Positions 1 to 64,000 of a stretch of DNA of 64,000 nt are shown in pieces. Source of the DNA: Mesorhizobium sp. WSM2240 (GTDB lineage Bacteria > Pseudomonadota > Alphaproteobacteria > Rhizobiales > Rhizobiaceae); contig NZ_CP159253.1 of the NCBI RefSeq assembly GCF_040438645.1, positions 1,364,001 to 1,428,000 on the forward strand. Reading direction: 5' to 3'. Made by a program: the position numbers and the translations under genes. Under the pieces are notes generated by a model, which was not told the origin of the DNA, did no database searches, and saw only the letters and a program-made list of their open reading frames with translations. Each line of letters starts with the position of its first letter. The stretch's first letter is position 1.

Positions 1-760
1 GGCATCGGGATGATGCCGAACACCAGCGAGCGCAGGATGTCGAACTCGGCGACGGCGTTCGAGCCGGTATAGACGGGCAGCACCGCATTGTTCTGGCCGG
101 CGGTGAGGCGGGCAATGCCCAGCGCCGTCACCATCATGGCCAGCGTAACGATGAAAGGCTGCAGCCGGCCGGCGACGATGATGAAGCCGTTGATCGCGCC
201 GAACAGCATGCCGACGCAGGGTGCGACAAGCAGAACGCCGAGCACGCCGAACTTGGTCTGCACCTGCGGCAGCAGGAACCACAGCGCCAGACTGCAGAGA
301 ACCAGGCCAACCACGCCGGGCACGATGGCGCCGCGCATGGCGTCGAGCCTTACATCGCGGGTCGGATCGCTGCCCGCGCGCTGCTTCCCGAGATTGAGGA
401 AGACGAAACGAGTGACGGCGACGCCGATCAGCAGTGCGAACAGCGCAACGGTTGGCACGCCCATGAGGGCGGCGGGCGTGTAGCCGGGCATGGTCAGCAG
501 CATGGCGCAGACCACGCTCGCGATCGCCATCAGCGAGCCGACGGACAGGTCGATGCCGCCGGTGATGATGACCGCCGTCATGCCGGTGGCGATCAGGCCG
601 GTTGTCGACACCTGGCGCAGCACGTCGAGCAGATTGCCGTAGGACAGGAAGAGTTGTTGCCCTTGGACGTGATCGGCGAGGACAAGACGCCGATCAGGAA
701 GATCGCGATCAGCCCCCAATAGAGCTTGGTGCGGGAGAGAAGTTTCAGTGCTGCGCTCAT
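1..760 (-). pseudogene. Sugar ABC transporter permease (RbsC-like), frameshifted and cut by the window edge
   Basis: This is a membrane permease of the ribose/xylose type (BPD_transp_2 family), which would move a sugar across the inner membrane. The N-terminus begins [16 protein letters not shown], followed by a hydrophobic segment. The frame then breaks near position 653, where the expected continuation (N-L-F-L-S-Y-G-N-L) lies in the next frame, as if one C had been lost. Downstream the second frame stays open to base 1 and contains the family-typical ITGGIDLSVGS stretch. The start overlaps the ATPase stop (ATGA). The rest of the gene lies outside the window. It is either a real pseudogene or a one-base sequence error. 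Confidence 0.75.
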
Positions 761-1950
761 GCGACCGCCTTTGCGCCGCTGCTGCGTGGAGCTGCAAGCT
801 GCATGATGCGCTCCTCGGTTGCCTCGGAACGGGCAAGCATGCCGCTCTGGCGGCCTTCCGACATCACCAGGATGCGGTCGGCAAGGAGCAGGAGTTCGGG
901 AAGTTCGGAACTGATGACCACTATGGCTAGCCCTCGCGCGCCAGCCGGAAGACGAGATCGTAGATTTCGCGTTTCGCTCCGACATCGATGCCGCGCGTCG
1001 GCTCGTCGAGCAAAAGCACACGCGGCCGGGTGGCGAGCCATTTGCCTATCACGACTTTCTGCTGGTTGCCGCCCGACAGCGTGCCGGCGGGTTGTTCGAT
1101 GCCGCTGCAGCGCACGCCCAGCGTCTCGACCGCGTGCTCGGCGATTTGCGCCTCGCCGGCAAAGGAGCGGATGCCGAAACGCGCCAGCGCGCCGACCAGC
1201 GGCAAAGCGACATTGTCGGTGATGGAGGCCTGCAGATGCAGCCCCTGCGACTTGCGGTCCTCGGTCACCAGTGCGATGCCGAGCCGACGGGCATCCCGCG
1301 GCGAGCGGATTTCGACCGCCTGCCCGTCGAGCCGGATCTCGCCGCCGGACTGACCTTCGGCCGAACCGAAGATCGTCTCGAGTATTTCGGTGCGGCCCGA
1401 GCCGAGAAGGCCGCCAATGCCGAGGATTTCTCCGGCGTGCAGATCGAAGCTGACGCCTTCCAGAACCTGCCGCCAGCCATGCCGCTGCGGAATCGACAGC
1501 GAAAGGTCGCGGATGGCCATGACGATCCTGTCGTCCGCGACGCGCTCGTCATGGACCGCGTCGAGCAGGCTGCGCCCGACCATGGCGGCGATGATGGCCT
1601 CTTCGGTCAGACCACTCATCTCGCCGGTGAGCACGTGCCGCCCGTCGCGGAAGACCGTGACCCGGTCGGCCAGATGCATGACTTCGTCGATGCGGTGCGA
1701 AATGTAGACGATGGCGACGCCATCGGCGGCAAGCTGCCGGATGATTCCGAACAGTCGCCGGCACTCGGCGGGCGACAGCGCCGATGTCGGTTCGTCCATG
1801 ATCAGGATGCGAGCGTCGAGCGACAGCGCCTTGGCGATCTCGACGAGCTGCTGTTCGCCGACGCGCAGCGAAGCGATGCGCGCCTCTGGGTCGAGATCGA
1901 TGCCGAAGGGTTTGCGCGGCCTGCATCGATCTGGACGGCGGAATCGTCAT
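757..1950 (-). pseudogene. Sugar ABC transporter ATPase (RbsA-like), 5' deletion plus frameshift
   Basis: This is the remnant of a two-domain sugar ABC ATPase, normally about 500 residues. The first nucleotide-binding domain survives only from just before its signature (LRVGEQQLVEIAKAL, then IMDEPTSAL). Its Walker A part, about 150 residues, is absent. The second domain is nearly complete ([33 protein letters not shown]), but the frame breaks at 930-931, where GAGGGC-TAG replaces the expected G-L-A-I codons. The tail then continues in another frame to 757. An ATG with a GGGAGG site upstream remains at 1950, but its frame does not reach the ATPase frame, so an internal deletion near 1930 is inferred. 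It overlaps the permease start by 4 bases. Confidence 0.75.
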
Positions 1951-2005
1951 TGAATAACAATGGCGGCCTCCCTTCCGACGTCGTCAATTCCGAGAAAGCT
2001 AATCT

Positions 2006-2013
2006 AAACGTTT
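2006..2013. promoter_or_regulatory. LacI-type operator-like palindrome AAACGTTT (copy 1)
   Basis: AAACGTTT is a perfect palindrome with the central CG typical of LacI/GalR operators. It lies in the divergent region between the broken ABC ATPase and the LacI-family regulator gene. An identical core occurs at 2114-2121, so autoregulation is the simplest reading. No binding data can be inferred from sequence alone. Confidence 0.45.
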
Positions 2014-2113
2014 CGGATGAGTCAAGTTGCCGAGAATGCTCTCTGTGCTTGAGTTGGGCAATTATGTTGCGGATTGCCCTAAATTCTCGTAATCGATGAT
2101 CCAGGGTTCATCA

Positions 2114-2121
2114 AAACGTTT
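2114..2121. promoter_or_regulatory. LacI-type operator-like palindrome AAACGTTT (copy 2)
   Basis: This is the second AAACGTTT palindrome. It sits directly in front of the probable regulator start at 2126 and is followed by CGAAA. A repressor bound here would block transcription or initiation of its own gene. Confidence 0.45.
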
Positions 2122-2125
2122 CGAA

Positions 2126-3193
2126 ATGACGAACAGCAACCGGACCAGACCCCGCCGATCGACCGCACCGACAATGCTCCACGTGGCCGAGGCGGCGCGG
2201 GTTTCGGTGGCGACGGTTTCGGCCGTCATCAACGGGACGGCGATCGTCAGTCCCGAGCTCACCGCGCGGATCGAGGCTGCGATCCGCGACATCGGCTACA
2301 AGCGCAACGCGATCGCCCGCAGCCTCAAGATGGGCAAGACCCGCACCATCGGCCTGACTGTTGCCGACATTACCAATCCGTTCTTCACCGATGTCGTCGC
2401 GGTCCTGCAGGAGGTGCTGCACCGCGCCGGCTATGCCGTCATGCTGTGCAGCAATGACGAGGACATGGAAATGCAGGACGAGCAGATCCAGCTTCTGCTC
2501 GGCCGCATGGTGGATGGGCTGATCATTGCGCCGGCCGGAGACGACGCCAATCTGAAGCGGATACTGGGCGGTGCGAAAGTGCCTATCGTGCTGATCGACC
2601 GCATCTGCGATGGGGTCGAAGCAGATGCCGTGGTTCTCGACAATCAGCGCGCGGTGTTCAACGCCATGAGCTACATGCTGCAACTCGGACATCGGCGCAT
2701 CGGCTATGTTTCCGGGTCGCTCGACACCTCCACCGGCCGCGACCGGCTGGAGGGCTATCACCGCGCGCTGGAAGCGAGCGGCATTCCGTTCGACGAAAGA
2801 CTGGTTCGGTTCGGCAATTTCCGCGAAGCCGACGCCTACAAGGCTTCGATGCAGTTGCTGACCCAGCCCGATCGCCCGTCGGCGATATTTTCGGCCAACA
2901 ATCTGATGGTCATTGGCGTCATGAAGGCGATCCGCGACATCGGGCTCTCCTGCCCGGAGGATGTCTCCGTCGCCTGCTTCGACGACTTTCCCTGGGCCGA
3001 CGTGTTCCGGCCGCAACTGACCGCGGTTGCCCAGCCGGTGCGGGCGATCGGCGAACAGGCCGCCCAACTCATCCTCGATCGCCTCGCCGGCAGGATGGAG
3101 GACGAGCCCCGCCGGCTGGTGCTGCAGGGAAGGCTGATGATTCGCAATTCATGCCGCCCGCATGCCTCGCTGATTCAGGGAGCGACGGCTTAG
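2126..3193 (+). CDS. LacI/GalR-family transcriptional regulator
   Basis: This gene encodes a DNA-binding repressor of a sugar-uptake operon. The N-terminal helix-turn-helix is visible (LHVAEAARVSVATVSAVING), followed by the hinge and a periplasmic-binding-protein-like effector domain (TIGLTVADITNPFFTDVV; GHRRIGYVSG; near the end PEDVSVACFDDF). About 355 residues is normal for the family. The start at 2126 (MTNSNRT) is preferred because the upstream in-frame ATG at 2096 would add only a non-conserved tail and lacks a ribosome site; neither has a strong one. It is divergent from the degraded sugar ABC genes, so its original target is probably that transporter. The effector is unknown. Confidence 0.85.
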   Translation: MTNSNRTRPRRSTAPTMLHVAEAARVSVATVSAVINGTAIVSPELTARIEAAIRDIGYKRNAIARSLKMGKTRTIGLTVADITNPFFTDVVAVLQEVLHRAGYAVMLCSNDEDMEMQDEQIQLLLGRMVDGLIIAPAGDDANLKRILGGAKVPIVLIDRICDGVEADAVVLDNQRAVFNAMSYMLQLGHRRIGYVSGSLDTSTGRDRLEGYHRALEASGIPFDERLVRFGNFREADAYKASMQLLTQPDRPSAIFSANNLMVIGVMKAIRDIGLSCPEDVSVACFDDFPWADVFRPQLTAVAQPVRAIGEQAAQLILDRLAGRMEDEPRRLVLQGRLMIRNSCRPHASLIQGATA

Positions 3194-3224
3194 CGCACTT
3201 GGCGGTTCAGAGGGATCACGCTTC

Positions 3225-3331
3225 TTACCCCCACCCCTACTTCAACGCTGCCGCCTAAATGAAGACAAGGCTGGAACGGCGGAATGGTCATCCCCCTCCC
3301 TCTTGAGGGGAGGGGTTAGGGGTGGGGGTAA
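3225..3331. repeat. G/C-run palindromic repeat (family B), intergenic
   Basis: The element is bounded by a perfect 15-bp inverted repeat, TTACCCCCACCCCTA at 3225-3239 and TAGGGGTGGGGGTAA at 3317-3331. An inner hairpin of C-run/G-run arms lies around 3293-3315. It is related in composition and motif (CCCCCACCC, CCCTCCC) to the copies at 8030-8156 and 8911-9074. It fills the gap between the LacI gene and the DUF1349 gene. Confidence 0.7.
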
Positions 3332-3349
3332 ACCCCTCCGGACGAAGCC

Positions 3350-3925
3350 TCAATCCGCGTGCAGTTTCCGGGCGATCGGCGGCCCGACCATCAGATCGCG
3401 AAACGTTGCGCGAAAACCTTCCCGCTGCGGGGAGCAGGCCATCACGCCGATCTCGGCGTCGTCGGCCTGGAACGGGCAAAGCCGCGCCATCTGCCATGCG
3501 GCGCCGTTGACCGAGAACTGCACCCGGACCGCATCGCCATGGCGCGTCAGCCGCATCGCGATCTCGTCGCTCGGCTTGGCGTCGGGCAGGGGAATCACCG
3601 ACCAGTCCGACACGCCGTTGGTCACCACGACGCTGAAATGCATCATCCCATCTGTGTATTCGATGCCGGCCTTGATCCAGTGTTTCTCGTCGGCCCGCAG
3701 GTAGAGCCCGGCCTGATCGTAGAGAACCTGGTAGTCGCCGGAGACGACAGCGGCGGCCGTGAAATCGCCTGACACCGGGCGGATGTAGGCGTGTCCATTG
3801 TCGCGTATGAAGCCATAGAAGGTCTCACGCCAGAAATCCGTTTCGGCGTCTGTGCGCAGCTCAAATATTCTCGCATCGCCGCTCCAGACGGACGGTTCGT
3901 TGAGCCAGTGAAACGCTTCGTGCAT
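3350..3925 (-). CDS. DUF1349 domain protein (concanavalin-like fold)
   Basis: This 191-residue protein matches the DUF1349 (YesU-like) beta-sandwich family. It is rich in Trp, Tyr and Phe and carries family-typical stretches such as DQAGLYLRADEKHWIKAGIE and SDWSVIPLP. Members are often found in carbohydrate-use clusters, but the biochemical role is not established. The start has a clear AGGA site nine bases upstream. No signal peptide is seen. It is divergent from the oxidoreductase/dehydrogenase operon and shares a roughly 145-bp intergenic region with it. Confidence 0.8.
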   Translation of the reverse strand: MHEAFHWLNEPSVWSGDARIFELRTDAETDFWRETFYGFIRDNGHAYIRPVSGDFTAAAVVSGDYQVLYDQAGLYLRADEKHWIKAGIEYTDGMMHFSVVVTNGVSDWSVIPLPDAKPSDEIAMRLTRHGDAVRVQFSVNGAAWQMARLCPFQADDAEIGVMACSPQREGFRATFRDLMVGPPIARKLHAD

Positions 3926-4070
3926 GGCGGAGTTCCTGTCGGTAGTATCGACTGCATAGCGGCGCGCTGGCGCGTCGTCTACGTCGGAGTGTTATGGACA
4001 TTAGTATTGACAGAAATACATATGTTCAGTAACCCTCGCATCACTTAGCGATATCAGGAGGAGTGTCGGG

Positions 4071-5399
4071 ATGGCTTCCAATGTAGCTTTGACGGGGCTC
4101 GCCCGCGATCTCGATGAGCGGGGCAAATCGGGCAAGCCGATTCGCATCGGGCTTATCGGCTCGGGCGAAATGGGCACCGACATCGTCACCCGCGTGGCGC
4201 ATATGTCGGGCATCGAGATCGGCGCGATTTCGGAATTGAACGTTCCGGCGGCCAGCAAGGCCGTCGACATCGCCTTCCGAGAAGCAGGTCATTCGCGCGA
4301 GGTGTCCAATGCGTCGGCCATGACCGCCGCGATGGAAGGGGGCAAGATCGCTGTCACCAGCGACGCCGACCTGATCATCAACAACGATCTCATCGACGTG
4401 GTCGTCGACGCGACCGGCGTTCCGGCCGTCGGCGCCGAGATCGGCCTGCGCGCCATGGAGCACGGCAAGCATCTCGTGATGATGAACGTCGAAGCCGACG
4501 TGACCATCGGCGCTTACCTGAAGAGCGAGGCCGACCGGCTCGGCGTCACCTATTCGCTGGGCGCCGGCGACGAGCCTTCATCCTGCATGGAATTGATCGA
4601 ATTCGTCTCGGCCATGGGCCATCCGATCGTCGCCGCCGGCAAGGGCAAGAACAATCCGCTCAACATCGACGCCACGCCTCCGGATTACGAGGAGGAGGCG
4701 GAACGCCGCCACATGAATGTGCGCATGCTGGTCGAATTCGTCGACGGCTCGAAAACCATGGTCGAGATGGCGGCGATTGCCAACGCGACAGGGCTCGTGC
4801 CCGACAAGGCCGGCATGCACGGCCCGTCGGCCACGCTTGGCGAGCTCAACAAGGTGCTGGTGCCTCAGAAGGACGGCGGAGTGCTGTCGAGGGTCGGCGT
4901 CGTCGACTACACGATCGGCAAGGGTGTTGCGCCCGGCGTCTTCGTGGTGGCCGACATGTCGCATCCCAGAATTTCGGAGCGCATGGAAGATCTGAAGATG
5001 GGCAAGGGTCCGTACTTTACCTTTCATCGCCCCTATCACCTGACCTCTCTCGAGGTACCGCTGACCTGCGCCCGGGTCGTGCTCTACGGCAAGGCCGACA
5101 TGGTGCCGCTGGCGAAGCCGGTGGCCGAGGTCTGCGCCGTCGCCAAGAAGGACATGCAGCCCGGCGAAAAACTCGATGCGATCGGCGAATATTGCTACCG
5201 CGCCTGGATCATGACCGCGCCGGAGGCGCATGCGGCGAGGGCGGTTCCCTGCGGGCTGCTGCAGGGCGGCTCGGTAAAGGCTCCGATCAGGAAGGGCGAG
5301 CTTCTCACCTACGCTAATGCAGCCCCGGCGCCGGGATCGAAGATCGCCGAATTGCGGGCGCGCCAAGATAAACTCGTTTACGGCATGGCGGAGGCCTGA
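4071..5399 (+). CDS. NAD(P)-dependent oxidoreductase with SAF domain, DRL-like (homoserine dehydrogenase superfamily)
   Basis: The protein has 442 residues. A Rossmann nucleotide-binding motif (IRIGLIGSGEMGTDI) lies at residues 24-38. A central catalytic domain follows (LGAGDEPSSCMELIEFV; GKGKNNPLNIDATPP). A C-terminal SAF-like part runs from about residue 360 (DMQPGEKLDAIGEY; LLQGGSVKAPIRKGELL). From memory this layout matches DRL, the DXR-like enzyme described from Brucella, which can make methylerythritol phosphate. Here the gene sits at the head of an E1/E2 dehydrogenase operon, so a catabolic role on a sugar-derived substrate is equally possible. The start is supported by AGGAGGAG. It ends two bases before the E1-alpha start. 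Family assignment is firm; DRL function is not. Confidence 0.7.
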   Translation: MASNVALTGLARDLDERGKSGKPIRIGLIGSGEMGTDIVTRVAHMSGIEIGAISELNVPAASKAVDIAFREAGHSREVSNASAMTAAMEGGKIAVTSDADLIINNDLIDVVVDATGVPAVGAEIGLRAMEHGKHLVMMNVEADVTIGAYLKSEADRLGVTYSLGAGDEPSSCMELIEFVSAMGHPIVAAGKGKNNPLNIDATPPDYEEEAERRHMNVRMLVEFVDGSKTMVEMAAIANATGLVPDKAGMHGPSATLGELNKVLVPQKDGGVLSRVGVVDYTIGKGVAPGVFVVADMSHPRISERMEDLKMGKGPYFTFHRPYHLTSLEVPLTCARVVLYGKADMVPLAKPVAEVCAVAKKDMQPGEKLDAIGEYCYRAWIMTAPEAHAARAVPCGLLQGGSVKAPIRKGELLTYANAAPAPGSKIAELRARQDKLVYGMAEA

Positions 5400-5401
5400 G
5401 C

Positions 5402-6436
5402 ATGGCTGCTCCGAAGCGGGTCCAGCCGGAAGCGGCGGCGCGCGCCAACCTGCCTTTCATCTATCGCGAGTACAGCCCGGAGCAACTGCGTCAGGTGCTC
5501 CACAAGATGTATCTCATCCGCCGCTTCGAGGAGGGCGCGGAGGAGTGCTACACGCGCGGCCTGATCCACGGCACCATGCACCTGTCGATCGGCCAGGAAG
5601 CCAGCGCCATGGGCGTCTGCATGCCGCTCGGCAACGACGACTACATCACCTCAACCCACCGCGGCCACGGCCACTGCATCGCCAAGGGGGCCGAGGTGAA
5701 GAAGATGTTCGCCGAGTTCTTCGGCAAGACGACGGGGTATTGCAAGGGCCGCGGCGGCTCGATGCACATTGCCGATGTCGCCAAGGGCAATCTCGGCGCC
5801 AACGGCATTGTGGCCGGTGGCATTCCGATCGCGGTCGGGGCCGCGCTCTCGGCCAAGAGGATGAAAACCGGAAAGGTCGTGGTGTCGTTCTTCGGCGACG
5901 GCGCCAACAATGAGGGCGCGTTCCACGAGGCGCTGAACATGGCTTCGATCTGGAAGCTGCCGGTCGTCTTCGTCTGCGAGAACAATGGCTACGGCATGTC
6001 GACCTCGACCGAGCGGTCGACGGCGGTGAAGAACATCGCCGAGCGGGCGGCGGCCTATTCGATGCCGGGCGTGATCGTCAACGGCAACATCTTCTCCGAG
6101 GTCGCGGAAGCCTCGCACCGGGCAGTGGAGCGGGCGCGGGTCGGTGAGGGGCCGACGCTGATCGAATCCAAGACCTACCGCCATCGTGGTCACTCCAAGA
6201 GCGACCGCAACCGCTATCGAACCAAGGAGGAGATCGAGGACTGGATGTCCAACCGCGATCCGATCACGCTGTTCGAAAACGAGTTGCAGGAATGCGGCAT
6301 CATCGACCGGAAGGGCGTCGAGGCCATCCGCGAGGCGGTGCGGCAGGAAATCGCCGACGGCATCCAGTTTGCCAAGGATAGTCCGTCACCGGACGTCCGC
6401 GACATCGAGAACTACGTCTATACGGAGCCGGCTTGA
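5402..6436 (+). CDS. Thiamine-dependent dehydrogenase E1 component, alpha subunit (pyruvate/acetoin dehydrogenase type)
   Basis: This is the alpha subunit of a heterotetrameric E1, which decarboxylates a 2-oxoacid or cleaves acetoin using thiamine diphosphate and passes the acyl group to E2. The TPP/Mg motif GDGANNEGAFHEALN is present near residues 165-180. RGHGHCIAKG and the phosphorylation-loop-like stretch TYRHRGHSKSDRNRY are also typical. The length of 344 is normal. It abuts the beta-subunit gene exactly (TGAATG). The organism's housekeeping pyruvate dehydrogenase is not in the window, and the linkage to a SAF oxidoreductase suggests a dedicated substrate. Acetoin dehydrogenase alpha (acoA) is the nearest named alternative. 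Confidence 0.88.
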   Translation: MAAPKRVQPEAAARANLPFIYREYSPEQLRQVLHKMYLIRRFEEGAEECYTRGLIHGTMHLSIGQEASAMGVCMPLGNDDYITSTHRGHGHCIAKGAEVKKMFAEFFGKTTGYCKGRGGSMHIADVAKGNLGANGIVAGGIPIAVGAALSAKRMKTGKVVVSFFGDGANNEGAFHEALNMASIWKLPVVFVCENNGYGMSTSTERSTAVKNIAERAAAYSMPGVIVNGNIFSEVAEASHRAVERARVGEGPTLIESKTYRHRGHSKSDRNRYRTKEEIEDWMSNRDPITLFENELQECGIIDRKGVEAIREAVRQEIADGIQFAKDSPSPDVRDIENYVYTEPA

Positions 6437-7435
6437 ATGGACGCGATGGTTCGCGAACTGAGCTACGCCCAGGCGATCCAGGAGGCCATGGCGCTCGCCA
6501 TGGAGGCTGACGAGCGTGTCTTTCTGATGGGCGAGGATATCGGCGTCTATGGCGGCGCGTTTCAGGTGACCGGCGATCTGGTCGAGCGCTTCGGCACTGA
6601 GCGGGTGATGGACACGCCGATCTCCGAACTCGGCGGCGCCGGCGTCGCGGTCGGCGCGGCGATGACCGGCATGCGACCGATTTTCGAGTTCCAGTTCTCC
6701 GATTTCGCCACGCTCGCCATGGAGCAGATCGTCAACCAGGCGGCGAAGATGCGCTTCATGCTGGGCGGCGAGGTCTCGGTGCCGGTGGTGATGCGCTTTC
6801 CCGCCGGTTCCGGCACGGGCGCCGCGGCCCAGCACAGCCAGAGCTTCGAAGCGTGGCTCGGCCACGTGCCCGGCCTGAAGGTGATCCAGCCGGCGACGCC
6901 GCACGACGCCAAGGGCATGCTTCTGGCGGCGATCGACGATCCCGATCCGGTGATGATCTTCGAGCACAAGCTGCTCTACAAGATGAAGGGCCCGGTGCCG
7001 GAAGGGCATTATACCGTTCCGATCGGCAAGGCGGAAATCCGCCGCGAAGGCCGCGACCTGACCATCGTCGCTACCTCCATCATGGTGCACAAGGCGCTGG
7101 AAGCCGCGCAAACGCTGGAAGCGGAGGGCATCGATGTCGAGGTCGTCGATCTGAGAACCATCCGGCCGATGGACAAGCAGACGATCATCGGCAGCGTCAA
7201 GAAGACGTCGCGGCTGCTCTGCGTTTATGAGGCGGTCAAGACGCTCGGCGTGGGCGCCGAGGTCAGCGCCATGATCGCCGAGAGCGAGGCCTTCGACTAT
7301 CTCGACGCGCCGATCGTGCGCCTGGGCGGGGCGGAAACGCCGATCCCCTACAATCCCGAACTCGAAAAGGCGACGGTGCCGCAGGTTCCCGACATCGTCG
7401 CGGCCGCGCGCGGCCTGGTCCAGGGAACGCGCTGA
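6437..7435 (+). CDS. Thiamine-dependent dehydrogenase E1 component, beta subunit
   Basis: This beta subunit has the transketolase pyrimidine-binding domain ([33 protein letters not shown]) and a C-terminal transketolase domain ([29 protein letters not shown]). The 332-residue length is normal for PDH/acetoin E1-beta. It is transcribed directly after E1-alpha and two bases before E2, so it is part of the same operon. The residues [22 protein letters not shown] match the substrate-channel region of the pyruvate/acetoin group rather than branched-chain enzymes. The exact substrate cannot be read from sequence. Confidence 0.88.
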
Positions 7436-7725
7436 GAATGCCGGTTGAGGTCATCCTGCCCAAGGTCGACATGGACATGGCAACCGGCCAGATCTCGCGC
7501 TGGTTCGTCGAAGAGGGCGCGGCGGTAAAAAAGGGCGACGTGCTCTTCGAAATCGAGACCGACAAGGCGGCCATGGAAATCGACGCGCCCGCCAGCGGCA
7601 CGATCCGCGACATCACCGGCAGGGAAGGCGTGGACATCCCGGTCGGCGAGGCGGTGGCCTGGATTTACGAGGCGGGAGAGGATGCGACCGCCGAAAGTAG
7701 TGGTGAGGCGGCGAAGAAAGAAGCT

Positions 7726-7891
7726 CCAATCTCACCCCTTGTTGTGGGGGAGATGTCGCCGAGGGCGACAGAGGGGGGCGCTGTCCCTCTGGCGTCTCAG
7801 GCCCAAACTGAGGGGCAAACCGGAAATGGGGTGCGTCCTACGTTGCCCCCCTCTGTCCTGCCGGACATCTCCCCCACAAGGGGGAGATTGG
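7726..7891. repeat. Palindromic repeat family A inside the E2 gene
   Basis: The 166-bp element begins CCAATCTCACCCCTTG and ends CAAGGGGGAGATTGG. The two ends are imperfect inverted repeats, each followed inward by GGGGGAGATGTC or its complement. The core CGACAGAGGGGGGCGCTGTCC and the inner arm TTGCCCCCCTCTGTCCTGCC are shared with the copy in glyS at 46428-46591. Its length (3n+1) shifts the reading frame between the lipoyl and binding domains of E2. Confidence 0.8.
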
Positions 7892-8029
7892 CAGCGGAAC
7901 TGTCCGCGCCACGCCGCTTGCCCGCCGCCTGGCGCGGGAAGCAGGGATCGACATTGCGGCGGTGATCGGCTCTGGCCCGCGTGGCCGTGTGATCAAGGCC
8001 GATGTGGAGAAGGCGGTCGCCAGCGCGCC

Positions 8030-8156
8030 TTCCTCCCCCCTTGCGGGGGAGGTGTCTGCGGAGCAGGCGGAGGGGGTGGTTCCGCTTCACAGTCGGCCCA
8101 GGTTTCACCACCCCCACCCGGCCCTTCGGGCCACCCTCCCTGCAAGGGGGAGAGAG
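8030..8156. repeat. Palindromic repeat family B inside the E2 gene
   Basis: The element is made of G/C-run arms: CCTCCCCCCTTGCGGGGGAGG on the left, CACCCCCACCCGGCCCTTCG in the middle and CCCTCCCTGCAAGGGGGAGAG on the right. It is related to the intergenic copy at 8911-9074. It separates the E1/E3-binding domain from the catalytic domain of E2 and changes the frame. Confidence 0.7.
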
Positions 8157-8910
8157 ATGCGCTGAAGCTCTTTGCCGAAGGCTCCTACGAACTCGTCCCG
8201 CACGACAATATGCGCAAGACCATCGCCCGCCGGCTGGTCGAGGCGAAGTCGACCATCCCGCATTTTTATCTGACGCTCGACTGCGAACTCGACGCGCTCC
8301 TGGCGCTGCGGTCGCAGCTGAACGCCGCCGCCCCGGTCAAGAAGACCGACAAGGGCGAGGTCCCGGCCTACAAGCTGTCGGTCAACGACCTGATCATCAA
8401 GGCGATGGCGCTGGCGCTGCGCGACGTGCCGACCGCCAACGTCTCGTGGACGGAGAGCGCCATGGTCCAGCACAGACATGCCGATGTCGGCGTCGCCGTC
8501 TCCATCCCCGGCGGCCTGATCACGCCGATCGTGCGCAAGGCCGACGAAAAGACGCTGTCGGTCATCTCCAACGAGATGAAGGACATGGCGGCAAGGGCCC
8601 GCAACAAAAAGCTGAAGCCGGAGGAATATCAGGGCGGCACCACGGCCGTCTCCAATCTCGGCATGTTCGGCATCAAGGATTTTGCCGCCGTCATCAACCC
8701 GCCGCACGCGACGATCCTGGCGGTCGGCGCGGGCGAGGAGCGGGCGGTGGTCAGGAACGGCGAGATCAAGATCGCGACGATGATGTCTGTGACGCTGTCG
8801 ACCGACCACCGCGCGGTCGACGGCGCGCTCGGGGCCGAACTTCTCAGCGCATTCAAGCGCTATATCGAGAACCCGATGGGAATGCTGTTGTGAGGACGCT
8901 CGACGCGAGA

Positions 8911-9074
8911 CCCTCCCCCTTGCGGGGAGGGTGGCCCGGAGGCCCGGTGGGGGTGGTGACGCTAGGCTCGGTGGTGGACGGAGAGCGGATGCCGCTGGCA
9001 GGCGCCTGGACGAAAGGTCGCGAGCCTGACGGAACCACCCCCACCCTAACCCCTCCCCGCAAGGGGGAGGGGAA
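8911..9074. repeat. Palindromic repeat family B, intergenic between E2 and the HAD gene
   Basis: The left end CCCTCCCCCTTGCGGGGAGG pairs with the right end CCCCTCCCCGCAAGGGGGAG, and inner GGTGGGGGTGG pairs with CCACCCCCACC. It occupies nearly the whole gap between the converging E2 and HAD-phosphatase genes, where it could also act as a bidirectional hairpin. It has no T-tract, so a terminator role is uncertain. Confidence 0.7.
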
Positions 9075-9082
9075 CTGGGGCG

Positions 9083-9781
9083 CTAACCCGCAGCCGCTCC
9101 GGCGCCCTCCTTGAGAAAACCTCGCATCGCGAGCTGCCGCCCGACTTTATTCCAGTCGGCGCAGACCGCCACCGCGCCGCAAGCCGTCAGGCGCGCGCCG
9201 TGTTCGGGATAGGTGTGGCCGCCGCCCGTATAGCCGATGGCCGTCATGCCGGCAGCGATCGTGCCCTCGATGCCGAATGGAGAATCCTCGATCACTACGC
9301 AGTCCGCCGGGTTCGCGCCCATTTTTTCGGCGGCGTGGAGAAAGATGTCCGGAGCGGGCTTGCCGCGCCTGACCATCGAAGAACTGTAGATGGACGAACC
9401 GAAGAACCGCGCCAGCCCGGTAACGCCAAGGCTGTGGTTAATGCGCTCGACCGACGATGAGGACGCGACGCAGCGTTCGACTGCAAGCGAATCCAGGAAC
9501 GGCATGATGCCCTGGGTCGGCTTCAACTCCTCGGTGAACAGGATTTTCGTCTCGGCCCAGATGTCGTCGCCCGCGTGTTCCGGAAACTGGTGGCCGGTCA
9601 GTTCCCTGATCCGGACGATGATGTCGGACTGCTTCATGCCGACGCATTGCGCAATGATGTCGGCGCCGACCCCGCTCATGCCGTGCTTTTCGTAGACGCG
9701 CTCATAGGCTCGCGCCGCCAACGGTTCGCTGTCGACCAGGACGCCGTCGCAGTCGAAAATGATCAGCTTCGATCCTGTCAC
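9083..9781 (-). CDS. HAD-superfamily phosphatase (phosphoglycolate phosphatase / beta-phosphoglucomutase-like)
   Basis: This 232-residue HAD hydrolase has motif I IFDCDGVLVDSE (nucleophile Asp with +2 Asp), motif II CVASSSS, motif III Lys in RRGKPAPDIF and motif IV VIEDSPFGIEG. The alpha-helical cap follows motif I, as in subfamily I phosphatases and mutases acting on small phosphosugars. The GTG start has a GGGAG site four bases upstream. It converges on the E2 gene across a palindromic repeat. Its placement between the dehydrogenase module and the PTS fits a phosphosugar substrate, but that is inference. Confidence 0.85.
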   Translation of the reverse strand: MTGSKLIIFDCDGVLVDSEPLAARAYERVYEKHGMSGVGADIIAQCVGMKQSDIIVRIRELTGHQFPEHAGDDIWAETKILFTEELKPTQGIMPFLDSLAVERCVASSSSVERINHSLGVTGLARFFGSSIYSSSMVRRGKPAPDIFLHAAEKMGANPADCVVIEDSPFGIEGTIAAGMTAIGYTGGGHTYPEHGARLTACGAVAVCADWNKVGRQLAMRGFLKEGAGAAAG

Positions 9782-9890
9782 ACAATTCTCCCGGACAACT
9801 CAAAAATCGCGTACATCGCTATCCACAAAGAGCCAGATGTTCAATAGCTGGGGGATGCAGCCTGGCCGAGACTCCGCCGACTAGCGGCAA

Positions 9891-10544
9891 TCAAAGCTGC
9901 GCTATGACGCCGCCGCGGCGCGATGCGCCCAGCGCCCGCTGCATGGCCTGCCGGGCCTGTGCGCGGTCGGGCGCGATCCAGTTGGGCTCGGCGCCGAGGA
10001 AACGGTCCAGGAAGGCGACGGCATAGGCGGGCATCTCGGTGACGTTCTCGCGATAGGACCACCAGGTGCGCAAATCGTCGGCGCATTTGTCGATCGTGGG
10101 TACACGGCCGAATTCCTGTTCGTAGATCGCCGCGATCGCCGACACGCAGTAATTGGTATAGAGAAAACCCTCCGGCCAGAAGCGGACGATTTCGAGCGCC
10201 TCCGCATTGGCGGCGTCCTCGTTGAGGCTGTCGATGCCCGAAACCAGCCGCGCCGGCTCCTGTCGAATCAATTCGCGTAAAACCAGCCCGGCTGCAAAGA
10301 CGATGAAATCGGCCCGGTCCACCTGGGCGAAGCGCTTTTGCGCTTCCATGATCTCGACCCAGTCGAGAAACGCCCGCGTCAGCTTCGTCTCGTCGATCTC
10401 GAAGTGCAGGCCGTAAGTTGCCGAGACCTCTTTGGCGCTGGCGCGGAACGTCGCCCTGAACCAGCGCAACTGCCGCAGCCGATGCCGAAGGTCGGGCATC
10501 AGGGCCAATTCGTCCTTGAACCGCAAATCCATTGTTCGGGGCAT
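9891..10544 (-). CDS. Unrecognised protein of about 217 residues
   Basis: I do not recognise this protein. It is soluble-looking, with no signal peptide and no long hydrophobic stretch. Sub-motifs include DLRFKDELALMPDLRHRLRQ at the N-terminus and WWSYRENVTEMPAYAVAFLD near the C-terminus. The composition (Trp/Tyr/Phe-rich with charged helices) argues that it is a real protein. The start at 10544 (MPRTMDL) follows a GGAAAAGG site directly, and the ATG at 10532 is an alternative. It is divergent from the sorbitol-type PTS operon and shares an intergenic region with gutM, so it could belong to that locus. Confidence 0.6.
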   Translation of the reverse strand: MPRTMDLRFKDELALMPDLRHRLRQLRWFRATFRASAKEVSATYGLHFEIDETKLTRAFLDWVEIMEAQKRFAQVDRADFIVFAAGLVLRELIRQEPARLVSGIDSLNEDAANAEALEIVRFWPEGFLYTNYCVSAIAAIYEQEFGRVPTIDKCADDLRTWWSYRENVTEMPAYAVAFLDRFLGAEPNWIAPDRAQARQAMQRALGASRRGGVIAQL

Positions 10545-10725
10545 CCTTTTCCGGAAGAATTTAGCACGCCTGCCTGATAAACCAAATGAGTCCACCGCTT
10601 TGTGGCGGGTTCCAAATGCTGCGTTATCATACATATTGACATCGCAGGAAACAAATGTTCTCTAATTGAAGCCGTTCGGTGCCGGGTCTGGTGTGGTTCG
10701 GCAAATCCTCGGGAGGAGGAGAAAT

Positions 10726-11145
10726 ATGGCGATCTGGCAATGGGGATTGCTGCTGCTGGTAGTGGTCTGGGCGCTTCAGTCGCTCGGCGTCTGGGTCCAG
10801 ATGCGGCACTATTCAGGCGTCTTCAAAGGCATCACCGAAAAATACAGTGACGGTTTCGTCGGCGCCGGCAACCATCGCGGCCGCTTCGGCAAGGGCACCA
10901 TCGTGCTGATCGTGGTGACGCCCGATCTGATCGTGCGCCGCTTCCTGGCGATGACCGGGCGCTCGGTGTTCGCCAAGTTCAAGAGACATGAGGAATTCGA
11001 GGGCGTCGCCCTCGACAAGCTCCGGTCCGATCCCGCGGTTATGGGTGAGGGGGAACCCGGTGTGGCCGAGGCCGTGAAACGGGCGATCGAGCAGATCGAC
11101 CGCGCGCGGTCGGAGCCGGTCAAAGAGCCGGCCTGTCCGGCTTGA
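10726..11145 (+). CDS. GutM/SrlM-like protein (glucitol operon activator family)
   Basis: This 139-residue protein has one N-terminal membrane helix (WGLLLLVVVWALQSLGVWVQM) and a family-typical cytoplasmic part (GRFGKGTIVLIVVTPDLIV). In enterobacteria GutM is an accessory activator of the sorbitol operon. Here it is the first gene of a PTS cluster. The start at 10726 is chosen over the longer frame because GGGAGGAGG lies just upstream. Upstream, TTGACA at 10636 with a TCTAAT about 19 bases later is a weak promoter candidate. The gap to EIIC is 73 bases. Confidence 0.8.
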   Translation: MAIWQWGLLLLVVVWALQSLGVWVQMRHYSGVFKGITEKYSDGFVGAGNHRGRFGKGTIVLIVVTPDLIVRRFLAMTGRSVFAKFKRHEEFEGVALDKLRSDPAVMGEGEPGVAEAVKRAIEQIDRARSEPVKEPACPA

Positions 11146-11218
11146 ACACAGCACGCGCATAGAGGACTGCCGCGAGCCGGGGGGATAAAGCCGGCAAGGG
11201 CTGAGAAGAGGAGGAGAA

Positions 11219-11977
11219 ATGTCCATAGTTTCTATGTTGGCGCAGCATGCCGACATGGCCGTACAGAACCTGCATATCGCGGGTTCGATGGTTTCGGATG
11301 GTGCATTGCACGGCAAGCTCGCCGTCGGGCACGGTGCGAACGATCTTGTCGTTCTCGCCCAGGCCGATGGCGGCATAAGCGTCGACGAATTCAGGCAGAA
11401 GCTGGAAAACGTCCAGCAGGAGGAGCAGCTCGGCTGGCTCACCGCCATCGGCAAGTATTTCATCGGCATCTTCCAGAAGGGCGGCGAGGTTTTCGCCGGC
11501 TTCGTCACCGGCATCATTCCGACGCTCGTTGTGCTGATGACGGCGTTCTACGCAATCACCGAACTGGTCGGCGAAGAGCGCGTGCACGGGCTTGCTCGCG
11601 GGGCGGGCAAGATCGCGCTGACCCGCTATACACTGCTGCCGCTGCTGGCGGTGTTCTTCCTGACCAACCCGATGGCCTACACCTTCGGGTCGTTCCTCGA
11701 GGAAAAGCACAAGCCAGCCTTCTACGATGCGGCGGTGTCTTACGTTCATCCGCCGCTCGGCCTGTTCCCGCACATCAATCCGGGCGAATATTTCGTCTGG
11801 GGCGGCGTGCTCGTGGCGCTTCTCGAACTGGAGCGCAGCGGCGCGGTCCCGTCAGGCTACCACATCAACGTCGCCATCTGGTACGCCATCGTCGGCCTCA
11901 TTGTCATCCTGCTCAAGGGCATGCTGACCGAACGCATCACAGCCATCATGGCGCGCCGCCAGGGCGTCGAGCTGTAG
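11219..11977 (+). CDS. srlA: PTS glucitol/sorbitol-type transporter, EIIC subunit
   Basis: This is the membrane-spanning EIIC that carries the hexitol across the inner membrane while it is phosphorylated. The 252-residue protein has several hydrophobic segments (FVTGIIPTLVVLMTAFYAI; YTLLPLLAVFFLTNPMAYTF; AIVGLIVILLKGML) and the conserved stretch HPPLGLFPHINPGEYFVWGG, typical of SrlA/GutA. The start is preceded by AGGAGGAG. It lies between the GutM-like gene and EIIB with short gaps, so the genes form one operon. Other hexitols are possible substrates. Confidence 0.88.
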   Translation: MSIVSMLAQHADMAVQNLHIAGSMVSDGALHGKLAVGHGANDLVVLAQADGGISVDEFRQKLENVQQEEQLGWLTAIGKYFIGIFQKGGEVFAGFVTGIIPTLVVLMTAFYAITELVGEERVHGLARGAGKIALTRYTLLPLLAVFFLTNPMAYTFGSFLEEKHKPAFYDAAVSYVHPPLGLFPHINPGEYFVWGGVLVALLELERSGAVPSGYHINVAIWYAIVGLIVILLKGMLTERITAIMARRQGVEL

Positions 11978-11991
11978 CCAGGGAGGACGAT

Positions 11992-13011
11992 ATGGACGTA
12001 ACCAAGACATACAAGGCCGTAAAGATCTCCCGCGGCTCCGGCGGCTGGGGCGGCCCGCTCGTCATACAGCCGACTGAACAGCGCAACAAAGTGGTGTCGG
12101 TGACCGGCGGGGGGATCCACCCCGTTGCGAAGCTGATCGCCGAAATGACCGGGGCGGAAGCCGTCGACGGCTTCAAGGCGCCGCCCATCGAAAGCGAAAT
12201 GGCGGTGGTCGTCGTCGACTGCGGCGGAACCGCCCGCTGCGGCGTCTATCCGCGCAAGCGCATTCCGACCGTCAATCTGACGCCGGTCGGCCAGGCCGGG
12301 CCGCTTGCCCAGTTCATCACCGAAGACATCTATGTCTCGGGGGTGAAGCCGGCCAACATCGCCATGGCCGACGGGTCCGAGCCGGTCACGACCGCGGGCG
12401 CGGCCACGGGAACCGGCCCTGCCCCGACGGATTCGCCGGCGGTCAGGGCGGCCGACATGGCGCCCCAGAGCGAAGGTGGGCTTGTCGGGCTAATCAGCTC
12501 GATCGGCCGCGTCATGGGACGGGTCGTCGGCATCTTCTTCAACGCCGGCCGCCGCACCATCGACCAGGTGATCCGCAACGTGCTGCCGTTCATGGCCTTC
12601 GTGACCATGCTCATCGGCTTGATCCTCTATACGGGCATCGGCGACGTGCTGGCCCAGCCGATGGGACCGCTGGCCAACAACATCGTCGGCCTGCTGATCA
12701 TCTCGGCGATCTGTGGTCTGCCGTTCCTTTCTCCCATTCTGGGGCCGGGAGCGGTCATTGCCCAGGTCATCGGCGTGGCCATTATCGGCCCGCAGATAGC
12801 GAACGGCACGATCTCTCCCGCAATGGCCCTGCCGGCGCTGTTTGCCTACAATACCCAAGTGGGCTGCGACTTCGTTCCGGTCGGTCTGGCGCTCGGCGAG
12901 GCCAAGCCCAAGACGATCGAAATAGGCGTCCCGGCGGTCCTCATCAGCCGCCAGATCATGGGGCCGGTGTCCGTGCTGATTGCATGGGTATTTAGCCTGT
13001 TCGTGCTCTAG
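11992..13011 (+). CDS. srlE: PTS glucitol/sorbitol-type transporter, EIIB subunit with membrane domain
   Basis: This is the 339-residue EIIB-C2 component. The N-terminal EIIB domain begins with ISRGSGGWGGPLVI and carries the probable phosphorylated Cys in VVDCGGTARCG. A linker rich in Ala, Pro and Thr follows (about residues 125-160). The C-terminal part has several membrane helices (FMAFVTMLIGLILYTGI; NIVGLLIISAICGLPFLSP) and the conserved NTQVGCDFVPVGLALGEA. The order EIIC-EIIB-EIIA matches the enterobacterial srlA-srlE-srlB arrangement. The start has GGGAGG upstream and is 14 bases after EIIC. Confidence 0.88.
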   Translation: MDVTKTYKAVKISRGSGGWGGPLVIQPTEQRNKVVSVTGGGIHPVAKLIAEMTGAEAVDGFKAPPIESEMAVVVVDCGGTARCGVYPRKRIPTVNLTPVGQAGPLAQFITEDIYVSGVKPANIAMADGSEPVTTAGAATGTGPAPTDSPAVRAADMAPQSEGGLVGLISSIGRVMGRVVGIFFNAGRRTIDQVIRNVLPFMAFVTMLIGLILYTGIGDVLAQPMGPLANNIVGLLIISAICGLPFLSPILGPGAVIAQVIGVAIIGPQIANGTISPAMALPALFAYNTQVGCDFVPVGLALGEAKPKTIEIGVPAVLISRQIMGPVSVLIAWVFSLFVL

Positions 13012-13085
13012 ATCTACTCAAACTCTGCTCCGGCGACCCTGCAAAAGGCTCGCCGGGGCAGGTACTGATAAGGAAGAAGAAGCCG

Positions 13086-13466
13086 ATGACAGTTCTCTTG
13101 CGGACACGGATCACGGAGATCGGGCCTGAAGTTGCGGATCTCGCCGAAGGCGGCGTGGTTATCCTGTTTGCGGACGGTTCGCCGTCGGAACTCGCGGAAG
13201 TCTCCGTGCTCCACAAGACGGAGCAGGGACCAAGCGACGGCGCGCCGCAAGCCGGCGCATCGATTGCGATCGGTCCGCTGTCGGCCACGATCACCGCGGT
13301 CGGCCCGACCGCCTGGAACAAGGTGCGCGAGATCGGCCATGTGGTGATTTCGTTCAACGGCGCGGGCGAAGCCGAACGGCCGGGCGAAATCTGCGCCTCC
13401 AAGGTCGACCATGAATCGCTGGTGGCCGCGCTGAAGACCGACGCGATCATCGAGATTGCCGCCTGA
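13086..13466 (+). CDS. srlB: PTS glucitol/sorbitol-type EIIA subunit
   Basis: This 126-residue cytoplasmic EIIA takes the phosphoryl group from HPr and passes it to EIIB. The family region around the phospho-acceptor His is visible (LAEVSVLHK), followed by ITAVGPTAWNKVREIGHVVI, typical of the GutA/SrlB family. The ribosome site AAGGAAG lies upstream of the ATG. It is followed 54 bases later by the HPr-EI gene, so the full phosphorelay is encoded in one run. Confidence 0.88.
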   Translation: MTVLLRTRITEIGPEVADLAEGGVVILFADGSPSELAEVSVLHKTEQGPSDGAPQAGASIAIGPLSATITAVGPTAWNKVREIGHVVISFNGAGEAERPGEICASKVDHESLVAALKTDAIIEIAA

Positions 13467-13520
13467 CCTGACTGCGCCGCCGCTTGCAGCGGTGGCGTTC
13501 CCGAATACAGAGTATGCGCC

Positions 13521-15506
13521 ATGGAACGCTCGACCATCGTCAGAGTGCATGAAGGATTGCACGCCCGTCCGGCCACGCGGTTCGTCAAGCTCGCCAAGAG
13601 CTTCGAATCCGACGTGGAGATCATCAAGGCCGGCAAGGCGGCGAGCGCAAAAAGCTCGGTGAAGCTGATGCTGCTCGGGGTCAAGGAGGACCAGGAGGTC
13701 ACCATCCGGGCGACGGGCGCCGACGCGATCGAAGCAGTCGAGGCGCTGATCGGCTATCTGGAAAATCCGCTATCCGGCCTCGACGACGACGTGCCCGCGC
13801 CGGGCGACGCGGCTCCGGCCGTCGCAGAATCAGCCCCGGCCGCGCCGGTTGCAGCTCCGGAATCGGCAGCGGTGGCGGATGGAACGTTACGCGGCGTCGC
13901 CGCGAGCGAGGGTGTTGCCATCGGGCCGGCCTTCGCGCATTTCCCGCCTGAAATCCGGGCGGAAGGTAGCGAGCTTTCAACCGGCGAAATTCCGGCCGAG
14001 ATCGAAAGGCTGAGGAAGGCGATTGCCGCTGTCCAGCGGCGCATGGACAAAGCCCTGGCTGAGAACAGCCTGTCGGCGGGCGACCGCGGCATCATCGCCG
14101 CCCTGAAGGACATTGCCGCGGACGAGATTTTGACTGGCGAAGCCGAAACGCTGGTCGTCAGGGGCGTTGACGCGGTTTCGGCGGTGATCAGCGCGACTTC
14201 GAAAATCGCGTCGGAATTCGGCGGCGTCGACGACCACTATCTGAATGCGCGCGCCGACGATGTCCACGCCGTCGGCCGGCAGATCTGCCTCGCACTGCTT
14301 GGGCAGGACGATGTCAGCCTCGAAAACATCCCGGAGGGCGCGATCCTGATCGCCGACGACATCGGCGCCTGGGATCTGGCGCGCGCGCCGTTGAAGCGCG
14401 TCGGCGGCGTCGTCTGCGGCCATGGTGGCGCGACTTCGCATATCGCCATCATCGCCAGGTCGCACGGCATACCCGCCGTGCTCGGCCTCGGCGAACGCGT
14501 GAATGCGCTGCGTGACGCAAAGGAAATAGCCCTCGACGGCGACGCCGGCATTGTCATCGCCAATCCGGACGAGACTGCGCGCGCCGATTTCGCCCGGCGC
14601 GTGAGCCAGGCCGCTGTCGAACGCGAGACGCTGACGGCGCTCAGGGATTTTACGCCGAAACTGGCGAATGGCACGATAATCGAGGTCGCTGCCAATATCG
14701 GCTCGCTGGAGGAGATCGAAGCCGCGAAGGAGGCGGGCGCCATGGGCGTCGGCCTGTTCCGCACCGAGCTCCTGTTCATGCGCCATATGCATCTGCCCTC
14801 AGAAGACATGCAGGCCGAGACCTATTCGGCGCTGGCGCGCGCCTTCGCGCCGCATCCGGTAATCGTGCGCACGCTCGACATTGGCGGCGACAAGCCTATC
14901 GCGGGGATAGAATTTCCGGAGGAGGAAAATCCCTTCCTCGGATGGCGCGGAATCAGGATGTGCCTCGACCGGCCCGACATCTTCAAACGCCAGTTGCGCG
15001 CGCTGCTGCGGGCGGCGGTCCACGCCAACGTCAAGGTCATGCTGCCCATGGTGTCCGACATAGAAGAGGTGCGGCGAACGAAAACGCTGATCGGTGAATG
15101 CGCCGCCGAACTCGATGCGGAGGGCGCGCCTTATGCGAGCTTCCCGCTCGGCGTGATGATCGAGACGCCCGCCGCCGTTCTCATAGCCCCTGCGCTGGCG
15201 CGCGAGGTGGATTTCTTTTCGATCGGCACCAATGATCTGACGCAATATGTCATGGCGGCCGACCGCCTCAACCCGACCGTGGCGAAACTCAACGATGTCG
15301 CCAACCCGGCGGTGATGTCGGCGATCGAGATGACCACGAGGGCCGGCGTTGAAGCCGGCATCATGGTGGGAATGTGCGGCGAGGCCGCCGGCCGCCCCGA
15401 CCTCATCCCGGCCTTCATCCGCATGGGCCTGACGGAACTCAGCATGAGCCCGGCCTCGATCCCCCGCGCCAAGAAGCGGATCGCCGATCTGGCAGCCGGA
15501 GGCTAA
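13521..15506 (+). CDS. HPr - Enzyme I fusion (phosphoenolpyruvate-protein phosphotransferase)
   Basis: This 661-residue protein starts the phosphorelay from PEP. Residues 1-90 are an HPr domain with phospho-His in GLHARPATRF and the regulatory-Ser-like KSSVKLM. An Ala/Pro-rich linker lies at about 92-120. Enzyme I follows, with phospho-His in GGATSHIAIIARSHG, the PEP-binding GLFRTELLFM, and C-terminal motifs FSIGTNDLTQYVMAADR and GMCGEAAG. There is no GAF domain, so it is not the nitrogen-PTS PtsP. Its place directly after EIIA suggests a dedicated donor for the sorbitol-type transporter. Its last 4 bases overlap the end of the opposite-strand gene. Confidence 0.92.
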   Translation: MERSTIVRVHEGLHARPATRFVKLAKSFESDVEIIKAGKAASAKSSVKLMLLGVKEDQEVTIRATGADAIEAVEALIGYLENPLSGLDDDVPAPGDAAPAVAESAPAAPVAAPESAAVADGTLRGVAASEGVAIGPAFAHFPPEIRAEGSELSTGEIPAEIERLRKAIAAVQRRMDKALAENSLSAGDRGIIAALKDIAADEILTGEAETLVVRGVDAVSAVISATSKIASEFGGVDDHYLNARADDVHAVGRQICLALLGQDDVSLENIPEGAILIADDIGAWDLARAPLKRVGGVVCGHGGATSHIAIIARSHGIPAVLGLGERVNALRDAKEIALDGDAGIVIANPDETARADFARRVSQAAVERETLTALRDFTPKLANGTIIEVAANIGSLEEIEAAKEAGAMGVGLFRTELLFMRHMHLPSEDMQAETYSALARAFAPHPVIVRTLDIGGDKPIAGIEFPEEENPFLGWRGIRMCLDRPDIFKRQLRALLRAAVHANVKVMLPMVSDIEEVRRTKTLIGECAAELDAEGAPYASFPLGVMIETPAAVLIAPALAREVDFFSIGTNDLTQYVMAADRLNPTVAKLNDVANPAVMSAIEMTTRAGVEAGIMVGMCGEAAGRPDLIPAFIRMGLTELSMSPASIPRAKKRIADLAAGG

Positions 15507-16327
15507 GGCAGATGGGCGAGCAGCACGGCGAACACGGTCGTCAATTCGCCGAGCCGGTCCGTCTTGCCGTAAGCCTGGACGATGCGGTCATGGCGCACAT
15601 CCGCGGCAAGCATGGTGATCTCCAGCATGTCGGCCGCCGGCAGATCGTCCGCGCCGATGGTCGCAAGCCCGCAGGCCAGCGCAAGCGGCGCAAGGAAACG
15701 GATTTCGAGATCGAGGTTCCGGCCGCCGCCCTGCGTGCCTTCATTGAAGCGAATCGGGCGATGCTCGACGAAGCGAATCGGGCGATGCTCGACGAGTTCG
15801 ATCAGCAGCGCCGCACAGAGCGCCGCGGCTACCGCTACACGCTCGTCCGGCTCCGCAGCGATATCGAGTTCGGCGATGAGATCTCCGTGCAGCCTGCGCA
15901 TCGCTGCATGCGCGGCGGCGAGGCTCGCTTCGTAGATGCGCGGCGCGCCGGTGGTCTTCTTCGCCGCGATCGCCTTGGCGAGATAGTACATGTCGCGCCG
16001 GAACGCCCGCTCGCCGTCCAGCGAGGCGCCGCGGCCATTGCTGCGGAAGTAGTGGTCGAAGCTCCTGACCGTCGCGGCGTCAGCGCTGGCCGGTCGTTCG
16101 TGCGGCACCAGCGATTCGGCGAGCGACATGGCGTCGTCGACGACGCTGGCGGCATGTCCCAGCAGATCCTCCAGGCCCTTGGCCGGCGAGGAAGGCGGAT
16201 TACGTCCCTCCGCCTCGAGGGCGGCGTTCCGCGCATGATCGTGGCGGCTCTGGCGGATGACGTGGCGCACGTCCCGCAGCCGGTCCTTGAGGTTGACGCG
16301 GACATCTTCGGAAATTTGTCGCAGCAT
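15503..16327 (-). CDS. Unrecognised protein in the PTS locus (274 residues)
   Basis: I do not recognise a family. The protein looks mostly helical and soluble, with Ala-rich helices (GLEDLLGHAASVVDDAMSLA; YEASLAAAHAAMRRLHGDLI) and no signal peptide or membrane segment. It contains an 8-residue tandem duplication (FVEHRPIR) caused by a 24-bp direct repeat at 15746-15793. It converges on the HPr-EI gene with a 4-base overlap and is divergent from the SorC-family regulator, so it probably belongs to the PTS locus. A coding role is supported by position and by open frame length; the function is unknown. Confidence 0.55.
   Translation of the reverse strand: MLRQISEDVRVNLKDRLRDVRHVIRQSRHDHARNAALEAEGRNPPSSPAKGLEDLLGHAASVVDDAMSLAESLVPHERPASADAATVRSFDHYFRSNGRGASLDGERAFRRDMYYLAKAIAAKKTTGAPRIYEASLAAAHAAMRRLHGDLIAELDIAAEPDERVAVAAALCAALLIELVEHRPIRFVEHRPIRFNEGTQGGGRNLDLEIRFLAPLALACGLATIGADDLPAADMLEITMLAADVRHDRIVQAYGKTDRLGELTTVFAVLLAHLP
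15746..15793. repeat. 24-bp perfect tandem duplication inside a coding gene
   Basis: The unit beginning GAAGCGAATCGGGCGATGCT is present twice head to tail (15746-15769 and 15770-15793). Being 24 bases long, it keeps the frame of the opposite-strand protein and duplicates eight residues. It looks like recent slippage. Confidence 0.9.
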
Positions 16328-16454
16328 TCAGGTCGCCTCGGCACTCCTCCCGGCGGCGGGCGCTTCCGCCCATCGCCATGCACAAGATTGTTCTACAGAT
16401 TGGTAGATCAATAGGCGATACTGCGCCAGTGCGCAGAATCGGCAGGCCGAAAGA

Positions 16455-17498
16455 GTGGGGGACGAATTGGCGAAGCGACGGTCGAATGGCGGAACCGGAG
16501 GCGCTGCGCGCGAAGCAGGCTTTGCCGAACAGCAGGTAGCCGAGAGCAGGACCGACCGCCTCCGGATCCGCGCGGCCTGGATGTATTTCATCGAGCAGAT
16601 GACGCAGAACGAGATCGCCGAGGTGCTCGGCGTCGGGCGCATCACCATCGTGCGCATGCTCGCGGACGCGCGTGCCCGCAGCGAGGTGAAGATCGCCATA
16701 GAGAGCGAACTGGTTGAAATCGTCAGATTGGAACGCGAGCTGGAAAAGACGTTCGGGCTGCAGCAGGCGTTCGTCGCCCCGCTGTCGACTCCCGACGCCG
16801 ATCCGATCCCGGCAATCGCCGCCCGGACCGGCAGCTTTTTGTCCGATACGATGAAGTCCGGCATGCGGGTCGGCGTCGGTTGGGGCAGAACGCTTTTCTC
16901 GAGCCTGCCCTTCATCAGCGCCAAGGCGCTGCCCGACTTCAAGGTGATCTCGCTGCTCGGGGGCGTGGGCGTGGCGCGCCAGATCAATCCGGCGGAGTTT
17001 GCCTGGCGCTTTGCGCAGGTGTTCCAGGGAGAAGGCTACCTGATTCCGGCGCCGGCGGTAGTCGACAGCGTCGAGACCAAGGTCGCGCTGGTCGAGCGCT
17101 GCGGTCTGCAGGACATCTTCCGCATGACCGAAGATCTCGACGCCGTGCTGCTCAGCATCGGCGGCATTAGATCCGCGACGACATTCTATCGCGGAGGCTT
17201 CCTCAAGGAGACCCAGCGCGAGGAACTGATCGCGCTGGGTGCGGTCGGCGATGTGCTCTTCCACCCGTTCGACATTGACGGCCGGATCGTCGATCATCCG
17301 ATCAACGGCGTGGTCATGTCGGTGGATGTCGACCGGCTGCGGAAGGCGCCCATCCGCATACTGACCTCGGGCGGCCAGGAGAAGATCGAGGCGCTGCTTG
17401 GCGCAATGAACCTGATCGCGCCGACCGTGCTGATTACCGACGAGGAAAGCGCGCGGCGGATGCTGGAGATGCACACGGCACGGGAAGGGCGGCAGTAG
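16455..17498 (+). CDS. SorC-family (sugar-binding) transcriptional regulator
   Basis: This 347-residue regulator has an N-terminal helix-turn-helix at about residues 45-75 (QNEIAEVLGVGRITIVRML) and a C-terminal sugar-phosphate-binding domain with the SorC/DeoR-type motifs GVGWGRTL, VISLLGGVG, LLSIGGI, GAVGDVLFHPFD and ILTSGG. It resembles EryD- and SorC-like regulators that sense a phosphorylated sugar. The start is GTG at 16455 with only a weak GAAAGA upstream. It stands at the far end of the sorbitol-type PTS locus and is the obvious candidate regulator. Confidence 0.85.
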   Translation: MGDELAKRRSNGGTGGAAREAGFAEQQVAESRTDRLRIRAAWMYFIEQMTQNEIAEVLGVGRITIVRMLADARARSEVKIAIESELVEIVRLERELEKTFGLQQAFVAPLSTPDADPIPAIAARTGSFLSDTMKSGMRVGVGWGRTLFSSLPFISAKALPDFKVISLLGGVGVARQINPAEFAWRFAQVFQGEGYLIPAPAVVDSVETKVALVERCGLQDIFRMTEDLDAVLLSIGGIRSATTFYRGGFLKETQREELIALGAVGDVLFHPFDIDGRIVDHPINGVVMSVDVDRLRKAPIRILTSGGQEKIEALLGAMNLIAPTVLITDEESARRMLEMHTAREGRQ

Positions 17499-17538
17499 CG
17501 GCCTTAAACAAGGCGATCGGCCGCCAATCGCCTTTTGG

Positions 17539-18447
17539 TCAAGGCTGCCGCTGCGAACCGAAACCTGCCATCGTCGCCTTCACTTCGCGGGTGATCCAGC
17601 GTTTGAATTCGGCGGCCTTGGCGCTCTGCCGGCCTGATGCGCGCGTCACCAGATAATAGCCGAGGCCGCTGGCCACCGTGACCCCGAACGGTGCGACCAG
17701 GCGGCCATCGGAAAGCGCATCCGCCGCCAGCAATTGCCAGGCAAGCATGACGCCCTGACCGGCGATCACCGCCTCTAGGCAAAGCACCGGGTCGGTGAAG
17801 GTGGCGCCCGGAAGCGGCGTCACCGGCTCGACCCCGGCCGCCGCGAACCAGCGGTCCCAGCTGAGCATGGTGTTTTCGTCCTGGATCACCGAGACTTGGG
17901 CGAGATCGGCCGGAGAGCGCAGGCGCTTCGCGAGTTCAGGTGAGCAGACCGGAAAAATCTCCAGCGGAAGCAGGAGTTCGGCCCGCACGCGCGGCCAGTT
18001 GCCTTCGCCCATGCGGATGGCGAGTTCGACATCGGAGTGCTCGAGATCGACGAGACGTGTCGATGCGTCGATCCGCAGAAGGATTTCGGGATGAAGCGCG
18101 AAGAATCGGCTGAGCCGCGGCACCATCCAGCGCGAGGCGAAGGCCGGCGGCACCGACACGACCAGTGTGTTGGTCCCCTGCTCGTCAGCCATCGCCACCG
18201 CCTGCGCAAGCTCGTGGAATCCGACCGAGAGCCGCGCCGTGAACAACGCGCCGAATGCTGTCGGCGTCAGCCCACTTCCCTTGCGCTCGAACAGTTTCTT
18301 GCCGAGCTGCAATTCGATCCTGCCGATCTGTTGGCTGACGGCGCTGGGCGAAACGCCGAGTTCTTCGGCGGCTTTGGCGAGCGATCCGCAGCGGGCCGCC
18401 GCTTCCGCGGCGCGCAGGCCGTTCAAATGCACGGAATTGAGGTTCAT
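17539..18447 (-). CDS. LysR-family transcriptional regulator (GcvA-like)
   Basis: This 302-residue regulator has an N-terminal winged HTH (LNGLRAAEAAARCGSLAKAA; LGVSPSAVSQQIGRIELQLG) and a LysR substrate-binding domain (STRLVDLEHSDVELAIRMGE). The pattern of the N-terminus resembles the GcvA branch. It is divergent from a small gene at 18547 and, further on, the MFS gene, either of which may be its target. The effector is unknown. Confidence 0.88.
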   Translation of the reverse strand: MNLNSVHLNGLRAAEAAARCGSLAKAAEELGVSPSAVSQQIGRIELQLGKKLFERKGSGLTPTAFGALFTARLSVGFHELAQAVAMADEQGTNTLVVSVPPAFASRWMVPRLSRFFALHPEILLRIDASTRLVDLEHSDVELAIRMGEGNWPRVRAELLLPLEIFPVCSPELAKRLRSPADLAQVSVIQDENTMLSWDRWFAAAGVEPVTPLPGATFTDPVLCLEAVIAGQGVMLAWQLLAADALSDGRLVAPFGVTVASGLGYYLVTRASGRQSAKAAEFKRWITREVKATMAGFGSQRQP

Positions 18448-18546
18448 GGCTTTAGATTTTTTAATGTTGCTCCCGGCATTTCTGGATTGAAAATAGCCGG
18501 ATTCGGCAGATCATAACGCCATTCAACCAGACGAGGCGAGAGAAAC

Positions 18547-18750
18547 ATGAAGATTTTCTCAATCGGAACCAGAGCGTTTGGCCGGGTGCTGAGAACGTCG
18601 CGCGATGCGCTCGCCAGCGAAGAAAGCTGGATACTCGACCCGCTGTCGCATCCCGACGTCGAGGCGATGACGGAGCGCGAACTGGCCGATCTGCCGTTCA
18701 ACCGCGGCTATCGCGGCGCGGAATGCTTGGGCGAACGGTTCTGCGGCTGA
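18547..18750 (+). CDS. Small conserved-looking hypothetical protein (67 residues)
   Basis: This short basic-to-acidic protein starts MKIFSIGTRAFGRVLR and continues with ESWILDPLSHPDVEAMTERE and LADLPFNRGY. A ribosome site (GAGGCGAGAG) precedes the ATG. The C-terminal stretch recalls DUF1127-type small proteins, but the match is loose. It is divergent from the LysR regulator with about 100 bases between them, which suggests regulation by it. Confidence 0.55.
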   Translation: MKIFSIGTRAFGRVLRTSRDALASEESWILDPLSHPDVEAMTERELADLPFNRGYRGAECLGERFCG

Positions 18751-18866
18751 GGCACGGACGACAAGCAACCGAAGCGCCGTTATAGAGCGTTCCAGCGTTG
18801 CCGCTGGTCCAACGGGAAAGCGCGTACCGCTATTGTATGCTCGTCCGGCGGCAATATTGTCGCGCC

Positions 18867-20031
18867 ATGGTATCGAGCCCCGCGCCTCCGCTCCGCTTCG
18901 CCGTCGCCGGCATGATCGCGATGGCGGTTGCCATGGGCTTCGGGCGTTTCGTCTATACGCCGATCCTGCCCGGCATGATGGACGAACTTGGCCTGTCATC
19001 GACCGATGCCGGGCTGATAGCCTCAGCCAATTATCTCGGTTACCTCATCGGCGCCATCGTCGCGGCCGGCGGCTGGGCGCATGGCGGCGAACGGGCGCTC
19101 ATGCTCAGTGGGCTGGCGGCCAGCGCGCTGCTCTCGGCGCTGATGGGCCTGAGCGACAGCCTGCCCGTTTTCCTGCTGATCCGCTTCCTGGCGGGACTGG
19201 CCAGCGCCTTCGTCATGGTGTTCCTGACCAGCATCGTCTTCAGCCATCTGGCGGCGGCGAAACGCGGCGATTTGCAGGCTATGCATTTCGGGGGCGTCGG
19301 CGTCGGCATTGCCGTGTCGTCGGCGATGATGGCCGTGCTGCTCGCCGCCGGTTCGCACTGGCCCGCCGGCTGGTTGTGGTCGGGCGTGATTTCGGCGGCC
19401 GGCTTCGCGGTGGTCGCCCTGCTCATCGATCGCGGCCCGCTGAGCGTCGGACCCGCCCGCCGCGAGCCGCGCCTGCCCAAAAGTGCGGCGCTCGCCAAGA
19501 TCATCCTCGCCTACGGCGTATTCGGCTTCGGCTATATCGTCACCGCGACCTTCCTGGTGGCGATCGTGCGCCAGGGCGAAGCCGGCCGGCAGTTCGAGGC
19601 GCTGGTCTGGCTGACGACGGGACTGGCGGGCATTCCGTCCGTTTGGCTATGGAACCGCATCGGCGCGCGTCGGGCTGACGGCGACGTTTGCCGTCAGCTG
19701 CATCGTCGAGGCGGTGGGCGTGACAGCGAGCGTCGCATTCGGCGGCTTCGCCGGCCCTCTGCTTGGAGGCGTGCTGCTCGGTGGCACGTTTATCGCCATC
19801 ACGGCGCTTGGGCTGCAGATCGGGCGGCTGCTTGCGCCGGAGGCGCCGCGGCGGGTGCTGGCGCTGATGACCGCCTCGTTCGGGGTGGGCCAGATCCTCG
19901 GGCCGATCGCGGCGGGCTGGGCTGCCGAATGGACCGGGAATTTCGTTGCGGCCTCTATCGGCGCGGCTGTCGCGCTGCTCTTGGCCGGCGCAATTGCATG
20001 GTCTGGTGGGCCGTCGCCAAAATCGCCATGA
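18867..20031 (+). pseudogene. MFS transporter (YbfB/YjiJ-like), single-base frameshift
   Basis: This is a 12-helix major facilitator. The N-terminal half starts VSSPAPPLRFAVAGM and has family-typical MAVAMGFGRFVYTPILPGM and repeated Gly-rich helices. Near 19665 the frame breaks (GGCGCGCGTCGGGC). The C-terminal half (V-G-L-T-A-T-F-A-V-S..., GLQIGRLLAPEAPRRVLALM, GVGQILGPIAAGWAAEW) continues in the next frame to the stop at 20031. One extra C in the GCGCG run explains it. As read, the protein is truncated and ends in a false tail. Sequence error is a real alternative. Confidence 0.75.
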
Positions 20032-20150
20032 TTGCCGTTTCTATCGGCGGCGGCATGGGCATCGGCGTTTTCTTTCAGCCCGAAATGTGACTTCATGCCG
20101 GACCCGCAACGCCCGCAGAATTGCGCGCCACGACCAAGGAATCCGCCGAA

Positions 20151-21425
20151 GTGTTCGTATCCTTTTTCCCGCTGCCGAAGTCGTTCTTCGTTTCGGCCGT
20201 CGTTTGGAGCCTGGCGCTCGTCATCCTCTGGTTTCTGGGCGGCGAGCAGCTTGGCGCGATGGTTGGCCTGCCGCCTGCTGCGCCGGGCGCAGCACCGATC
20301 ATCTGGCCAAGCCGCTTTCTCACGCCGCATTTCCTCTGGTTCTACATCTATTTCGGCGCGGGCATCGGCCTCTTCTACCTCTTCTGGTCCTGGTACGCGC
20401 CGCACCGGTGGCAGAACTGGTCCATCCTTGGGTCCGGCCTGGTCATATTCGTCACGAATTTCTCGGTGCAGGTCAGCGTCGCGCTCAACGACTGGCGAGG
20501 CATGTTTTACGACATGGTCCAGAGGGCGCTGGGAACGCCGGGAGCAGTTTCTCCCGTCGAGCTTTATTTCGGCGTCCTGCAGTTCCTCGCGCTGGCGATG
20601 GTCGGCATAACGGTGGCGGTTCTCAACCTGTTTTTCGTCAGGCACTACATCTTCCGCTGGCGCACCGCGATGAACGACTATTTCATCGCCTACTGGCCGC
20701 AGTTGCGCCACATCGAAGGCGCGTCGCAGCGTGTGCAGGACGACACGATGCGGTTCTCGGGCACGATGCAGGGCCTTGGCGTCAATTTCATCGATTCAGT
20801 GATGACGCTTATTGCGTTCCTGCCGCTGCTTGCGAGTTTGTCCGTTCATGTGTCGGCGTTGCCGGTTGTCGGATCAATTCCCTATCCGCTGGTGATTGCT
20901 GCGATCACGTGGTCGTTGTTCGGCACATTGCTGCTGGCCGTGGTCGGCATCAAACTGCCGGGGCTTGAGTTTCGCAACCAGCGCGTGGAAGCCGCATTCC
21001 GCAAGGAACTGGTCTATGGCGAGGATGACATCAGTCGTGCCCAGCCGCCAACTCTGAACGAATTGTTCGGCAATGTGCGAAAGAATTATTTCCGCCTGTA
21101 CGCGCATTACGTGTATTTCGACGTGGTGCGCTATCTCTACATTCAGGCGGATGCCGTCTTTGCTACCCTGATCCTCGTACCCACGGTAGCGATCGGCAGA
21201 GTTACCTTGGGGGCCTTTCAACAGATCGTCGCCGCGTTCACGCAGGTCGCGAATTCTTTTCAATATCTCGTCAATTCGTGGCCAACGATCGTTGAACTGA
21301 TCTCTATCTACAAGCGCTTGCGCGCTTTCGAAGCGACGCTGGAAGGCGCTCCGTTGCCTGAAATAGATCGCAGCTATCTGGAGCGGGAGGAAAAGCTCGG
21401 CGAGGAGGCGGCGACCGCCGAATGA
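20151..21425 (+). CDS. bacA: SbmA/BacA-family peptide transporter
   Basis: This is an inner-membrane transporter of the SbmA/BacA family, which imports peptides such as Bac7 and, in rhizobia, nodule-specific peptides. The 424-residue protein has multiple membrane helices and family stretches: [20 protein letters not shown] at the start, [30 protein letters not shown] and IPYPLVIAA. No ATPase domain follows, so it is not BclA. GTG at 20151 is chosen because AAGGA lies about 10 bases upstream and the N-terminus aligns with known BacA; the TTG at 20121 would add a non-typical tail. Symbiosis relevance is inferred from the family only. Confidence 0.85.
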
Positions 21426-21447
21426 CTGGAGGCGAAAGCCAGACGGC

Positions 21448-22440
21448 TCAGCCGCCCACGCCTCGGCTCGCTTTATGCTTGTCAGCCAGCCAGGCCTCAT
21501 AGCTGATGCACTCGACGTCCTGCTTGACGCAGACCTCCTCGGCGAAGCGCTCGAGCGCGCGCCAATAGGCGCCGCCATTCATCAGCGTGAAGTGGAAGCC
21601 GATCTGCAACGGAATGCGCTCGCCGGCATATTGCGCGTCAAAGGCCGCGCGAAATGCTTCGAGCGAGCGTGCTTCGAACAGAGCCGCCTCGTTGGCCCGC
21701 TCCAGGCCACCCGAATGGCGCACGAAAAGATTGTAGTCCATGGCGATCACCCGCCGCGAAGCGGGCCCCTCGCTTATTTGCGGCAGGGCGAAGCGGGTCA
21801 CGCCGCCGGCTGATTCTGGTTCCGCCGGTCCGCGCGAGACGCCGCTTGCGTCATAGTCGAATTTCGACTCGGCCAGCGCGGCGTAAAGTGTCGTGCCCGT
21901 CGACAGATAGGGTGCGCGAAAGCCGGAGATTTCGGTTTCCACGAATTCTCGCCAGTCCGCCGGTTCACCGGCAATGCCGTTGATCGAATAGGCTTCGCGC
22001 AGGATGGTCGTGAACGAAGCGAATTCGTCGAGCCAGTCGGCCTTGCTCCAGTTCTTGCCGTCGAAATGGCCGCAGCCATGGCTGGCGATCTCATGGCCTT
22101 CGGCGCGCGCGAGCCTGATCTGGGCGAGCCGCGCTGCCACTTCCGCTGCCGACTGGGCGAAGCCGACATTGGACTTGCCAGCGCCCTTGCCGGGCGCGTC
22201 GTATTTGCCGCGCGTTTCCTTCGAAAGCAGGAAGACACAGGACAGAAAATAGGTGAAGCGCGCTCCGGTTCGTGCCGCCAGCGTGCGGCTTCGCTGCCAT
22301 TGCGCCAGGTCATGCGCGCCGTCGAAGGAGATGATCACATGCTGGATCGGCCGGTCGCCCGAATAAGCGGAGCCTGAAACCGAGGCGGAAAGAAGGGCGC
22401 AAGCGGAGGCAAAGAAGCGGGACGCAACGGACATTGGCAT
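21448..22440 (-). CDS. Secreted polysaccharide deacetylase (NodB-homology)
   Basis: This protein of about 330 residues has a signal peptide (ASRFFASACALLSASVSGSA), a NodB-like fold with IISFDGAHDLAQW (metal-binding Asp), the ASHGCGHFDG metal-binding His pair, and a later ISGFRAPYLSTG motif. It is expected to remove acetyl or similar groups from an exported polysaccharide. The ATG at 22440 or 22434 puts the signal peptide at the front. The longer frame upstream is not convincing. It converges on bacA with 22 bases between stops. Confidence 0.8.
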   Translation of the reverse strand: MPMSVASRFFASACALLSASVSGSAYSGDRPIQHVIISFDGAHDLAQWQRSRTLAARTGARFTYFLSCVFLLSKETRGKYDAPGKGAGKSNVGFAQSAAEVAARLAQIRLARAEGHEIASHGCGHFDGKNWSKADWLDEFASFTTILREAYSINGIAGEPADWREFVETEISGFRAPYLSTGTTLYAALAESKFDYDASGVSRGPAEPESAGGVTRFALPQISEGPASRRVIAMDYNLFVRHSGGLERANEAALFEARSLEAFRAAFDAQYAGERIPLQIGFHFTLMNGGAYWRALERFAEEVCVKQDVECISYEAWLADKHKASRGVGG

Positions 22441-22593
22441 CAATTCTGAAGAGAATGAATTTAAAAGGAATGAAACGGTTCGACGGTGGCTAGGCACCGA
22501 ACGTGGCCGAGGTTGGATGGCCTGTCGCCGCGTCATAGGCAAGGGTGCCGCTGCGCGCTAGGATGCCGCGTCTCGTCGGTACGGGAGGCCGCG

Positions 22594-23163
22594 ATGGTTC
22601 CGCTCATTCTGGGCTTGATCGTCTTTCTGGGCATCCATTCGGTGCGCATAGTCGCGCCCAGATGGCGTGACCGCCAGTTGGCGGCGATGGGCGAGGGGCG
22701 CTGGAAAGGCATCTACTCGCTGGTTTCGGCTGCCGGGCTGGTTCTCCTCGTCTGGGGCTATGGCGAGGCCTGGGAGGTGGCGCCTGTCCTTTACGAGCCG
22801 CCGGTCTGGATGAAGCACATCGCAGCGCCATTGATGTTCGTCGCCTTCGTTTCGCTGATGACGTTCGTCTTCCCGGCGGGACGGCTGAAGCCGGCCTTCA
22901 AGCATCCGTTCCTGCTGGCGGTGCAGATCTGGGCGTTCGCGCATCTGCTCGCCAATGGCGATCTGGCTTCGGTGATCCTGTTCGGCGCCTTTCTCGCCTG
23001 GGCCCTGGCCGACCGCCTTGCGGTCGCGTACCGCGGAGAGCCGGCGCCGCAGCCCGGGCCGGTCAAGTGGGACATCCTTGCCGTGGGCTCGGGCGCGGTG
23101 TTTTTTGTTCTGTTCATGTGGAGGCTGCATCTCTGGCTGATCGGAGTGCCGCCGCTCGGCTGA
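22594..23163 (+). CDS. NnrU-family membrane protein
   Basis: This 189-residue protein has four to five hydrophobic helices and typical NnrU features (MVPLILGLIVFLGIHSVRIV; AHLLANGDLASVILFGAFLA; WALADRLAVAYRG). NnrU is linked to nitric-oxide/denitrification genes in some alphaproteobacteria, but many members stand alone. The ATG at 22594 follows GGGAGG and is preferred over an upstream ATG. No denitrification genes are nearby, so the role here is open. Confidence 0.85.
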   Translation: MVPLILGLIVFLGIHSVRIVAPRWRDRQLAAMGEGRWKGIYSLVSAAGLVLLVWGYGEAWEVAPVLYEPPVWMKHIAAPLMFVAFVSLMTFVFPAGRLKPAFKHPFLLAVQIWAFAHLLANGDLASVILFGAFLAWALADRLAVAYRGEPAPQPGPVKWDILAVGSGAVFFVLFMWRLHLWLIGVPPLG

Positions 23164-23281
23164 ATTCTGTTCCGGACCAAGGCAGGCCGATTTTCGGCGT
23201 CGCCCCCTTCCATGCCGGCGAAATATCGCTAAAACGCAGGCTCACGAAGGCCCCTTCGGGGCAGGTATGGTTTGGAATGTA

Positions 23282-23947
23282 ATGTCGGACGACAGCTTCA
23301 TCCGCGAAGTCAACGAGGAGATGCGCAAGGATCAGGCGCGCGCTCTCTGGGACCGTTTTGGCCCGGCGGCGATCGGGCTCGCTGTGGCCGTCGTCCTCGG
23401 CACGGCCGCCTATGTCGGCTATGAGTATTGGGTGGAAACGCGGGCGAATCGTTCCGGCGACCAGTTCTCGCAAGCCTTGGCGCTCGCCAATTCCGGCAAG
23501 ACCGACGAAGCCCTGGCCGCGCTGAAAACCCTGGAGGCGGAAGGCTACGGCGCCTATCCGCTGCTGGCGCGGATGCGCGCTGCGACGGTGCTCGCCGAAA
23601 AGGGCGATTTCGCCGGCGCGGTCAAGGAATTCGACGCGGTTGCTGCCGACACCTCCATCCCGCAGTCCATTCGCGACATTGCGCGGCTGCGATCAGCGCT
23701 TCTGCTAGTGGATAACGGTTCCTATGCCGACGTTTCCGCGCGGGTGGAAACGCTGACCTCCGACACCAACACGCTGCGCCACGCTGCCCGCGAGGCGCTC
23801 GGGCTGTCGGCCTGGAAAGAGGGCAAGTCGGCCGACGCGCTGAAGCTGTTCGAGCAGGTCGCATCCGACGATGCCGCACCCCGCAACACGCGCGAGCGCG
23901 CGACTTTGATGTCCGAACTGATCCGCGGTTCGGGCAGTGCGTCGTGA
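23282..23947 (+). CDS. YfgM-like membrane-anchored TPR protein
   Basis: This protein of 221 residues has a short cytoplasmic N-terminus (MSDDSFIREVNEEMRKDQAR), one membrane helix (AAIGLAVAVVLGTAAYVGY) and a periplasmic TPR-like region (NSGKTDEALAALKTLEAEGY). It resembles the YfgM/TPR_21 family, a companion of the Sec translocon and of cell-envelope chaperones. It lies six bases before der, a pairing also seen in enterobacteria (yfgM-bamB-der). An in-frame ATG at 23267 is the alternative start. Confidence 0.8.
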   Translation: MSDDSFIREVNEEMRKDQARALWDRFGPAAIGLAVAVVLGTAAYVGYEYWVETRANRSGDQFSQALALANSGKTDEALAALKTLEAEGYGAYPLLARMRAATVLAEKGDFAGAVKEFDAVAADTSIPQSIRDIARLRSALLLVDNGSYADVSARVETLTSDTNTLRHAAREALGLSAWKEGKSADALKLFEQVASDDAAPRNTRERATLMSELIRGSGSAS

Positions 23948-23953
23948 TGCAAG

Positions 23954-25393
23954 ATGAGCTTCAAAGTTGCCATTCTCGGCCGGCCTAACGTCGGCAAGTC
24001 GACGCTTTTCAACAGGCTGGTCGGGAAGAAGTTGGCGCTCGTCGACGACACGCCGGGCGTCACGCGAGACCGCCGCGTGCATCCGGCCAAGCTCTATGAT
24101 CTTCATTTCGATGTGATCGACACGGCCGGTTTCGAGACTGCCGCCGCCGCCACCCTGCAGGGCCGCATGCGCGCGCAGACCGAGATCGCCATTCGCGAAG
24201 CCGATCTGATCTTCTTCATGGTCGATTCCAAGTCGGGCCTGATGCCTGACGACAAGGCCTTCGCCGATATCGTCCGCCGCTCCGGCAAGCCGGTGGTGCT
24301 CGTCGCCAACAAGGCCGAGGCGCGCGGCGCGCAGGGCGGCATGTTGGAAGCATGGGAAGTCGGCCTCGGCGAGCCGATACCGGTTTCGGCCGAGCACGGG
24401 CAGGGCATGCCCGATTTGCGAGACGCGGTGATCGCTGCACTCGGGGAAGAGCGCGCCTTCGGAGATGAGGAAGACCACGGGCTCGGCGAGTTCGCGGAAA
24501 GCGAAACGTTGATCGGCGAGGACATCGCCGATCCGGACGCCGAAGACGTACCGGCTTACGACGAAACCAAGCCGATGCGGATCGCCGTCGTCGGCCGTCC
24601 CAACGCAGGCAAGTCGACGCTGATCAATGCGCTGATCGAGGAGGAGCGGCTGCTCACCGGCCCGGAGGCCGGCATCACCCGCGATTCCATCTCGGTCGAC
24701 TGGGAGTGGCGCGGCCGCCGGATGAAGCTGTTCGACACGGCCGGCATGCGCCGCAAGGCCAAGGTTCAGGAAAAGCTGGAAAAGATGTCGGTGTCGGACG
24801 GCCTGCGCGCTATCCGCTTCGCCGAAATCGTCATCATCGTCTTCGACGCGACCATCCCGTTCGAGAAGCAGGATCTGCAGATCGTCGACCTGATCGTCCG
24901 CGAGGGCCGCGCCCCGATTATCGCGTTCAACAAATGGGACCTGATCGACAACCCGCAGGAGATGCTTGCCGAACTGCGCGAAAAGACGACGCGCCTTTTG
25001 CCGCAGGTGCGCGGCATCAGGGCGGTGACGCTATCGGCCGAAACCGGCCGCGGCCTCGACCGGCTAATGGAAGCGGTGCTCAGCACGCACAGGATCTGGA
25101 ACAGCCGCGTCTCGACCGGAAAGCTTAACCGCTGGCTGGAGGGAATACTGGCGCACCATCCGCCGCCCGCCGTTGCCGGCCGCAGGCTCAAGATAAAATA
25201 TATCACTCAGGCCAAGACCCGCCCGCCGGGATTCGTGCTGTCGACATCGCGCCCGGACGCTATGCCGCAGTCCTACATACGCTACCTCGTCAACAGTCTA
25301 CGCGACGCCTTCGACCTCCCCGGTGTGCCGATCCGCATGGTGTTGCGGGCCTCCGAGAACCCGTTCGCCGGCAAGGCCAAAAAGCGGGGATGA
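23954..25393 (+). CDS. der: GTPase Der (EngA), ribosome assembly
   Basis: This double-GTPase matures the 50S ribosomal subunit. The first G domain begins with [16 protein letters not shown] at residues 8-23 and has DTAGFE and NKAE. The second begins near residue 214 with [15 protein letters not shown] and has DTAGMR and NKWD. The C-terminal KH-like domain follows ([30 protein letters not shown]). Length 479 is normal for alphaproteobacteria. It follows the YfgM-like gene directly. Confidence 0.97.
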
Positions 25394-25502
25394 CCAGACG
25401 GCGCGCCACACTCCCGCCGCAAGCTAACCGTTAACGCTCCATCAAGGTTAATGCAGCATCGTCTCCTGAAGTGGGGTCTTGTTGCGTTCTGGAGAGTAAT
25501 CT

Positions 25503-26690
25503 GTGCATCGACGTCTCGTGACGCGGCGGCTGGCTGCGGCCATCCAAAGCAAGCGCTCATTCCTGCCTCCCTTGATCATCGGGCTCGGCTTCTGGATCGG
25601 CTTTCCGACCACGGCGGCCTTTCAGGACATGAGAAGCCTGGTTTCGGGCGCCGAGGCCTCCAATGCGCGCTGGGGCGCCTTCGTCGAGAAATCCGTGGCG
25701 GGTTCGGTGCACGCAGCTGAAATGCCCTTCGCCGACGCCAATCTGCCGGTCGGCTCGATTTCAGGCGGCGGCGTGGCCATTCCCGGCGTCGGCGACGTGT
25801 CGTTCCGCACGAAAAACGGCGCGGTCGGCGAGACGCCGGATGAAGACCGCGTCAGGCGCGGCGACAAGAAGGGCCGTATCGTCAATGTCGCCCCGGTAGC
25901 GCCACCCAAGGCCTTCAATGCCGGCTCGGTTCTGGACCGCACCTCCTTCCTGCGGCGGCCGACTGCCGGCAAGGGCCCGGCGATGACGTTTGTAATGCCC
26001 GACATCAAGGGCAAGGAAATCCAGATCGCCACCGCCTTCTACGTCAAGGAAGACAAGAAGCCTGATCTCGGCGTTCCGGCCGTGCTGGCGGCACTGGTCA
26101 ACAACGACAAAGCCGACATCCTGGCAACCGCATATGGGCCGATGGAGCCGGACTACGCCAAGGCATCGCCTTTCGCGAGTCTGCTGCAGGACGAGGACCC
26201 AGCCGCAGGCCGTTTCATACCGCCGGTGGGCGAGGGCGACCATTATTGGATGAGCCAGCCGCTGCCGGCGTCGGTGTTTTCCAATGCGGAGCAGACATGC
26301 CTGGCGAATGGCATCTATTTCGAGGCGCGCGGCGAAACGCCCAAGGGACAGGCTGCGGTGGCGCAGGTCATCCTGAACCGCGTACGCAATCCCGCCTATC
26401 CGAACACCATCTGCGGCGTGGTCTACCAGAACGACCACTTGAAGAACCGCTGCCAGTTCTCGTTCGCCTGCGACGGCAAAAAGGATAGAGTCACCAACCC
26501 TTCCGTCTACCGGATGGCGGAGGAGGTCGCGATGGCGGTGACTGCCGGCAAGATCTTCATTCCGGAAGTAGGCTCGTCGACGCATTACTATGCCGACTAC
26601 GTCAATCCGCGGTGGGCCCGCACCATGGAGAAGATGAAGAAGATCGGGCTTCACATCTTCTACCGCACCTATGGCGGCGGCTGGAGTTGA
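25503..26690 (+). CDS. Cell wall hydrolase of the SleB family
   Basis: This 395-residue protein has a signal/anchor segment near the N-terminus (LPPLIIGLGFWIGFPTTAAF), a low-complexity central region, and a C-terminal SleB (Hydrolase_2) domain with the glutamate motif YFEARGE, then AVAQVILNRVRNPAYPNTIC, CQFSFACDG and HYYADYVNPRW. It probably cuts peptidoglycan in the periplasm. The GTG at 25503 is the only sensible start. It stands alone downstream of der. Confidence 0.85.
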   Translation: MHRRLVTRRLAAAIQSKRSFLPPLIIGLGFWIGFPTTAAFQDMRSLVSGAEASNARWGAFVEKSVAGSVHAAEMPFADANLPVGSISGGGVAIPGVGDVSFRTKNGAVGETPDEDRVRRGDKKGRIVNVAPVAPPKAFNAGSVLDRTSFLRRPTAGKGPAMTFVMPDIKGKEIQIATAFYVKEDKKPDLGVPAVLAALVNNDKADILATAYGPMEPDYAKASPFASLLQDEDPAAGRFIPPVGEGDHYWMSQPLPASVFSNAEQTCLANGIYFEARGETPKGQAAVAQVILNRVRNPAYPNTICGVVYQNDHLKNRCQFSFACDGKKDRVTNPSVYRMAEEVAMAVTAGKIFIPEVGSSTHYYADYVNPRWARTMEKMKKIGLHIFYRTYGGGWS

Positions 26691-26835
26691 GCGCCTTCCG
26701 CTCGTTCCACGATGCCGTCGATTTTTTCGGGATTCGCCGGTACCGCCGAGCACAAAGCGCGGGGCAGGATGTCGCACTTTCCTAAGTATCTGATTAAACT
26801 AGATAAATTACAGGTGTACCCTCCCCATTGCGTGG

Positions 26836-26864
26836 CTTGACGGGGGCGGGAGCGCTAACTATGT
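26836..26864 (+). promoter_or_regulatory. Housekeeping promoter of the F0 operon
   Basis: CTTGAC (26836-26841) and CTATGT (26859-26864) are separated by exactly 17 bases, close to the CTTGAC-N17-CTATAT consensus of rhizobial housekeeping promoters. It lies about 50 bases before the atpI start, in the 219-bp gap after the SleB gene. Confidence 0.6.
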
Positions 26865-26909
26865 TGCCCGCGACTTTGAAGCGGATGGACGATTGCCTTC
26901 CATCCGGGC

Positions 26910-27335
26910 ATGGGGGTTGCGGTGGCCGACAAAAACGGGCCAGACGAAACCGGAAAAACCGGGCCCGGAGAGCAAGGCAGACCCGACATTCGCGACGACG
27001 ACCTCGAGCGTCGCCGGCAGAAACTTGAAGCATTGCTTGCGACAAGACGCCCGGACCGACGTGAAGGGGGAGAAGGCGCTAGATCGAGCAGCACGGCCGG
27101 ATACGGCCAGGCCCTGAAGCTGTCCAGCGAGTTCATCGCCGGCATTGCCGTGGGCGCGGGGCTTGGCTGGGTAATCGACCGGATGGCGGGGACCTCGCCA
27201 TGGGGGCTGATCGTGTTCCTGCTGCTCGGCTTCGGCGCTGGTATTCTCAATGTCCTGCGTTCCGCGGGCGTCGTTGCAGACCAGGGTTTGAAGGCGTCCG
27301 ACAAGGCTGCCAGCAAGCCTGAGAAAGAACAATAG
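26910..27335 (+). CDS. atpI: ATP synthase F0 subunit I (AtpI)
   Basis: This 141-residue protein has a charged N-terminus and two membrane helices ([38 protein letters not shown]), the AtpI pattern. AtpI helps assemble the c-ring. It opens the F0 cluster. The ATG at 26910 and a GTG at 26922 (start VADKNGPDE) are both possible; neither has a strong ribosome site. The gap to atpB is short. Confidence 0.88.
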
Positions 27336-27369
27336 CGCCTGCGGGCGCGTCTTGCCGAGGGGGCCCGAA

Positions 27370-28119
27370 TTGGCCAACGATCCGATCCATCAGTTTCAAA
27401 TCGCGAAATGGATTCCGATCGAGATCGGCGGGCTCGATTTCTCGTTCACAAATTCCTCGGCCTTCATGGTCGCGACCGTCGGCGCCGCCGGCGCTTTCCT
27501 GTTCCTGACCACGTCGAGCCGCGGCCTGATCCCGAGCCGTCTGCAGTCGGTCTCGGAGATGTCCTACGAGTTCGTGGCATCCATGCTACGCGACGCGGCA
27601 GGGTCGCAGGGGATGAAGTTCTTCCCCTTCGTGTTCTCGCTGTTCATGTTCGTCCTGGTCGCAAACCTGCTCGGCCTGTTCCCCTATTTCTTCACCGTAA
27701 CCAGCCACATCATCGTTACCTTCGCGCTGGCGCTGCTCGTGATCGGCACGGTCGTGGTTTACGGCTTCATGAAGCACGGTCTGAGCTTCCTGAAGCTATT
27801 CGTACCACAAGGTGTGCCTGCGGTTCTGGCGCCGCTGGTCGTGTTGATCGAGGTGATCTCGTTCCTGTCGCGGCCGATCAGCCTATCGGTTCGTCTTTTC
27901 GCCAACATGCTGGCCGGCCACATCACGTTGAAGGTGTTCGCCGGCTTCGTGACCTCGCTGAGCGCGCTGGGCTTCGTCGGCGTCGCCGGCTCGATCCTGC
28001 CGCTCCTGATGACCGTCGCCATCACCGGCCTCGAAGTTCTGGTGGCCTTCCTGCAGGCCTATGTGTTTGCAGTCCTGACGTCGATGTACATCAACGACGC
28101 TATCCATCCGGGCCACTGA
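27370..28119 (+). CDS. atpB: ATP synthase F0 subunit a
   Basis: This is the a subunit of the proton channel. The 249-residue protein has five or six membrane helices and the essential Arg in the conserved [17 protein letters not shown]. The N-terminus [20 protein letters not shown] is typical for alphaproteobacteria. TTG at 27370 is chosen because a GGGGG run precedes it by a few bases; another TTG at 27352 would add six residues. It is part of atpI-B-E-F'-F. Confidence 0.95.
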
Positions 28120-28192
28120 CGACAATTTCGCCGGCGGATTTCCCGCCATCCTGAAGATTTCAACCGAACTTAGATCCACAAGGAGTTGGACA

Positions 28193-28417
28193 ATGGAAGC
28201 AGAAGCAGCAAAGGCAATCGGCGCGGGTATCGCCTGCCTAGGCATGGGTGGCGCGGGCATCGGCCTGGGCACGATTTTCGGCAACTACCTGGCGGGCGCG
28301 CTGCGCAATCCGTCGGCTGCTGACGGCCAGTTCGGCCGCCTGATCTTCGGCTTCGCGGTGACGGAAGCTCTGGGCATCTTCTCGCTCCTCGTCGCCCTGC
28401 TGCTGCTCTTCACGTAA
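28193..28417 (+). CDS. atpE: ATP synthase F0 subunit c
   Basis: This 74-residue hairpin of two membrane helices forms the rotor ring. The proton-carrying Glu sits in [11 protein letters not shown], and the polar loop is [12 protein letters not shown]. An AAGGAG site lies upstream of the ATG. Confidence 0.97.
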
Positions 28418-28484
28418 GAGCGGGCCGCCTGCCTAAAATGCCTCCGGCCGCACTGTGCGGCCGGGTGATCGACAGGGGACCGAA

Positions 28485-29060
28485 ATGTTTGTGACACCGG
28501 GATACGCGCAGGAAACGACTGCTCCCGCGTTGGATGAAGCCCATACGGTGGAGGACGCCGCCCATGGCGGCGGCGCGTTTCCGCCATTCGATTCGTCGAC
28601 CTTTCCCTCGCAGCTCCTGTGGCTGGCGATCACTTTCGGCCTTTTTTATCTTTTCCTGAAGAGGGTGGTGCTGCCGCGGGTCGGCGGAATCCTCGAAGTG
28701 CGGCGCGACCGCATCGCGCAGGATCTCGACCAGGCCGCCCGCATGAAAAGCGAGGCGGACGCCGCGGTTGCGGCCTACGAGCAGGAGCTGGCTGAGGCGC
28801 GGGCCAAGTCCAACGCCATCGCCCAGCAAGCCCGCGACAAGGCCAAGGTCGACGCCGACGCCGAGCGCCGGGCCGTTGAGGCGGCGCTTGAAAGCAAGCT
28901 CGCCGAAGCCGAGTCCCGGATCGCATCGATCAAGGCGTCGGCGATGAAGGAAGTTGGCGCTATCGCCGAACAGACTGCCGCGACGATCGTTCAGGAATTG
29001 GTCGGCGCCAAGGTCGACAAGGCCGATGTCGCCGCCGCGGTGACCGCGGCGCGGAAATAG
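28485..29060 (+). CDS. atpG: ATP synthase F0 subunit b'
   Basis: This 191-residue stator subunit has one N-terminal membrane helix ([20 protein letters not shown]) and a long charged coiled-coil. The Ala-rich leader before the helix is typical of b' in Hyphomicrobiales. The ATG at 28485 is preferred to the longer frame from 28455. It lies ten bases before the b subunit gene. The gene is often named atpG, atpX or atpF2 in alphaproteobacteria. Confidence 0.92.
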
Positions 29061-29069
29061 GAGCGGGCC

Positions 29070-29549
29070 ATGGACGCAACATTCTGGGCGACAGTCGCCC
29101 TCCTGATCTTCATCGGCATCGTCTTCTACATGAAGGTGCCCGGCATGCTGGGCAAGTCGCTCGATGATCGCGCCGAGCGCATCCGGGCCGAACTTGAGGA
29201 AGCCCGCCGCCTGCGCGAGGAGGCCCAGCAATTGCTGGCTGAGTACCAGCGCAAGCGCAAGGAAGCCGAGAAGGAGGCAGCCGACATTCTTGACGCCGCC
29301 AAGCGTGAGGCCGGTCAGCTGGTCTCGGAGGCGCAGCAGAAGACGGAGGACTATGTCGCCCGCCGCACCGCCCTTGCCGAGCAGAAGATCGGCCAGGCTG
29401 AACGCGAGGCAGTCCAGGAAGTGCGCGCCAGCGCCGTCGATATCGCGGTCGAAGCCGCGCGCGCGCTGCTTGCCCGCAAGGTGGATTCGGCCACCGGCGC
29501 GAAGCTTTTCGAGACTTCGGTTCGCGACGTGAAGTCGAAACTGAACTGA
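29070..29549 (+). CDS. atpF: ATP synthase F0 subunit b
   Basis: This 159-residue stator subunit has an N-terminal membrane helix (FWATVALLIFIGIVFYMKV) and a charged coiled-coil (RIRAELEEARRLREEAQQLL). It closes the F0 cluster; the F1 genes are not in the window, as is usual in this order. A hairpin terminator follows. Confidence 0.95.
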   Translation: MDATFWATVALLIFIGIVFYMKVPGMLGKSLDDRAERIRAELEEARRLREEAQQLLAEYQRKRKEAEKEAADILDAAKREAGQLVSEAQQKTEDYVARRTALAEQKIGQAEREAVQEVRASAVDIAVEAARALLARKVDSATGAKLFETSVRDVKSKLN

Positions 29550-29571
29550 GCTTTCAGCCTGTCATTCGATG

Positions 29572-29601
29572 AAAAAGCCGCCGCATCCCAGCGGCTTTTT
29601 T
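29572..29601. terminator. Bidirectional intrinsic terminator between atpF and rnhB
   Basis: AAAAGCCGC (29573-29581) pairs with GCGGCTTTT (29591-29599) across a 9-base loop, with A-runs on the left and T-runs on the right. It can therefore stop transcription of both atpF and the convergent rnhB. Confidence 0.85.
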
Positions 29602-30290
29602 CATGCCTCTTGGACGAGGCTTTCCTCGATGGGTTCCTCGATGAGGCGGAACGGTGCGAAGCTGGCTCGGTGGAGCCGCGGCACGGCGCCATGCGCACCG
29701 ATCGCGGCGCGGTGGCGCTCCGTCGCGTAGCCCATATGGCTTTCAAAGCCGTAATGGATGTGGGTCTGGCCGCAGCCGGCCATCATGCGGTCGCGCATCA
29801 CCTTGGCGACGATCGATGCCGCCGCGATCGACTGCGAACGCTGGTCGCCCTTGATCAGCGCCCGGCAGCCGCAGGGCAGGCCTGGCGGTATGTCGCGGCC
29901 GTCGGCCAAAGCGTGGCGCGGCTCGATCGGCAGGCCGATCAGCGCGCGGCGCATCGCCTCCAGGCTGGCGCGCAATATGTTAAGCCGGTCTATGCCGTCG
30001 GCGCTGACCGACGCCATCGAGACGCCGAGCGCGGTGGCGACGATTTCGGCGAACAGCTCTTCGCGCCGCGCCGCCGTCAGTCGCTTGGAATCATCTAGGC
30101 CATCGGGAATGCGGGCCGGGTCGAGGATCACGGCGGCGGCGACCACGGGTCCGGCGAGCGGCCCCCGGCCGGCCTCGTCGAGACCGGCGACCGGCCACAG
30201 GCCCTGCCTCTTCGCCTTCCTTTCGAAGGAGAAGTCGGGCCGCTCTATGATCTCGAAGAGGAGCGGAGAATCGGAACGCGATTGAGCCAT
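29601..30290 (-). CDS. rnhB: Ribonuclease HII
   Basis: This enzyme cuts the RNA strand of RNA-DNA hybrids, including single ribonucleotides in DNA. The catalytic [19 protein letters not shown] at about residues 38-56 carries the Asp-Glu pair. [14 protein letters not shown] and [14 protein letters not shown] are also conserved. The length of 229 is normal. Its stop codon overlaps the terminator shared with atpF. It is followed on the same strand by the radical SAM gene's upstream neighbour region. Confidence 0.95.
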
Positions 30291-30428
30291 GGTGCGGCAA
30301 TGCTCGCATCGGTTCCGATTCTCCGCAAGGCCTTCCCGGCCATTGGGGCGGGGCGGGAAGGCGCCGTCGGGCTGCGGGGAAAAGCCGGACGGATTCTTTC
30401 AAACGCGCAGGTGGGCGCGGAGTTCTCT

Positions 30429-31634
30429 TCAGAGCAGCATCAGCTGCTCGTGACGCTTTTCGGCTGCGACAAAAAGATCCGTGCGCAGCGGCGTCTTTTC
30501 GACGTTGAGGCCGAGCCGGCGCGCCGCGATCTCGAAGCGCCGGCCGATCTGCCAGGCATAGGGACCACTGCCCTTCATGCGCTTGCCCCATTCGGAATCG
30601 TAGTCCTTGCCGTCGCGCATCGAGCGGATCAGCGACATCACATGCCGGTAACGGTCGGGATAATGGCGCAACAGCCAGTCTTTGAAGATCGGGCTGACCT
30701 CGAGCGGTAGCCTGAGGATTACATAGCCCGCTTCGCGCGCGCCGGCATTGCGCGCCGAGTCCAGGATGCGCTCGATCTCCGGATCGGTCAGGCCGGGAAT
30801 GATCGGGGCGACCATCACCGATGTCGGAATGCCGGCATCGGTGAGCTGGCGGATTGCCTCCAGCCGCCTGGTCGGCGTCGCAGCGCGCGGCTCCATCGTG
30901 CGGGCCAGCATGCGGTCCAGCGTCGTCACCGACAGCGCCACCTTGGCGAGGCCCTTCTCTGCCATGCGCGACAATATGTCGATGTCGCGCACCACCAGCG
31001 CCGATTTGGTGACGATGCCGACCGGATGGTTGCGAGCTTCCAACACTTCCAGCACCTCGCGCATGATGCGGTACTGCTTCTCGATCGGCTGGTAGGGGTC
31101 GGTGTTGGTGCCGATTGCTATGGTGCGCGGCTGGTAGCTTTCCTTCGACAATTCCTTGTCGAGCAGCTTGGCTGCGTCGGGCTTGGCGAACAGTTTCGAT
31201 TCGAAATCGAGTCCCGGTGACATGCCCATAAAGCTGTGGGTTGGCCGAGCAAAGCAATAGACACAGCCATGCTCACAACCGCGATAGGGATTGATCGAGC
31301 GGTCGAAGGAAATGTCCGGCGACTGGTTGCGGGTGATGATGGTGCGCGGCTTTTCGACCTGAACCTCGGTCTTGAAGGGCGGCAGCTCGTCAATCGAATT
31401 CCAGCCGTCGTCGAAAACGTGGCGGGTCACCGGCTCGAAACGGCCGCTCGGATTGATGCCGGCGGCGCGGCCGCGATTGCGGTCGGGCCGGACCCGAACG
31501 CCGCTCTGCTCGATCAGCGCATTCGCCATGTCGGCCCTTCCGGCTCCGAAGGCGGCAATATCGGCGCGCACGATCTGTTCCATCTTGGCCCTCTCCCAAG
31601 GCATTTCCGCTGGTCTGCGAATCGCTGTGCTCAT
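30429..31634 (-). CDS. Radical SAM protein, SplB-like (PA0069 family)
   Basis: This protein of about 401 residues has the radical SAM iron-sulfur motif CEHGCVYCFARPTH and family stretches GTNTDPYQPIEKQYRIM, GIVTKSALVVRDIDIL and APIIPGLTDPEIERIL. It belongs to the COG1533 group that includes spore photoproduct lyase-like DNA repair enzymes, but most members have no tested activity. MSTAIRRP at 31634 is chosen as start, with AGGA nine bases upstream. A LexA box 26 bases upstream suggests SOS control. Damage repair is therefore an attractive but unproven role. Confidence 0.85.
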   Translation of the reverse strand: MSTAIRRPAEMPWERAKMEQIVRADIAAFGAGRADMANALIEQSGVRVRPDRNRGRAAGINPSGRFEPVTRHVFDDGWNSIDELPPFKTEVQVEKPRTIITRNQSPDISFDRSINPYRGCEHGCVYCFARPTHSFMGMSPGLDFESKLFAKPDAAKLLDKELSKESYQPRTIAIGTNTDPYQPIEKQYRIMREVLEVLEARNHPVGIVTKSALVVRDIDILSRMAEKGLAKVALSVTTLDRMLARTMEPRAATPTRRLEAIRQLTDAGIPTSVMVAPIIPGLTDPEIERILDSARNAGAREAGYVILRLPLEVSPIFKDWLLRHYPDRYRHVMSLIRSMRDGKDYDSEWGKRMKGSGPYAWQIGRRFEIAARRLGLNVEKTPLRTDLFVAAEKRHEQLMLL

Positions 31635-31659
31635 GAAACTATTCCTATGTTCTCCATGA

Positions 31660-31674
31660 GAACAAATCAAGAAC
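31660..31674 (-). promoter_or_regulatory. LexA (SOS) box upstream of the SplB-like radical SAM gene
   Basis: GAAC-AAATCAA-GAAC is an exact fit to the alphaproteobacterial LexA consensus GAAC-N7-GAAC (read as GTTC-N7-GTTC on the gene's strand). It covers a likely -35 (TTGATT) and lies 26 bases before the radical SAM start. A perfect palindrome, GTTCTCCATGAGAAC at 31649-31663, overlaps it. Confidence 0.75.
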
Positions 31675-31734
31675 CTTTTGGTTCCAAGAGGGGCAACTGG
31701 CGTGCCGGGCGGCTTTGGGCTATTCGGCTAGGAT

Positions 31735-32241
31735 ATGCTCACCGTGCTGATCGAAACGCATAATTCCGAAGAGGCGCTGGCGCGAACGCTGGCTTCGCTG
31801 ATCGGCGCCGCCGTCGAGGGCGTGGTGCGCGAGGTGATCGTCTGCGACCGCGGCTCCACCGACAATACTCATAGGGTCGCCGACCAGGCCGGCTGCCATT
31901 ATCTGGCCGATGGCGGCATCGACGTGGGCGTGCAGCAGGCCAAGGGCGACTGGCTGCTTCTCATTGAGCCCGGCGCGCGGTTGGTCGAGGGCTGGACCGA
32001 GGAAGTGCTGGAGCACATCGGCCGCACGGCCGGCCCGGCGCGATTCTCACGCGCCCGGGCTGACCGGACGCCTTTCCTGGCGCGGGTGTTTTCGGCGCGC
32101 CGCACGCTGGCGGAGGGGCTGGTGATCAGCAGGAAGCAGGCTGCGGCGCTGTGCAAGTCGGCCGGCAGTTCCGAAGCGCTTGCGCGCGGATTGGCGACGA
32201 AGCGGCTGGCGGCGGAGATCCGCATCGCACCGCCACTGTGA
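31735..32241 (+). CDS. Short GT2-type glycosyltransferase-like protein
   Basis: This 168-residue protein has the N-terminal half of a GT-A glycosyltransferase fold (MLTVLIETHNSEEALARTLA; EVIVCDRGSTDNTHRVADQA; AKGDWLLLIEPGA). The rest of a typical GT2 enzyme is missing, and the acidic DXD motif is not clear. It may be a minimal family member or a non-catalytic one. It is divergent from the radical SAM gene and lies next to the LexA box, so joint damage control is possible but not shown. Confidence 0.65.
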   Translation: MLTVLIETHNSEEALARTLASLIGAAVEGVVREVIVCDRGSTDNTHRVADQAGCHYLADGGIDVGVQQAKGDWLLLIEPGARLVEGWTEEVLEHIGRTAGPARFSRARADRTPFLARVFSARRTLAEGLVISRKQAAALCKSAGSSEALARGLATKRLAAEIRIAPPL

Positions 32242-32437
32242 CGCGCTCCTCCAAAGCTGCTGGCCTTCTTTTTGTTGTCCATGCTTGGACTTGTGTTGCT
32301 TCTATCTTTCAAGTGCTCGTCATTCGGTTTGGCGTTTGATGCGATAAGATAAGAATACTGGTATCACCCCGCCATTTTATCTGATATTTTACAGGAACTA
32401 CTTAGTGCCTCTTCTTCGGAGCGCTCTGGAGGTCCTC

Positions 32438-34699
32438 ATGCTTAAACTTTTGTGTACGGTGACTTTGGCGGCAGTTCTCGTTGCTGAACAGGCGAGCGCG
32501 CAGACGGCTGACGTAGATCAGGCGGCAGAGGTGGAACAAACGGAAATCGGCGTCGTGCCGTCCGTGGGCGGGTGCCCGGTCGATCCCGCGCCAGAAATCA
32601 TCGAGATTCGGGAAGCGGATCCTGCTGCCGACAAGGTAAAGCACGATGAGATGCGGCAGCTTCTTTTCGACACAGCGCAGAAGGCGAATACGACGATCCT
32701 GCTTGGTCCGAACGTCGTGCTGGATTTCTCCGACGCGCCGGGGCTTGTGCCCGTGAGCTTCGGCCCCTGCGTGACGCTCAAGAGCGTGGCTTCCTTTCCG
32801 CCACGTCCCACCGGAACGATCCTTTCGCGCACGGCGCCTGCTTTTGCCAAGCGCCTGGGTCCCGGAGATGTGATCGACCTCTCCGATCTGGTCTTGGAGC
32901 AGCCCCGGCCGGAGCTTCCCGTCGGCTCAGCCCGCACGCCTAGTTCGCCCGGCCCCCTACTCAAATTCGGCAAGCATGGGCGGGACGTCGCAAGCTCCTT
33001 CCTGTCCATCCGTTGCGATGAGGGCGACGATACGCCGAGCGACCACGTCCGCCTTTCAGGCTTCCGAGTGGAAGGTCCGAGCCGCGGTCAGCAGACGGTC
33101 GACCAGTTCGGCATCTTCATATTCCGGTGCCTCGACATCGAAATCGCCAATATGGAGGTCGCCGGCTGGGGCGGCGCGGCGATACGCGTACTCGATGGCG
33201 GCGGCCACGGGCCCGGCCAGGAACCGCCCTCCAACCGTCCGGGCGACAGGATCGGCCGGCCGGAGCAGGTCCGCATCCTGAACAACTATATTCATCACAA
33301 CCAGCATGAATCGTCCGAGGAAAACGACGGAGACTCGAACCCCTTCACGCAGCATGCGGCGGGCTATGGCGTGGATGTCCACCACGGCGCATGGGCCCAG
33401 ATCACCGAAAACCTGTTCGACTTCAACCGCCATGCGATCGCCTCGTCAGGCCATGCCGGCGGTTATGATGCGACTCGAAACCTCGTCCTAAAGGGCGGCG
33501 GCTATCACGGCAGGATGTTCAATACCTGGACGCATATTTTCGATATCCATGGCACCGGCTGCATCGCCTACAGCTGCGGCCAGGCGGCAGTACAGTCCTG
33601 GTTCACCGACAACGCTTTCCAGTACCGCAACGACAATGCCATCAAGATCAGGGGAAAGCCCCATGTCGCGGCATACATTCGCGGCAACGTATTCCCGCAT
33701 GAAGGGTTGGAGGACGATTGGGGTGACGATGCCATCGCGCTGCAGACCACGCAGAACGTCCATATCGGGTCGGGCAACATCATCGAAACCGATACTTATG
33801 GCCGCTATGGCGTGTGCGACTTCGATGCTGACGGCGTCGATGATCTCTTCCTCGCCAGCCGCGCCGGCTTCTGGTTCTCCAGCTTCGGCGAATTTCCATG
33901 GGTGTATCTCGGCCCGCAAAAAGACAAGCTCGGCGACATTCGCCTAGGCTATTTCGACGCCGACCAGCGCTGCGACGTGCTGGCGGAGGATCGCGGGGCG
34001 TGGGTGATCTCGAGCGGCGGCACGGGACGCTGGCACCCGATCGGCGCCTTCGGCGCCAGGCTCGCCGACGTGGCCTTCGGTCAGTTCGACCCCAACAAGC
34101 GCGACCATAGGCCGGGCGCGACACGCAGGACCACGCACGCCTTTCTGCGCGGCGCGGATGGCCAATGGTTCGTAACCGCCTTGGCTCAGCCCGACTGGCA
34201 GCCGGTGCAAAGCTCGGGCAAGCCGATGAGCGAACTTCGTTTTGGCGACTTCACCGGCGACGGCGTAACCGACGTGCTCTCGGTGGACGGCGGCCGGTGG
34301 GCGATTTCGGAAAGCGCGCGCGGGACATGGCAGCGCATAAACCAGCACCATGGCGACGCGGTGGGATCGCTGTTCATCGCCGACCTCAATCACAACAACA
34401 TTGACGATCTGATCCGCCTCGAGGCCATCGGCGCAGCCGCGGCCGGGTCGGGAGGCGCCAGGCTGACCTGGTGGGTGTCGGATGACGGGCGCGGGCGGTG
34501 GCGCCGGCTCAAGACTTACAATTTCCAGGCCATCTTCGAGGGGAGACTGCCCACCCTCTTCGGCCTCGCCGGTCGTTTCGGCGCAGCTCCCGGCGGCGGC
34601 GTGCTGGTAGGCGACTTCAAGCGCTTCGGCCATTTCTTCAGCGAGGCCGAAATCGCTGCCGGCGCTTCGCCCGACTGGACGAGCACGTTCCAATACTGA
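32438..34699 (+). CDS. Secreted right-handed beta-helix protein with FG-GAP/VCBS-like repeats
   Basis: This 753-residue exported protein has a signal peptide (LKLLCTVTLAAVLVAEQASA). Residues of about 190-430 have repeats typical of a pectate-lyase-like beta-helix (LSGFRVEGPSRGQQ; DIEIANMEVAGWGG; RILNNYIHHNQ; AITENLFDFNRHA-like). From about residue 460, FG-GAP-like repeats carry calcium-type motifs (CDFDADGVDDLFLA; GDFTGDGVTDVLSV; DLNHNNIDDLI). ATG at 32438 follows GGAGG and gives the signal peptide. The upstream gap is AT-rich compared with its surroundings. It is perhaps a surface or matrix polysaccharide-binding or degrading protein; no catalytic residues can be assigned. Confidence 0.75.
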   Translation: MLKLLCTVTLAAVLVAEQASAQTADVDQAAEVEQTEIGVVPSVGGCPVDPAPEIIEIREADPAADKVKHDEMRQLLFDTAQKANTTILLGPNVVLDFSDAPGLVPVSFGPCVTLKSVASFPPRPTGTILSRTAPAFAKRLGPGDVIDLSDLVLEQPRPELPVGSARTPSSPGPLLKFGKHGRDVASSFLSIRCDEGDDTPSDHVRLSGFRVEGPSRGQQTVDQFGIFIFRCLDIEIANMEVAGWGGAAIRVLDGGGHGPGQEPPSNRPGDRIGRPEQVRILNNYIHHNQHESSEENDGDSNPFTQHAAGYGVDVHHGAWAQITENLFDFNRHAIASSGHAGGYDATRNLVLKGGGYHGRMFNTWTHIFDIHGTGCIAYSCGQAAVQSWFTDNAFQYRNDNAIKIRGKPHVAAYIRGNVFPHEGLEDDWGDDAIALQTTQNVHIGSGNIIETDTYGRYGVCDFDADGVDDLFLASRAGFWFSSFGEFPWVYLGPQKDKLGDIRLGYFDADQRCDVLAEDRGAWVISSGGTGRWHPIGAFGARLADVAFGQFDPNKRDHRPGATRRTTHAFLRGADGQWFVTALAQPDWQPVQSSGKPMSELRFGDFTGDGVTDVLSVDGGRWAISESARGTWQRINQHHGDAVGSLFIADLNHNNIDDLIRLEAIGAAAAGSGGARLTWWVSDDGRGRWRRLKTYNFQAIFEGRLPTLFGLAGRFGAAPGGGVLVGDFKRFGHFFSEAEIAAGASPDWTSTFQY

Positions 34700-34743
34700 G
34701 CGAGCGGATATCCGCCCCGCCGCCGAGCCCGCGGGGCGCTTGA

Positions 34744-35292
34744 CTAAGCTTTCCCACGCTTCAGATGCTCGTCCAGCCTCGGCATGATCTCAACGAAGTT
34801 GCAGGGCATGTGCCTGTAGTCGAGCTGCGGCTTCAAAATTCCATCCCAGGCGTCCTTGCAGGCGCCGGGCGAGCCGGGCAGCACGAAGATAAAGGTGGCG
34901 TTGACGACTCCGCCCGTCGCTCTGCTCTGGACGGTCGAGGTGCCAATCTTGTCGTAGGAGATGCGGTGGAAGACTTCCGAAAAGCCGTCCATGCGCTTTT
35001 CGAAGATCGGCTCCAGCGCATCGGGCGTTACGTCGCGGCCGGTGAAGCCGGTGCCGCCGGTCGTGATGACCACGTCGATCTTTTCATCCCTCGACCATGA
35101 AAGCACGGTTTCGCGGATCTTTTCCCGGTCGTCGGTGACGATGGCGCGATCGGCAAGGACGTGGCCGGCTTCCGTGATGCGGTCGGCGAGCGTCTGGCCG
35201 GATTTGTCGTCCGCCAGCGTGCGCGTGTCCGACACGGTGAGCACCGCGATGCGGACCGGAATGAAGGGGCGGGTCTCGTCAAGCCGGGACAT
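34744..35292 (-). CDS. moaB: Molybdenum cofactor biosynthesis protein B (MoaB)
   Basis: This 182-residue MogA/MoaB-type protein adenylates molybdopterin. The family motifs are visible: IAVLTVSDTRTLADDKSG, VITTGGTGFTGRDVTPDAL, and the later FVLPGSPGACKDAWDGIL. The ATG at 35292 is chosen; longer frames upstream run through ispE. The gene start overlaps the end of ispE by 14 bases, so the two are translationally linked. Confidence 0.92.
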   Translation of the reverse strand: MSRLDETRPFIPVRIAVLTVSDTRTLADDKSGQTLADRITEAGHVLADRAIVTDDREKIRETVLSWSRDEKIDVVITTGGTGFTGRDVTPDALEPIFEKRMDGFSEVFHRISYDKIGTSTVQSRATGGVVNATFIFVLPGSPGACKDAWDGILKPQLDYRHMPCNFVEIMPRLDEHLKRGKA

Positions 35293-36184
35293 CGGCAGAA
35301 TCCTTCGAGGCAATGCTTTCGGTGGCGACCACCCACCATCCGGATTGGCGCGCGCGGATTTCGTCTGCGGCGCGGGCGGCAGCGCCTGCTGTCTCGAACA
35401 GGCCGAAGCAGGTGGCCCCTGAACCGGACATGCGGGCGAAACCAGCGCCGGCGGATTCCAGCGCTTCGAGAGCCTCTGAGATGACGGGTGCGATGGACAT
35501 TGCGGGAGCTTGCAGGTCGTTGCGGGTGGCCGCGAGCCAGCCGCAGACGTCGCCAAAGGGACGGTCGAAGAAGGGCAAAGATGACAGGCCGGGGTTCTCA
35601 TGCGATTCGAGTGCGCGGAAAACATCAGGTGTCGACACCGCCACGCCCGGATTGACCAGCACCATGTGCAGGGCCGGGAAGGCGATGAGGGGCTCGATCT
35701 TTTCGCCGATGCCGCGTGCGATCAGCGGTCGGGAAGCAAGGCACATGGGCAGGTCGGCCCCGAGCCGAAGGCCCAAGCCACAGAGCGCGTCTACATCCGT
35801 TTCGATCCGCCAATGACGGACGAGTGCGCGCAATGTCGCCGCCGCGTCGCTCGACCCGCCGCCAATACCGGAAGCAATCGGCAGATTCTTTTCGACGCTG
35901 ATCGAGACGGAACTGCGTGCAAGCGCCGGGAAGGCTGCACGCGACACATCCCTCGCTCGCACCACGAGATTGCCGCCATCGAGCGGGATCTCGGCGCCGA
36001 ACGGGCCGCTGGCCGAAAAGGAATCCTCGGAAGCGGCGGCTACCGTCACGCAGTCGCCGACCTGCGTGAACACGGCCAGGCTTTCGATCAGGTGAAAACC
36101 ATCCGGCCGGCTGCCGGTGACATGCAGAGCGAGATTGATCTTGGCCGGCGCGTGCTCGGCCAGTGATGCTGTGCTGAGGTCCAC
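35279..36184 (-). CDS. ispE: 4-diphosphocytidyl-2-C-methyl-D-erythritol kinase
   Basis: IspE phosphorylates CDP-methylerythritol in the MEP isoprenoid pathway. The 301-residue GHMP kinase has the substrate stretch APAKINLALHV, the ATP-binding LPIASGIGGGSSDAAATLR and the C-terminal GSGATCFGLF. GTG at 36184 is chosen because the protein then starts VDLSTASLAEHAPAKIN. It lies two bases after the small membrane-protein gene. The product supports ubiquinone synthesis (ubiA and a polyprenyl synthase are also in the window). Confidence 0.93.
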   Translation of the reverse strand: MDLSTASLAEHAPAKINLALHVTGSRPDGFHLIESLAVFTQVGDCVTVAAASEDSFSASGPFGAEIPLDGGNLVVRARDVSRAAFPALARSSVSISVEKNLPIASGIGGGSSDAAATLRALVRHWRIETDVDALCGLGLRLGADLPMCLASRPLIARGIGEKIEPLIAFPALHMVLVNPGVAVSTPDVFRALESHENPGLSSLPFFDRPFGDVCGWLAATRNDLQAPAMSIAPVISEALEALESAGAGFARMSGSGATCFGLFETAGAAARAADEIRARQSGWWVVATESIASKDSADVPA

Positions 36185-36185
36185 G

Positions 36186-36371
36186 TCAGTCCTTGGCGAG
36201 GCGGTATTCGCCCGTTTCCGGGTCGCGGACCAGCGTGCCGTGCGCGCCGCTCGCCGACTGTTTTTCCTCACGCCGCACCTTGGCGGTGACGCGCTCCGCC
36301 TCGCGGACGAAAGAGCGATAGCCGAAATACGCAACCAAGCCGATCAGGGCGAAAAAAATAAGCTGCGGCAT
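36186..36371 (-). CDS. Small one-helix membrane protein (61 residues)
   Basis: The N-terminus is a membrane helix (MPQLIFFALIGLVAYFGYRS), followed by a charged tail ending TLVRDPETGEYRLAKD. The composition and the tight spacing to ispE (two bases) support a real gene. The PETGEYRL-type tail looks like short rhizobial proteins of unknown function. An upstream AGGAG site precedes the ATG. Confidence 0.65.
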   Translation of the reverse strand: MPQLIFFALIGLVAYFGYRSFVREAERVTAKVRREEKQSASGAHGTLVRDPETGEYRLAKD

Positions 36372-36446
36372 GTTTTACTCCTCCCTCTTGGCTCCGGCGT
36401 TGCCGGTCGGGCTGGGCAGCCGACCATAGCCGGCTTTGCGGCATTC

Positions 36447-37316
36447 TCAAAGGCCGAAGCGGCCCCATAGCGCGCGCTCGTCGGCTGCTTCGATCAGGCC
36501 GGCTGCGGCTGCGCCCGCAATATCGGGCGCGGAAAACCCGCGCGACGATCCGAACAAGCCGAGCTTGCGGCCGAACAGTCCCCGCGGCGGCGTGATCAGC
36601 TTGAGGTTGGTCTTTGCTCCATAGCGGTCCTTGAGCACGGTGCGAATGTCGCCCAGCGCGTCGACCAGTCCGAGCGAAACGCCCTTCTTACCGGTCCAGA
36701 ACAGGCCGGTGAACAGATCCGGGTCGTCCTTGAGCTTGCCGCCGCGGCGCTCCTTGACCATGTCGATGAAGGCCTCATGCACTTCGAGCTGCAGCGCCTT
36801 CAGCCGCTCGACATCTTCCTTTTTTTCCGGCTTGAACGGGTCGAGTAGCGCCTTGTTCTGCCCGGCGGTGTAGACGCGGCGCTCGACGCCGATCTTCTTC
36901 ATCATCTCGGTGAAGCCGAACGAGGCGGAAACCACTCCGATCGAGCCGACGATGGAGGAGGGGTCGGCGATGATCTCGTCGCCGGCGACCGCGATCATGT
37001 AACCGCCGGAGGCGGCGACATCTTCGACGAAGACCAGCACGTCCTTGTTCTTCTCGGCCGCGAGATCGCGGATGCGCTTGTAGATGAGGCGTGACTGCAC
37101 CGGCGAGCCGCCGGGCGAGTTGATGGAGATGGCGACCGCCGGGGCGTCGGGATAGGAAAACGCCTTTTCAAGCACGCCCGCCGTGGAAGCGAGCGACAGC
37201 GTCGGCCGGAACTGGCCGCCGCCGGCCATAATGGTGCCGTGCAGGCGCACGACCGGGATCGTCACCACACCCGGCCGCATCGACTTCGGAAGCAGGCGGC
37301 TCAAAAACTGTTTCAC
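36447..37316 (-). CDS. S49-family signal peptide peptidase (SppA-like)
   Basis: This 289-residue protease of the S49 family has INSPGGSPVQSRLIYKRIRD, the catalytic-Ser region DVAASGGYMIAVAGDEI, and the later catalytic-Lys candidate in YTAGQNKALLDPFKPEKK. It is the short SppA/SohB type. No cleavable signal peptide is clear, but a hydrophobic patch after residue 15 may anchor it. It is likely to digest leftover signal peptides at the membrane. Confidence 0.88.
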   Translation of the reverse strand: MKQFLSRLLPKSMRPGVVTIPVVRLHGTIMAGGGQFRPTLSLASTAGVLEKAFSYPDAPAVAISINSPGGSPVQSRLIYKRIRDLAAEKNKDVLVFVEDVAASGGYMIAVAGDEIIADPSSIVGSIGVVSASFGFTEMMKKIGVERRVYTAGQNKALLDPFKPEKKEDVERLKALQLEVHEAFIDMVKERRGGKLKDDPDLFTGLFWTGKKGVSLGLVDALGDIRTVLKDRYGAKTNLKLITPPRGLFGRKLGLFGSSRGFSAPDIAGAAAAGLIEAADERALWGRFGL

Positions 37317-37390
37317 AGTCAGGAATCTCCGATCATGTCTTGTTTCGCATGTAGGAATTCGCCGGAAAACCGCAATCCCGTCTGCGCAGG

Positions 37391-38158
37391 TCAGTCTCCG
37401 AAAAGCGAAGCCTGGCCGGCATTGATCGCCTCGGCGCGGGCGGAAAAGGCATCGCTCGAGCCTTCGTGCAGGACGAGCGGCGGCATCAGCGACAGCCCCC
37501 CGCGTGCGCCGCGGGTCGCGCGAAGCACGATGCGGATGGCCGGGGCGTTCGGGCGGGCATGCACCGGAACGATCTGCGCGGTACCGAAACGGCCGTCGAG
37601 TGCGGCAAGCATCGGAGCGAACGACACCGGCCGGGCGATAACGGCGACGCCGCCGCGCGGCCTGACGATGGCTGCCGCAGTCCGGAGCCAGGCTTCGAAC
37701 AGCCCGTCCTCCATAACATGCGCCTGACGCCGCAGATCATTGGGTGTGGCGCGGTCGATCTCCGCGTTGAAGGGCGGGTTCATGATGGCGAAATCGAAGG
37801 AGTTATCGGTAAGGCCGGCGGCCGTGCGCACCTTGCCGGTCAGCGCGACATCGGCTTCCAACACCCCGACACGGCCGCCAAGCCGCGCATTTTCGGGGAG
37901 GTCGAGGCTTTGGCGGGCATAGCCGGCCATGGTCGGGGAGTTTTCAACGAGAACCACGCCTGCCGCCGGGCAGCGCGACGCCACGGCGAGGCCGGCAGCA
38001 CCCGCTCCCGCCCCGAGGTCGGCGAGCCTGCCGGTAAAGCCGGACGGCACGGCGGCGGCGAGCGCCAGCGCGTCCATGCCGGCGCGGTGGCCCCCACGCG
38101 CAGGCTGCACGAGGAAAAAACTGCCGCGATGGAAGGCGTCGGTCGTCTGGCCGGGCAC
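37391..38158 (-). CDS. N6-adenine tRNA methyltransferase-like protein (TrmN6/YfiC type)
   Basis: This 255-residue SAM-dependent methyltransferase has the SAM motif LADLGAGAGAAGLAVASRCP and the amino-methylase signature IMNPPFNAEI (NPPF). The C-terminal segment PPLVLHEGSSDAFSARAEAI is family-typical. It probably methylates A37 of tRNA-Val or a related substrate. The start at 38158 is six bases from the end of the DUF2007 gene, so they are co-transcribed. Confidence 0.82.
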   Translation of the reverse strand: MPGQTTDAFHRGSFFLVQPARGGHRAGMDALALAAAVPSGFTGRLADLGAGAGAAGLAVASRCPAAGVVLVENSPTMAGYARQSLDLPENARLGGRVGVLEADVALTGKVRTAAGLTDNSFDFAIMNPPFNAEIDRATPNDLRRQAHVMEDGLFEAWLRTAAAIVRPRGGVAVIARPVSFAPMLAALDGRFGTAQIVPVHARPNAPAIRIVLRATRGARGGLSLMPPLVLHEGSSDAFSARAEAINAGQASLFGD

Positions 38159-38164
38159 GAGCGT

Positions 38165-38389
38165 CTAGCTTTCGCGCATCTCATTGCCGATGCCGGCGTC
38201 GGTGATCAGGCGGCGCGCGGCGGCGGCGTCATCGGCGGTCACCATGACACGGCGCGGCAGGATGCCGATCGAACCGTCGAGCACGCTCATATTCTGGTCC
38301 GCGACGAAGCATGCGATGCCAGCGTCGCGCAGCAGCGATTCGACGAAGGAGATGATGACGGTGTCGTTGGTGCGGATGAGCTCGATCAT
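38165..38389 (-). CDS. DUF2007 domain protein
   Basis: This small protein of about 74 residues starts MIELIRTNDTVIISFVESLL and continues with DAGIACFVADQNMSVLDG and RRVMVTADDAAAARRLI, typical of DUF2007 (putative prokaryotic signal-transducing protein). The ATG at 38389 is preferred because family members start there; the upstream ATG at 38449 would add a non-conserved 20-residue tail. It lies six bases before the methyltransferase gene. Confidence 0.78.
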   Translation of the reverse strand: MIELIRTNDTVIISFVESLLRDAGIACFVADQNMSVLDGSIGILPRRVMVTADDAAAARRLITDAGIGNEMRES

Positions 38390-38438
38390 GCGCGGAAGTT
38401 CGCAGGTCGCCGCCGCGATGTAAACCGGCGGGGCGGCG

Positions 38439-38555
38439 TTACGCTCCATGCAAGCGAAGCGCCTTTGTTTTCTCGCGCTTGATGATGCCCCATCTCGGCG
38501 TCGACACGCTCATCTTGCCTGGATGGTTCACGTCCTCGATTGCGATTTTCGTCAT
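38439..38555 (-). pseudogene. 38-residue mini-gene, possible internal-deletion remnant of a DUF6958-like protein
   Basis: This open frame of 38 codons has an AGGAG site eight bases before its ATG (38553-38555). It starts MTKIAIEDVNHPG and ends IIKREKTKALRLHG. From memory both ends look like the two ends of a roughly 95-residue DUF6958-type protein, with the middle missing. A shifted frame just after the N-terminus also reads DERVDAEMG, like the family's RVDA segment. It overlaps the region upstream of DUF2007. It could be a remnant or a true micro-protein. Confidence 0.35.
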
Positions 38556-38717
38556 GGCTGAGGCTCCTGGCGCGAATTGAACAGTCCTGATCGTGTCACA
38601 GGACGCGCCGCTTGGCTGATTCCGACAACGCGCCTAAATTTCTGCGCCAATTCGCCACTTGCCGGACACACCGTCGCCGCCCTAAATCAGACCGGTTCCA
38701 AGACGGGAGTACTGGCC

Positions 38718-39734
38718 GTGGGTGTCGTTCTCAATCTCGAAAACGGGAAGCGCGGATCAGCTTCAATCAAGGAACTCATCGGCCTCACGGCGGCCGATAT
38801 GGGCCGGGTCAACGAGTTGATCCTGTCCAAGGCTGGTTCCGACGTCGAGATGATCCCCGAAATCGCCAACCATCTGATCTCGTCGGGCGGCAAACGCCTG
38901 CGCCCGATGGTGACGCTCGCGGCCGCCCAGATGTTCGGCTATTCCGGCGACGGTCACGTCAAGCTCGCCACCAGCGTCGAGTTCATGCACACGGCGACGC
39001 TTCTTCATGACGATGTCGTCGACGAAAGCGGCATGCGGCGCGGCAAGAAGACGGCGCGCATGATCTGGGGCAACCAGGCGAGCGTGCTGGTGGGCGATTT
39101 CCTCCTCGGCCAGGCCTTCCGCATGATGGTCGATGTCGGCTCGCTCGATGCGCTGGACATTCTCTCGACCGCTGCCTCGATCATTGCCGAGGGCGAGGTG
39201 ATGCAGCTTGCCGCCGCCAAAAATCTGGAAACCACCGAGGACGAGCATTTTGCCGTGATCAAGGCCAAGACCGCGGCGCTGTTTTCGGCGGCCGCCGAGG
39301 TCGGGCCGGTGATCGCAGGCGCCACGCGCACCGATCGCGCGGCATTGCGTTCCTACGGCATGAATCTCGGCCTCGCCTTTCAGCTGATCGATGATGCGCT
39401 CGACTATGGCGGCAATTCCAAGGAACTCGGCAAGAATGTCGGCGACGATTTCCGCGAGGGCAAAGTGACCCTGCCGGTGATCCTCGCCTATCGCCGCGGC
39501 ACAGCCGCGGAACGCGAATTCTGGAAGCGCGCCATCGAGACCGACGCATCGGACGATGCGGCGCTGGAGAAGGCGATCGGCCTGATGACGCGCCACGGCG
39601 CGATCGCCGATACGATCGGGCGCGCCCGCCATTTCGGCGAGATCGCGCGAGACGCGCTCGCCCCGCTCGACGCCACACCGCAAAAATCGGCACTGGTCGA
39701 TGTGATAGACTTCTGCATCAGCCGCGTCGGGTGA
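38718..39734 (+). CDS. ispB: Polyprenyl diphosphate synthase (octaprenyl/decaprenyl type)
   Basis: This 338-residue trans-prenyltransferase makes the long side chain of ubiquinone. Both aspartate motifs are visible: LLHDDVVDES (first) and QLIDDALDYGGN (second). SSGGKRLRPMVTLAAAQMFG is the substrate stretch. GTG at 38718 is chosen because it matches the family length and follows GGGAG; the longer frame from 38577 would add about 47 non-typical residues. Chain length (C40 or C50) cannot be read here. Confidence 0.92.
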   Translation: MGVVLNLENGKRGSASIKELIGLTAADMGRVNELILSKAGSDVEMIPEIANHLISSGGKRLRPMVTLAAAQMFGYSGDGHVKLATSVEFMHTATLLHDDVVDESGMRRGKKTARMIWGNQASVLVGDFLLGQAFRMMVDVGSLDALDILSTAASIIAEGEVMQLAAAKNLETTEDEHFAVIKAKTAALFSAAAEVGPVIAGATRTDRAALRSYGMNLGLAFQLIDDALDYGGNSKELGKNVGDDFREGKVTLPVILAYRRGTAAEREFWKRAIETDASDDAALEKAIGLMTRHGAIADTIGRARHFGEIARDALAPLDATPQKSALVDVIDFCISRVG

Positions 39735-39776
39735 GAGCCGCCCTATAGCCATTCGGGCGACCCCTACGCCTTCAGA

Positions 39777-40625
39777 CTAGATGGCAGCCTTACGGCTCGT
39801 GCGGTCCGTAGCAGAGCTGACCGCGGGGCCTGCCAGTGTCCGGCCGACAGAACGAGCGAATTCGCTATAGTAGTTTGGGTCCTCGGTGCCCATCGCGCGG
39901 TCCCAGAAGGTGAAGTAGAGGCCGAAATTCGTCCGCGCACGGGCGTGATGAAGATCGTGATGGGTGACGGTGGTCAGCCAGTCGAACCGCGGTCGCCCGT
40001 CGGCGCGTGCCGGGAAGACTTCATAGCCGCAGTGGCCGATCGCATTACGCAGCATCATGTGGCCAGTGAAGATGAACGCCGCGAGAATGCTCGTCGGCAT
40101 CAGGATCATCACGAGCGGCAGATAAATCGCATTGACGAGCGCCTCGCTCGCATCGAAGGCGTAGGCTGTCCATGGCGAGGGATTGTACGAGCGGTGGTGC
40201 AGACGGTGGAACCAGCGGAAGAGCCGTGGCCGATGCATGATCCTGTGGGTCCAATAGAACCAGGCGTCGTGAGCCACGATCAGGACGATAACGTTGAGCA
40301 CAAAGTACGGCCAGCCGCGTGCTGCCGGATTTTCATAGACAGTGAGCAGGCCAAGCCGCACCGAGACGGCGATCGCCAATCCAATCAGCGAGAAGATCAG
40401 CACAGTTCTGAGAGAGGCAAGAATCTCGCGTCCCATCTGGCTCCAGCTGGGCTCTTCCACCCGGATCTTGCGCTTCGCCAGCCACCCGGCGAGCAGCGTG
40501 TTGATTACCAGGAATGTCCCTCCAGCCCCGACCAGATAGCGGTAGAGATCGCTCTGGAGAATAAACGGATAGATACCGGCGGCGAAACGGGCCAGCGTAG
40601 CGTGGTCGATGCAAGCGTCGAACAT
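39777..40625 (-). CDS. Membrane fatty-acid hydroxylase / sterol desaturase family protein
   Basis: This 282-residue integral membrane di-iron enzyme has the histidine motifs HDAWFYWTHRIMH, WFHRLHHRSYNPSPWTAYAF and a late THHDLHHARARTNFG. Several hydrophobic helices lie before and between them. The protein class hydroxylates or desaturates lipids (carotenoids, hopanoids, alkyl chains). The ATG at 40625 follows GGAAGGA by nine bases. The AraC-type regulator lies immediately upstream on the same strand and may control it. Confidence 0.85.
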   Translation of the reverse strand: MFDACIDHATLARFAAGIYPFILQSDLYRYLVGAGGTFLVINTLLAGWLAKRKIRVEEPSWSQMGREILASLRTVLIFSLIGLAIAVSVRLGLLTVYENPAARGWPYFVLNVIVLIVAHDAWFYWTHRIMHRPRLFRWFHRLHHRSYNPSPWTAYAFDASEALVNAIYLPLVMILMPTSILAAFIFTGHMMLRNAIGHCGYEVFPARADGRPRFDWLTTVTHHDLHHARARTNFGLYFTFWDRAMGTEDPNYYSEFARSVGRTLAGPAVSSATDRTSRKAAI

Positions 40626-40721
40626 CTTTGGGTTCCTTCCGTGGATGACGAAAGAAACCTGCGGCATTGTCGCGAGGCGGTCTGCGCGCTTACCGAAATA
40701 AGGATTGAATTCCGGTTCCGA

Positions 40722-41771
40722 TCAATCTTTTCCGGAATCGATCATCTGCGAAAGCTTCTGCGAGCGATATTCGGACGGGGTCTTGCCGGTCAATTGACGA
40801 AAGGCGCGATTGAAAGGCGCGAGCGACGCGTATCCGACACCGAACGCGATCGACACGATCTGTTCGCGCGACCTCACCGGGTCGGCCAGCCGCCGCTTGG
40901 CTTCCTCGATGCGGTGAGCGTTCAGGAAGGCAGCGAAATTCCGGTAGCCGAGTCCCTTTCCGATCAGTCGGCGGAGGCGATGCTCTGGAATGGCGATTTT
41001 GCTTGCGAGCGCGCCGAGCGACATCTCGGGTTCAAAGCACGCACCACTGCCCACCGCCGACTTCAGTCGCTTAAGTTCGATCAATTCGGCAGACGTCAGG
41101 AGATCGGATCTCGGCTGCGGAGCCTCCGCGGTCAAGGCAAAAAGTTCAGGCTTGGTTGCCGTCAGCGACAGAGCGAACAGGAACGACAGCGCAAAAAGCA
41201 TCAGCGCGTGAAGCGGACCGAGCCAAACGGGAAGCGTGCCATAGAGTGCGTATGTCTCGACGCTGGCGATTGCCATGCCCACCAGGGGAAGTATCAGCGC
41301 GATGGTCAGACGGAAGCGCCGTCTTGCGTCGACGAGATCGTTCCTGAAGTCCAGGACCGCGAGCGAGAAGACGTGGATCAGAAGCAGGACAACGGTCGCC
41401 TGATGCAGCAGGGCGCCGGCAACGAGATAGGTTCCGCCCCCCTGCCGCAGCCCATAAAATGCAAGCAGCAGTAGGAGCGGCACGAAATAGATGTGTCGCC
41501 ACTCGAAGGAATCGCGAAACAGCGCAATCCCGAACCACCAAAAGAATACCGGGGTGAGAACCGCAAGAAGCACGAGCGCCTCGCCCGGAACGCCCGGGCT
41601 GGGATCCGATACAAGCGTATAGGATGCTATGCCGAGGCAAAACAGCGCCCCGGCGGCCGTGACAAACCGCAAGGGCCGGAATCGCGCGAACTGCACCATC
41701 ATCAGCATGCTCAGCGCTGCGGCCGCGGCGCGCAGCATGAGGTCGGCCGTATAGAAGGGTTCCGATATCAT
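40722..41771 (-). CDS. AraC-family regulator with membrane-spanning N-terminal domain
   Basis: This protein of about 349 residues has an N-terminal region with six or seven hydrophobic helices (AAAAALSMLMMVQF; ALVLLAVLTPVFFWWFGIAL; YFVPLLLLLAFYGLRQ) and a C-terminal AraC HTH (LGALASKIAIPEHRLRRLIG; ISIAFGVGYASLAPFNRAFR-like; LTGKTPSEYR). It is a membrane-anchored regulator, possibly sensing a lipid-like or hydrophobic signal. The ATG at 41771 is chosen; a TTG at 41807 is an alternative. It lies upstream of the hydroxylase gene on the same strand. Confidence 0.85.
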   Translation of the reverse strand: MISEPFYTADLMLRAAAAALSMLMMVQFARFRPLRFVTAAGALFCLGIASYTLVSDPSPGVPGEALVLLAVLTPVFFWWFGIALFRDSFEWRHIYFVPLLLLLAFYGLRQGGGTYLVAGALLHQATVVLLLIHVFSLAVLDFRNDLVDARRRFRLTIALILPLVGMAIASVETYALYGTLPVWLGPLHALMLFALSFLFALSLTATKPELFALTAEAPQPRSDLLTSAELIELKRLKSAVGSGACFEPEMSLGALASKIAIPEHRLRRLIGKGLGYRNFAAFLNAHRIEEAKRRLADPVRSREQIVSIAFGVGYASLAPFNRAFRQLTGKTPSEYRSQKLSQMIDSGKD

Positions 41772-42064
41772 CGCGATCCAGTAAAACCTCTTTATCGCCG
41801 CTGGCAACGGGGCGACCGCGGATCGTCCAAAGCCGTCGCGCCGCCGCCTTGGACGGCATCATGTTCACCATGGCCGAATGTCGTCGTCGAGACGATGTGC
41901 TTTTTGGAGTTCCGCGCCTCAATGGCATACCCCGTTGCAAAAAGGTCTCGTGACCGGATTGTGAAGTGCGGCGGCATTGAACCGCGACCCTAAAAAGGCC
42001 ATGCTTTTGCGCTTCACGGTGTGACAAAGGTTCGCCAAGAGGCGGCGTGGCGGGAAGGATAGTG

Positions 42065-44062
42065 ATGCGGCAACGACGTTTGAGCTGGCTTGCGGGTGTA
42101 TCTGCACTGGCGGGATGTATGATGGCAGGGCTGCCGGCCGAGGCCAGGCAGACGGCAGAACCCGTTGAAATCGGCTCGTTTACCGGTGCCTATCTGGCAG
42201 CGCGCGTGGCCGAAGTGGACAACGATCTCGACAGCGCGATCACCTACTACAAGCAGGCGCTGGCCTTCGACCCCCAAAACCGGCAGCTCCAGCAAAGCCT
42301 GATGCTCGCGCTGATCGCACAGGGGCGATTCGACGAATCGCTGCCCTATGCCGAAAAGCTGAAGGCAGTTCCCGACATCGAGCGGTTCTCGCGCGTGGCG
42401 CTGGCCGTCGATGCGTTCCGCAAGAAGGATTATGCGGCTGCCGAGACCATGCTCAAGCTGGCGGTCGAATCCGACCTCGACCGGCTGATCACAGCCGTCA
42501 TGACCGCCTGGACAAAGTCCGGCGCCGGGCAAAGCACCGAAGCGCTGGCCGGCCTCGACAAGATCAAGGGCCCCGAATGGTACGCTCTGTTCAAGACGTA
42601 TCACCGCGCGCTGATCGCCGAGTCCGCTGGAATGACCGGCGAGGCTGAAAAGGCTTACCAGGCAACGTTCGACAATGTCTCGGCCGGGGGTGCTGCGCCC
42701 GAGACCTGGATCCGCGTGGCCGAGGCTTATGCCGGCTTCCTCGCCCAGCGCGGCGACAAGGACAAGGCGATCGAGGTGCTCGACAAGGCGGAGGAGTTTT
42801 CCACCGGCCGTCTACCGCTGGTGGCTCTGCGCGAAAAGATCGAAAAGGGCCAGCCGATTTCCCGCCTTGTCGCCGGTCCGGCCGACGGCGCCAGCGAAAT
42901 CCTGCTCAATCTCGGCGCCGCACTCAATCGCGGCGGCGGCGAGCCCTTCGTGCGGCTCTATCTGCAATTGGCGCTGGCGCTGAGGCCCGACAGCGATATC
43001 GTGCTTCTGCAACTCGCGGCGGTGGCCGAGCAGCAGGACCAGGCGGAGGAAGCGATCGCGCTCTATGGGCGCATTCCCGCGGACTCGCCGATCAAGCGCG
43101 CCGCCGAATTGCAGCTCGGCTTGAATCTCGCCGATCTCGACCGCCACGACGAGGCGATCGTCCATCTGAAGGCGCTGCTCGACGCCAACCCCGACGACAT
43201 GCGCGCCTATCTGGCGCTCGGCGGCGTCTATGCCTCCAAGGAGGATTACCGCCAGGCGGCGGAAGTCTACGACCGCGCCGTTGCCCGGCTGAAGGAGCCG
43301 ACAAACGGCAACTGGAACATCTTCTACCAGCGCGGCATCGCCTATGAGCGGCTGAAGGAATGGCCGAAGGCCGAGCCGAACTTTCGCAAGGCGCTGGAAC
43401 TCCATCCCGACCAGCCTCAGGTCATGAACTATCTCGGCTATTCCTGGGTCGACATGAACATGAACCTGGAGGAAGGCCTGGACCTGATCCGCAAGGCCGT
43501 CGATCTGCGGCCGAGCGACGGCTACATCGTCGACTCGCTCGGCTGGGCCTACTACCGGCTTGGCCGCTTCGAGGAAGCGGTGATCGAGCTCGAGCGCGCC
43601 GTGTCGCTGAAGCCGGACGATCCGGTGCTGAACGACCATCTCGGCGATGCCTACTGGCAGGTCGGCCGCAAGCTGGAGGCCACCTTCCAGTGGAGCCATG
43701 CGCGCGACATGAAGCCTGAACCCGACGTGCTGGCGAGCGTGCAAAAGAAGCTCACAGCGGGCCTGCCGCCTGCGGAGGGCAAGACCGCGCAGGATGCGCC
43801 GGTGAAGCCCGCGCCGGTTGAGGCAAAGCCTGCGCCGGCCGTCGACCCGGAAAAGAAGAGCGAGGCGCCGGCGCCGGTCGAGACGCTTGCCGCCACGCCC
43901 GCGGCCTACAAGGTGCTGCCGGGGCAATCGCTGTGGTCGATCGCCGACGATGTGCTCGGCAATGGCGGGCGCTACATCGAAATCCTAAATCTCAATCCGC
44001 AGCTGCAGGGCAACCCGGGCCGGTTGGTGCCGGGGCAGGAATTGGTGCTGCCGGGGCAATAG
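42065..44062 (+). CDS. TPR-repeat lipoprotein-like protein with C-terminal LysM
   Basis: This protein of about 665 residues has an N-terminal signal/lipobox-like segment (LAGVSALAGCMMAGLPAEA), many TPR units (ITYYKQALAFDPQNRQLQQS; YLALGGVYASKEDYRQAAEV; YFRKALELHPDQPQVMNYLG-like), an Ala/Pro-rich linker, and a final LysM-like domain (YKVLPGQSLWSIADDVLGNG). It probably sits in the envelope and binds peptidoglycan. ATG at 42065 follows AAGGA. It stands upstream of a strong hairpin and glyQ. Confidence 0.85.
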   Translation: MRQRRLSWLAGVSALAGCMMAGLPAEARQTAEPVEIGSFTGAYLAARVAEVDNDLDSAITYYKQALAFDPQNRQLQQSLMLALIAQGRFDESLPYAEKLKAVPDIERFSRVALAVDAFRKKDYAAAETMLKLAVESDLDRLITAVMTAWTKSGAGQSTEALAGLDKIKGPEWYALFKTYHRALIAESAGMTGEAEKAYQATFDNVSAGGAAPETWIRVAEAYAGFLAQRGDKDKAIEVLDKAEEFSTGRLPLVALREKIEKGQPISRLVAGPADGASEILLNLGAALNRGGGEPFVRLYLQLALALRPDSDIVLLQLAAVAEQQDQAEEAIALYGRIPADSPIKRAAELQLGLNLADLDRHDEAIVHLKALLDANPDDMRAYLALGGVYASKEDYRQAAEVYDRAVARLKEPTNGNWNIFYQRGIAYERLKEWPKAEPNFRKALELHPDQPQVMNYLGYSWVDMNMNLEEGLDLIRKAVDLRPSDGYIVDSLGWAYYRLGRFEEAVIELERAVSLKPDDPVLNDHLGDAYWQVGRKLEATFQWSHARDMKPEPDVLASVQKKLTAGLPPAEGKTAQDAPVKPAPVEAKPAPAVDPEKKSEAPAPVETLAATPAAYKVLPGQSLWSIADDVLGNGGRYIEILNLNPQLQGNPGRLVPGQELVLPGQ

Positions 44063-44070
44063 CATGACGT

Positions 44071-44099
44071 CTTCCTTCTCCCACAGGGGGAGAAGGAAG
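44071..44099. terminator. Perfect 12-bp hairpin after the TPR/LysM gene
   Basis: CTTCCTTCTCCC (44071-44082) pairs perfectly with GGGAGAAGGAAG (44088-44099) across a five-base loop, nine bases after the TPR gene stop. There is no T-tract, so it may be a terminator-like stem or a small repetitive element. Confidence 0.5.
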
Positions 44100-44167
44100 A
44101 GGTCGCCTTGACCCATCGCTACTGCCGCACTAGAGCCTTGGCGGTTCCCATCGCAGAGGCCCCGCCC

Positions 44168-45091
44168 GTGACCTTGCCAGCCCACATGCACCCCAGCCGC
44201 TCGTTCCAGGGGCTGATCCTGACGCTCCACAATTATTGGGCGGATTATGGCTGCGTGGTGCTGCAACCCTACGATATGGAGGTCGGCGCGGGTACCTTCC
44301 ACCCGGCCACCACGCTGCGCGCGCTCGGCCCGAAGCCCTGGCGCGCCGCCTATGTGCAGCCGTCGCGCCGGCCGAAGGACGGCCGCTACGGCGAGAACCC
44401 GAACCGGCTGCAGCATTATTACCAATACCAGGTGATCCTGAAGCCGAACCCGCCGAACCTGCAGGAGCTCTATCTCGGCTCGCTGGCGGCTATCGGCATC
44501 GACCCGCTCACGCACGACATCCGCTTCGTCGAGGACGATTGGGAAAGCCCGACGCTCGGCGCCTGGGGGCTCGGATGGGAATGCTGGTGCGACGGCATGG
44601 AAGTGTCGCAGTTCACTTACTTCCAGCAGGTCTGCGGCATAGAATGCGCGCCTGTGGCCGGCGAGCTAACCTACGGGCTGGAGCGGCTGGCCATGTATGT
44701 GCAGGGCGTCGACAATGTTTATGACCTGAACTTCAACGGCCGCGAGGGCGCGGAAAAGGTCACCTATGGCGACGTTTTCCTGCAGGCCGAGCAGGAATAT
44801 TCGCGTCACAATTTCGAATATGCCGACACGGCGGTGCTGCTTCGGCATTTCGACGACGCCGAGGCCGAATGCCAGGCGCTGCTGAGGGCTGGGGCGGGCG
44901 GTGGTTTTCACCGCATGGTCTTTCCGGCCTACGACCAGTGCATTAAGGCCAGCCACGTCTTCAACCTGCTCGATGCGCGCGGCGTGATCTCGGTGACCGA
45001 ACGGCAGAGCTATATTCTGCGGGTCCGCAATCTCGCCAAGGCATGCGGCGAAGCGTTCTTGCAGACGGAGGCCGGCGGGCTGGCTGCCTGA
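44168..45091 (+). CDS. glyQ: Glycyl-tRNA synthetase alpha subunit
   Basis: GlyQ holds the catalytic site for glycine activation in the alpha2-beta2 enzyme. The family segments are complete: [59 protein letters not shown] and [16 protein letters not shown]. The GTG at 44168 gives the usual short leader before [11 protein letters not shown] at 44186 is an alternative. The length of about 307 is normal. glyS follows after a 450-bp gap holding a small opposite-strand ORF. Confidence 0.93.
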
Positions 45092-45103
45092 TTCAGGCGG
45101 TGC

Positions 45104-45286
45104 TTACCCCGGCCGGGCCGTGCCAACCATTGTGAACTCCTGCAAGCTGGTCTGGCTGGCAGAACCCGCCATTGTCTGGAGCGCCTTGCGGACGCCGGGC
45201 ATGCGGGCTTCATCCGATCCGCCGAGAGATGCCGCCAGGCAGGCGCTTAGCGCAAGAAGCTGGAGGAGGGTCGAGGCCGTTTTCAT
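45104..45286 (-). CDS. Small putative lipoprotein (60 residues)
   Basis: The N-terminus MKTASTLLQLLALSACLAAS has a signal peptide ending in the lipobox LSAC. The remainder is short (KALQTMAGSASQTSLQEF). The ribosome site is weak. It lies on the opposite strand between glyQ and glyS, where these genes are normally adjacent. It is either a real small secreted protein or a chance ORF. Confidence 0.4.
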   Translation of the reverse strand: MKTASTLLQLLALSACLAASLGGSDEARMPGVRKALQTMAGSASQTSLQEFTMVGTARPG

Positions 45287-45545
45287 GGTCGTTGTCCGTG
45301 ACGTTCAGTGTCGATCGTTCTGTGTTCCGGGTCGGCGAAATGGTTCACACACAGGCCGCAGATTTCCCGGTCTGAGCGTTGGTCGCTTCAGCGCAGCATT
45401 CGGTTCATGGAAATCTGCCCGTAGGACGAATGGGCTCGCCGCGGTCCGACAGGCGGGCGAATGATTTTTGCGGATTGCCCGTGAAGGGTGACAGCGCGCG
45501 GCCGACTTGCTATGCCCGCGCGAACCTTTTCCTAGAGACCGAACT

Positions 45546-48137
45546 ATGCCCGATCTTTTGCTCGAACTACGATCCGAAGAGATACCTGCTCGCATGCAGC
45601 GCAAGGCGGCCGGCGACCTCAGGAAGATGGTGACCGACGGCCTGGTCGAGGCCGGGCTGACCTATGACGCCGCCCGCGACTACTGGACGCCGCGCCGGCT
45701 GACGCTCAACGTGCGCGGCCTGACAGCGCGGTCGAAGGATGTGCGCGAGGAGAAGAAGGGCCCGAGCACCAAGGCGCCGGAGCAGGCGATCGCCGGCTTC
45801 CTGCGCTCGGCGGGGCTCGACGACATCAGCCAGGCGCATGTGCATTCCGACCCGAAGAAGGGCGATTTCTATGTCGCCCATATCGTCAAGCCGGGCAGGG
45901 CGGCGGAGGAGATCATCGCCGAACTCATCCCAGGGATCATCCGGGACTTTCCGTGGCCGAAATCGATGCGCTGGGGCGCGGCATCGGCAAAGCCCGGCTC
46001 GCTGCGCTGGGTCCGGCCGCTGCAGTCGATCGTCTGCACCTTCGGCCCCGAGACCGAGGAGCCGGTGGTGGTCGACTTCGAGGTCGACGGCATCCGCGCC
46101 AGCAACGTTACCTACGGCCACCGCTTTCACGCGCCCGATGCGATCGTGGTGCGCCGTTTCGAGGATTATGCGGCCAAGCTCGAGGCGGCGAAGGTCGTGC
46201 TCGACGCCGACCGCCGCAAGGAGATCATCCTTGCCGATGCGAAGAACCTCGCCTTCGCCAATGGGCTGGAACTCATCGAGGATGACGGGCTGCTGGAGGA
46301 GGTGGCTGGGCTGGTCGAATGGCCCGTCGTGCTGATGGGCGAGTTCGAGCAGGATTTTCTCGACATTCCCGCCGAAGTGATCCGGCTGACGATCCGGGCG
46401 AACCAGAAGTGCTTTGTGACAACGCGCCCAATCTCCCCCCTTGTGGGAGAGATGTCGCCGAAGACGACAGAGGGGGGCGCTGTCCTGCCAATCTCTCAAT
46501 CAACCGAAAACCTTGAGGGCGGCGACGGTAAGCACTCTACGTTGCCCCCCTCTGTCCTGCCGGACATCTCCTCCTCAAGGGGGGAGATTAGCCAATCGTC
46601 ACTCTCCAACCGCTTCATCCTGACCGCCAATATCGAGGCCAGGGACGGTGGCAAGGAGATTGCTTACGGCAACGGCAAGGTGGTGCGGGCGAGGCTGTCG
46701 GACGCGCTGTATTTCTGGAAGACCGACCAGGCGGACCTGCCCGACCTCGACGAGTTGAAAGGGTCGGCGGAAAAATTCGGGCTCGATTTGAAGAAGCCGC
46801 TCGATCAGCGCATGGCGCGGCTCGACCATCTCGGCGTGACCTTCCACGCCAAGCTCGGCACGCAGGGAGAGCGGGTGGAGCGCATCGCGCGGCTGGCGGA
46901 GGAGATCGCGCCTATCGTCGGCGCCGATCCGAAGCTCGCGCGCCGCACGGCGGTGTTGGCCAAGGCCGATCTCCAGACCGAAGTGGTGGGCGAGTTCCCC
47001 GAACTGCAGGGCGCGATGGGCCGCAAATACGCGCTGCTGCAGGGTGAGCATACTTCGGTCGCCGCCGCGATCGAGGAGCACTACAAGCCGCAGGGGCCGT
47101 CCGACCGCGTGCCGACCGACCCCGTCTCGGTGGCCGTGGCGCTGGCCGACAAGCTCGACACGCTGGTCGGCTTCTGGGCGATCGACGAGAAGCCCACGGG
47201 CAGCAAGGACCCGTATGCGCTGAGAAGGGCGGCGCTGGGGGTGATCAGGATTGTGGTCGAGAATGGGGTGCGGTTAAGGCTTAATCCGATTAGCCTCCGC
47301 AGTTCGCTTGCCACTGCAATCTTCCTGCATGCACGCCGCTTTGCCGCGGCAGGTGAAAGACTAGCGCTAGCTGATGAATTGTCGCTTCTCGCAGACACCG
47401 ATTCTTTGAGGGAAATGGTCGGCAAGCGGATTGGAGAGATGTTCGATGGCAATGAAGAAGAAACAATCTGGACCGCCGCAAACACGTCGAGTTCCGACCT
47501 CCTCTCCTTCTTCCACGACCGCCTGAAGGTCTATCTCCGCGACCAGGGCGCGCGGCACGATCTGATCGACGCTGTGCTGGCGAGTGGCGCGCCAATCTCC
47601 CCCCTTGAGGGGGAGATGTCGGTGAAGCCGACAGAGGGGGCCGGAACATCGTCGAGGCACCCCCTCTGCCCTGCCGGGCATCTCCCCCTCAAGGGGGAGA
47701 TTGGCCAATCTTCAAACGACGACCTCCTGATGATCGTCCGACGCGTAGAGGCCCTGTCCGCCTTTCTCGATACCGAGGACGGAAAAAACCTGCTCGCCGG
47801 GACCAAGCGCGCGGCGAACATTCTGGCGGCCGAAGAGAAGAAGAAAACCCTCATCGCCGACTCCGTCGATCCCGCGCTTTTGCGTGAGGATGCGGAAAAA
47901 GCGCTGTTCGCCGCGGTGAATCAAGCCGAGAGCCAGGCCGGCCAAGCGATTCAGAATGAAGACTTTTCCGCCGCCATGCGCGCGCTTAGCGAGTTGCGTG
48001 AACCGGTTGATTCATTCTTTGAACGCGTTCTCGTGAATGATGAGGATGTGGTTGTCCGCGCCAACCGGCTGGCGCTGCTCGCCCGCATCCGCGCGGCTAC
48101 CGATCAGGTCGCGGATTTTTCCAAAATAGCCGGATAG
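45546..48137 (+). CDS. glyS: Glycyl-tRNA synthetase beta subunit with two in-frame repeat insertions
   Basis: GlyS completes the alpha2-beta2 enzyme. The 863-residue chain begins [20 protein letters not shown], and the family segments [51 protein letters not shown] and [20 protein letters not shown] are intact. Two palindromic repeats interrupt it without breaking the frame: residues about 295-349 (after ANQKCFVTT, before [13 protein letters not shown]) and about 683-720 (after [10 protein letters not shown], before DDLLMIVRR). Without them the chain would be about 770 residues, near the family length. A single continuous frame in an essential gene argues that the inserts are tolerated. Confidence 0.93.
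46428..46591. repeat. Palindromic repeat family A inserted in glyS (copy 1)
   Basis: This copy of about 164 bp starts CCAATCTCCCCCCTTGTGGG and ends CAAGGGGGGAGATTAG. It shares the arms, the ACAGAGGGGGGCGCTGTCC core and the inner TTGCCCCCCTCTGTCCTGCC with the copy in the E2 gene. It is read through in frame by glyS as ISPLVGEMS...[11 protein letters not shown]. Confidence 0.85.
47592..47704. repeat. Palindromic repeat family A inserted in glyS (copy 2, short form)
   Basis: This shorter copy of 113 bp has near-perfect terminal inverted repeats, CCAATCTCCCCCCTTGAGGG and CCCTCAAGGGGGAGATTGG. It is read by glyS as ISPLEGEMS...[13 protein letters not shown]. The left flank (GCGCG) resembles that of copy 1, which may hint at site preference. 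Confidence 0.85.
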
Positions 48138-48207
48138 CCTGCCGCACTGGCTCGGAACTGGCGGCGTGCTCGGTTGCGCAACGGGAAAGCGCGCATCAAG
48201 CGGCGGA

Positions 48208-48699
48208 TCAGCGGTCGATGATTACAGGATCGCCGGACGGTTTGGGTGCGCGAGGCGCTTCGGGGGCTTCGGGGGGAGGCGGCTCGGCCGGCTTTTCGGC
48301 GAGGGTCCGCTTCGGGTCGTAGACGACGGCCGGTTCCCGTTCATCCGCGTGCGGCAAGCCGTTTCCCGTCGGGAAGGCGCCGCCGGCGATGCCGCCGCGC
48401 AGCACCATCGGCGAAAAATCGCGCTGCGTCTTCTCGCCGACGGAGGCGACGTTCTCATAGGCGACATTGGACGGGCCGAAGGCGATGATGGACCGGCTGA
48501 CCATGTGGCGGTCGTCGGTCTCCGCGGCCGCCGGAGCCTCGTCCGGCGGTCCGGCGATCACAAAGGATGGGCCGAGCTGCTCCGTCATCGCCTCGAGCGT
48601 CACGATGGACGAGGCGTGAGCGGAGCCCGCGCAGCAGGTCGCCGCGGCGACAAGGGCAAAAGGCTTCCAGAACGATCGCACCGGCATGCTCCATTGCAT
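48208..48699 (-). CDS. Exported hypothetical protein with Pro-rich tail
   Basis: This protein of about 163 residues has a signal peptide (WKPFALVAAATCCAGSAHA), a middle part SRSIIAFGPSNVAYENVASV and a C-terminal Pro/Glu/Ala-rich tail. I do not recognise a family. The ATG at 48699 or 48687 is possible. It converges on glyS and is divergent from the Sua5-type gene. Confidence 0.6.
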   Translation of the reverse strand: MQWSMPVRSFWKPFALVAAATCCAGSAHASSIVTLEAMTEQLGPSFVIAGPPDEAPAAAETDDRHMVSRSIIAFGPSNVAYENVASVGEKTQRDFSPMVLRGGIAGGAFPTGNGLPHADEREPAVVYDPKRTLAEKPAEPPPPEAPEAPRAPKPSGDPVIIDR

Positions 48700-48793
48700 T
48701 TCCACGCTGGTCCCTTATCAGTCCGGGGTTGATGCCCGCTTGAGGCGATGCGCGGCATTTTAGCGATCGGACATATTCGAAGGATTGCGGGAA

Positions 48794-49768
48794 GTGGCGG
48801 AAATTCGCGACGCAGCCGAGGCGATGGACGAGGCGCTGGCCCTGCTCAGGGCCGGCGAAATCGTCGCGATCCCGACCGAAACCGTCTATGGGCTCGCCGG
48901 CGATGCGACCAATGGCGCGGCCGTCGCGAAGATTTTCGAGGCGAAGGGCAGGCCGCGCTTCAATCCGCTGATCGCCCATGTGGCGACGATGGCGATGGCC
49001 GAGGAGATCGCTGAATTCGATCCGCTGTCGCGAATACTGGCGGAAAGATTCTGGCCAGGTCCGCTGACCCTGGTGCTGCCCTTGAGGCCCGGCGGCGCGA
49101 TCCACCCGCTGGTTACGGCCGGGCTAGACACAATCGCGCTCAGAATGCCGCGCGGCTTCGGTGCCAAGCTCATCGAGCACCTCGGCCGGCCGTTGGCCGC
49201 GCCCAGCGCCAATTCGTCGAACAGGATAAGCACGACGACCGCCGCGGCGGTCGCCGACGATTTGGGCGACAGGATCAGGCTGGTGGTCGACGGCGGCGCG
49301 ACGCCGGTCGGGCTGGAATCGACCATCGTCAAGGTCGAGGATGGAAGACTGCGGCTGCTGCGGCCGGGCGGCATAGCCGCCGAGGAACTGGAGGCGGCAG
49401 CGGGCGTGGCGCTGGTGCGCGGCGCGGAAAATGGCGTCGAGGCGCCGGGCATGCTGGCCTCGCATTATGCACCGGGCGCTCTGGTGCGGCTCAACGCGGA
49501 GGATGTGGCGGCCAGCGAGGCGCTGCTCGCCTTCGGGCCGGAACGCGTCAAAAATGCGGAAGGCGCGTTTGCGGTGTTAAACCTTTCCGAGACCGGCGAT
49601 CTCACCGAGGCTGCGAGCAACCTTTTCTCGCACCTCCAGGCGCTCGACCGCAGCGGCGCGAAAATGATCGCGGTGGAGCCGATACCATATGAGGGGCTGG
49701 GCGAGGCGATCAACGACCGGCTGGCGCGCGCGGCAGCGCCGCGTGACAGCGGCGCTTCGTATCAGTAG
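48794..49768 (+). CDS. L-threonylcarbamoyladenylate synthase (Sua5/TsaC family)
   Basis: This protein makes threonylcarbamoyl-AMP for the t6A37 tRNA modification. The 324-residue two-domain Sua5 form has the YrdC domain (ALLRAGEIVAIPTETVYGLA; KIFEAKGRPRFNPLIAHVA; SANSSNRISTTTAAAV), then a C-terminal Sua5 domain (PGMLASHYAPGALVRLN). GTG at 48794 has AAGGA nine bases upstream; a TTG at 48785 is the alternative. It lies nine bases before the FAD-oxidase gene and is probably co-transcribed with it. Confidence 0.9.
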   Translation: MAEIRDAAEAMDEALALLRAGEIVAIPTETVYGLAGDATNGAAVAKIFEAKGRPRFNPLIAHVATMAMAEEIAEFDPLSRILAERFWPGPLTLVLPLRPGGAIHPLVTAGLDTIALRMPRGFGAKLIEHLGRPLAAPSANSSNRISTTTAAAVADDLGDRIRLVVDGGATPVGLESTIVKVEDGRLRLLRPGGIAAEELEAAAGVALVRGAENGVEAPGMLASHYAPGALVRLNAEDVAASEALLAFGPERVKNAEGAFAVLNLSETGDLTEAASNLFSHLQALDRSGAKMIAVEPIPYEGLGEAINDRLARAAAPRDSGASYQ

Positions 49769-49776
49769 GAACGGCC

Positions 49777-51207
49777 ATGGAAGCATCCGAGCAAGGCATC
49801 GACGCAGCGCTCCTCGACCGCTTTGCGGGAATCGTCGGCGAAGCCTATGCGTTGCGAAGCGACGCCGACATCGCGCCTTACGTCAGCGAGCGGCGCGGCC
49901 TCTATCCCGGCCGGACGCCGCTGGTGCTGCGGCCGGGCAGCGTCGACGAGATCAGCCGCATCATGCGGCTGGCCACCGATACTAGAACGCCGATCGTGCC
50001 GCAGGGCGGCAATACCGGCCTTGTCGGCGGGCAGATGCCCGACAGTTCCGGCCGCGAGATCGTGCTCTCAATGTCGCGCATGAACCGCATCCGTGAGATC
50101 GACCTTTTGTCAAACACCGCTACCGTCGAGGCCGGCGTGGTGCTGCAGACGCTGCGCGACGCGGCGGATGCGGCCGACCGGCTGTTTTCGCTGTCGCTGG
50201 GGTCGCAGGGCTCGTGCCAGATCGGCGGCAATCTTTCATCGAATGCCGGCGGCACCGGCGTGCTTGCCTATGGCAATGCGCGCGAGCTCTGCCTCGGCCT
50301 CGAGGTGGTGCTGCCGACCGGCGAGGTGCTCGACGATCTGCGCAAGCTGAAGAAGGACAACACCGGCTATGATCTGAAGAACCTGTTCATCGGCGCGGAG
50401 GGCACACTCGGCATCATCACGGCGGCGGTCCTGAAGCTTTACCCTAAGCCCAAGGGCAGGGAGGTCGCCTGGGTCGGGCTCAATTCGCCGGAGGCGGCGC
50501 TGGCGCTGTTCAGCAACGCGGTGGACCAGGCGGGCAGCGGCCTGACCGCGTTCGAGCTGATCGCTGACCGGCCGCTAGAATTCGCCGTCCGCCACATCCC
50601 GGGAACGGTGCGCCCGCTGGCGGGAGCCTGGCCATGGCATGTGCTGATGGAGGTGTCGTCGGGACGCTCCACCGAGGATGCGCGCGGCATGATTGAGGAT
50701 ATTCTTTCCGCCGGGCTGGAGAAGGGGCTTGCCGGCGACGCGGTGATCGCCGCAAGCCTGGCGCAGGCGGATGCGTTCTGGCGCATCCGGGAGTCGCTTT
50801 CCGACGGCCAGCGCCCGGAAGGCGCGTCGATCAAGCACGACATTTCGGTGCCGGTCGCTTCGATACCCGAATTCATCGGGCGCGCCGCAATCGCCGTTGA
50901 ACGGGTCAGCCCGGGGGCTCGCGTGGTCTGCTTCGGCCATATGGGCGACGGCAATTTGCACTACAACATCTCACAGCCTGTGGGCGCGGATGGCGCGGCG
51001 TTCCTCGGCCTATACCGGGCGATGAACAAGGCCGTGCACGACATCGTGCGCGACCTCGGCGGATCGTTCTCGGCCGAGCATGGCATCGGCAGACTGAAGC
51101 GCGAGGAACTGATCGCCACCGCCCCGCCCGTGGCGATCGACCTGATGCGCCGCGTCAAGACGGCATTCGATCCGGCGGGCATTATGAACCCGGGCAAGGT
51201 GATTTAA
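49777..51207 (+). CDS. FAD-linked oxidoreductase (D-2-hydroxyacid / D-lactate dehydrogenase type)
   Basis: This 476-residue flavoprotein has the FAD_binding_4 domain (VLRPGSVDEISRIMRLATDT; IVPQGGNTGLVGGQMPDSS; GGNLSSNAGGTGVLAYGNAR) and the C-terminal FAD-oxidase domain (CFGHMGDGNLHYN; AEHGIGRLKREEL; MNPGKVI). Family members oxidise D-lactate, D-2-hydroxyglutarate or glycolate. The substrate cannot be assigned. The start follows AGGAA. Confidence 0.88.
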   Translation: MEASEQGIDAALLDRFAGIVGEAYALRSDADIAPYVSERRGLYPGRTPLVLRPGSVDEISRIMRLATDTRTPIVPQGGNTGLVGGQMPDSSGREIVLSMSRMNRIREIDLLSNTATVEAGVVLQTLRDAADAADRLFSLSLGSQGSCQIGGNLSSNAGGTGVLAYGNARELCLGLEVVLPTGEVLDDLRKLKKDNTGYDLKNLFIGAEGTLGIITAAVLKLYPKPKGREVAWVGLNSPEAALALFSNAVDQAGSGLTAFELIADRPLEFAVRHIPGTVRPLAGAWPWHVLMEVSSGRSTEDARGMIEDILSAGLEKGLAGDAVIAASLAQADAFWRIRESLSDGQRPEGASIKHDISVPVASIPEFIGRAAIAVERVSPGARVVCFGHMGDGNLHYNISQPVGADGAAFLGLYRAMNKAVHDIVRDLGGSFSAEHGIGRLKREELIATAPPVAIDLMRRVKTAFDPAGIMNPGKVI

Positions 51208-51466
51208 AATCAGGCGATGCCTGCCGTCGTCATTTTGCAGCGGCATCTGCGGTCAGTCCATTCACACCTTCTTCACACCCCTTGCCAACACCTTGCACTT
51301 GGTCGCAAAGCGATAACCATGCCCCGGATCAGCAAAATTTAACCGACTTTCTTAAGCGCGGCGGTAAGGTCCGCGGCGTAGGCTTCTTCCCATAACGAGA
51401 CCGGGAAAACCGGTTCGGAGAGACCGGAAACCGGCTCTCAGGAGTAACAGGAAGAAGGCGCACTCA

Positions 51467-52039
51467 ATGAGCACCGGACTGAAGCCAGTCTGGGCGGGAC
51501 GCAACATGCGTCTCGACCCGTTTCGTCTGCCGCAAATGGTCAGCTACGCAACCCGCGACGCCTATGGCGATGTGACCTTCACCATCGATCATCGCGGCGC
51601 GGTGCTGCGCCGGGTGCTGGAAATGAGCGGCCTGCCGGTGACGGTGGCGCTGCCGGCCAACGCCTTCCGCGGCGTCGCGGCGCGGGCTCTGGAGGACGAG
51701 CACGGCACGGTGACGGTGACGCTGGAACTGCTGCACAATGATCCGATGCTGTCTGTGCCGCTGCTGGTGGCCGACGATCTCGACGATGTCGCCGCTGACT
51801 GGCGCGCATGGGCCGACGCCTACCGCCTTCCGATGCTTTTGATCGAGGCCGACGGCATCGCCCGCACGCTAGAGGAATCGCTCGGCGCCGCGATCAAGGC
51901 GCTGCCGCCGCAGGAGCGCCGCAAGGGGCGCACAACGCCGACGCGCAGGCCACGCTTCCTCGCCCGGCGCAAGGCCGGCAATCTCGGCCTGAGGCTGGTT
52001 GTCGACGGCGCGGAAATCATCGCGCGGGACGATCTATAG
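51467..52039 (+). CDS. DUF6101-like conserved hypothetical protein
   Basis: This 190-residue protein is soluble-looking with a basic C-terminus. Its motifs WAGRNMRLDPFRLPQMVSYA, RGAVLRRVLEMSG and GVAARALEDEHGTVTVTLEL match a conserved rhizobial protein that I recall as DUF6101. The ribosome site AGGAAGAAGG is strong. The 259-bp region before it carries two GAGACCGG-type repeats at 51397-51413 and 51420-51434. It overlaps the convergent ubiA end by six bases. Confidence 0.7.
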   Translation: MSTGLKPVWAGRNMRLDPFRLPQMVSYATRDAYGDVTFTIDHRGAVLRRVLEMSGLPVTVALPANAFRGVAARALEDEHGTVTVTLELLHNDPMLSVPLLVADDLDDVAADWRAWADAYRLPMLLIEADGIARTLEESLGAAIKALPPQERRKGRTTPTRRPRFLARRKAGNLGLRLVVDGAEIIARDDL

Positions 52040-53017
52040 AAGCGGCTTCAGCGCCATCCAGGCGCCGCCGGCGACGAGCCCGAGGAAGATCAGCCAGCCG
52101 ACGACCTTGTTCGAATGGAACAGCCTCAGACATTGCGCCGGATTGTCGATGTCCAGCACATAGATCTGGCGCGCCATGTGCGCGCCGGCGGCGACGAGGC
52201 CGGCCAGCGCCGGCATCGGCGCTTCCGCCGCGGCGAAGGCGATTGCGAAGAACATCAGCGCGAAGCCGTAAAGGCCGGTCAGCCAAATCTTGGTGTTGTC
52301 GCCGAAAAGACGCGCCGTCGAGCGCACGCCGACAATGGCGTCGTCTTCCTTGTCCTGATGCGCGTAGATGGTGTCGTAGCCGATCACCCACAGGATCGAG
52401 CCGAGATAGAGCATGATGGCCGGGCCGTCGAGATCGCCGAACTCGACCACCCAGCCCATCAGCGCGCCCCAGGAAAACGCAAGCCCCAGAACCAGTTGTG
52501 GCCAGTTGGTGATTCGCTTCATGAACGGATAGATGGCCACGACAGCGAGCGAGCAGAGGCCGAGCACGATCGCGAAGCCGTTGAACTGCAAGAGCACCGC
52601 GAGCCCGGCGAGCGCCTGGACAATGAGAAAAATCCAGGCCTGCCGGCGCGTGACCTGGCCGGACGGCAGCGGCCGCGAGCGGGTGCGCTCGACCTCGGCG
52701 TCGATCCGCTCGTCCACGATGTCGTTGTAGGTGCAGCCGGCGCCGCGCATGGCGACCGCGCCGAGAAGAAACAGGACGAGCGTGAGCGGCGAGGGCAAGA
52801 GCGACAAGAGCGGGTCGCCCGGCCGCGCAAACGCCGTCGCGGCCAGCGCCGCCGACCACCAGCATGGCCACAACAACAACCACCAGCCGATCGGCCGATC
52901 CCACCGCGCAAGCTGCGCATAGGGCCACATGCCGCGCGGTAGCGCGCGGTAGACCCAGTGACCGCTCGGCGCGTCGGCGACGCGGCCCTGGCCGGTTCGC
53001 GATTGAATGGTTTCCAT
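52034..53017 (-). CDS. ubiA: 4-hydroxybenzoate polyprenyltransferase
   Basis: UbiA attaches the polyprenyl chain to 4-hydroxybenzoate in ubiquinone synthesis. The 327-residue membrane protein has the first Asp motif in CTYNDIVDERIDAEVERTRS and the second in YDTIYAHQDKEDD, with about eight membrane helices. The ATG at 53017 (METIQSRTGQG) is chosen; the frame continues upstream without support. It is convergent with the DUF6101 gene and divergent from purD. Confidence 0.93.
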   Translation of the reverse strand: METIQSRTGQGRVADAPSGHWVYRALPRGMWPYAQLARWDRPIGWWLLLWPCWWSAALAATAFARPGDPLLSLLPSPLTLVLFLLGAVAMRGAGCTYNDIVDERIDAEVERTRSRPLPSGQVTRRQAWIFLIVQALAGLAVLLQFNGFAIVLGLCSLAVVAIYPFMKRITNWPQLVLGLAFSWGALMGWVVEFGDLDGPAIMLYLGSILWVIGYDTIYAHQDKEDDAIVGVRSTARLFGDNTKIWLTGLYGFALMFFAIAFAAAEAPMPALAGLVAAGAHMARQIYVLDIDNPAQCLRLFHSNKVVGWLIFLGLVAGGAWMALKPLL

Positions 53018-53143
53018 TGAAGTGGAGTGGCAGCGCGGGGCGCAGGCGTCAAGAAGGCGAATTGTCCTTGATAAGCGAAGCCTATACTTGACCGGCCTGT
53101 TTCGCGGCCATACCGGGTGAACCGGAAACCGGAGGCATACGGC

Positions 53144-54418
53144 ATGAACATCCTTCTCATCGGTTCCGGCGGGCGTGAGCATGCGCTGGCCTGGAAACTG
53201 GCCGCCTCGCCGATGCTGACCAGGCTTTACGCCGCGCCCGGCAATCCGGGCATCGCCAAGGCGGCCGAATGCGTGGCGCTGGATGTCGCGGATCACGCGG
53301 CGGTCGCGAATTTCTGCCGTGAGAAAGCGATAGATCTCGTAGTGGTAGGTCCGGAAGGGCCGCTGGTGGAGGGGTTGGGCGACGATCTGCGCACCGCCGG
53401 CATTCGCGTTTTCGGGCCGTCGAAAATGGCCGCGCAGCTCGAGGGCTCGAAGGGCTTCACCAAGGACCTCTGCGCCAGATACGGCATCCCCACCGCCGCG
53501 TACGGCCGCTTCGGCAGCGCCTCAGAGGCCAAGGCCTATATCCGCAAGATGGGCGCGCCGATCGTCGTCAAGGCCGACGGTCTGGCCGCCGGCAAGGGCG
53601 TGACCGTCGCCATGACGCTGGAGGAGGCGCTGGAGGCGGTCGACACCTGCTTCGACGGCGCGTTCGGCGGAGCCGGCGCGGAGATCGTGGTCGAGGAGTT
53701 CCTGACCGGGGAGGAGGCGAGCTTCTTCTGCCTGTGCGACGGCGCGACCGCGCTGCCCTTCGGCACCGCGCAGGACCACAAGCGCGTTGGCGAGGGCGAC
53801 ACGGGCCCCAACACCGGCGGCATGGGCGCCTATTCGCCGGCACCTGTGATGACGCCGGAACTCATCGAGCGGACGATGCGCGAGATCGTCGAGCCGACCA
53901 TGCGCGGCATGGCCGAGATGGGCGCGCCGTTTTCCGGCGTGCTGTTCGCAGGCCTGATGATCACCGAGAATGGCCCGAAGCTGATCGAATACAATGTCCG
54001 CTTCGGCGACCCCGAATGCCAGGTGCTGATGATGCGGCTGAAGGACGACCTTCTGGTGTTGCTCAGCGCTGCCGCCGACGCGCAACTGGCGCACATGTCG
54101 GCGCGCTGGCGCGACGATGCGGCGCTGACCGTGGTGATGGCCGCGGACGGTTATCCCGGCACGCCGAAAAAGGGTTCGGCCATCCGCGGTTTGGAGAAAA
54201 CGGGCGACGGCGTCGAGATTTTCCACGCTGGCACGGCCGAGCGCAACGGAGAGATCGTCGCCAATGGCGGGCGCGTGTTGAACGTAACGGCAATGGGCAG
54301 GACGGTGAGCGAAGCGCAGCGGAAAGCCTATGCCGCGGTCGACCTGATCGACTGGCCGGAAGGTTTTTGCCGCCGCGACATCGGATATAAGGCGGTGGAA
54401 AGGGAGCGGGGGCTCTAA
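53144..54418 (+). CDS. purD: Phosphoribosylamine-glycine ligase
   Basis: PurD is the second enzyme of purine synthesis. The 424-residue ATP-grasp protein starts [20 protein letters not shown] and has [40 protein letters not shown] and [12 protein letters not shown]. The GGAGG site is nine bases before ATG 53144. It converges on the APH-like gene 15 bases later. Confidence 0.97.
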
Positions 54419-54433
54419 GCGGCGAGGCCGTCA

Positions 54434-55327
54434 TCATCCCGCCCGCCTGTAATCCTCAATCACCTCCTCGAGCACCCGCTGCGCCCATGGCCCCAGCGGC
54501 TCGGCGTCGCGGTGCTCGGCATATGTGATCAGCGCCTTCCACAGCGTCCAGCCGCGGCCGCGCGCCCAGGTTGCCTTGTCGGCGGGCATGGCGGCGCGGA
54601 ACGCCTCGCGGCTTTCGCCTTCGAGGAACGTCCAGGCGATGTAGAGGTCGCATGCGGGATCGCCGACGGCCGACGAGCCGAAATCAATGACGGCACTGAG
54701 CCGGCCATCCTTGACCAGCAGGTTCCCGACCGCCACGTCTCCATGCACCCAGACAGGCTTGCCACGACATGGCGCGGCAAGCGCCGTTTCCCAGATCTCG
54801 GTCGCCGTATCGGCGTCGATCGCGCCGTCGAGTGCGGCGATCGCCCGTCTCGTTTCGCCGTCATAGACGGTCAGCGACCCACCGCGGAAGAAATTGTGCT
54901 TGCCGGGCGGAGGCCCGCCGGTGGCGTTGGCCTGCTGCAGCGCGACGAGGAATTTTGCGAGCGCGGTCGCGAATCCCGTCATGTCGTCGATGCGGTCGAC
55001 CGAAGCGGTCTCTCCGTCGAGCCACCGGTAGATCGACCACGGCCAGGGATAGAAGTCGGTCGGCTCGCCTTTCGCCAGTGGCGTCGGGATCGGAAGCGGC
55101 AGGTGCGGGGCGAGCTTCGGCAGCCAGCGCTGTTCCTTTTCGACCTGCGCTGCATAGGACGCGGCGCTCGGCAATCTCACCGTCATGCGGTCGCCGAGAT
55201 GAAAAGTCCGGTTGTCCCATCCGCCGAATTCGACCGGCCTGATCGCCAGGCTGGCCCATTGAGGAAATTGCGCGGCCACCAGCCGGCTCACCAGCGCTGG
55301 TTCAATGTCCATTCTGTCGGTCGTCAT
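54434..55327 (-). CDS. Aminoglycoside-phosphotransferase-like kinase (APH family)
   Basis: This 297-residue kinase has the Brenner-type catalytic WVHGDVAVGNLLV (HGD-x4-N) and the Mg-binding VIDFGSSAVGDPACDLYIAW. The N-terminal lobe contains GGWDNRTFHLG and TVRLPSAASYAAQVEKEQRW. It resembles chromosomal APH(3')/MphE-like proteins. Drug substrate cannot be inferred; a small metabolite is at least as likely. Confidence 0.82.
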   Translation of the reverse strand: MTTDRMDIEPALVSRLVAAQFPQWASLAIRPVEFGGWDNRTFHLGDRMTVRLPSAASYAAQVEKEQRWLPKLAPHLPLPIPTPLAKGEPTDFYPWPWSIYRWLDGETASVDRIDDMTGFATALAKFLVALQQANATGGPPPGKHNFFRGGSLTVYDGETRRAIAALDGAIDADTATEIWETALAAPCRGKPVWVHGDVAVGNLLVKDGRLSAVIDFGSSAVGDPACDLYIAWTFLEGESREAFRAAMPADKATWARGRGWTLWKALITYAEHRDAEPLGPWAQRVLEEVIEDYRRAG

Positions 55328-55387
55328 GCTGGCGGGAAAGGCTCTCTGCTGTGATCGCCTTCCAATTGCGGCATCGGCCGTTGATCG

Positions 55388-56536
55388 CTAGTTCTGCCCT
55401 TCCGGAACCGTGGCGGTGACGATCGGGTCGATCCCGGCCGGTGGTGAGTCTCCGATGCCCGCCCATGCGACCATGCTGTTCCTGATCGACGCTAAATAGC
55501 CGGCGAGCGCCTGAAACCACGAGCCGCTCGTTTCGTATCTATCGGGATAGTGCTGGCCGCGCACCTGGAATGCTGAGGCCAGCGCAACGGCGGCGCTTGC
55601 CTGCTCGACAGGCGCGTAGGACAGCGCGACATGGCCGTCAAGCGCTTGCTGCCGGGGGACTGGCACGGGAATGCTGGCGATCATCTCGACGGGAACGTCG
55701 AGCAGACCGCCGAACGGCCAGGCTTGGCGCAGTTCCTCCACACTCATCGAGGCGACGTTGACGTCGATGTCGAGCGGCGTTCCAGGAACGCGATAGGGGC
55801 ACTGGCGCGCATTGCAGTTTGCCTGCGCGGAGAACTGCCAGAGCGTGTAGGTCGGCCAGTTGCCCTTCGGGAAATGCATGCCGATTTCAGGCTTGTAGCG
55901 GGCATACCAGAGCGGCAGCCGCGACAGCAGCGGGTACTTTTCACGGTTGTCGGCGATGTGCTGCGCCGTCGTGCCGTTGGTGTAGAGGATTGGGAAGCGG
56001 CCGACGCGGCGATGGACGTGGCGCGCGAATTCCTCCGCGTCCTCCAGCGACATCCATTTTTCCGGGTCGTTTTCCTCGATATCGAGCGCCAGCAGATCGT
56101 CCGGGCCGGGTTCGGCGAAGTCGATGAAATTGTTGGCCTGGTCGACCGGGTTGCCCGGCCGGGCAAGATGATAGGCGCCCCATTCGAGCCCGAGTGCGCG
56201 GGCGACGGTCCGGCGGGTGTGGAACAGTTCGCGTGCCACCGCATGGCGCTTGAACAATGCCTTGCAGAGCGCGATTTCCGTCTGGTTACCGGAGCAGGCA
56301 TAGGGCGGCGGCAGGCCGTCGGAGGCCTTGCTGATGAAGCCGGCGATGCGTTTGTCGGTTGCGAGTTTCTGCCAGTCGATCGAATTGTATTCGTAGGCGT
56401 CGATCACCAGCGCCCGGTCGCTCTTTTTCCAAGGCTCGGAAAACTCAGACGCGGGCGCAGCTGGCGCGAATGGCGTCGCCATTGCCGCGCCGAGCGTCAG
56501 CGAGATCAGAAAATGGCGAACGGTCTTGCCGAACAA
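55388..56536 (-). CDS. GH25-like lysozyme domain protein, exported
   Basis: This protein has a hydrophobic export segment (VRHFLISLTLGAAMATPFA) followed by a GH25-type fold: ALVIDAYEYNSIDWQKLATD, AYHLARPGNPVDQANNFID, DLLALDIEENDPEKWMSLED (catalytic Asp/Glu candidates) and YTLWQFSAQANC. A roughly 110-residue C-terminal part is unassigned. The TTG start at 56536 is chosen because it puts the signal segment first and follows GGGGA; an ATG upstream would run into the zinc-ribbon gene. Confidence 0.78.
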   Translation of the reverse strand: MFGKTVRHFLISLTLGAAMATPFAPAAPASEFSEPWKKSDRALVIDAYEYNSIDWQKLATDKRIAGFISKASDGLPPPYACSGNQTEIALCKALFKRHAVARELFHTRRTVARALGLEWGAYHLARPGNPVDQANNFIDFAEPGPDDLLALDIEENDPEKWMSLEDAEEFARHVHRRVGRFPILYTNGTTAQHIADNREKYPLLSRLPLWYARYKPEIGMHFPKGNWPTYTLWQFSAQANCNARQCPYRVPGTPLDIDVNVASMSVEELRQAWPFGGLLDVPVEMIASIPVPVPRQQALDGHVALSYAPVEQASAAVALASAFQVRGQHYPDRYETSGSWFQALAGYLASIRNSMVAWAGIGDSPPAGIDPIVTATVPEGQN

Positions 56537-56616
56537 GGCGCAGAATCCCCGCGGGTCAAGTGGGCATTCTTGCCTGTCGTGGTTAATAAAATGCTGCTTG
56601 CGCGCTGTCCCGAGCT

Positions 56617-56847
56617 TTATCTGCCCGGAATGAAGGTGAAAGGATCGGGCGCCGGCCTGTCCGGCAGGCTGCCATCCGCCTCGCGCCTGCGAAAATGGGC
56701 GAGTGAACATTTCGGCGAGCAGAGGATGCCGCGGTCGCTCCAATAGGCTGGACCGTTGTCGATGTTGCCGTGATAACACCAGAAGCCGGTGGCGCCATAA
56801 GGCAGACTGCATTCGATGCAGCGGCGGGTCTCTGGTCTTGCCAGCAT
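56617..56847 (-). CDS. Small Cys-rich (zinc-ribbon-like) protein
   Basis: The 76-residue protein carries CIECSLPYGATGFWCYHG and ILCSPKCSLAHFRR, which look like a four-Cys metal site. The C-terminus ends DRPAPDPFTFIPG. The overlapping 105-residue frame lacks such a pattern and is read as a shadow. The ribosome site is weak. It lies upstream of the GH25-like gene on the same strand. Confidence 0.5.
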   Translation of the reverse strand: MLARPETRRCIECSLPYGATGFWCYHGNIDNGPAYWSDRGILCSPKCSLAHFRRREADGSLPDRPAPDPFTFIPGR

Positions 56848-56913
56848 TTTTTCACGTGTTCGGTTTCCGGCATATTTAGCCTCGACGGCGCGACGTGCAA
56901 CGCTGGATCATTA

Positions 56914-56931
56914 TTTGACGTTTACGTCAAA
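56914..56931. promoter_or_regulatory. 18-bp perfect palindrome TTTGACG-TTTA-CGTCAAA upstream of the acyl-CoA dehydrogenase
   Basis: Arms TTTGACG and CGTCAAA flank TTTA, about 80 bases before the acyl-CoA dehydrogenase gene. The pattern is like the MerR-type LiuR/fatty-acid regulator motif I recall for acyl-CoA catabolism genes, but this is from memory. The left part could also supply a -35 (TTGACG). The left neighbour on the opposite strand is the Cys-rich gene. Confidence 0.55.
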
Positions 56932-57012
56932 AGTAACTAGCCCTTGCGACCGACAATTGGCTAGTGTGGCACTGCAGCGGGTAGCGACCGCCTGAATGGA
57001 GGAGAGGGCAGA

Positions 57013-58791
57013 ATGTATCGAGCGCCGGTCGAAGACATCGCCTTCACGTTGAAGCACGTCGCGGGCTTGAAGGCCGCGCTGGATGCCGGCGCGCTCGGCG
57101 ACCTCACCGAGGATCTAGTCGACGCGATCCTTTCCGAGGCGGGACGCTTCGCCACGGAAGAGATCGCACCGCTGGCCAAGATCGGCGACGAGCAAGGCGC
57201 GGTGCTGAAGGATGCAGCCGTCACGATGCCGGCCGGTTGGAAGGATCTTTACAAGCGCTGGACCGAGGGCGGCTGGAACGGCCTGTCGGCGCCGGAAGAA
57301 TATGGCGGTCAGGCGCTGCCCATGATGCTCGGCGTTGCCGCGCTCGAAATGTGGAATTCCGGCTCTATGGCGTTTGCGCTCGGCCCGACGCTGACAATTG
57401 GCGCGGTCGAGGCGATCGAGAAGCACGCTTCCGACGAACTGAAGCGGACATATCTCGAAAAGCTGGTGTCGGGCGAGTGGATGGGCACCATGAACCTGAC
57501 GGAGCCGCAGGCGGGCTCCGACCTCGCAGCGCTCCGCATGCGGGCCGAACCGACCGGCGACGGCTCCTACCGCATCTTCGGCCAGAAGATATTCATCACC
57601 TATGGCGAGCACGATTTCACCGACAACATCGTGCATCTGGTGCTGGCCCGGCTGCCTGATGCGCCGGCGGGCACCCGCGGCATTTCTCTGTTCCTGGTGC
57701 CGAAATTCATTCCAAACGAAGACGGCTCGCTCGGCCGGCGCAACGATGTGTTCTGCGCCAGCATCGAGCACAAGCTCGGCATCCACGGCTCGCCAACCTG
57801 CACCATGATCTATGGCGATGGTTTTGCCGAGGGCATTACGCCCGGCGCAGTCGGCTGGCTGATCGGCGAAGAGAATCGCGGCCTCGCCTGCATGTTCACC
57901 ATGATGAACAATGCGCGGCTGGCGATCGGCATACAGGGCGTGGCGGTGGCCGAAGCCGCGTTCCAGAAAGCGCTCGCCTACGCCAATGAGCGGCGGCAGG
58001 GCAGGGCCGCCGGCTGGTCCGGCGAGGGCATGGCGCCGATCGTCCGCCACCCCGATGTGCAGCGAAATCTCCTCACCATGAAGACGCTGACGCAGGCGGC
58101 GCGCGCCATCTCCTATGCCTGCGCGCATGCAACTGACATGGCGCGAAACAGCCAGGGGGAGGAAAGCGCGCACTGGCAGGACCGCGCCAATCTGCTGACG
58201 CCGATCGCTAAGGCGTTTTCCACCGACATCGGCGTCGACGTGGCCTCGCTCGGCGTGCAGGTACACGGCGGCATGGGGTTCATCGAGGAAACCGGCGCGG
58301 CCGCACTCTACCGCGATGTCCGCATAGCGCCGATCTACGAGGGCACCAACGGCATCCAGGCAATTGATCTCGTGGTGCGCAAGCTGCCGCTCGGCGGCGG
58401 CGAGCATGTGTTCGGCTATATCGCCGAACTCGACGAAATCGCCAACGCGATCGCGGTATCCAATCGCAGCGGCTTCGGGCGAACCGCGCTCCTTCTCGAA
58501 CAGGCGCTCGACTGCCTGACCAATGCGACGCGCCATCTCCAGCAGCGCCTTGCCGATGGAAGAACAGACGACGCGCTTGCCGGCGCCACGCCCTATCTCA
58601 GGCTGTTCGCGCTGACGGCGGCGGCGGCCTATCTGGCGCGCGGCGCGCTGGCAGATGATGGGGAGGAGCGTACGGTGCTCTGCCGGTTTTTCGCCGAAAA
58701 CCTGCTCGGTGAGACGCGGGCGCTGAAGGACAGGGTGACCGGCGGCGCCGAAAGCCTGGCGGCCGCCGCAAAGACGCTGATCCTTGGCTGA
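57013..58791 (+). CDS. Acyl-CoA dehydrogenase, long (FadE-like) form
   Basis: This 592-residue acyl-CoA dehydrogenase oxidises acyl-CoA to enoyl-CoA with FAD. The N-terminal part has GGWNGLSAPEEYGGQALPMM, MNLTEPQAGSDLAALRMRAE and FGQKIFITYGEHDFTDNIVH. The middle and C-terminal part has EENRGLACMFTMMNNARLAI and VQVHGGMGFIEETGAAALYR. The C-terminal extension is typical of the FadE-like class. A strong AGGAGAG site precedes ATG 57013. It is followed 24 bases later by enoyl-CoA hydratase. Confidence 0.93.
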   Translation: MYRAPVEDIAFTLKHVAGLKAALDAGALGDLTEDLVDAILSEAGRFATEEIAPLAKIGDEQGAVLKDAAVTMPAGWKDLYKRWTEGGWNGLSAPEEYGGQALPMMLGVAALEMWNSGSMAFALGPTLTIGAVEAIEKHASDELKRTYLEKLVSGEWMGTMNLTEPQAGSDLAALRMRAEPTGDGSYRIFGQKIFITYGEHDFTDNIVHLVLARLPDAPAGTRGISLFLVPKFIPNEDGSLGRRNDVFCASIEHKLGIHGSPTCTMIYGDGFAEGITPGAVGWLIGEENRGLACMFTMMNNARLAIGIQGVAVAEAAFQKALAYANERRQGRAAGWSGEGMAPIVRHPDVQRNLLTMKTLTQAARAISYACAHATDMARNSQGEESAHWQDRANLLTPIAKAFSTDIGVDVASLGVQVHGGMGFIEETGAAALYRDVRIAPIYEGTNGIQAIDLVVRKLPLGGGEHVFGYIAELDEIANAIAVSNRSGFGRTALLLEQALDCLTNATRHLQQRLADGRTDDALAGATPYLRLFALTAAAAYLARGALADDGEERTVLCRFFAENLLGETRALKDRVTGGAESLAAAAKTLILG

Positions 58792-58815
58792 CGCCCGCAA
58801 GAGGATTCATAGACA

Positions 58816-59568
58816 ATGAGCGAACATATCATCCTCGAGCGGCAAGGCGCCGTTCAGATTATCCGGATGAACCGTCCGGACAAGAAGAACGCCATCACGC
58901 GGAAAATGTATGCCGATATGGCGAGCGCACTTGCGGCGGGCGATGCCGATCCGGCGGTCCGGGTCCACGTCTTCTTCGGGGTTCCCGGCGCGTTTTCGTC
59001 GGGCAACGATTTGGCCGACTTCATGGCCGTTGCCATGGGCGATGAGGGCGGCACGGAAGTCTGGGATTTCCTGCTGGCGCTGGCCACCACACGAAAGCCG
59101 GTCGTTTCGGGCGTCGACGGCATCGCCGTGGGCATCGGCACGACGATCAACCTGCATTGCGACCTGACTTTTGCCACGCCGGGCACGATTTTCAGGACGC
59201 CCTTCGTCGATCTGGGCCTTGTGCCGGAGGCAGGATCGAGCCTGCTGGCGCCTGCGGTGCTCGGCTGCCAGAATGCATTTGCGCTGCTCGGTCTCGGCGA
59301 AGGATTTTCCGCCGAGCGGGCGAAGGATGCCGGCCTGATCTACGCCGTCGTGGACAAGGAAAGGCTGGAGGCGGAGACGCTTGCCGCGGCGCAAGCGATC
59401 GCCGCCAAGCCGCCCGAGGCGCTGAAGATCGCCCGCGACCTGATGCGCGGCTCGCGCGAGGACGTTGTCGCGCGCATCAAGGAAGAGGGGGCGCATTTCC
59501 AGGACCGGCTGAAGTCGGACGAGGCCAAGGCGGCTTTCGTGGCCTTCATGGAACGCAAGAAGGCGTGA
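58816..59568 (+). CDS. Enoyl-CoA hydratase/isomerase
   Basis: This 250-residue crotonase-fold protein follows the acyl-CoA dehydrogenase and would hydrate its product. The family features are IIRMNRPDKKNAITRKMYA, the oxyanion-hole FSSGNDLADFMA and GVDGIAVGIGTTINLHCDLT. AGAGGA lies upstream of the ATG. Whether it is a true hydratase or an isomerase is not resolved. Confidence 0.88.
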   Translation: MSEHIILERQGAVQIIRMNRPDKKNAITRKMYADMASALAAGDADPAVRVHVFFGVPGAFSSGNDLADFMAVAMGDEGGTEVWDFLLALATTRKPVVSGVDGIAVGIGTTINLHCDLTFATPGTIFRTPFVDLGLVPEAGSSLLAPAVLGCQNAFALLGLGEGFSAERAKDAGLIYAVVDKERLEAETLAAAQAIAAKPPEALKIARDLMRGSREDVVARIKEEGAHFQDRLKSDEAKAAFVAFMERKKA

Positions 59569-59679
59569 TGAAATTTGCGCTGACAGGATTGCGCCGGCGC
59601 CGTCTCGCACCGATATAGGCTACGCCAAGGCAAACGGTTCGGTGGGCACCCGGCGCCGCTTTCAGAGGAGGACGCAAGC

Positions 59680-60639
59680 GTGACGTCCACGACGCGCCGC
59701 AAGCTGACGACGATCTTTTCGGCGGACGTCCAAGGCTATTCACGGCTGATGGCTGCCGATGAGGAAGGCACCCTTGCTACCCTCAAGCGCTATCGCGACG
59801 CCATGGCGCGGCTGATCGAGGCCCATTCCGGCCGCGTCGTCAACACCTGGGGCGACGGCGTGATCGCCGAATTCCCGAGCGTGGTGGAATCGGTGCGCGC
59901 CGCGATCGATGTCCAGAACGAACTGGCCGAATACAATGCCGGCCGCTCAGCCGACGAGCGTATGCTGTTTCGCATCGGCATCAATCTCGGCGACGTTATC
60001 GTCGAAGGCGACGACATCTATGGTGACGGCGTCAACATCGCCGCGCGCCTGCAGGCGTCTGCTCCGCCGGGCGGTATCGTGATCTCAAACACGGTCTATG
60101 ATCAGGTCCGCAACAAGATGACGGTGGGCTTCGAGTTCCTGGGTCAGCTTTCCGTGAAGAATATCGAAGAGGCGGTGCCAAGCTATGCCGTCAGGATCGG
60201 CAACACTCCCGTGACAAGCCCGGAGCCGAAGGAGCCCCGGACCGAATGGGGACGGCAGCCGGCCCCGTCCGCACCGCAGGCGCGTGGTTCCGTCGCCCCG
60301 AATCTCGCCCGAAGCCCTGCAATCAGCCGGAAAATGGCGATTATCGGCTTCGTCGCTGCCATCCCGCTGGTCGTCAATCTGCTTTCATGGGAAGGCGAGT
60401 TCTGGGCGCGGTGGCCACTCTTCGGCTTCGCGATGCTGGCCGGACTGATCTGGGCGCGGACCAACAGGCTGATCGATCCTATTCTTGCAATACTCGGCGT
60501 CGCCGGGCTGGGCGTGATTGCGGTCAATCTCCTGTCCTGGAGCGGCGAATTCTGGGCCGCCTGGCCGTTGCTAGGCATATCGATTGCTGCGGGGATTCGT
60601 TGGATTACCGGTCCGGGGCGCAGACGGCAGGCACGGTGA
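59680..60639 (+). CDS. Class III adenylate/guanylate cyclase with duplicated C-terminal membrane module
   Basis: This 319-residue protein has an N-terminal class III cyclase domain (IFSADVQGYSRLMAADEEGT; NTWGDGVIAEFPSVVESVRA; RIGINLGDVIVEGDDIYGDG), with metal Asp residues at ADVQGYS and WGDG. After a linker of about 40 residues come two hydrophobic units (VVNLLSWEGEFWARWPLFGF and AVNLLSWSGEFWAAWPLLGI) that are clearly a duplication. The GTG start follows AGAGGAGG. It converts ATP or GTP to a cyclic nucleotide; which one is not known. A second such cyclase begins at 63736. Confidence 0.85.
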   Translation: MTSTTRRKLTTIFSADVQGYSRLMAADEEGTLATLKRYRDAMARLIEAHSGRVVNTWGDGVIAEFPSVVESVRAAIDVQNELAEYNAGRSADERMLFRIGINLGDVIVEGDDIYGDGVNIAARLQASAPPGGIVISNTVYDQVRNKMTVGFEFLGQLSVKNIEEAVPSYAVRIGNTPVTSPEPKEPRTEWGRQPAPSAPQARGSVAPNLARSPAISRKMAIIGFVAAIPLVVNLLSWEGEFWARWPLFGFAMLAGLIWARTNRLIDPILAILGVAGLGVIAVNLLSWSGEFWAAWPLLGISIAAGIRWITGPGRRRQAR

Positions 60640-60652
60640 GCGTCCACGGCAG

Positions 60653-61270
60653 CTACGGATAAAGCCGCGTCTTTTCCCATCCGCCGGCATCGGTGCGGCT
60701 GAACATGATGCGGTCGTGCAGGCGGAAGGGCCTGTCGTGCCAGAATTCGATGGTCTGCGGCTTGATGCGAAAGCCCGACCAGTAGGGCGGGCGGGGGATG
60801 TCGCCAAAGGCGTAGCGGGCGGTGTATTCGGCGACCGCCTTTTCCAGCGCGAACCGGCTTTCGAGCGGGCGCGACTGCTTCGACGCCCAGGCGCCGATGC
60901 GGCTGCCGCGCGGCCGCGTCGTATAGTAGGCGTCGGCCTCGGCGTCGCTGACGATCTCGACCGGCCCGCGCACGCGCACCTGGCGGCGCAGCGACTTCCA
61001 GTGGAAGCACATCGCAGCCTTCATCGAGGATAGGATCTCGCGGCCCTTGGTGCTTTCGAAATTGGTGTAGAAAACAAAACCCTGCTCGTCGAAGCCCTTG
61101 AGCAGCACCATCCGCACGTCCGGCATGCCGTGCTCGTCGACGGTCGCCAGCGCCACGCCGTTAGGGTCGTTCGGCTCGCTTTTCACCGCATCGTCGAGCC
61201 ATTCTGCAAAGAGCCGGAACGGCTCCGCGGCCTCGGTAAAGTCACCGCTTGTTAACTCTGTTTGGCTCAT
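60653..61270 (-). CDS. pdxH: Pyridoxamine 5'-phosphate oxidase
   Basis: PdxH makes pyridoxal phosphate with FMN. The 205-residue protein carries [40 protein letters not shown] and SEPNDPNGV near the N-terminus. The C-terminal part ([20 protein letters not shown]) is intact. It converges on the cyclase gene after 13 bases. Confidence 0.95.
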
Positions 61271-61310
61271 AGTTTCAGCTCGTATTCATCGGGTTCGGGG
61301 AGATTGCCGA

Positions 61311-61772
61311 TTGTCGCGCGCCGCGCAAGCGTCTGAAGGCGGTTTCCTGCATTCGCTGCGGCGGCAAGGGCTCAATGTGGCGCTTTTGGCGGCGATGCTG
61401 CCGCTCTGCGCCTGCGCGTCGGGTGGCTTCAGCCTCGAAAAGGCCGAGATCGACCAGACCATCCTGACCGGCAATGTGTCGCAAAGGGGAGTGCCCATAG
61501 CAGATCCGGAGCGCCTGTCGGACGAAGCGACTATCCGCAATGCCGTGTCGTCGGCCGACATGGAATTGGGCGGCGTGCCGCTGCCCTGGGCAAATGTCGG
61601 CACCGGCTCGCGCGGCACGATCACTGCACTGGCCGAGCATAATGACAGGGGCCCGCTCTGCCGGCACTTCACCACCTCGCGCGAAAGTTTCGACGGCGTC
61701 AGCCTCTACCGGGGAGAGGTCTGCATGGTCGCGCCGGGGGCGTGGCGGATGGAATCGTTCAAAGCCTTGTAA
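61311..61772 (+). CDS. RT0821/Lpp0805-family surface lipoprotein
   Basis: This protein of about 153 residues has a signal sequence ending in the lipobox-like LCACASGG. The conserved core lies around ADMELGGVPLPWANVGTGSR and RGPLCRHFTTSRESFDGVSL. The TTG start at 61311 follows GGGGAG by eight bases; longer frames start inside the pdxH leader region. The function of the family is not established. Confidence 0.7.
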   Translation: MSRAAQASEGGFLHSLRRQGLNVALLAAMLPLCACASGGFSLEKAEIDQTILTGNVSQRGVPIADPERLSDEATIRNAVSSADMELGGVPLPWANVGTGSRGTITALAEHNDRGPLCRHFTTSRESFDGVSLYRGEVCMVAPGAWRMESFKAL

Positions 61773-61847
61773 GTTGCCGCGCACTGGAATCTCTTCCTAC
61801 GCAGGCGCATATAGAGCGCACAATCTGAATTTTCGCAGGCAGGAAGC

Positions 61848-62786
61848 ATGCGCGATCCATATGAAGTTTTGGGCATTGCGAAGAACGCATCGGCCAAGGA
61901 CATAAAATCGGCGTTCCGGAAGCTCGCCAAGAAGCACCATCCGGACCAGAATCCCGATCCAAAATCAAAGGACGAGTTCGCCGCAGCGAACCAGGCCTAC
62001 GAGATTCTCGGCGACGAGAAGAACCGCGCGGCGTTCGACCGCGGCGAGATCGACGCCACCGGCAAGCCGCGCTTCCAGGGTTTCGACGGCCATCCGGGTC
62101 GTGCGGGCGGAGGCGATCCGTTCGCGGGTTTCCGGCGGCAGCAGGGGCCTGGCGGCACGCGCTTCGAGTTCAGGTCCAGCGCGCCGGGCGGCGATCCATT
62201 CGCCGGCGCCGACATATTCTCGGAACTCTTCGGCGAGGCCTTTTCGCAGCGGCCGGGCGCCGGCCCCGGCGCTGGGATGGGCGCCGGCATGAGGCGGCAG
62301 GCGGGCGATCTCAACGCCACGCTCGACATATCGATCGAGGAGGCGGCGACCGCGGCCAAGGTCAATGCGATGTTCCCCGACGGGCGCAAGCTCGCGGTGA
62401 AGCTGCCGCGCTATGTCGAGGATGGCCAGACGATCCGACTCAAGGGGCAGGGCGAGCAGGGTCCGGGCGAGCCGGGCGATGCGCTCGTGAAGATCCGCTT
62501 CCGCCGCCATCCGCGCTACCGCGTCGAGGGCCGCGACCTGCATGCCGATCTGCCGGTTTCGCTGGAGGATGCGGTGCTCGGCGCAAAAGTGCCGGTCGAG
62601 ACGCCGACTGGCCGTCTGTCGGTCAGCGTGCCGGCCTGGTCGAGTTCGGACAAGGTTCTGCGGTTGAAGGGCCGCGGCTTGCCGGAAAAGGTCGGCGGCA
62701 ATGCCGACCTTTATGCGCATGTCCGGATCATGCTGCCGGAGCGCGGCGATGAGGAACTGGAAGCGCTGATGAGGAAGCGGCAGTAA
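61848..62786 (+). CDS. DnaJ-family co-chaperone without zinc fingers (CbpA-like)
   Basis: This 312-residue protein has an N-terminal J domain ([23 protein letters not shown] motif in [10 protein letters not shown]), a Gly/Phe-rich region at about residues 75-150 and a C-terminal substrate-binding domain ([40 protein letters not shown]). There is no CXXCXGXG zinc region, so it is CbpA-like rather than the housekeeping DnaJ. It would stimulate DnaK. Confidence 0.88.
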
Positions 62787-62956
62787 AAGGCATCGGGGCG
62801 GCGCCCGCCGCGTCTGCTTTCGCCCTTTCCGGAGCCGGCGCCCGCAGGAATAGCGCGAATATCTCGCGCTCAAGCTGCGCACTGCTCAATGGCAGAACCA
62901 AACGCTCGCGGGAAAGTTAGCTGAGTCACTGCTGATGAAGCGGAGATGTGACCGCC

Positions 62957-63613
62957 ATGCCGGAACTCGCCACCTATCTCGCTCCTCGGGGCGGTGCTTG
63001 CCTATCAGTTGTCCGGGCCGGGCCCGACATGCTGCTCGTCATGAGCCGCGGCGTCGGACAGGGGTGGCGCGTGGCGCTTTCGACAGCGCTCGGCTGCGTC
63101 GCGGCCGGAGTGATCCAGATTCCGCTGCTCGCGCTCGGCATTGCCTCCCTTGTCGCTTCGTCGCCCGTCGCCTACGAGATCCTGCGCTGGGCGGGGGCCG
63201 GCTACCTGATCTATCTCGGGATAGGCCTCTTGCTTCCGCGCCGGAATGCGGCAGGCGTGGAGAGCATGGTGGGCACGACGCCCGACGTGACATGGAGCGC
63301 GGCATTCCGGCAGGGCATGGTCTGTAATCTGACCAACCCCACCGTGCTGACTTTCATGCTGGCCATCCTGCCGCAGTTCGTAGATCCCTCGTCGGGTCCG
63401 GCTGGAGTGCAACTGCTGGTATTTGGAGCCACGATGAAGGGCACGGGCCTGCTGACCCTCGGATCGGTGGCTCTGGCCTCGGGTGCGGTAGGCGGTTGGC
63501 TCTCGCGCCACAGCGGGTTGCTACTATGGCAGGAGCGTTTCGCGGGCGTCGTGATGATCGCTCTCGGCCTGCGTCTTCTTTTCGCCGGAGAGGCGCGTCC
63601 GGCATTGCGCTGA
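62957..63613 (+). CDS. LysE-family amino-acid/metabolite exporter with a compensated double frameshift near the N-terminus
   Basis: This protein of about 218 residues is a LysE/RhtB-type exporter with six membrane helices. The C-terminal two-thirds are normal (SSPVAYEILRWAGAGYLIYL; CNLTNPTVLTFMLAILPQF; FAGVVMIALGLRLLFAGE). Near residues 10-22 the text reads PRGGACLSVVRA. In the next frame the same DNA gives L-G-A-V-L-A-Y-Q-L-S-G-P-G-P, the expected family text. It then returns to GPDMLLVMSRG. Two indels therefore compensate. ATG 62957 follows GGAG. Confidence 0.8.
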   Translation: MPELATYLAPRGGACLSVVRAGPDMLLVMSRGVGQGWRVALSTALGCVAAGVIQIPLLALGIASLVASSPVAYEILRWAGAGYLIYLGIGLLLPRRNAAGVESMVGTTPDVTWSAAFRQGMVCNLTNPTVLTFMLAILPQFVDPSSGPAGVQLLVFGATMKGTGLLTLGSVALASGAVGGWLSRHSGLLLWQERFAGVVMIALGLRLLFAGEARPALR

Positions 63614-63735
63614 CGCGGGAATTTCTTAACTGAATGCTAAACCGGTGACAGCAGGGCGGCGTCATCCGAATAGACTTCACAGCGGGGCGTCGGTAGAATC
63701 TTGTCGAAAGCATTTCCCGGAAGGCGCCAATCATA

Positions 63736-64000
63736 ATGGCCACTGAACATATTCGGCGCAGGCTTGCGGCGATTCTGGCAGCCGACGTGGTCGGCTACAG
63801 CCGGCTGATGGAGCGCGACGAGACGGCCACGCACACCACGCTCACCGCGCGGTGGAAGGAGGTTCTGGAGCCGCTCGTCGAGCAGCATCAGGGCCGCGTC
63901 TTCAAGCGGACCGGCGACGGCGTGTTCGTCGAGTTCGGCAGCGCGGTCAATGCGGTGGAATGCGCGGCTGCGTTGCAAGGCGCGATGAACGCGGCCAACG
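63736..64000 (+). CDS. Class III adenylate/guanylate cyclase, N-terminal part (cut by the window edge)
   Basis: Read from the last 265 bases, the frame gives MATEHIRRRLAAILAADVVG, then YSRLMERDETATHTTLTARW, then RTGDGVFVEFGSAVNAVECA. These are the N-terminal motifs of a class III cyclase, with metal Asp in AADVVGYS and TGDG. The C-terminal domains lie outside. Such proteins often carry a TPR or sensory C-terminus. It is a second cyclase, about 3 kb from that at 59680. Confidence 0.85.
   Translation, partial: MATEHIRRRLAAILAADVVGYSRLMERDETATHTTLTARWKEVLEPLVEQHQGRVFKRTGDGVFVEFGSAVNAVECAAALQGAMNAAN

Follow-up and report, generated by a model that had tools for sequence, protein, structure and literature searches.

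The glyS gene of Mesorhizobium sp. WSM2240 carries two palindromic elements within its reading frame, and these are very probably copies of short, non-autonomous repeats that are read through as tolerated loops of the enzyme, in the manner of the Rickettsia palindromic elements (RPEs), and that turn over at fixed, permissive sites. As a new case of protein-coding palindromic repeats the finding is real and well supported; what seems to be new is that repeats of several kinds have converged on three shared sites within a single essential gene. A sequence-only reading of the window (the whole stretch of 64,000 nucleotides analyzed here) had described two palindromic repeats of 164 and 113 bp, at about residues 295–349 and 683–720, read as protein in the RPE manner but in a rhizobium-like genome. 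Its sizes and ranges prove right to within a few bases, and the reading itself, as far as comparison of sequences can carry it, is supported.

The glyS palindromes and their genomic copies

Table 1. Location of the features discussed, in coordinates of the window
Feature	Position	Strand	Remarks
glyQ, glycyl-tRNA synthetase alpha subunit	44186..45088	+	no insert in window
glyS, glycyl-tRNA synthetase beta subunit, 863 aa	45546..48137	+	ATG to stop, single open frame
Site A palindromic element	46428..46592	+	GlyS residues 295–349; peptide ends ...SSSRGEIS
Site B, empty in window	46917..46922	+	between V458 and G459
Hypervariable GlyS segment	47271..47495	+	residues ~576–650; same place in L015–L094, L174
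Site C palindromic element	47592..47705	+	GlyS residues 683–720; peptide ends ...LPLKGEIG
E2 acyltransferase gene	7438..8893	+	lipoyl, E3-binding and catalytic parts in three different frames
E2 element 1, same family as glyS inserts	7725..7891	+	between lipoyl and E3-binding parts
E2 element 2, related	8028..8160	+	precedes catalytic part

The product of glyS (Table 1), a gene that could also begin with the TTG at 45507, is identified by Pfam (PF02092 and DALR_1) and by its relatives 7yse and 7eiv. Residues 4–291, 353–582 and 733–860 align with 7yse, from E. coli, on which site A maps to the interval from residue 289 to 297 and site C roughly to that from 552 to 563. With one open reading frame from end to end and homology on either side of both inserts, the earlier claim that the frame stays open and the surrounding GlyS intact holds.

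Both elements end in inverted repeats, a MITE criterion. An inverted-repeat search pairs 46430–46456 with 46563–46589 at site A (89% complementary) and, at site C, 47591–47612 with 47684–47705 (82%) and also 47600–47618 with 47679–47697 (100%). The arm motif, with up to three mismatches allowed, matches six times at three places in the window (both strands), all inside glyS, against a chance expectation of 0.00 (mean of 100 shuffles). As RNA, the stretches 46426–46592 and 47589–47707 fold with z-scores of −7.9 and −7.1, respectively, none of 200 shuffles being as stable in either case.

Copies of the palindrome are found elsewhere in the genome of the window (6.70 Mb in four contigs), where a 114-base query returned at least 14 matches with 40 of 50 first-look candidates scored; grouped, these come down to six places: glyS and the window's E2 acyltransferase gene have two each, and the remaining two are elsewhere. 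Arm matches number 71 in genome G001 and 21 in genome G002, and 12 of the 41 genomes searched, that of the window counted in, have one. Rfam gave no match in the window or in loci L146, L150 and L174. By eye, no GTAG/CGTC tag is seen at the visible ends CCAATCTCC/GGAGATTGG or CCCCCCTCTG/CAGAGGGGGG, and the true ends may differ. Since no target-site duplication is evident by eye between filled and empty sites, whose flanking codons differ too, we infer both the mobility of the elements and the mode by which their DNA moves.

Three sites of GlyS and their turnover

For comparison, the best 80 of 566 relatives were aligned with the window, giving 81 GlyS proteins of 716 to 959 residues. The frame is open to the C-terminal motif in 80 of them; that of L087, from a metagenome assembly, breaks downstream of site C, and with this locus and L049 (which contains N) dropped, 79 were counted. 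Insertions fall at three sites, A, B (after LAEELAPIV) and C (after DLIDAVLA). Judged by family expressions, site A is filled in 14 of these 79, B in 24 and C in 29, counts that take in short F1 remnants (two, two and three, respectively) and three non-palindromic pieces at B, and that leave out small expansions (those of L038, L070, L071 and L077, among others) and a plain site B insert in L072. Five proteins have all three sites filled, two of them partly by remnants. The alignment of related GlyS proteins suggested by the sequence-only reading thus finds segments that are not common to all relatives, at least one site being filled in 41/79 and none counted as filled in 38/79.

Family labels were assigned by peptide pattern: F1 (ISPLxGEM, the pattern of the window's inserts), F2 (GGRAEGAGGG), F3 (PHPEVRAER), F4 (PSSGPSGH), F5 (FSPLEGEM or GHPPLKGEG), F6 (TPALRS), the further labels F7 and F8, F1r for the F1 remnants, and P (FFDGKLLS). 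F1, F2 and F5 have similar-looking arms and may form a single group; the DNA of F3, F4 and F7 is plainly different. At site B, 15 loci with F1 inserts have a distinct peptide in common. At site C the flanks are mostly common to the insert-bearing proteins, being DAVLASG...NDDLL-like as against DAVITPQSDDLL-like. In L043, L060 and L079 the site B slot holds a non-palindromic piece (FFDGKLLSADDLNTEQ-like in L043), which we take to resemble phage-tail proteins.

The test for dispersed repeats covered F1, F2 and F3. The latter two are found in L085, the locus of Mesorhizobium alhagi CCNWXJ12-2 (genome G063), and are dispersed in its genome: F3, from site A, gave at least 46 matches (40 of 82 candidates scored) and F2, from site B, at least 22 (40 of 143 scored), many of them partial in both cases; G002 and G063 gave identical match places for F2 and F3. 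The inserts therefore match genomic repeats, which, on the genome search that the earlier reading had called for, argues against segments native to GlyS.

Turnover is seen between close relatives. Among the best 80 of 566, the nearest to the window is L085, at 94.3% core identity, and it carries F3, F2 and F7 at sites A, B and C where the window has F1, an empty site and F1; in G001, of the same genus as the window, F1-like inserts are present at all three. At or above 93% core identity there are 186 protein pairs, not independent of one another, of which 133 differ at one site or more; 25 of the 186 have different labels with both sites filled, several of these being F1 against an F1 remnant. 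Even at 97.5% identity, L043 and L065 differ in what fills site B, P in the former and F1 in the latter.

Parsimony on the tree gives 13, 17 and 19 changes of presence and 14, 19 and 23 changes of label at A, B and C. To take these as event counts was rejected, since the tree is weak at 36 of its 76 inner branches and recombination of glyS is possible. Counted by label, with P and F8 included, separate arrivals come to at least six (A), four (B) and five (C), or to four, two and four if F1, F2 and F5 are one group, the labels being peptide patterns rather than comparisons of DNA. That clearly unlike sequences occur at one and the same glyS site argues for hot spots, and the best reading is that A, B and C are such places, where copies come and go and other repeats take their place.

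Constraint, predicted structure and rival readings

The peptides of the inserts evolve under relaxed constraint. Their dN/dS is 0.59 at site B (all 15 labelled F1) and 0.54 at site C (13 of the 21 labelled F1, the other eight unused), as against 0.096 and 0.056, and 0.059 and 0.143, for the flanking stretches. Synonymous difference is reduced in the inserts, with a pS of 0.23 and 0.20 as against 0.37 to 0.55 in the flanks. The reason is visible in the alignment for site B, where the spacer varies while the arms hardly change across the 15 loci. A dN/dS below one together with a low pS points to some constraint at the level of DNA or peptide, or to recent spread; we favor weak constraint on the peptide combined with conservation or homogenization of the arm DNA. 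A consensus fold of the site B inserts found no support in covariation (covariation term +1.09; double change in 3 of 56 pairs).

At site C, the elements of the window and G001 have almost identical spacers and are probably one copy by descent. Relative to G001, three runs of G or C are each one base shorter in the window, which also lacks nine bases just before the element; the run losses keep the length modulo three while changing the peptide between the runs, which is partly out of register. Outside the elements, which were masked, six-base runs occur at 0.80, 0.60 and 1.05 per 10 kb in the window, G001 and G002 stretches, on small counts of 5, 10 and 6. As such runs are not rarer in the window, a systematic run-length error behind the losses is not indicated.

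An AlphaFold model of GlyS built on 56 sequences is weak overall (mean pLDDT 69, pTM 0.55). It places the site A insert between strands 289–293 and 353–361, with a short helix at 347–350, the site C insert between helices 671–679 and 727–741, and the empty site B between helices 440–458 and 462–472. Both inserts fall below a pLDDT of 50 (297–349 and 683–722), and on this model they are probably unstructured extra loops of ~55 and ~38 residues; native stretches such as 140–209 also score below 50, and low confidence in so weak a model is therefore no proof of disorder.

We propose that dispersed copies of a short, non-autonomous palindromic repeat would enter permissive loops of GlyS, site A being predicted as a turn between two beta strands and site C as the stretch that precedes the C-terminal anticodon-binding part. 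Because the element DNA is often without stops in several frames, insertions that are in frame would survive, and ribosomes would read them to give a GlyS with two extra loops. The added peptides would be made, would stay in the protein and would be neutral or nearly so, tolerated but not needed, with selection keeping the net length a multiple of three and free of stops. A hint in this direction comes from 36 copies with the half-elements in RL order, taken at any location in G000 (the genome of the window), G001 and G002: each of the 36 is open in one or more of the six frames, while only three have a length divisible by three, as if the element DNA were permissive and the glyS frame kept by selection. 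The arrangement of these copies is unlike that of the glyS copies, and they are not a strict control.

Whether the peptides are tolerated, cleaved or functional was a question raised by the sequence-only reading, and tolerance is the answer favored by the relaxed dN/dS, by replacement at the same site between proteins 93–97% identical, and by the low-confidence loops. Domestication, in which the inserted peptides or hairpins would tune GlyS activity, folding or mRNA translation, could account for the near-invariant arm DNA and low pS at site B, for a dN/dS below one and for the peptide that the F1 inserts share there; we consider it unlikely, given the large share of GlyS proteins with no site counted as filled, the close relatives that carry other families at the same site, and a site C peptide partly out of register between the window and G001. 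Hairpins are hopped by ribosomes in some mitochondria, and the very stable folds of both elements would suit inserts that are cut from the mRNA or bypassed in translation. A skipped insert, however, would be free of limits on its length, whereas a stop-free, multiple-of-three length is kept in 80 of 81 genes and the site C run losses preserve the frame, so that skipping is highly improbable. It is just as hard to credit that GlyS acquired the segments long ago as a native extension with a chance likeness to repeats, or that they are one ancient insertion since diverged: the mostly common flanks at site C do allow that one old allele prepared the site, but the window and L085 have unlike sequences at the same place (F1/F3 at A, F1/F7 at C), F1, F2 and F3 match dispersed repeats, and the arm motif is not expected by chance in the window; the genomic copies contradict the chance version.

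A separate and stranger observation is a hypervariable segment of GlyS (Table 1). Among 50 GlyS proteins with at least 40 residues there, it falls into 24 clusters without detectable similarity (blastp, E 1e-3); 65 with at least 15 residues give 38 clusters, a figure inflated because short segments hardly reach this E, and 15 proteins have shorter ones. Its borders are sharp, and in 40 of 49 its GC falls below that of the core. Even G001, which belongs to the genus of the window and has 86% DNA identity to it, shows no similarity here, and in 296 other genomes the window's version has two weak matches only (E 0.003 and 0.006), one of them in what is presumably a peptidase-like frame. It is conceivable, if rather unlikely, that GlyS in this group serves as a scaffold in which four or more slots take up unrelated DNA again and again, palindromic repeats in three of them and low-GC, orphan-like sequences in the other (~576–650). 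The fast exchange, most of all in the hypervariable slot, would then reflect diversifying selection, such as evasion of a factor that binds GlyRS, with the palindromic inserts as by-products or raw material.

Other host genes and comparison with known systems

Elements of this kind are not confined to glyS. The E2 gene of the window, which goes unmentioned in the sequence-only reading and whose E3-binding part was recognized by reading rather than by Pfam, has its frame changes near the ends of its two elements, while that of G001 is one frame; the window's copy is either a broken gene or an assembly error. Unless the frame changes are assembly errors, their coincidence with the elements means that read-through is not universal. 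A search for the insert peptide in 24 genomes, picked from glyS loci and hence over-representing glyS, found it in long open frames of glyS, E2, UvrD-type helicases and hydantoinase/oxoprolinase. All five of the Pfam-tested E2 acyltransferases with the peptide have lipoyl, E3-binding and catalytic domains; three UvrD-type helicases and two hydantoinase/oxoprolinase proteins are also Pfam-tested hosts. In-frame elements are seen at L199, L205, L207, L211, L213 and L238 in hydantoinase/oxoprolinase (at two different sites) and UvrD-type helicases, the helicase element of L213 and L238 lying directly before VN(I/L)CCVGDDDQSIYGWRG. The glyQ genes of L022, L027 and L092 have an in-frame palindromic insert at CKALLDAG. 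In G001, the UvrB frame of L149 has single arms in its C-terminal tail, L162 has an RL copy in a long CobN frame, and L170 has one between two domains of a molybdopterin oxidoreductase.

In 13 genomes, the exact LR order of half-elements has 13 matches at 12 places and the exact RL order 256 copies. Nine of the 12 LR places are in frame in conserved genes: five in glyS and one in a helicase (both by reading), and three in E2 (two Pfam-tested, L196 and L202, and one assigned by N-terminal sequence). A strict rule of LR within genes and RL between them was weakened by the RL copies in the L170 and L162 frames and the single arms in L149. A bias of LR toward conserved genes is a lead only, since one gene site often recurs across species among the LR places and exact patterns miss variants.

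Protein-coding palindromes are best known from the obligate intracellular Rickettsia and Wolbachia. A search of titles and abstract openings in the open-licence literature, among the matches listed, found none on palindromic inserts in rhizobial glyS. REPs with the GTAG/CGTC tag are alike in being short palindromes, often in inverted pairs, that occur inside UvrD/Rep helicase and tRNA synthetases, and in two Xanthomonas, different REPs are described at nearly one and the same position in recB (PMC3733652). They differ in unit length, 20–40 bp as against elements of 114–165 bp here, and in their tetranucleotide tag, which is not evident at our visible ends; the main text of that paper does not contain the word Mesorhizobium. 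RIME, A/B/C palindromes and Sm-repeats are likewise dispersed in rhizobia, but are described as intergenic in PMC2573895, and they are set apart here by description, not by sequence. ERIC/RU and Correia-type MITEs share short inverted repeats fused in frame to genes, although several of them, according to PMC2229807, have TA ends and target duplications, neither of which is evident here.

The closest likeness in description is to the RPEs (RPE-1 to RPE-7) and the Wolbachia palindromic elements, which are likewise in-frame palindromes with aminoacyl-tRNA synthetases among their hosts. Here, too, the palindrome has genomic copies and lies in frame in a conserved gene, some of whose orthologs are empty at the site. 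The RPEs lie inside conserved genes without breaking the frame, at 68–192 bp (Table 1 of PMC3767692) and in solvent-exposed places, with PheRS beta and IleRS among the hosts and different RPE groups in orthologs (PMC3767692), and an insert-bearing guanylate kinase is reported to be translated and active (PMC2229807). The glyS inserts belong to another lineage, rhizobia and their kin, and are likened to RPEs by description, not by sequence. Many rhizobia being culturable, they offer three sites in an essential enzyme of which nature provides filled, empty and refilled versions by the dozen. These make tolerance, cost and translation testable and chart the places at which an essential synthetase can take up ~40–55 extra residues. 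These variants bear, moreover, on whether RPE sites are hot spots or a single diverged insertion, a question that the authors of PMC3767692 leave open while leaning to one origin.
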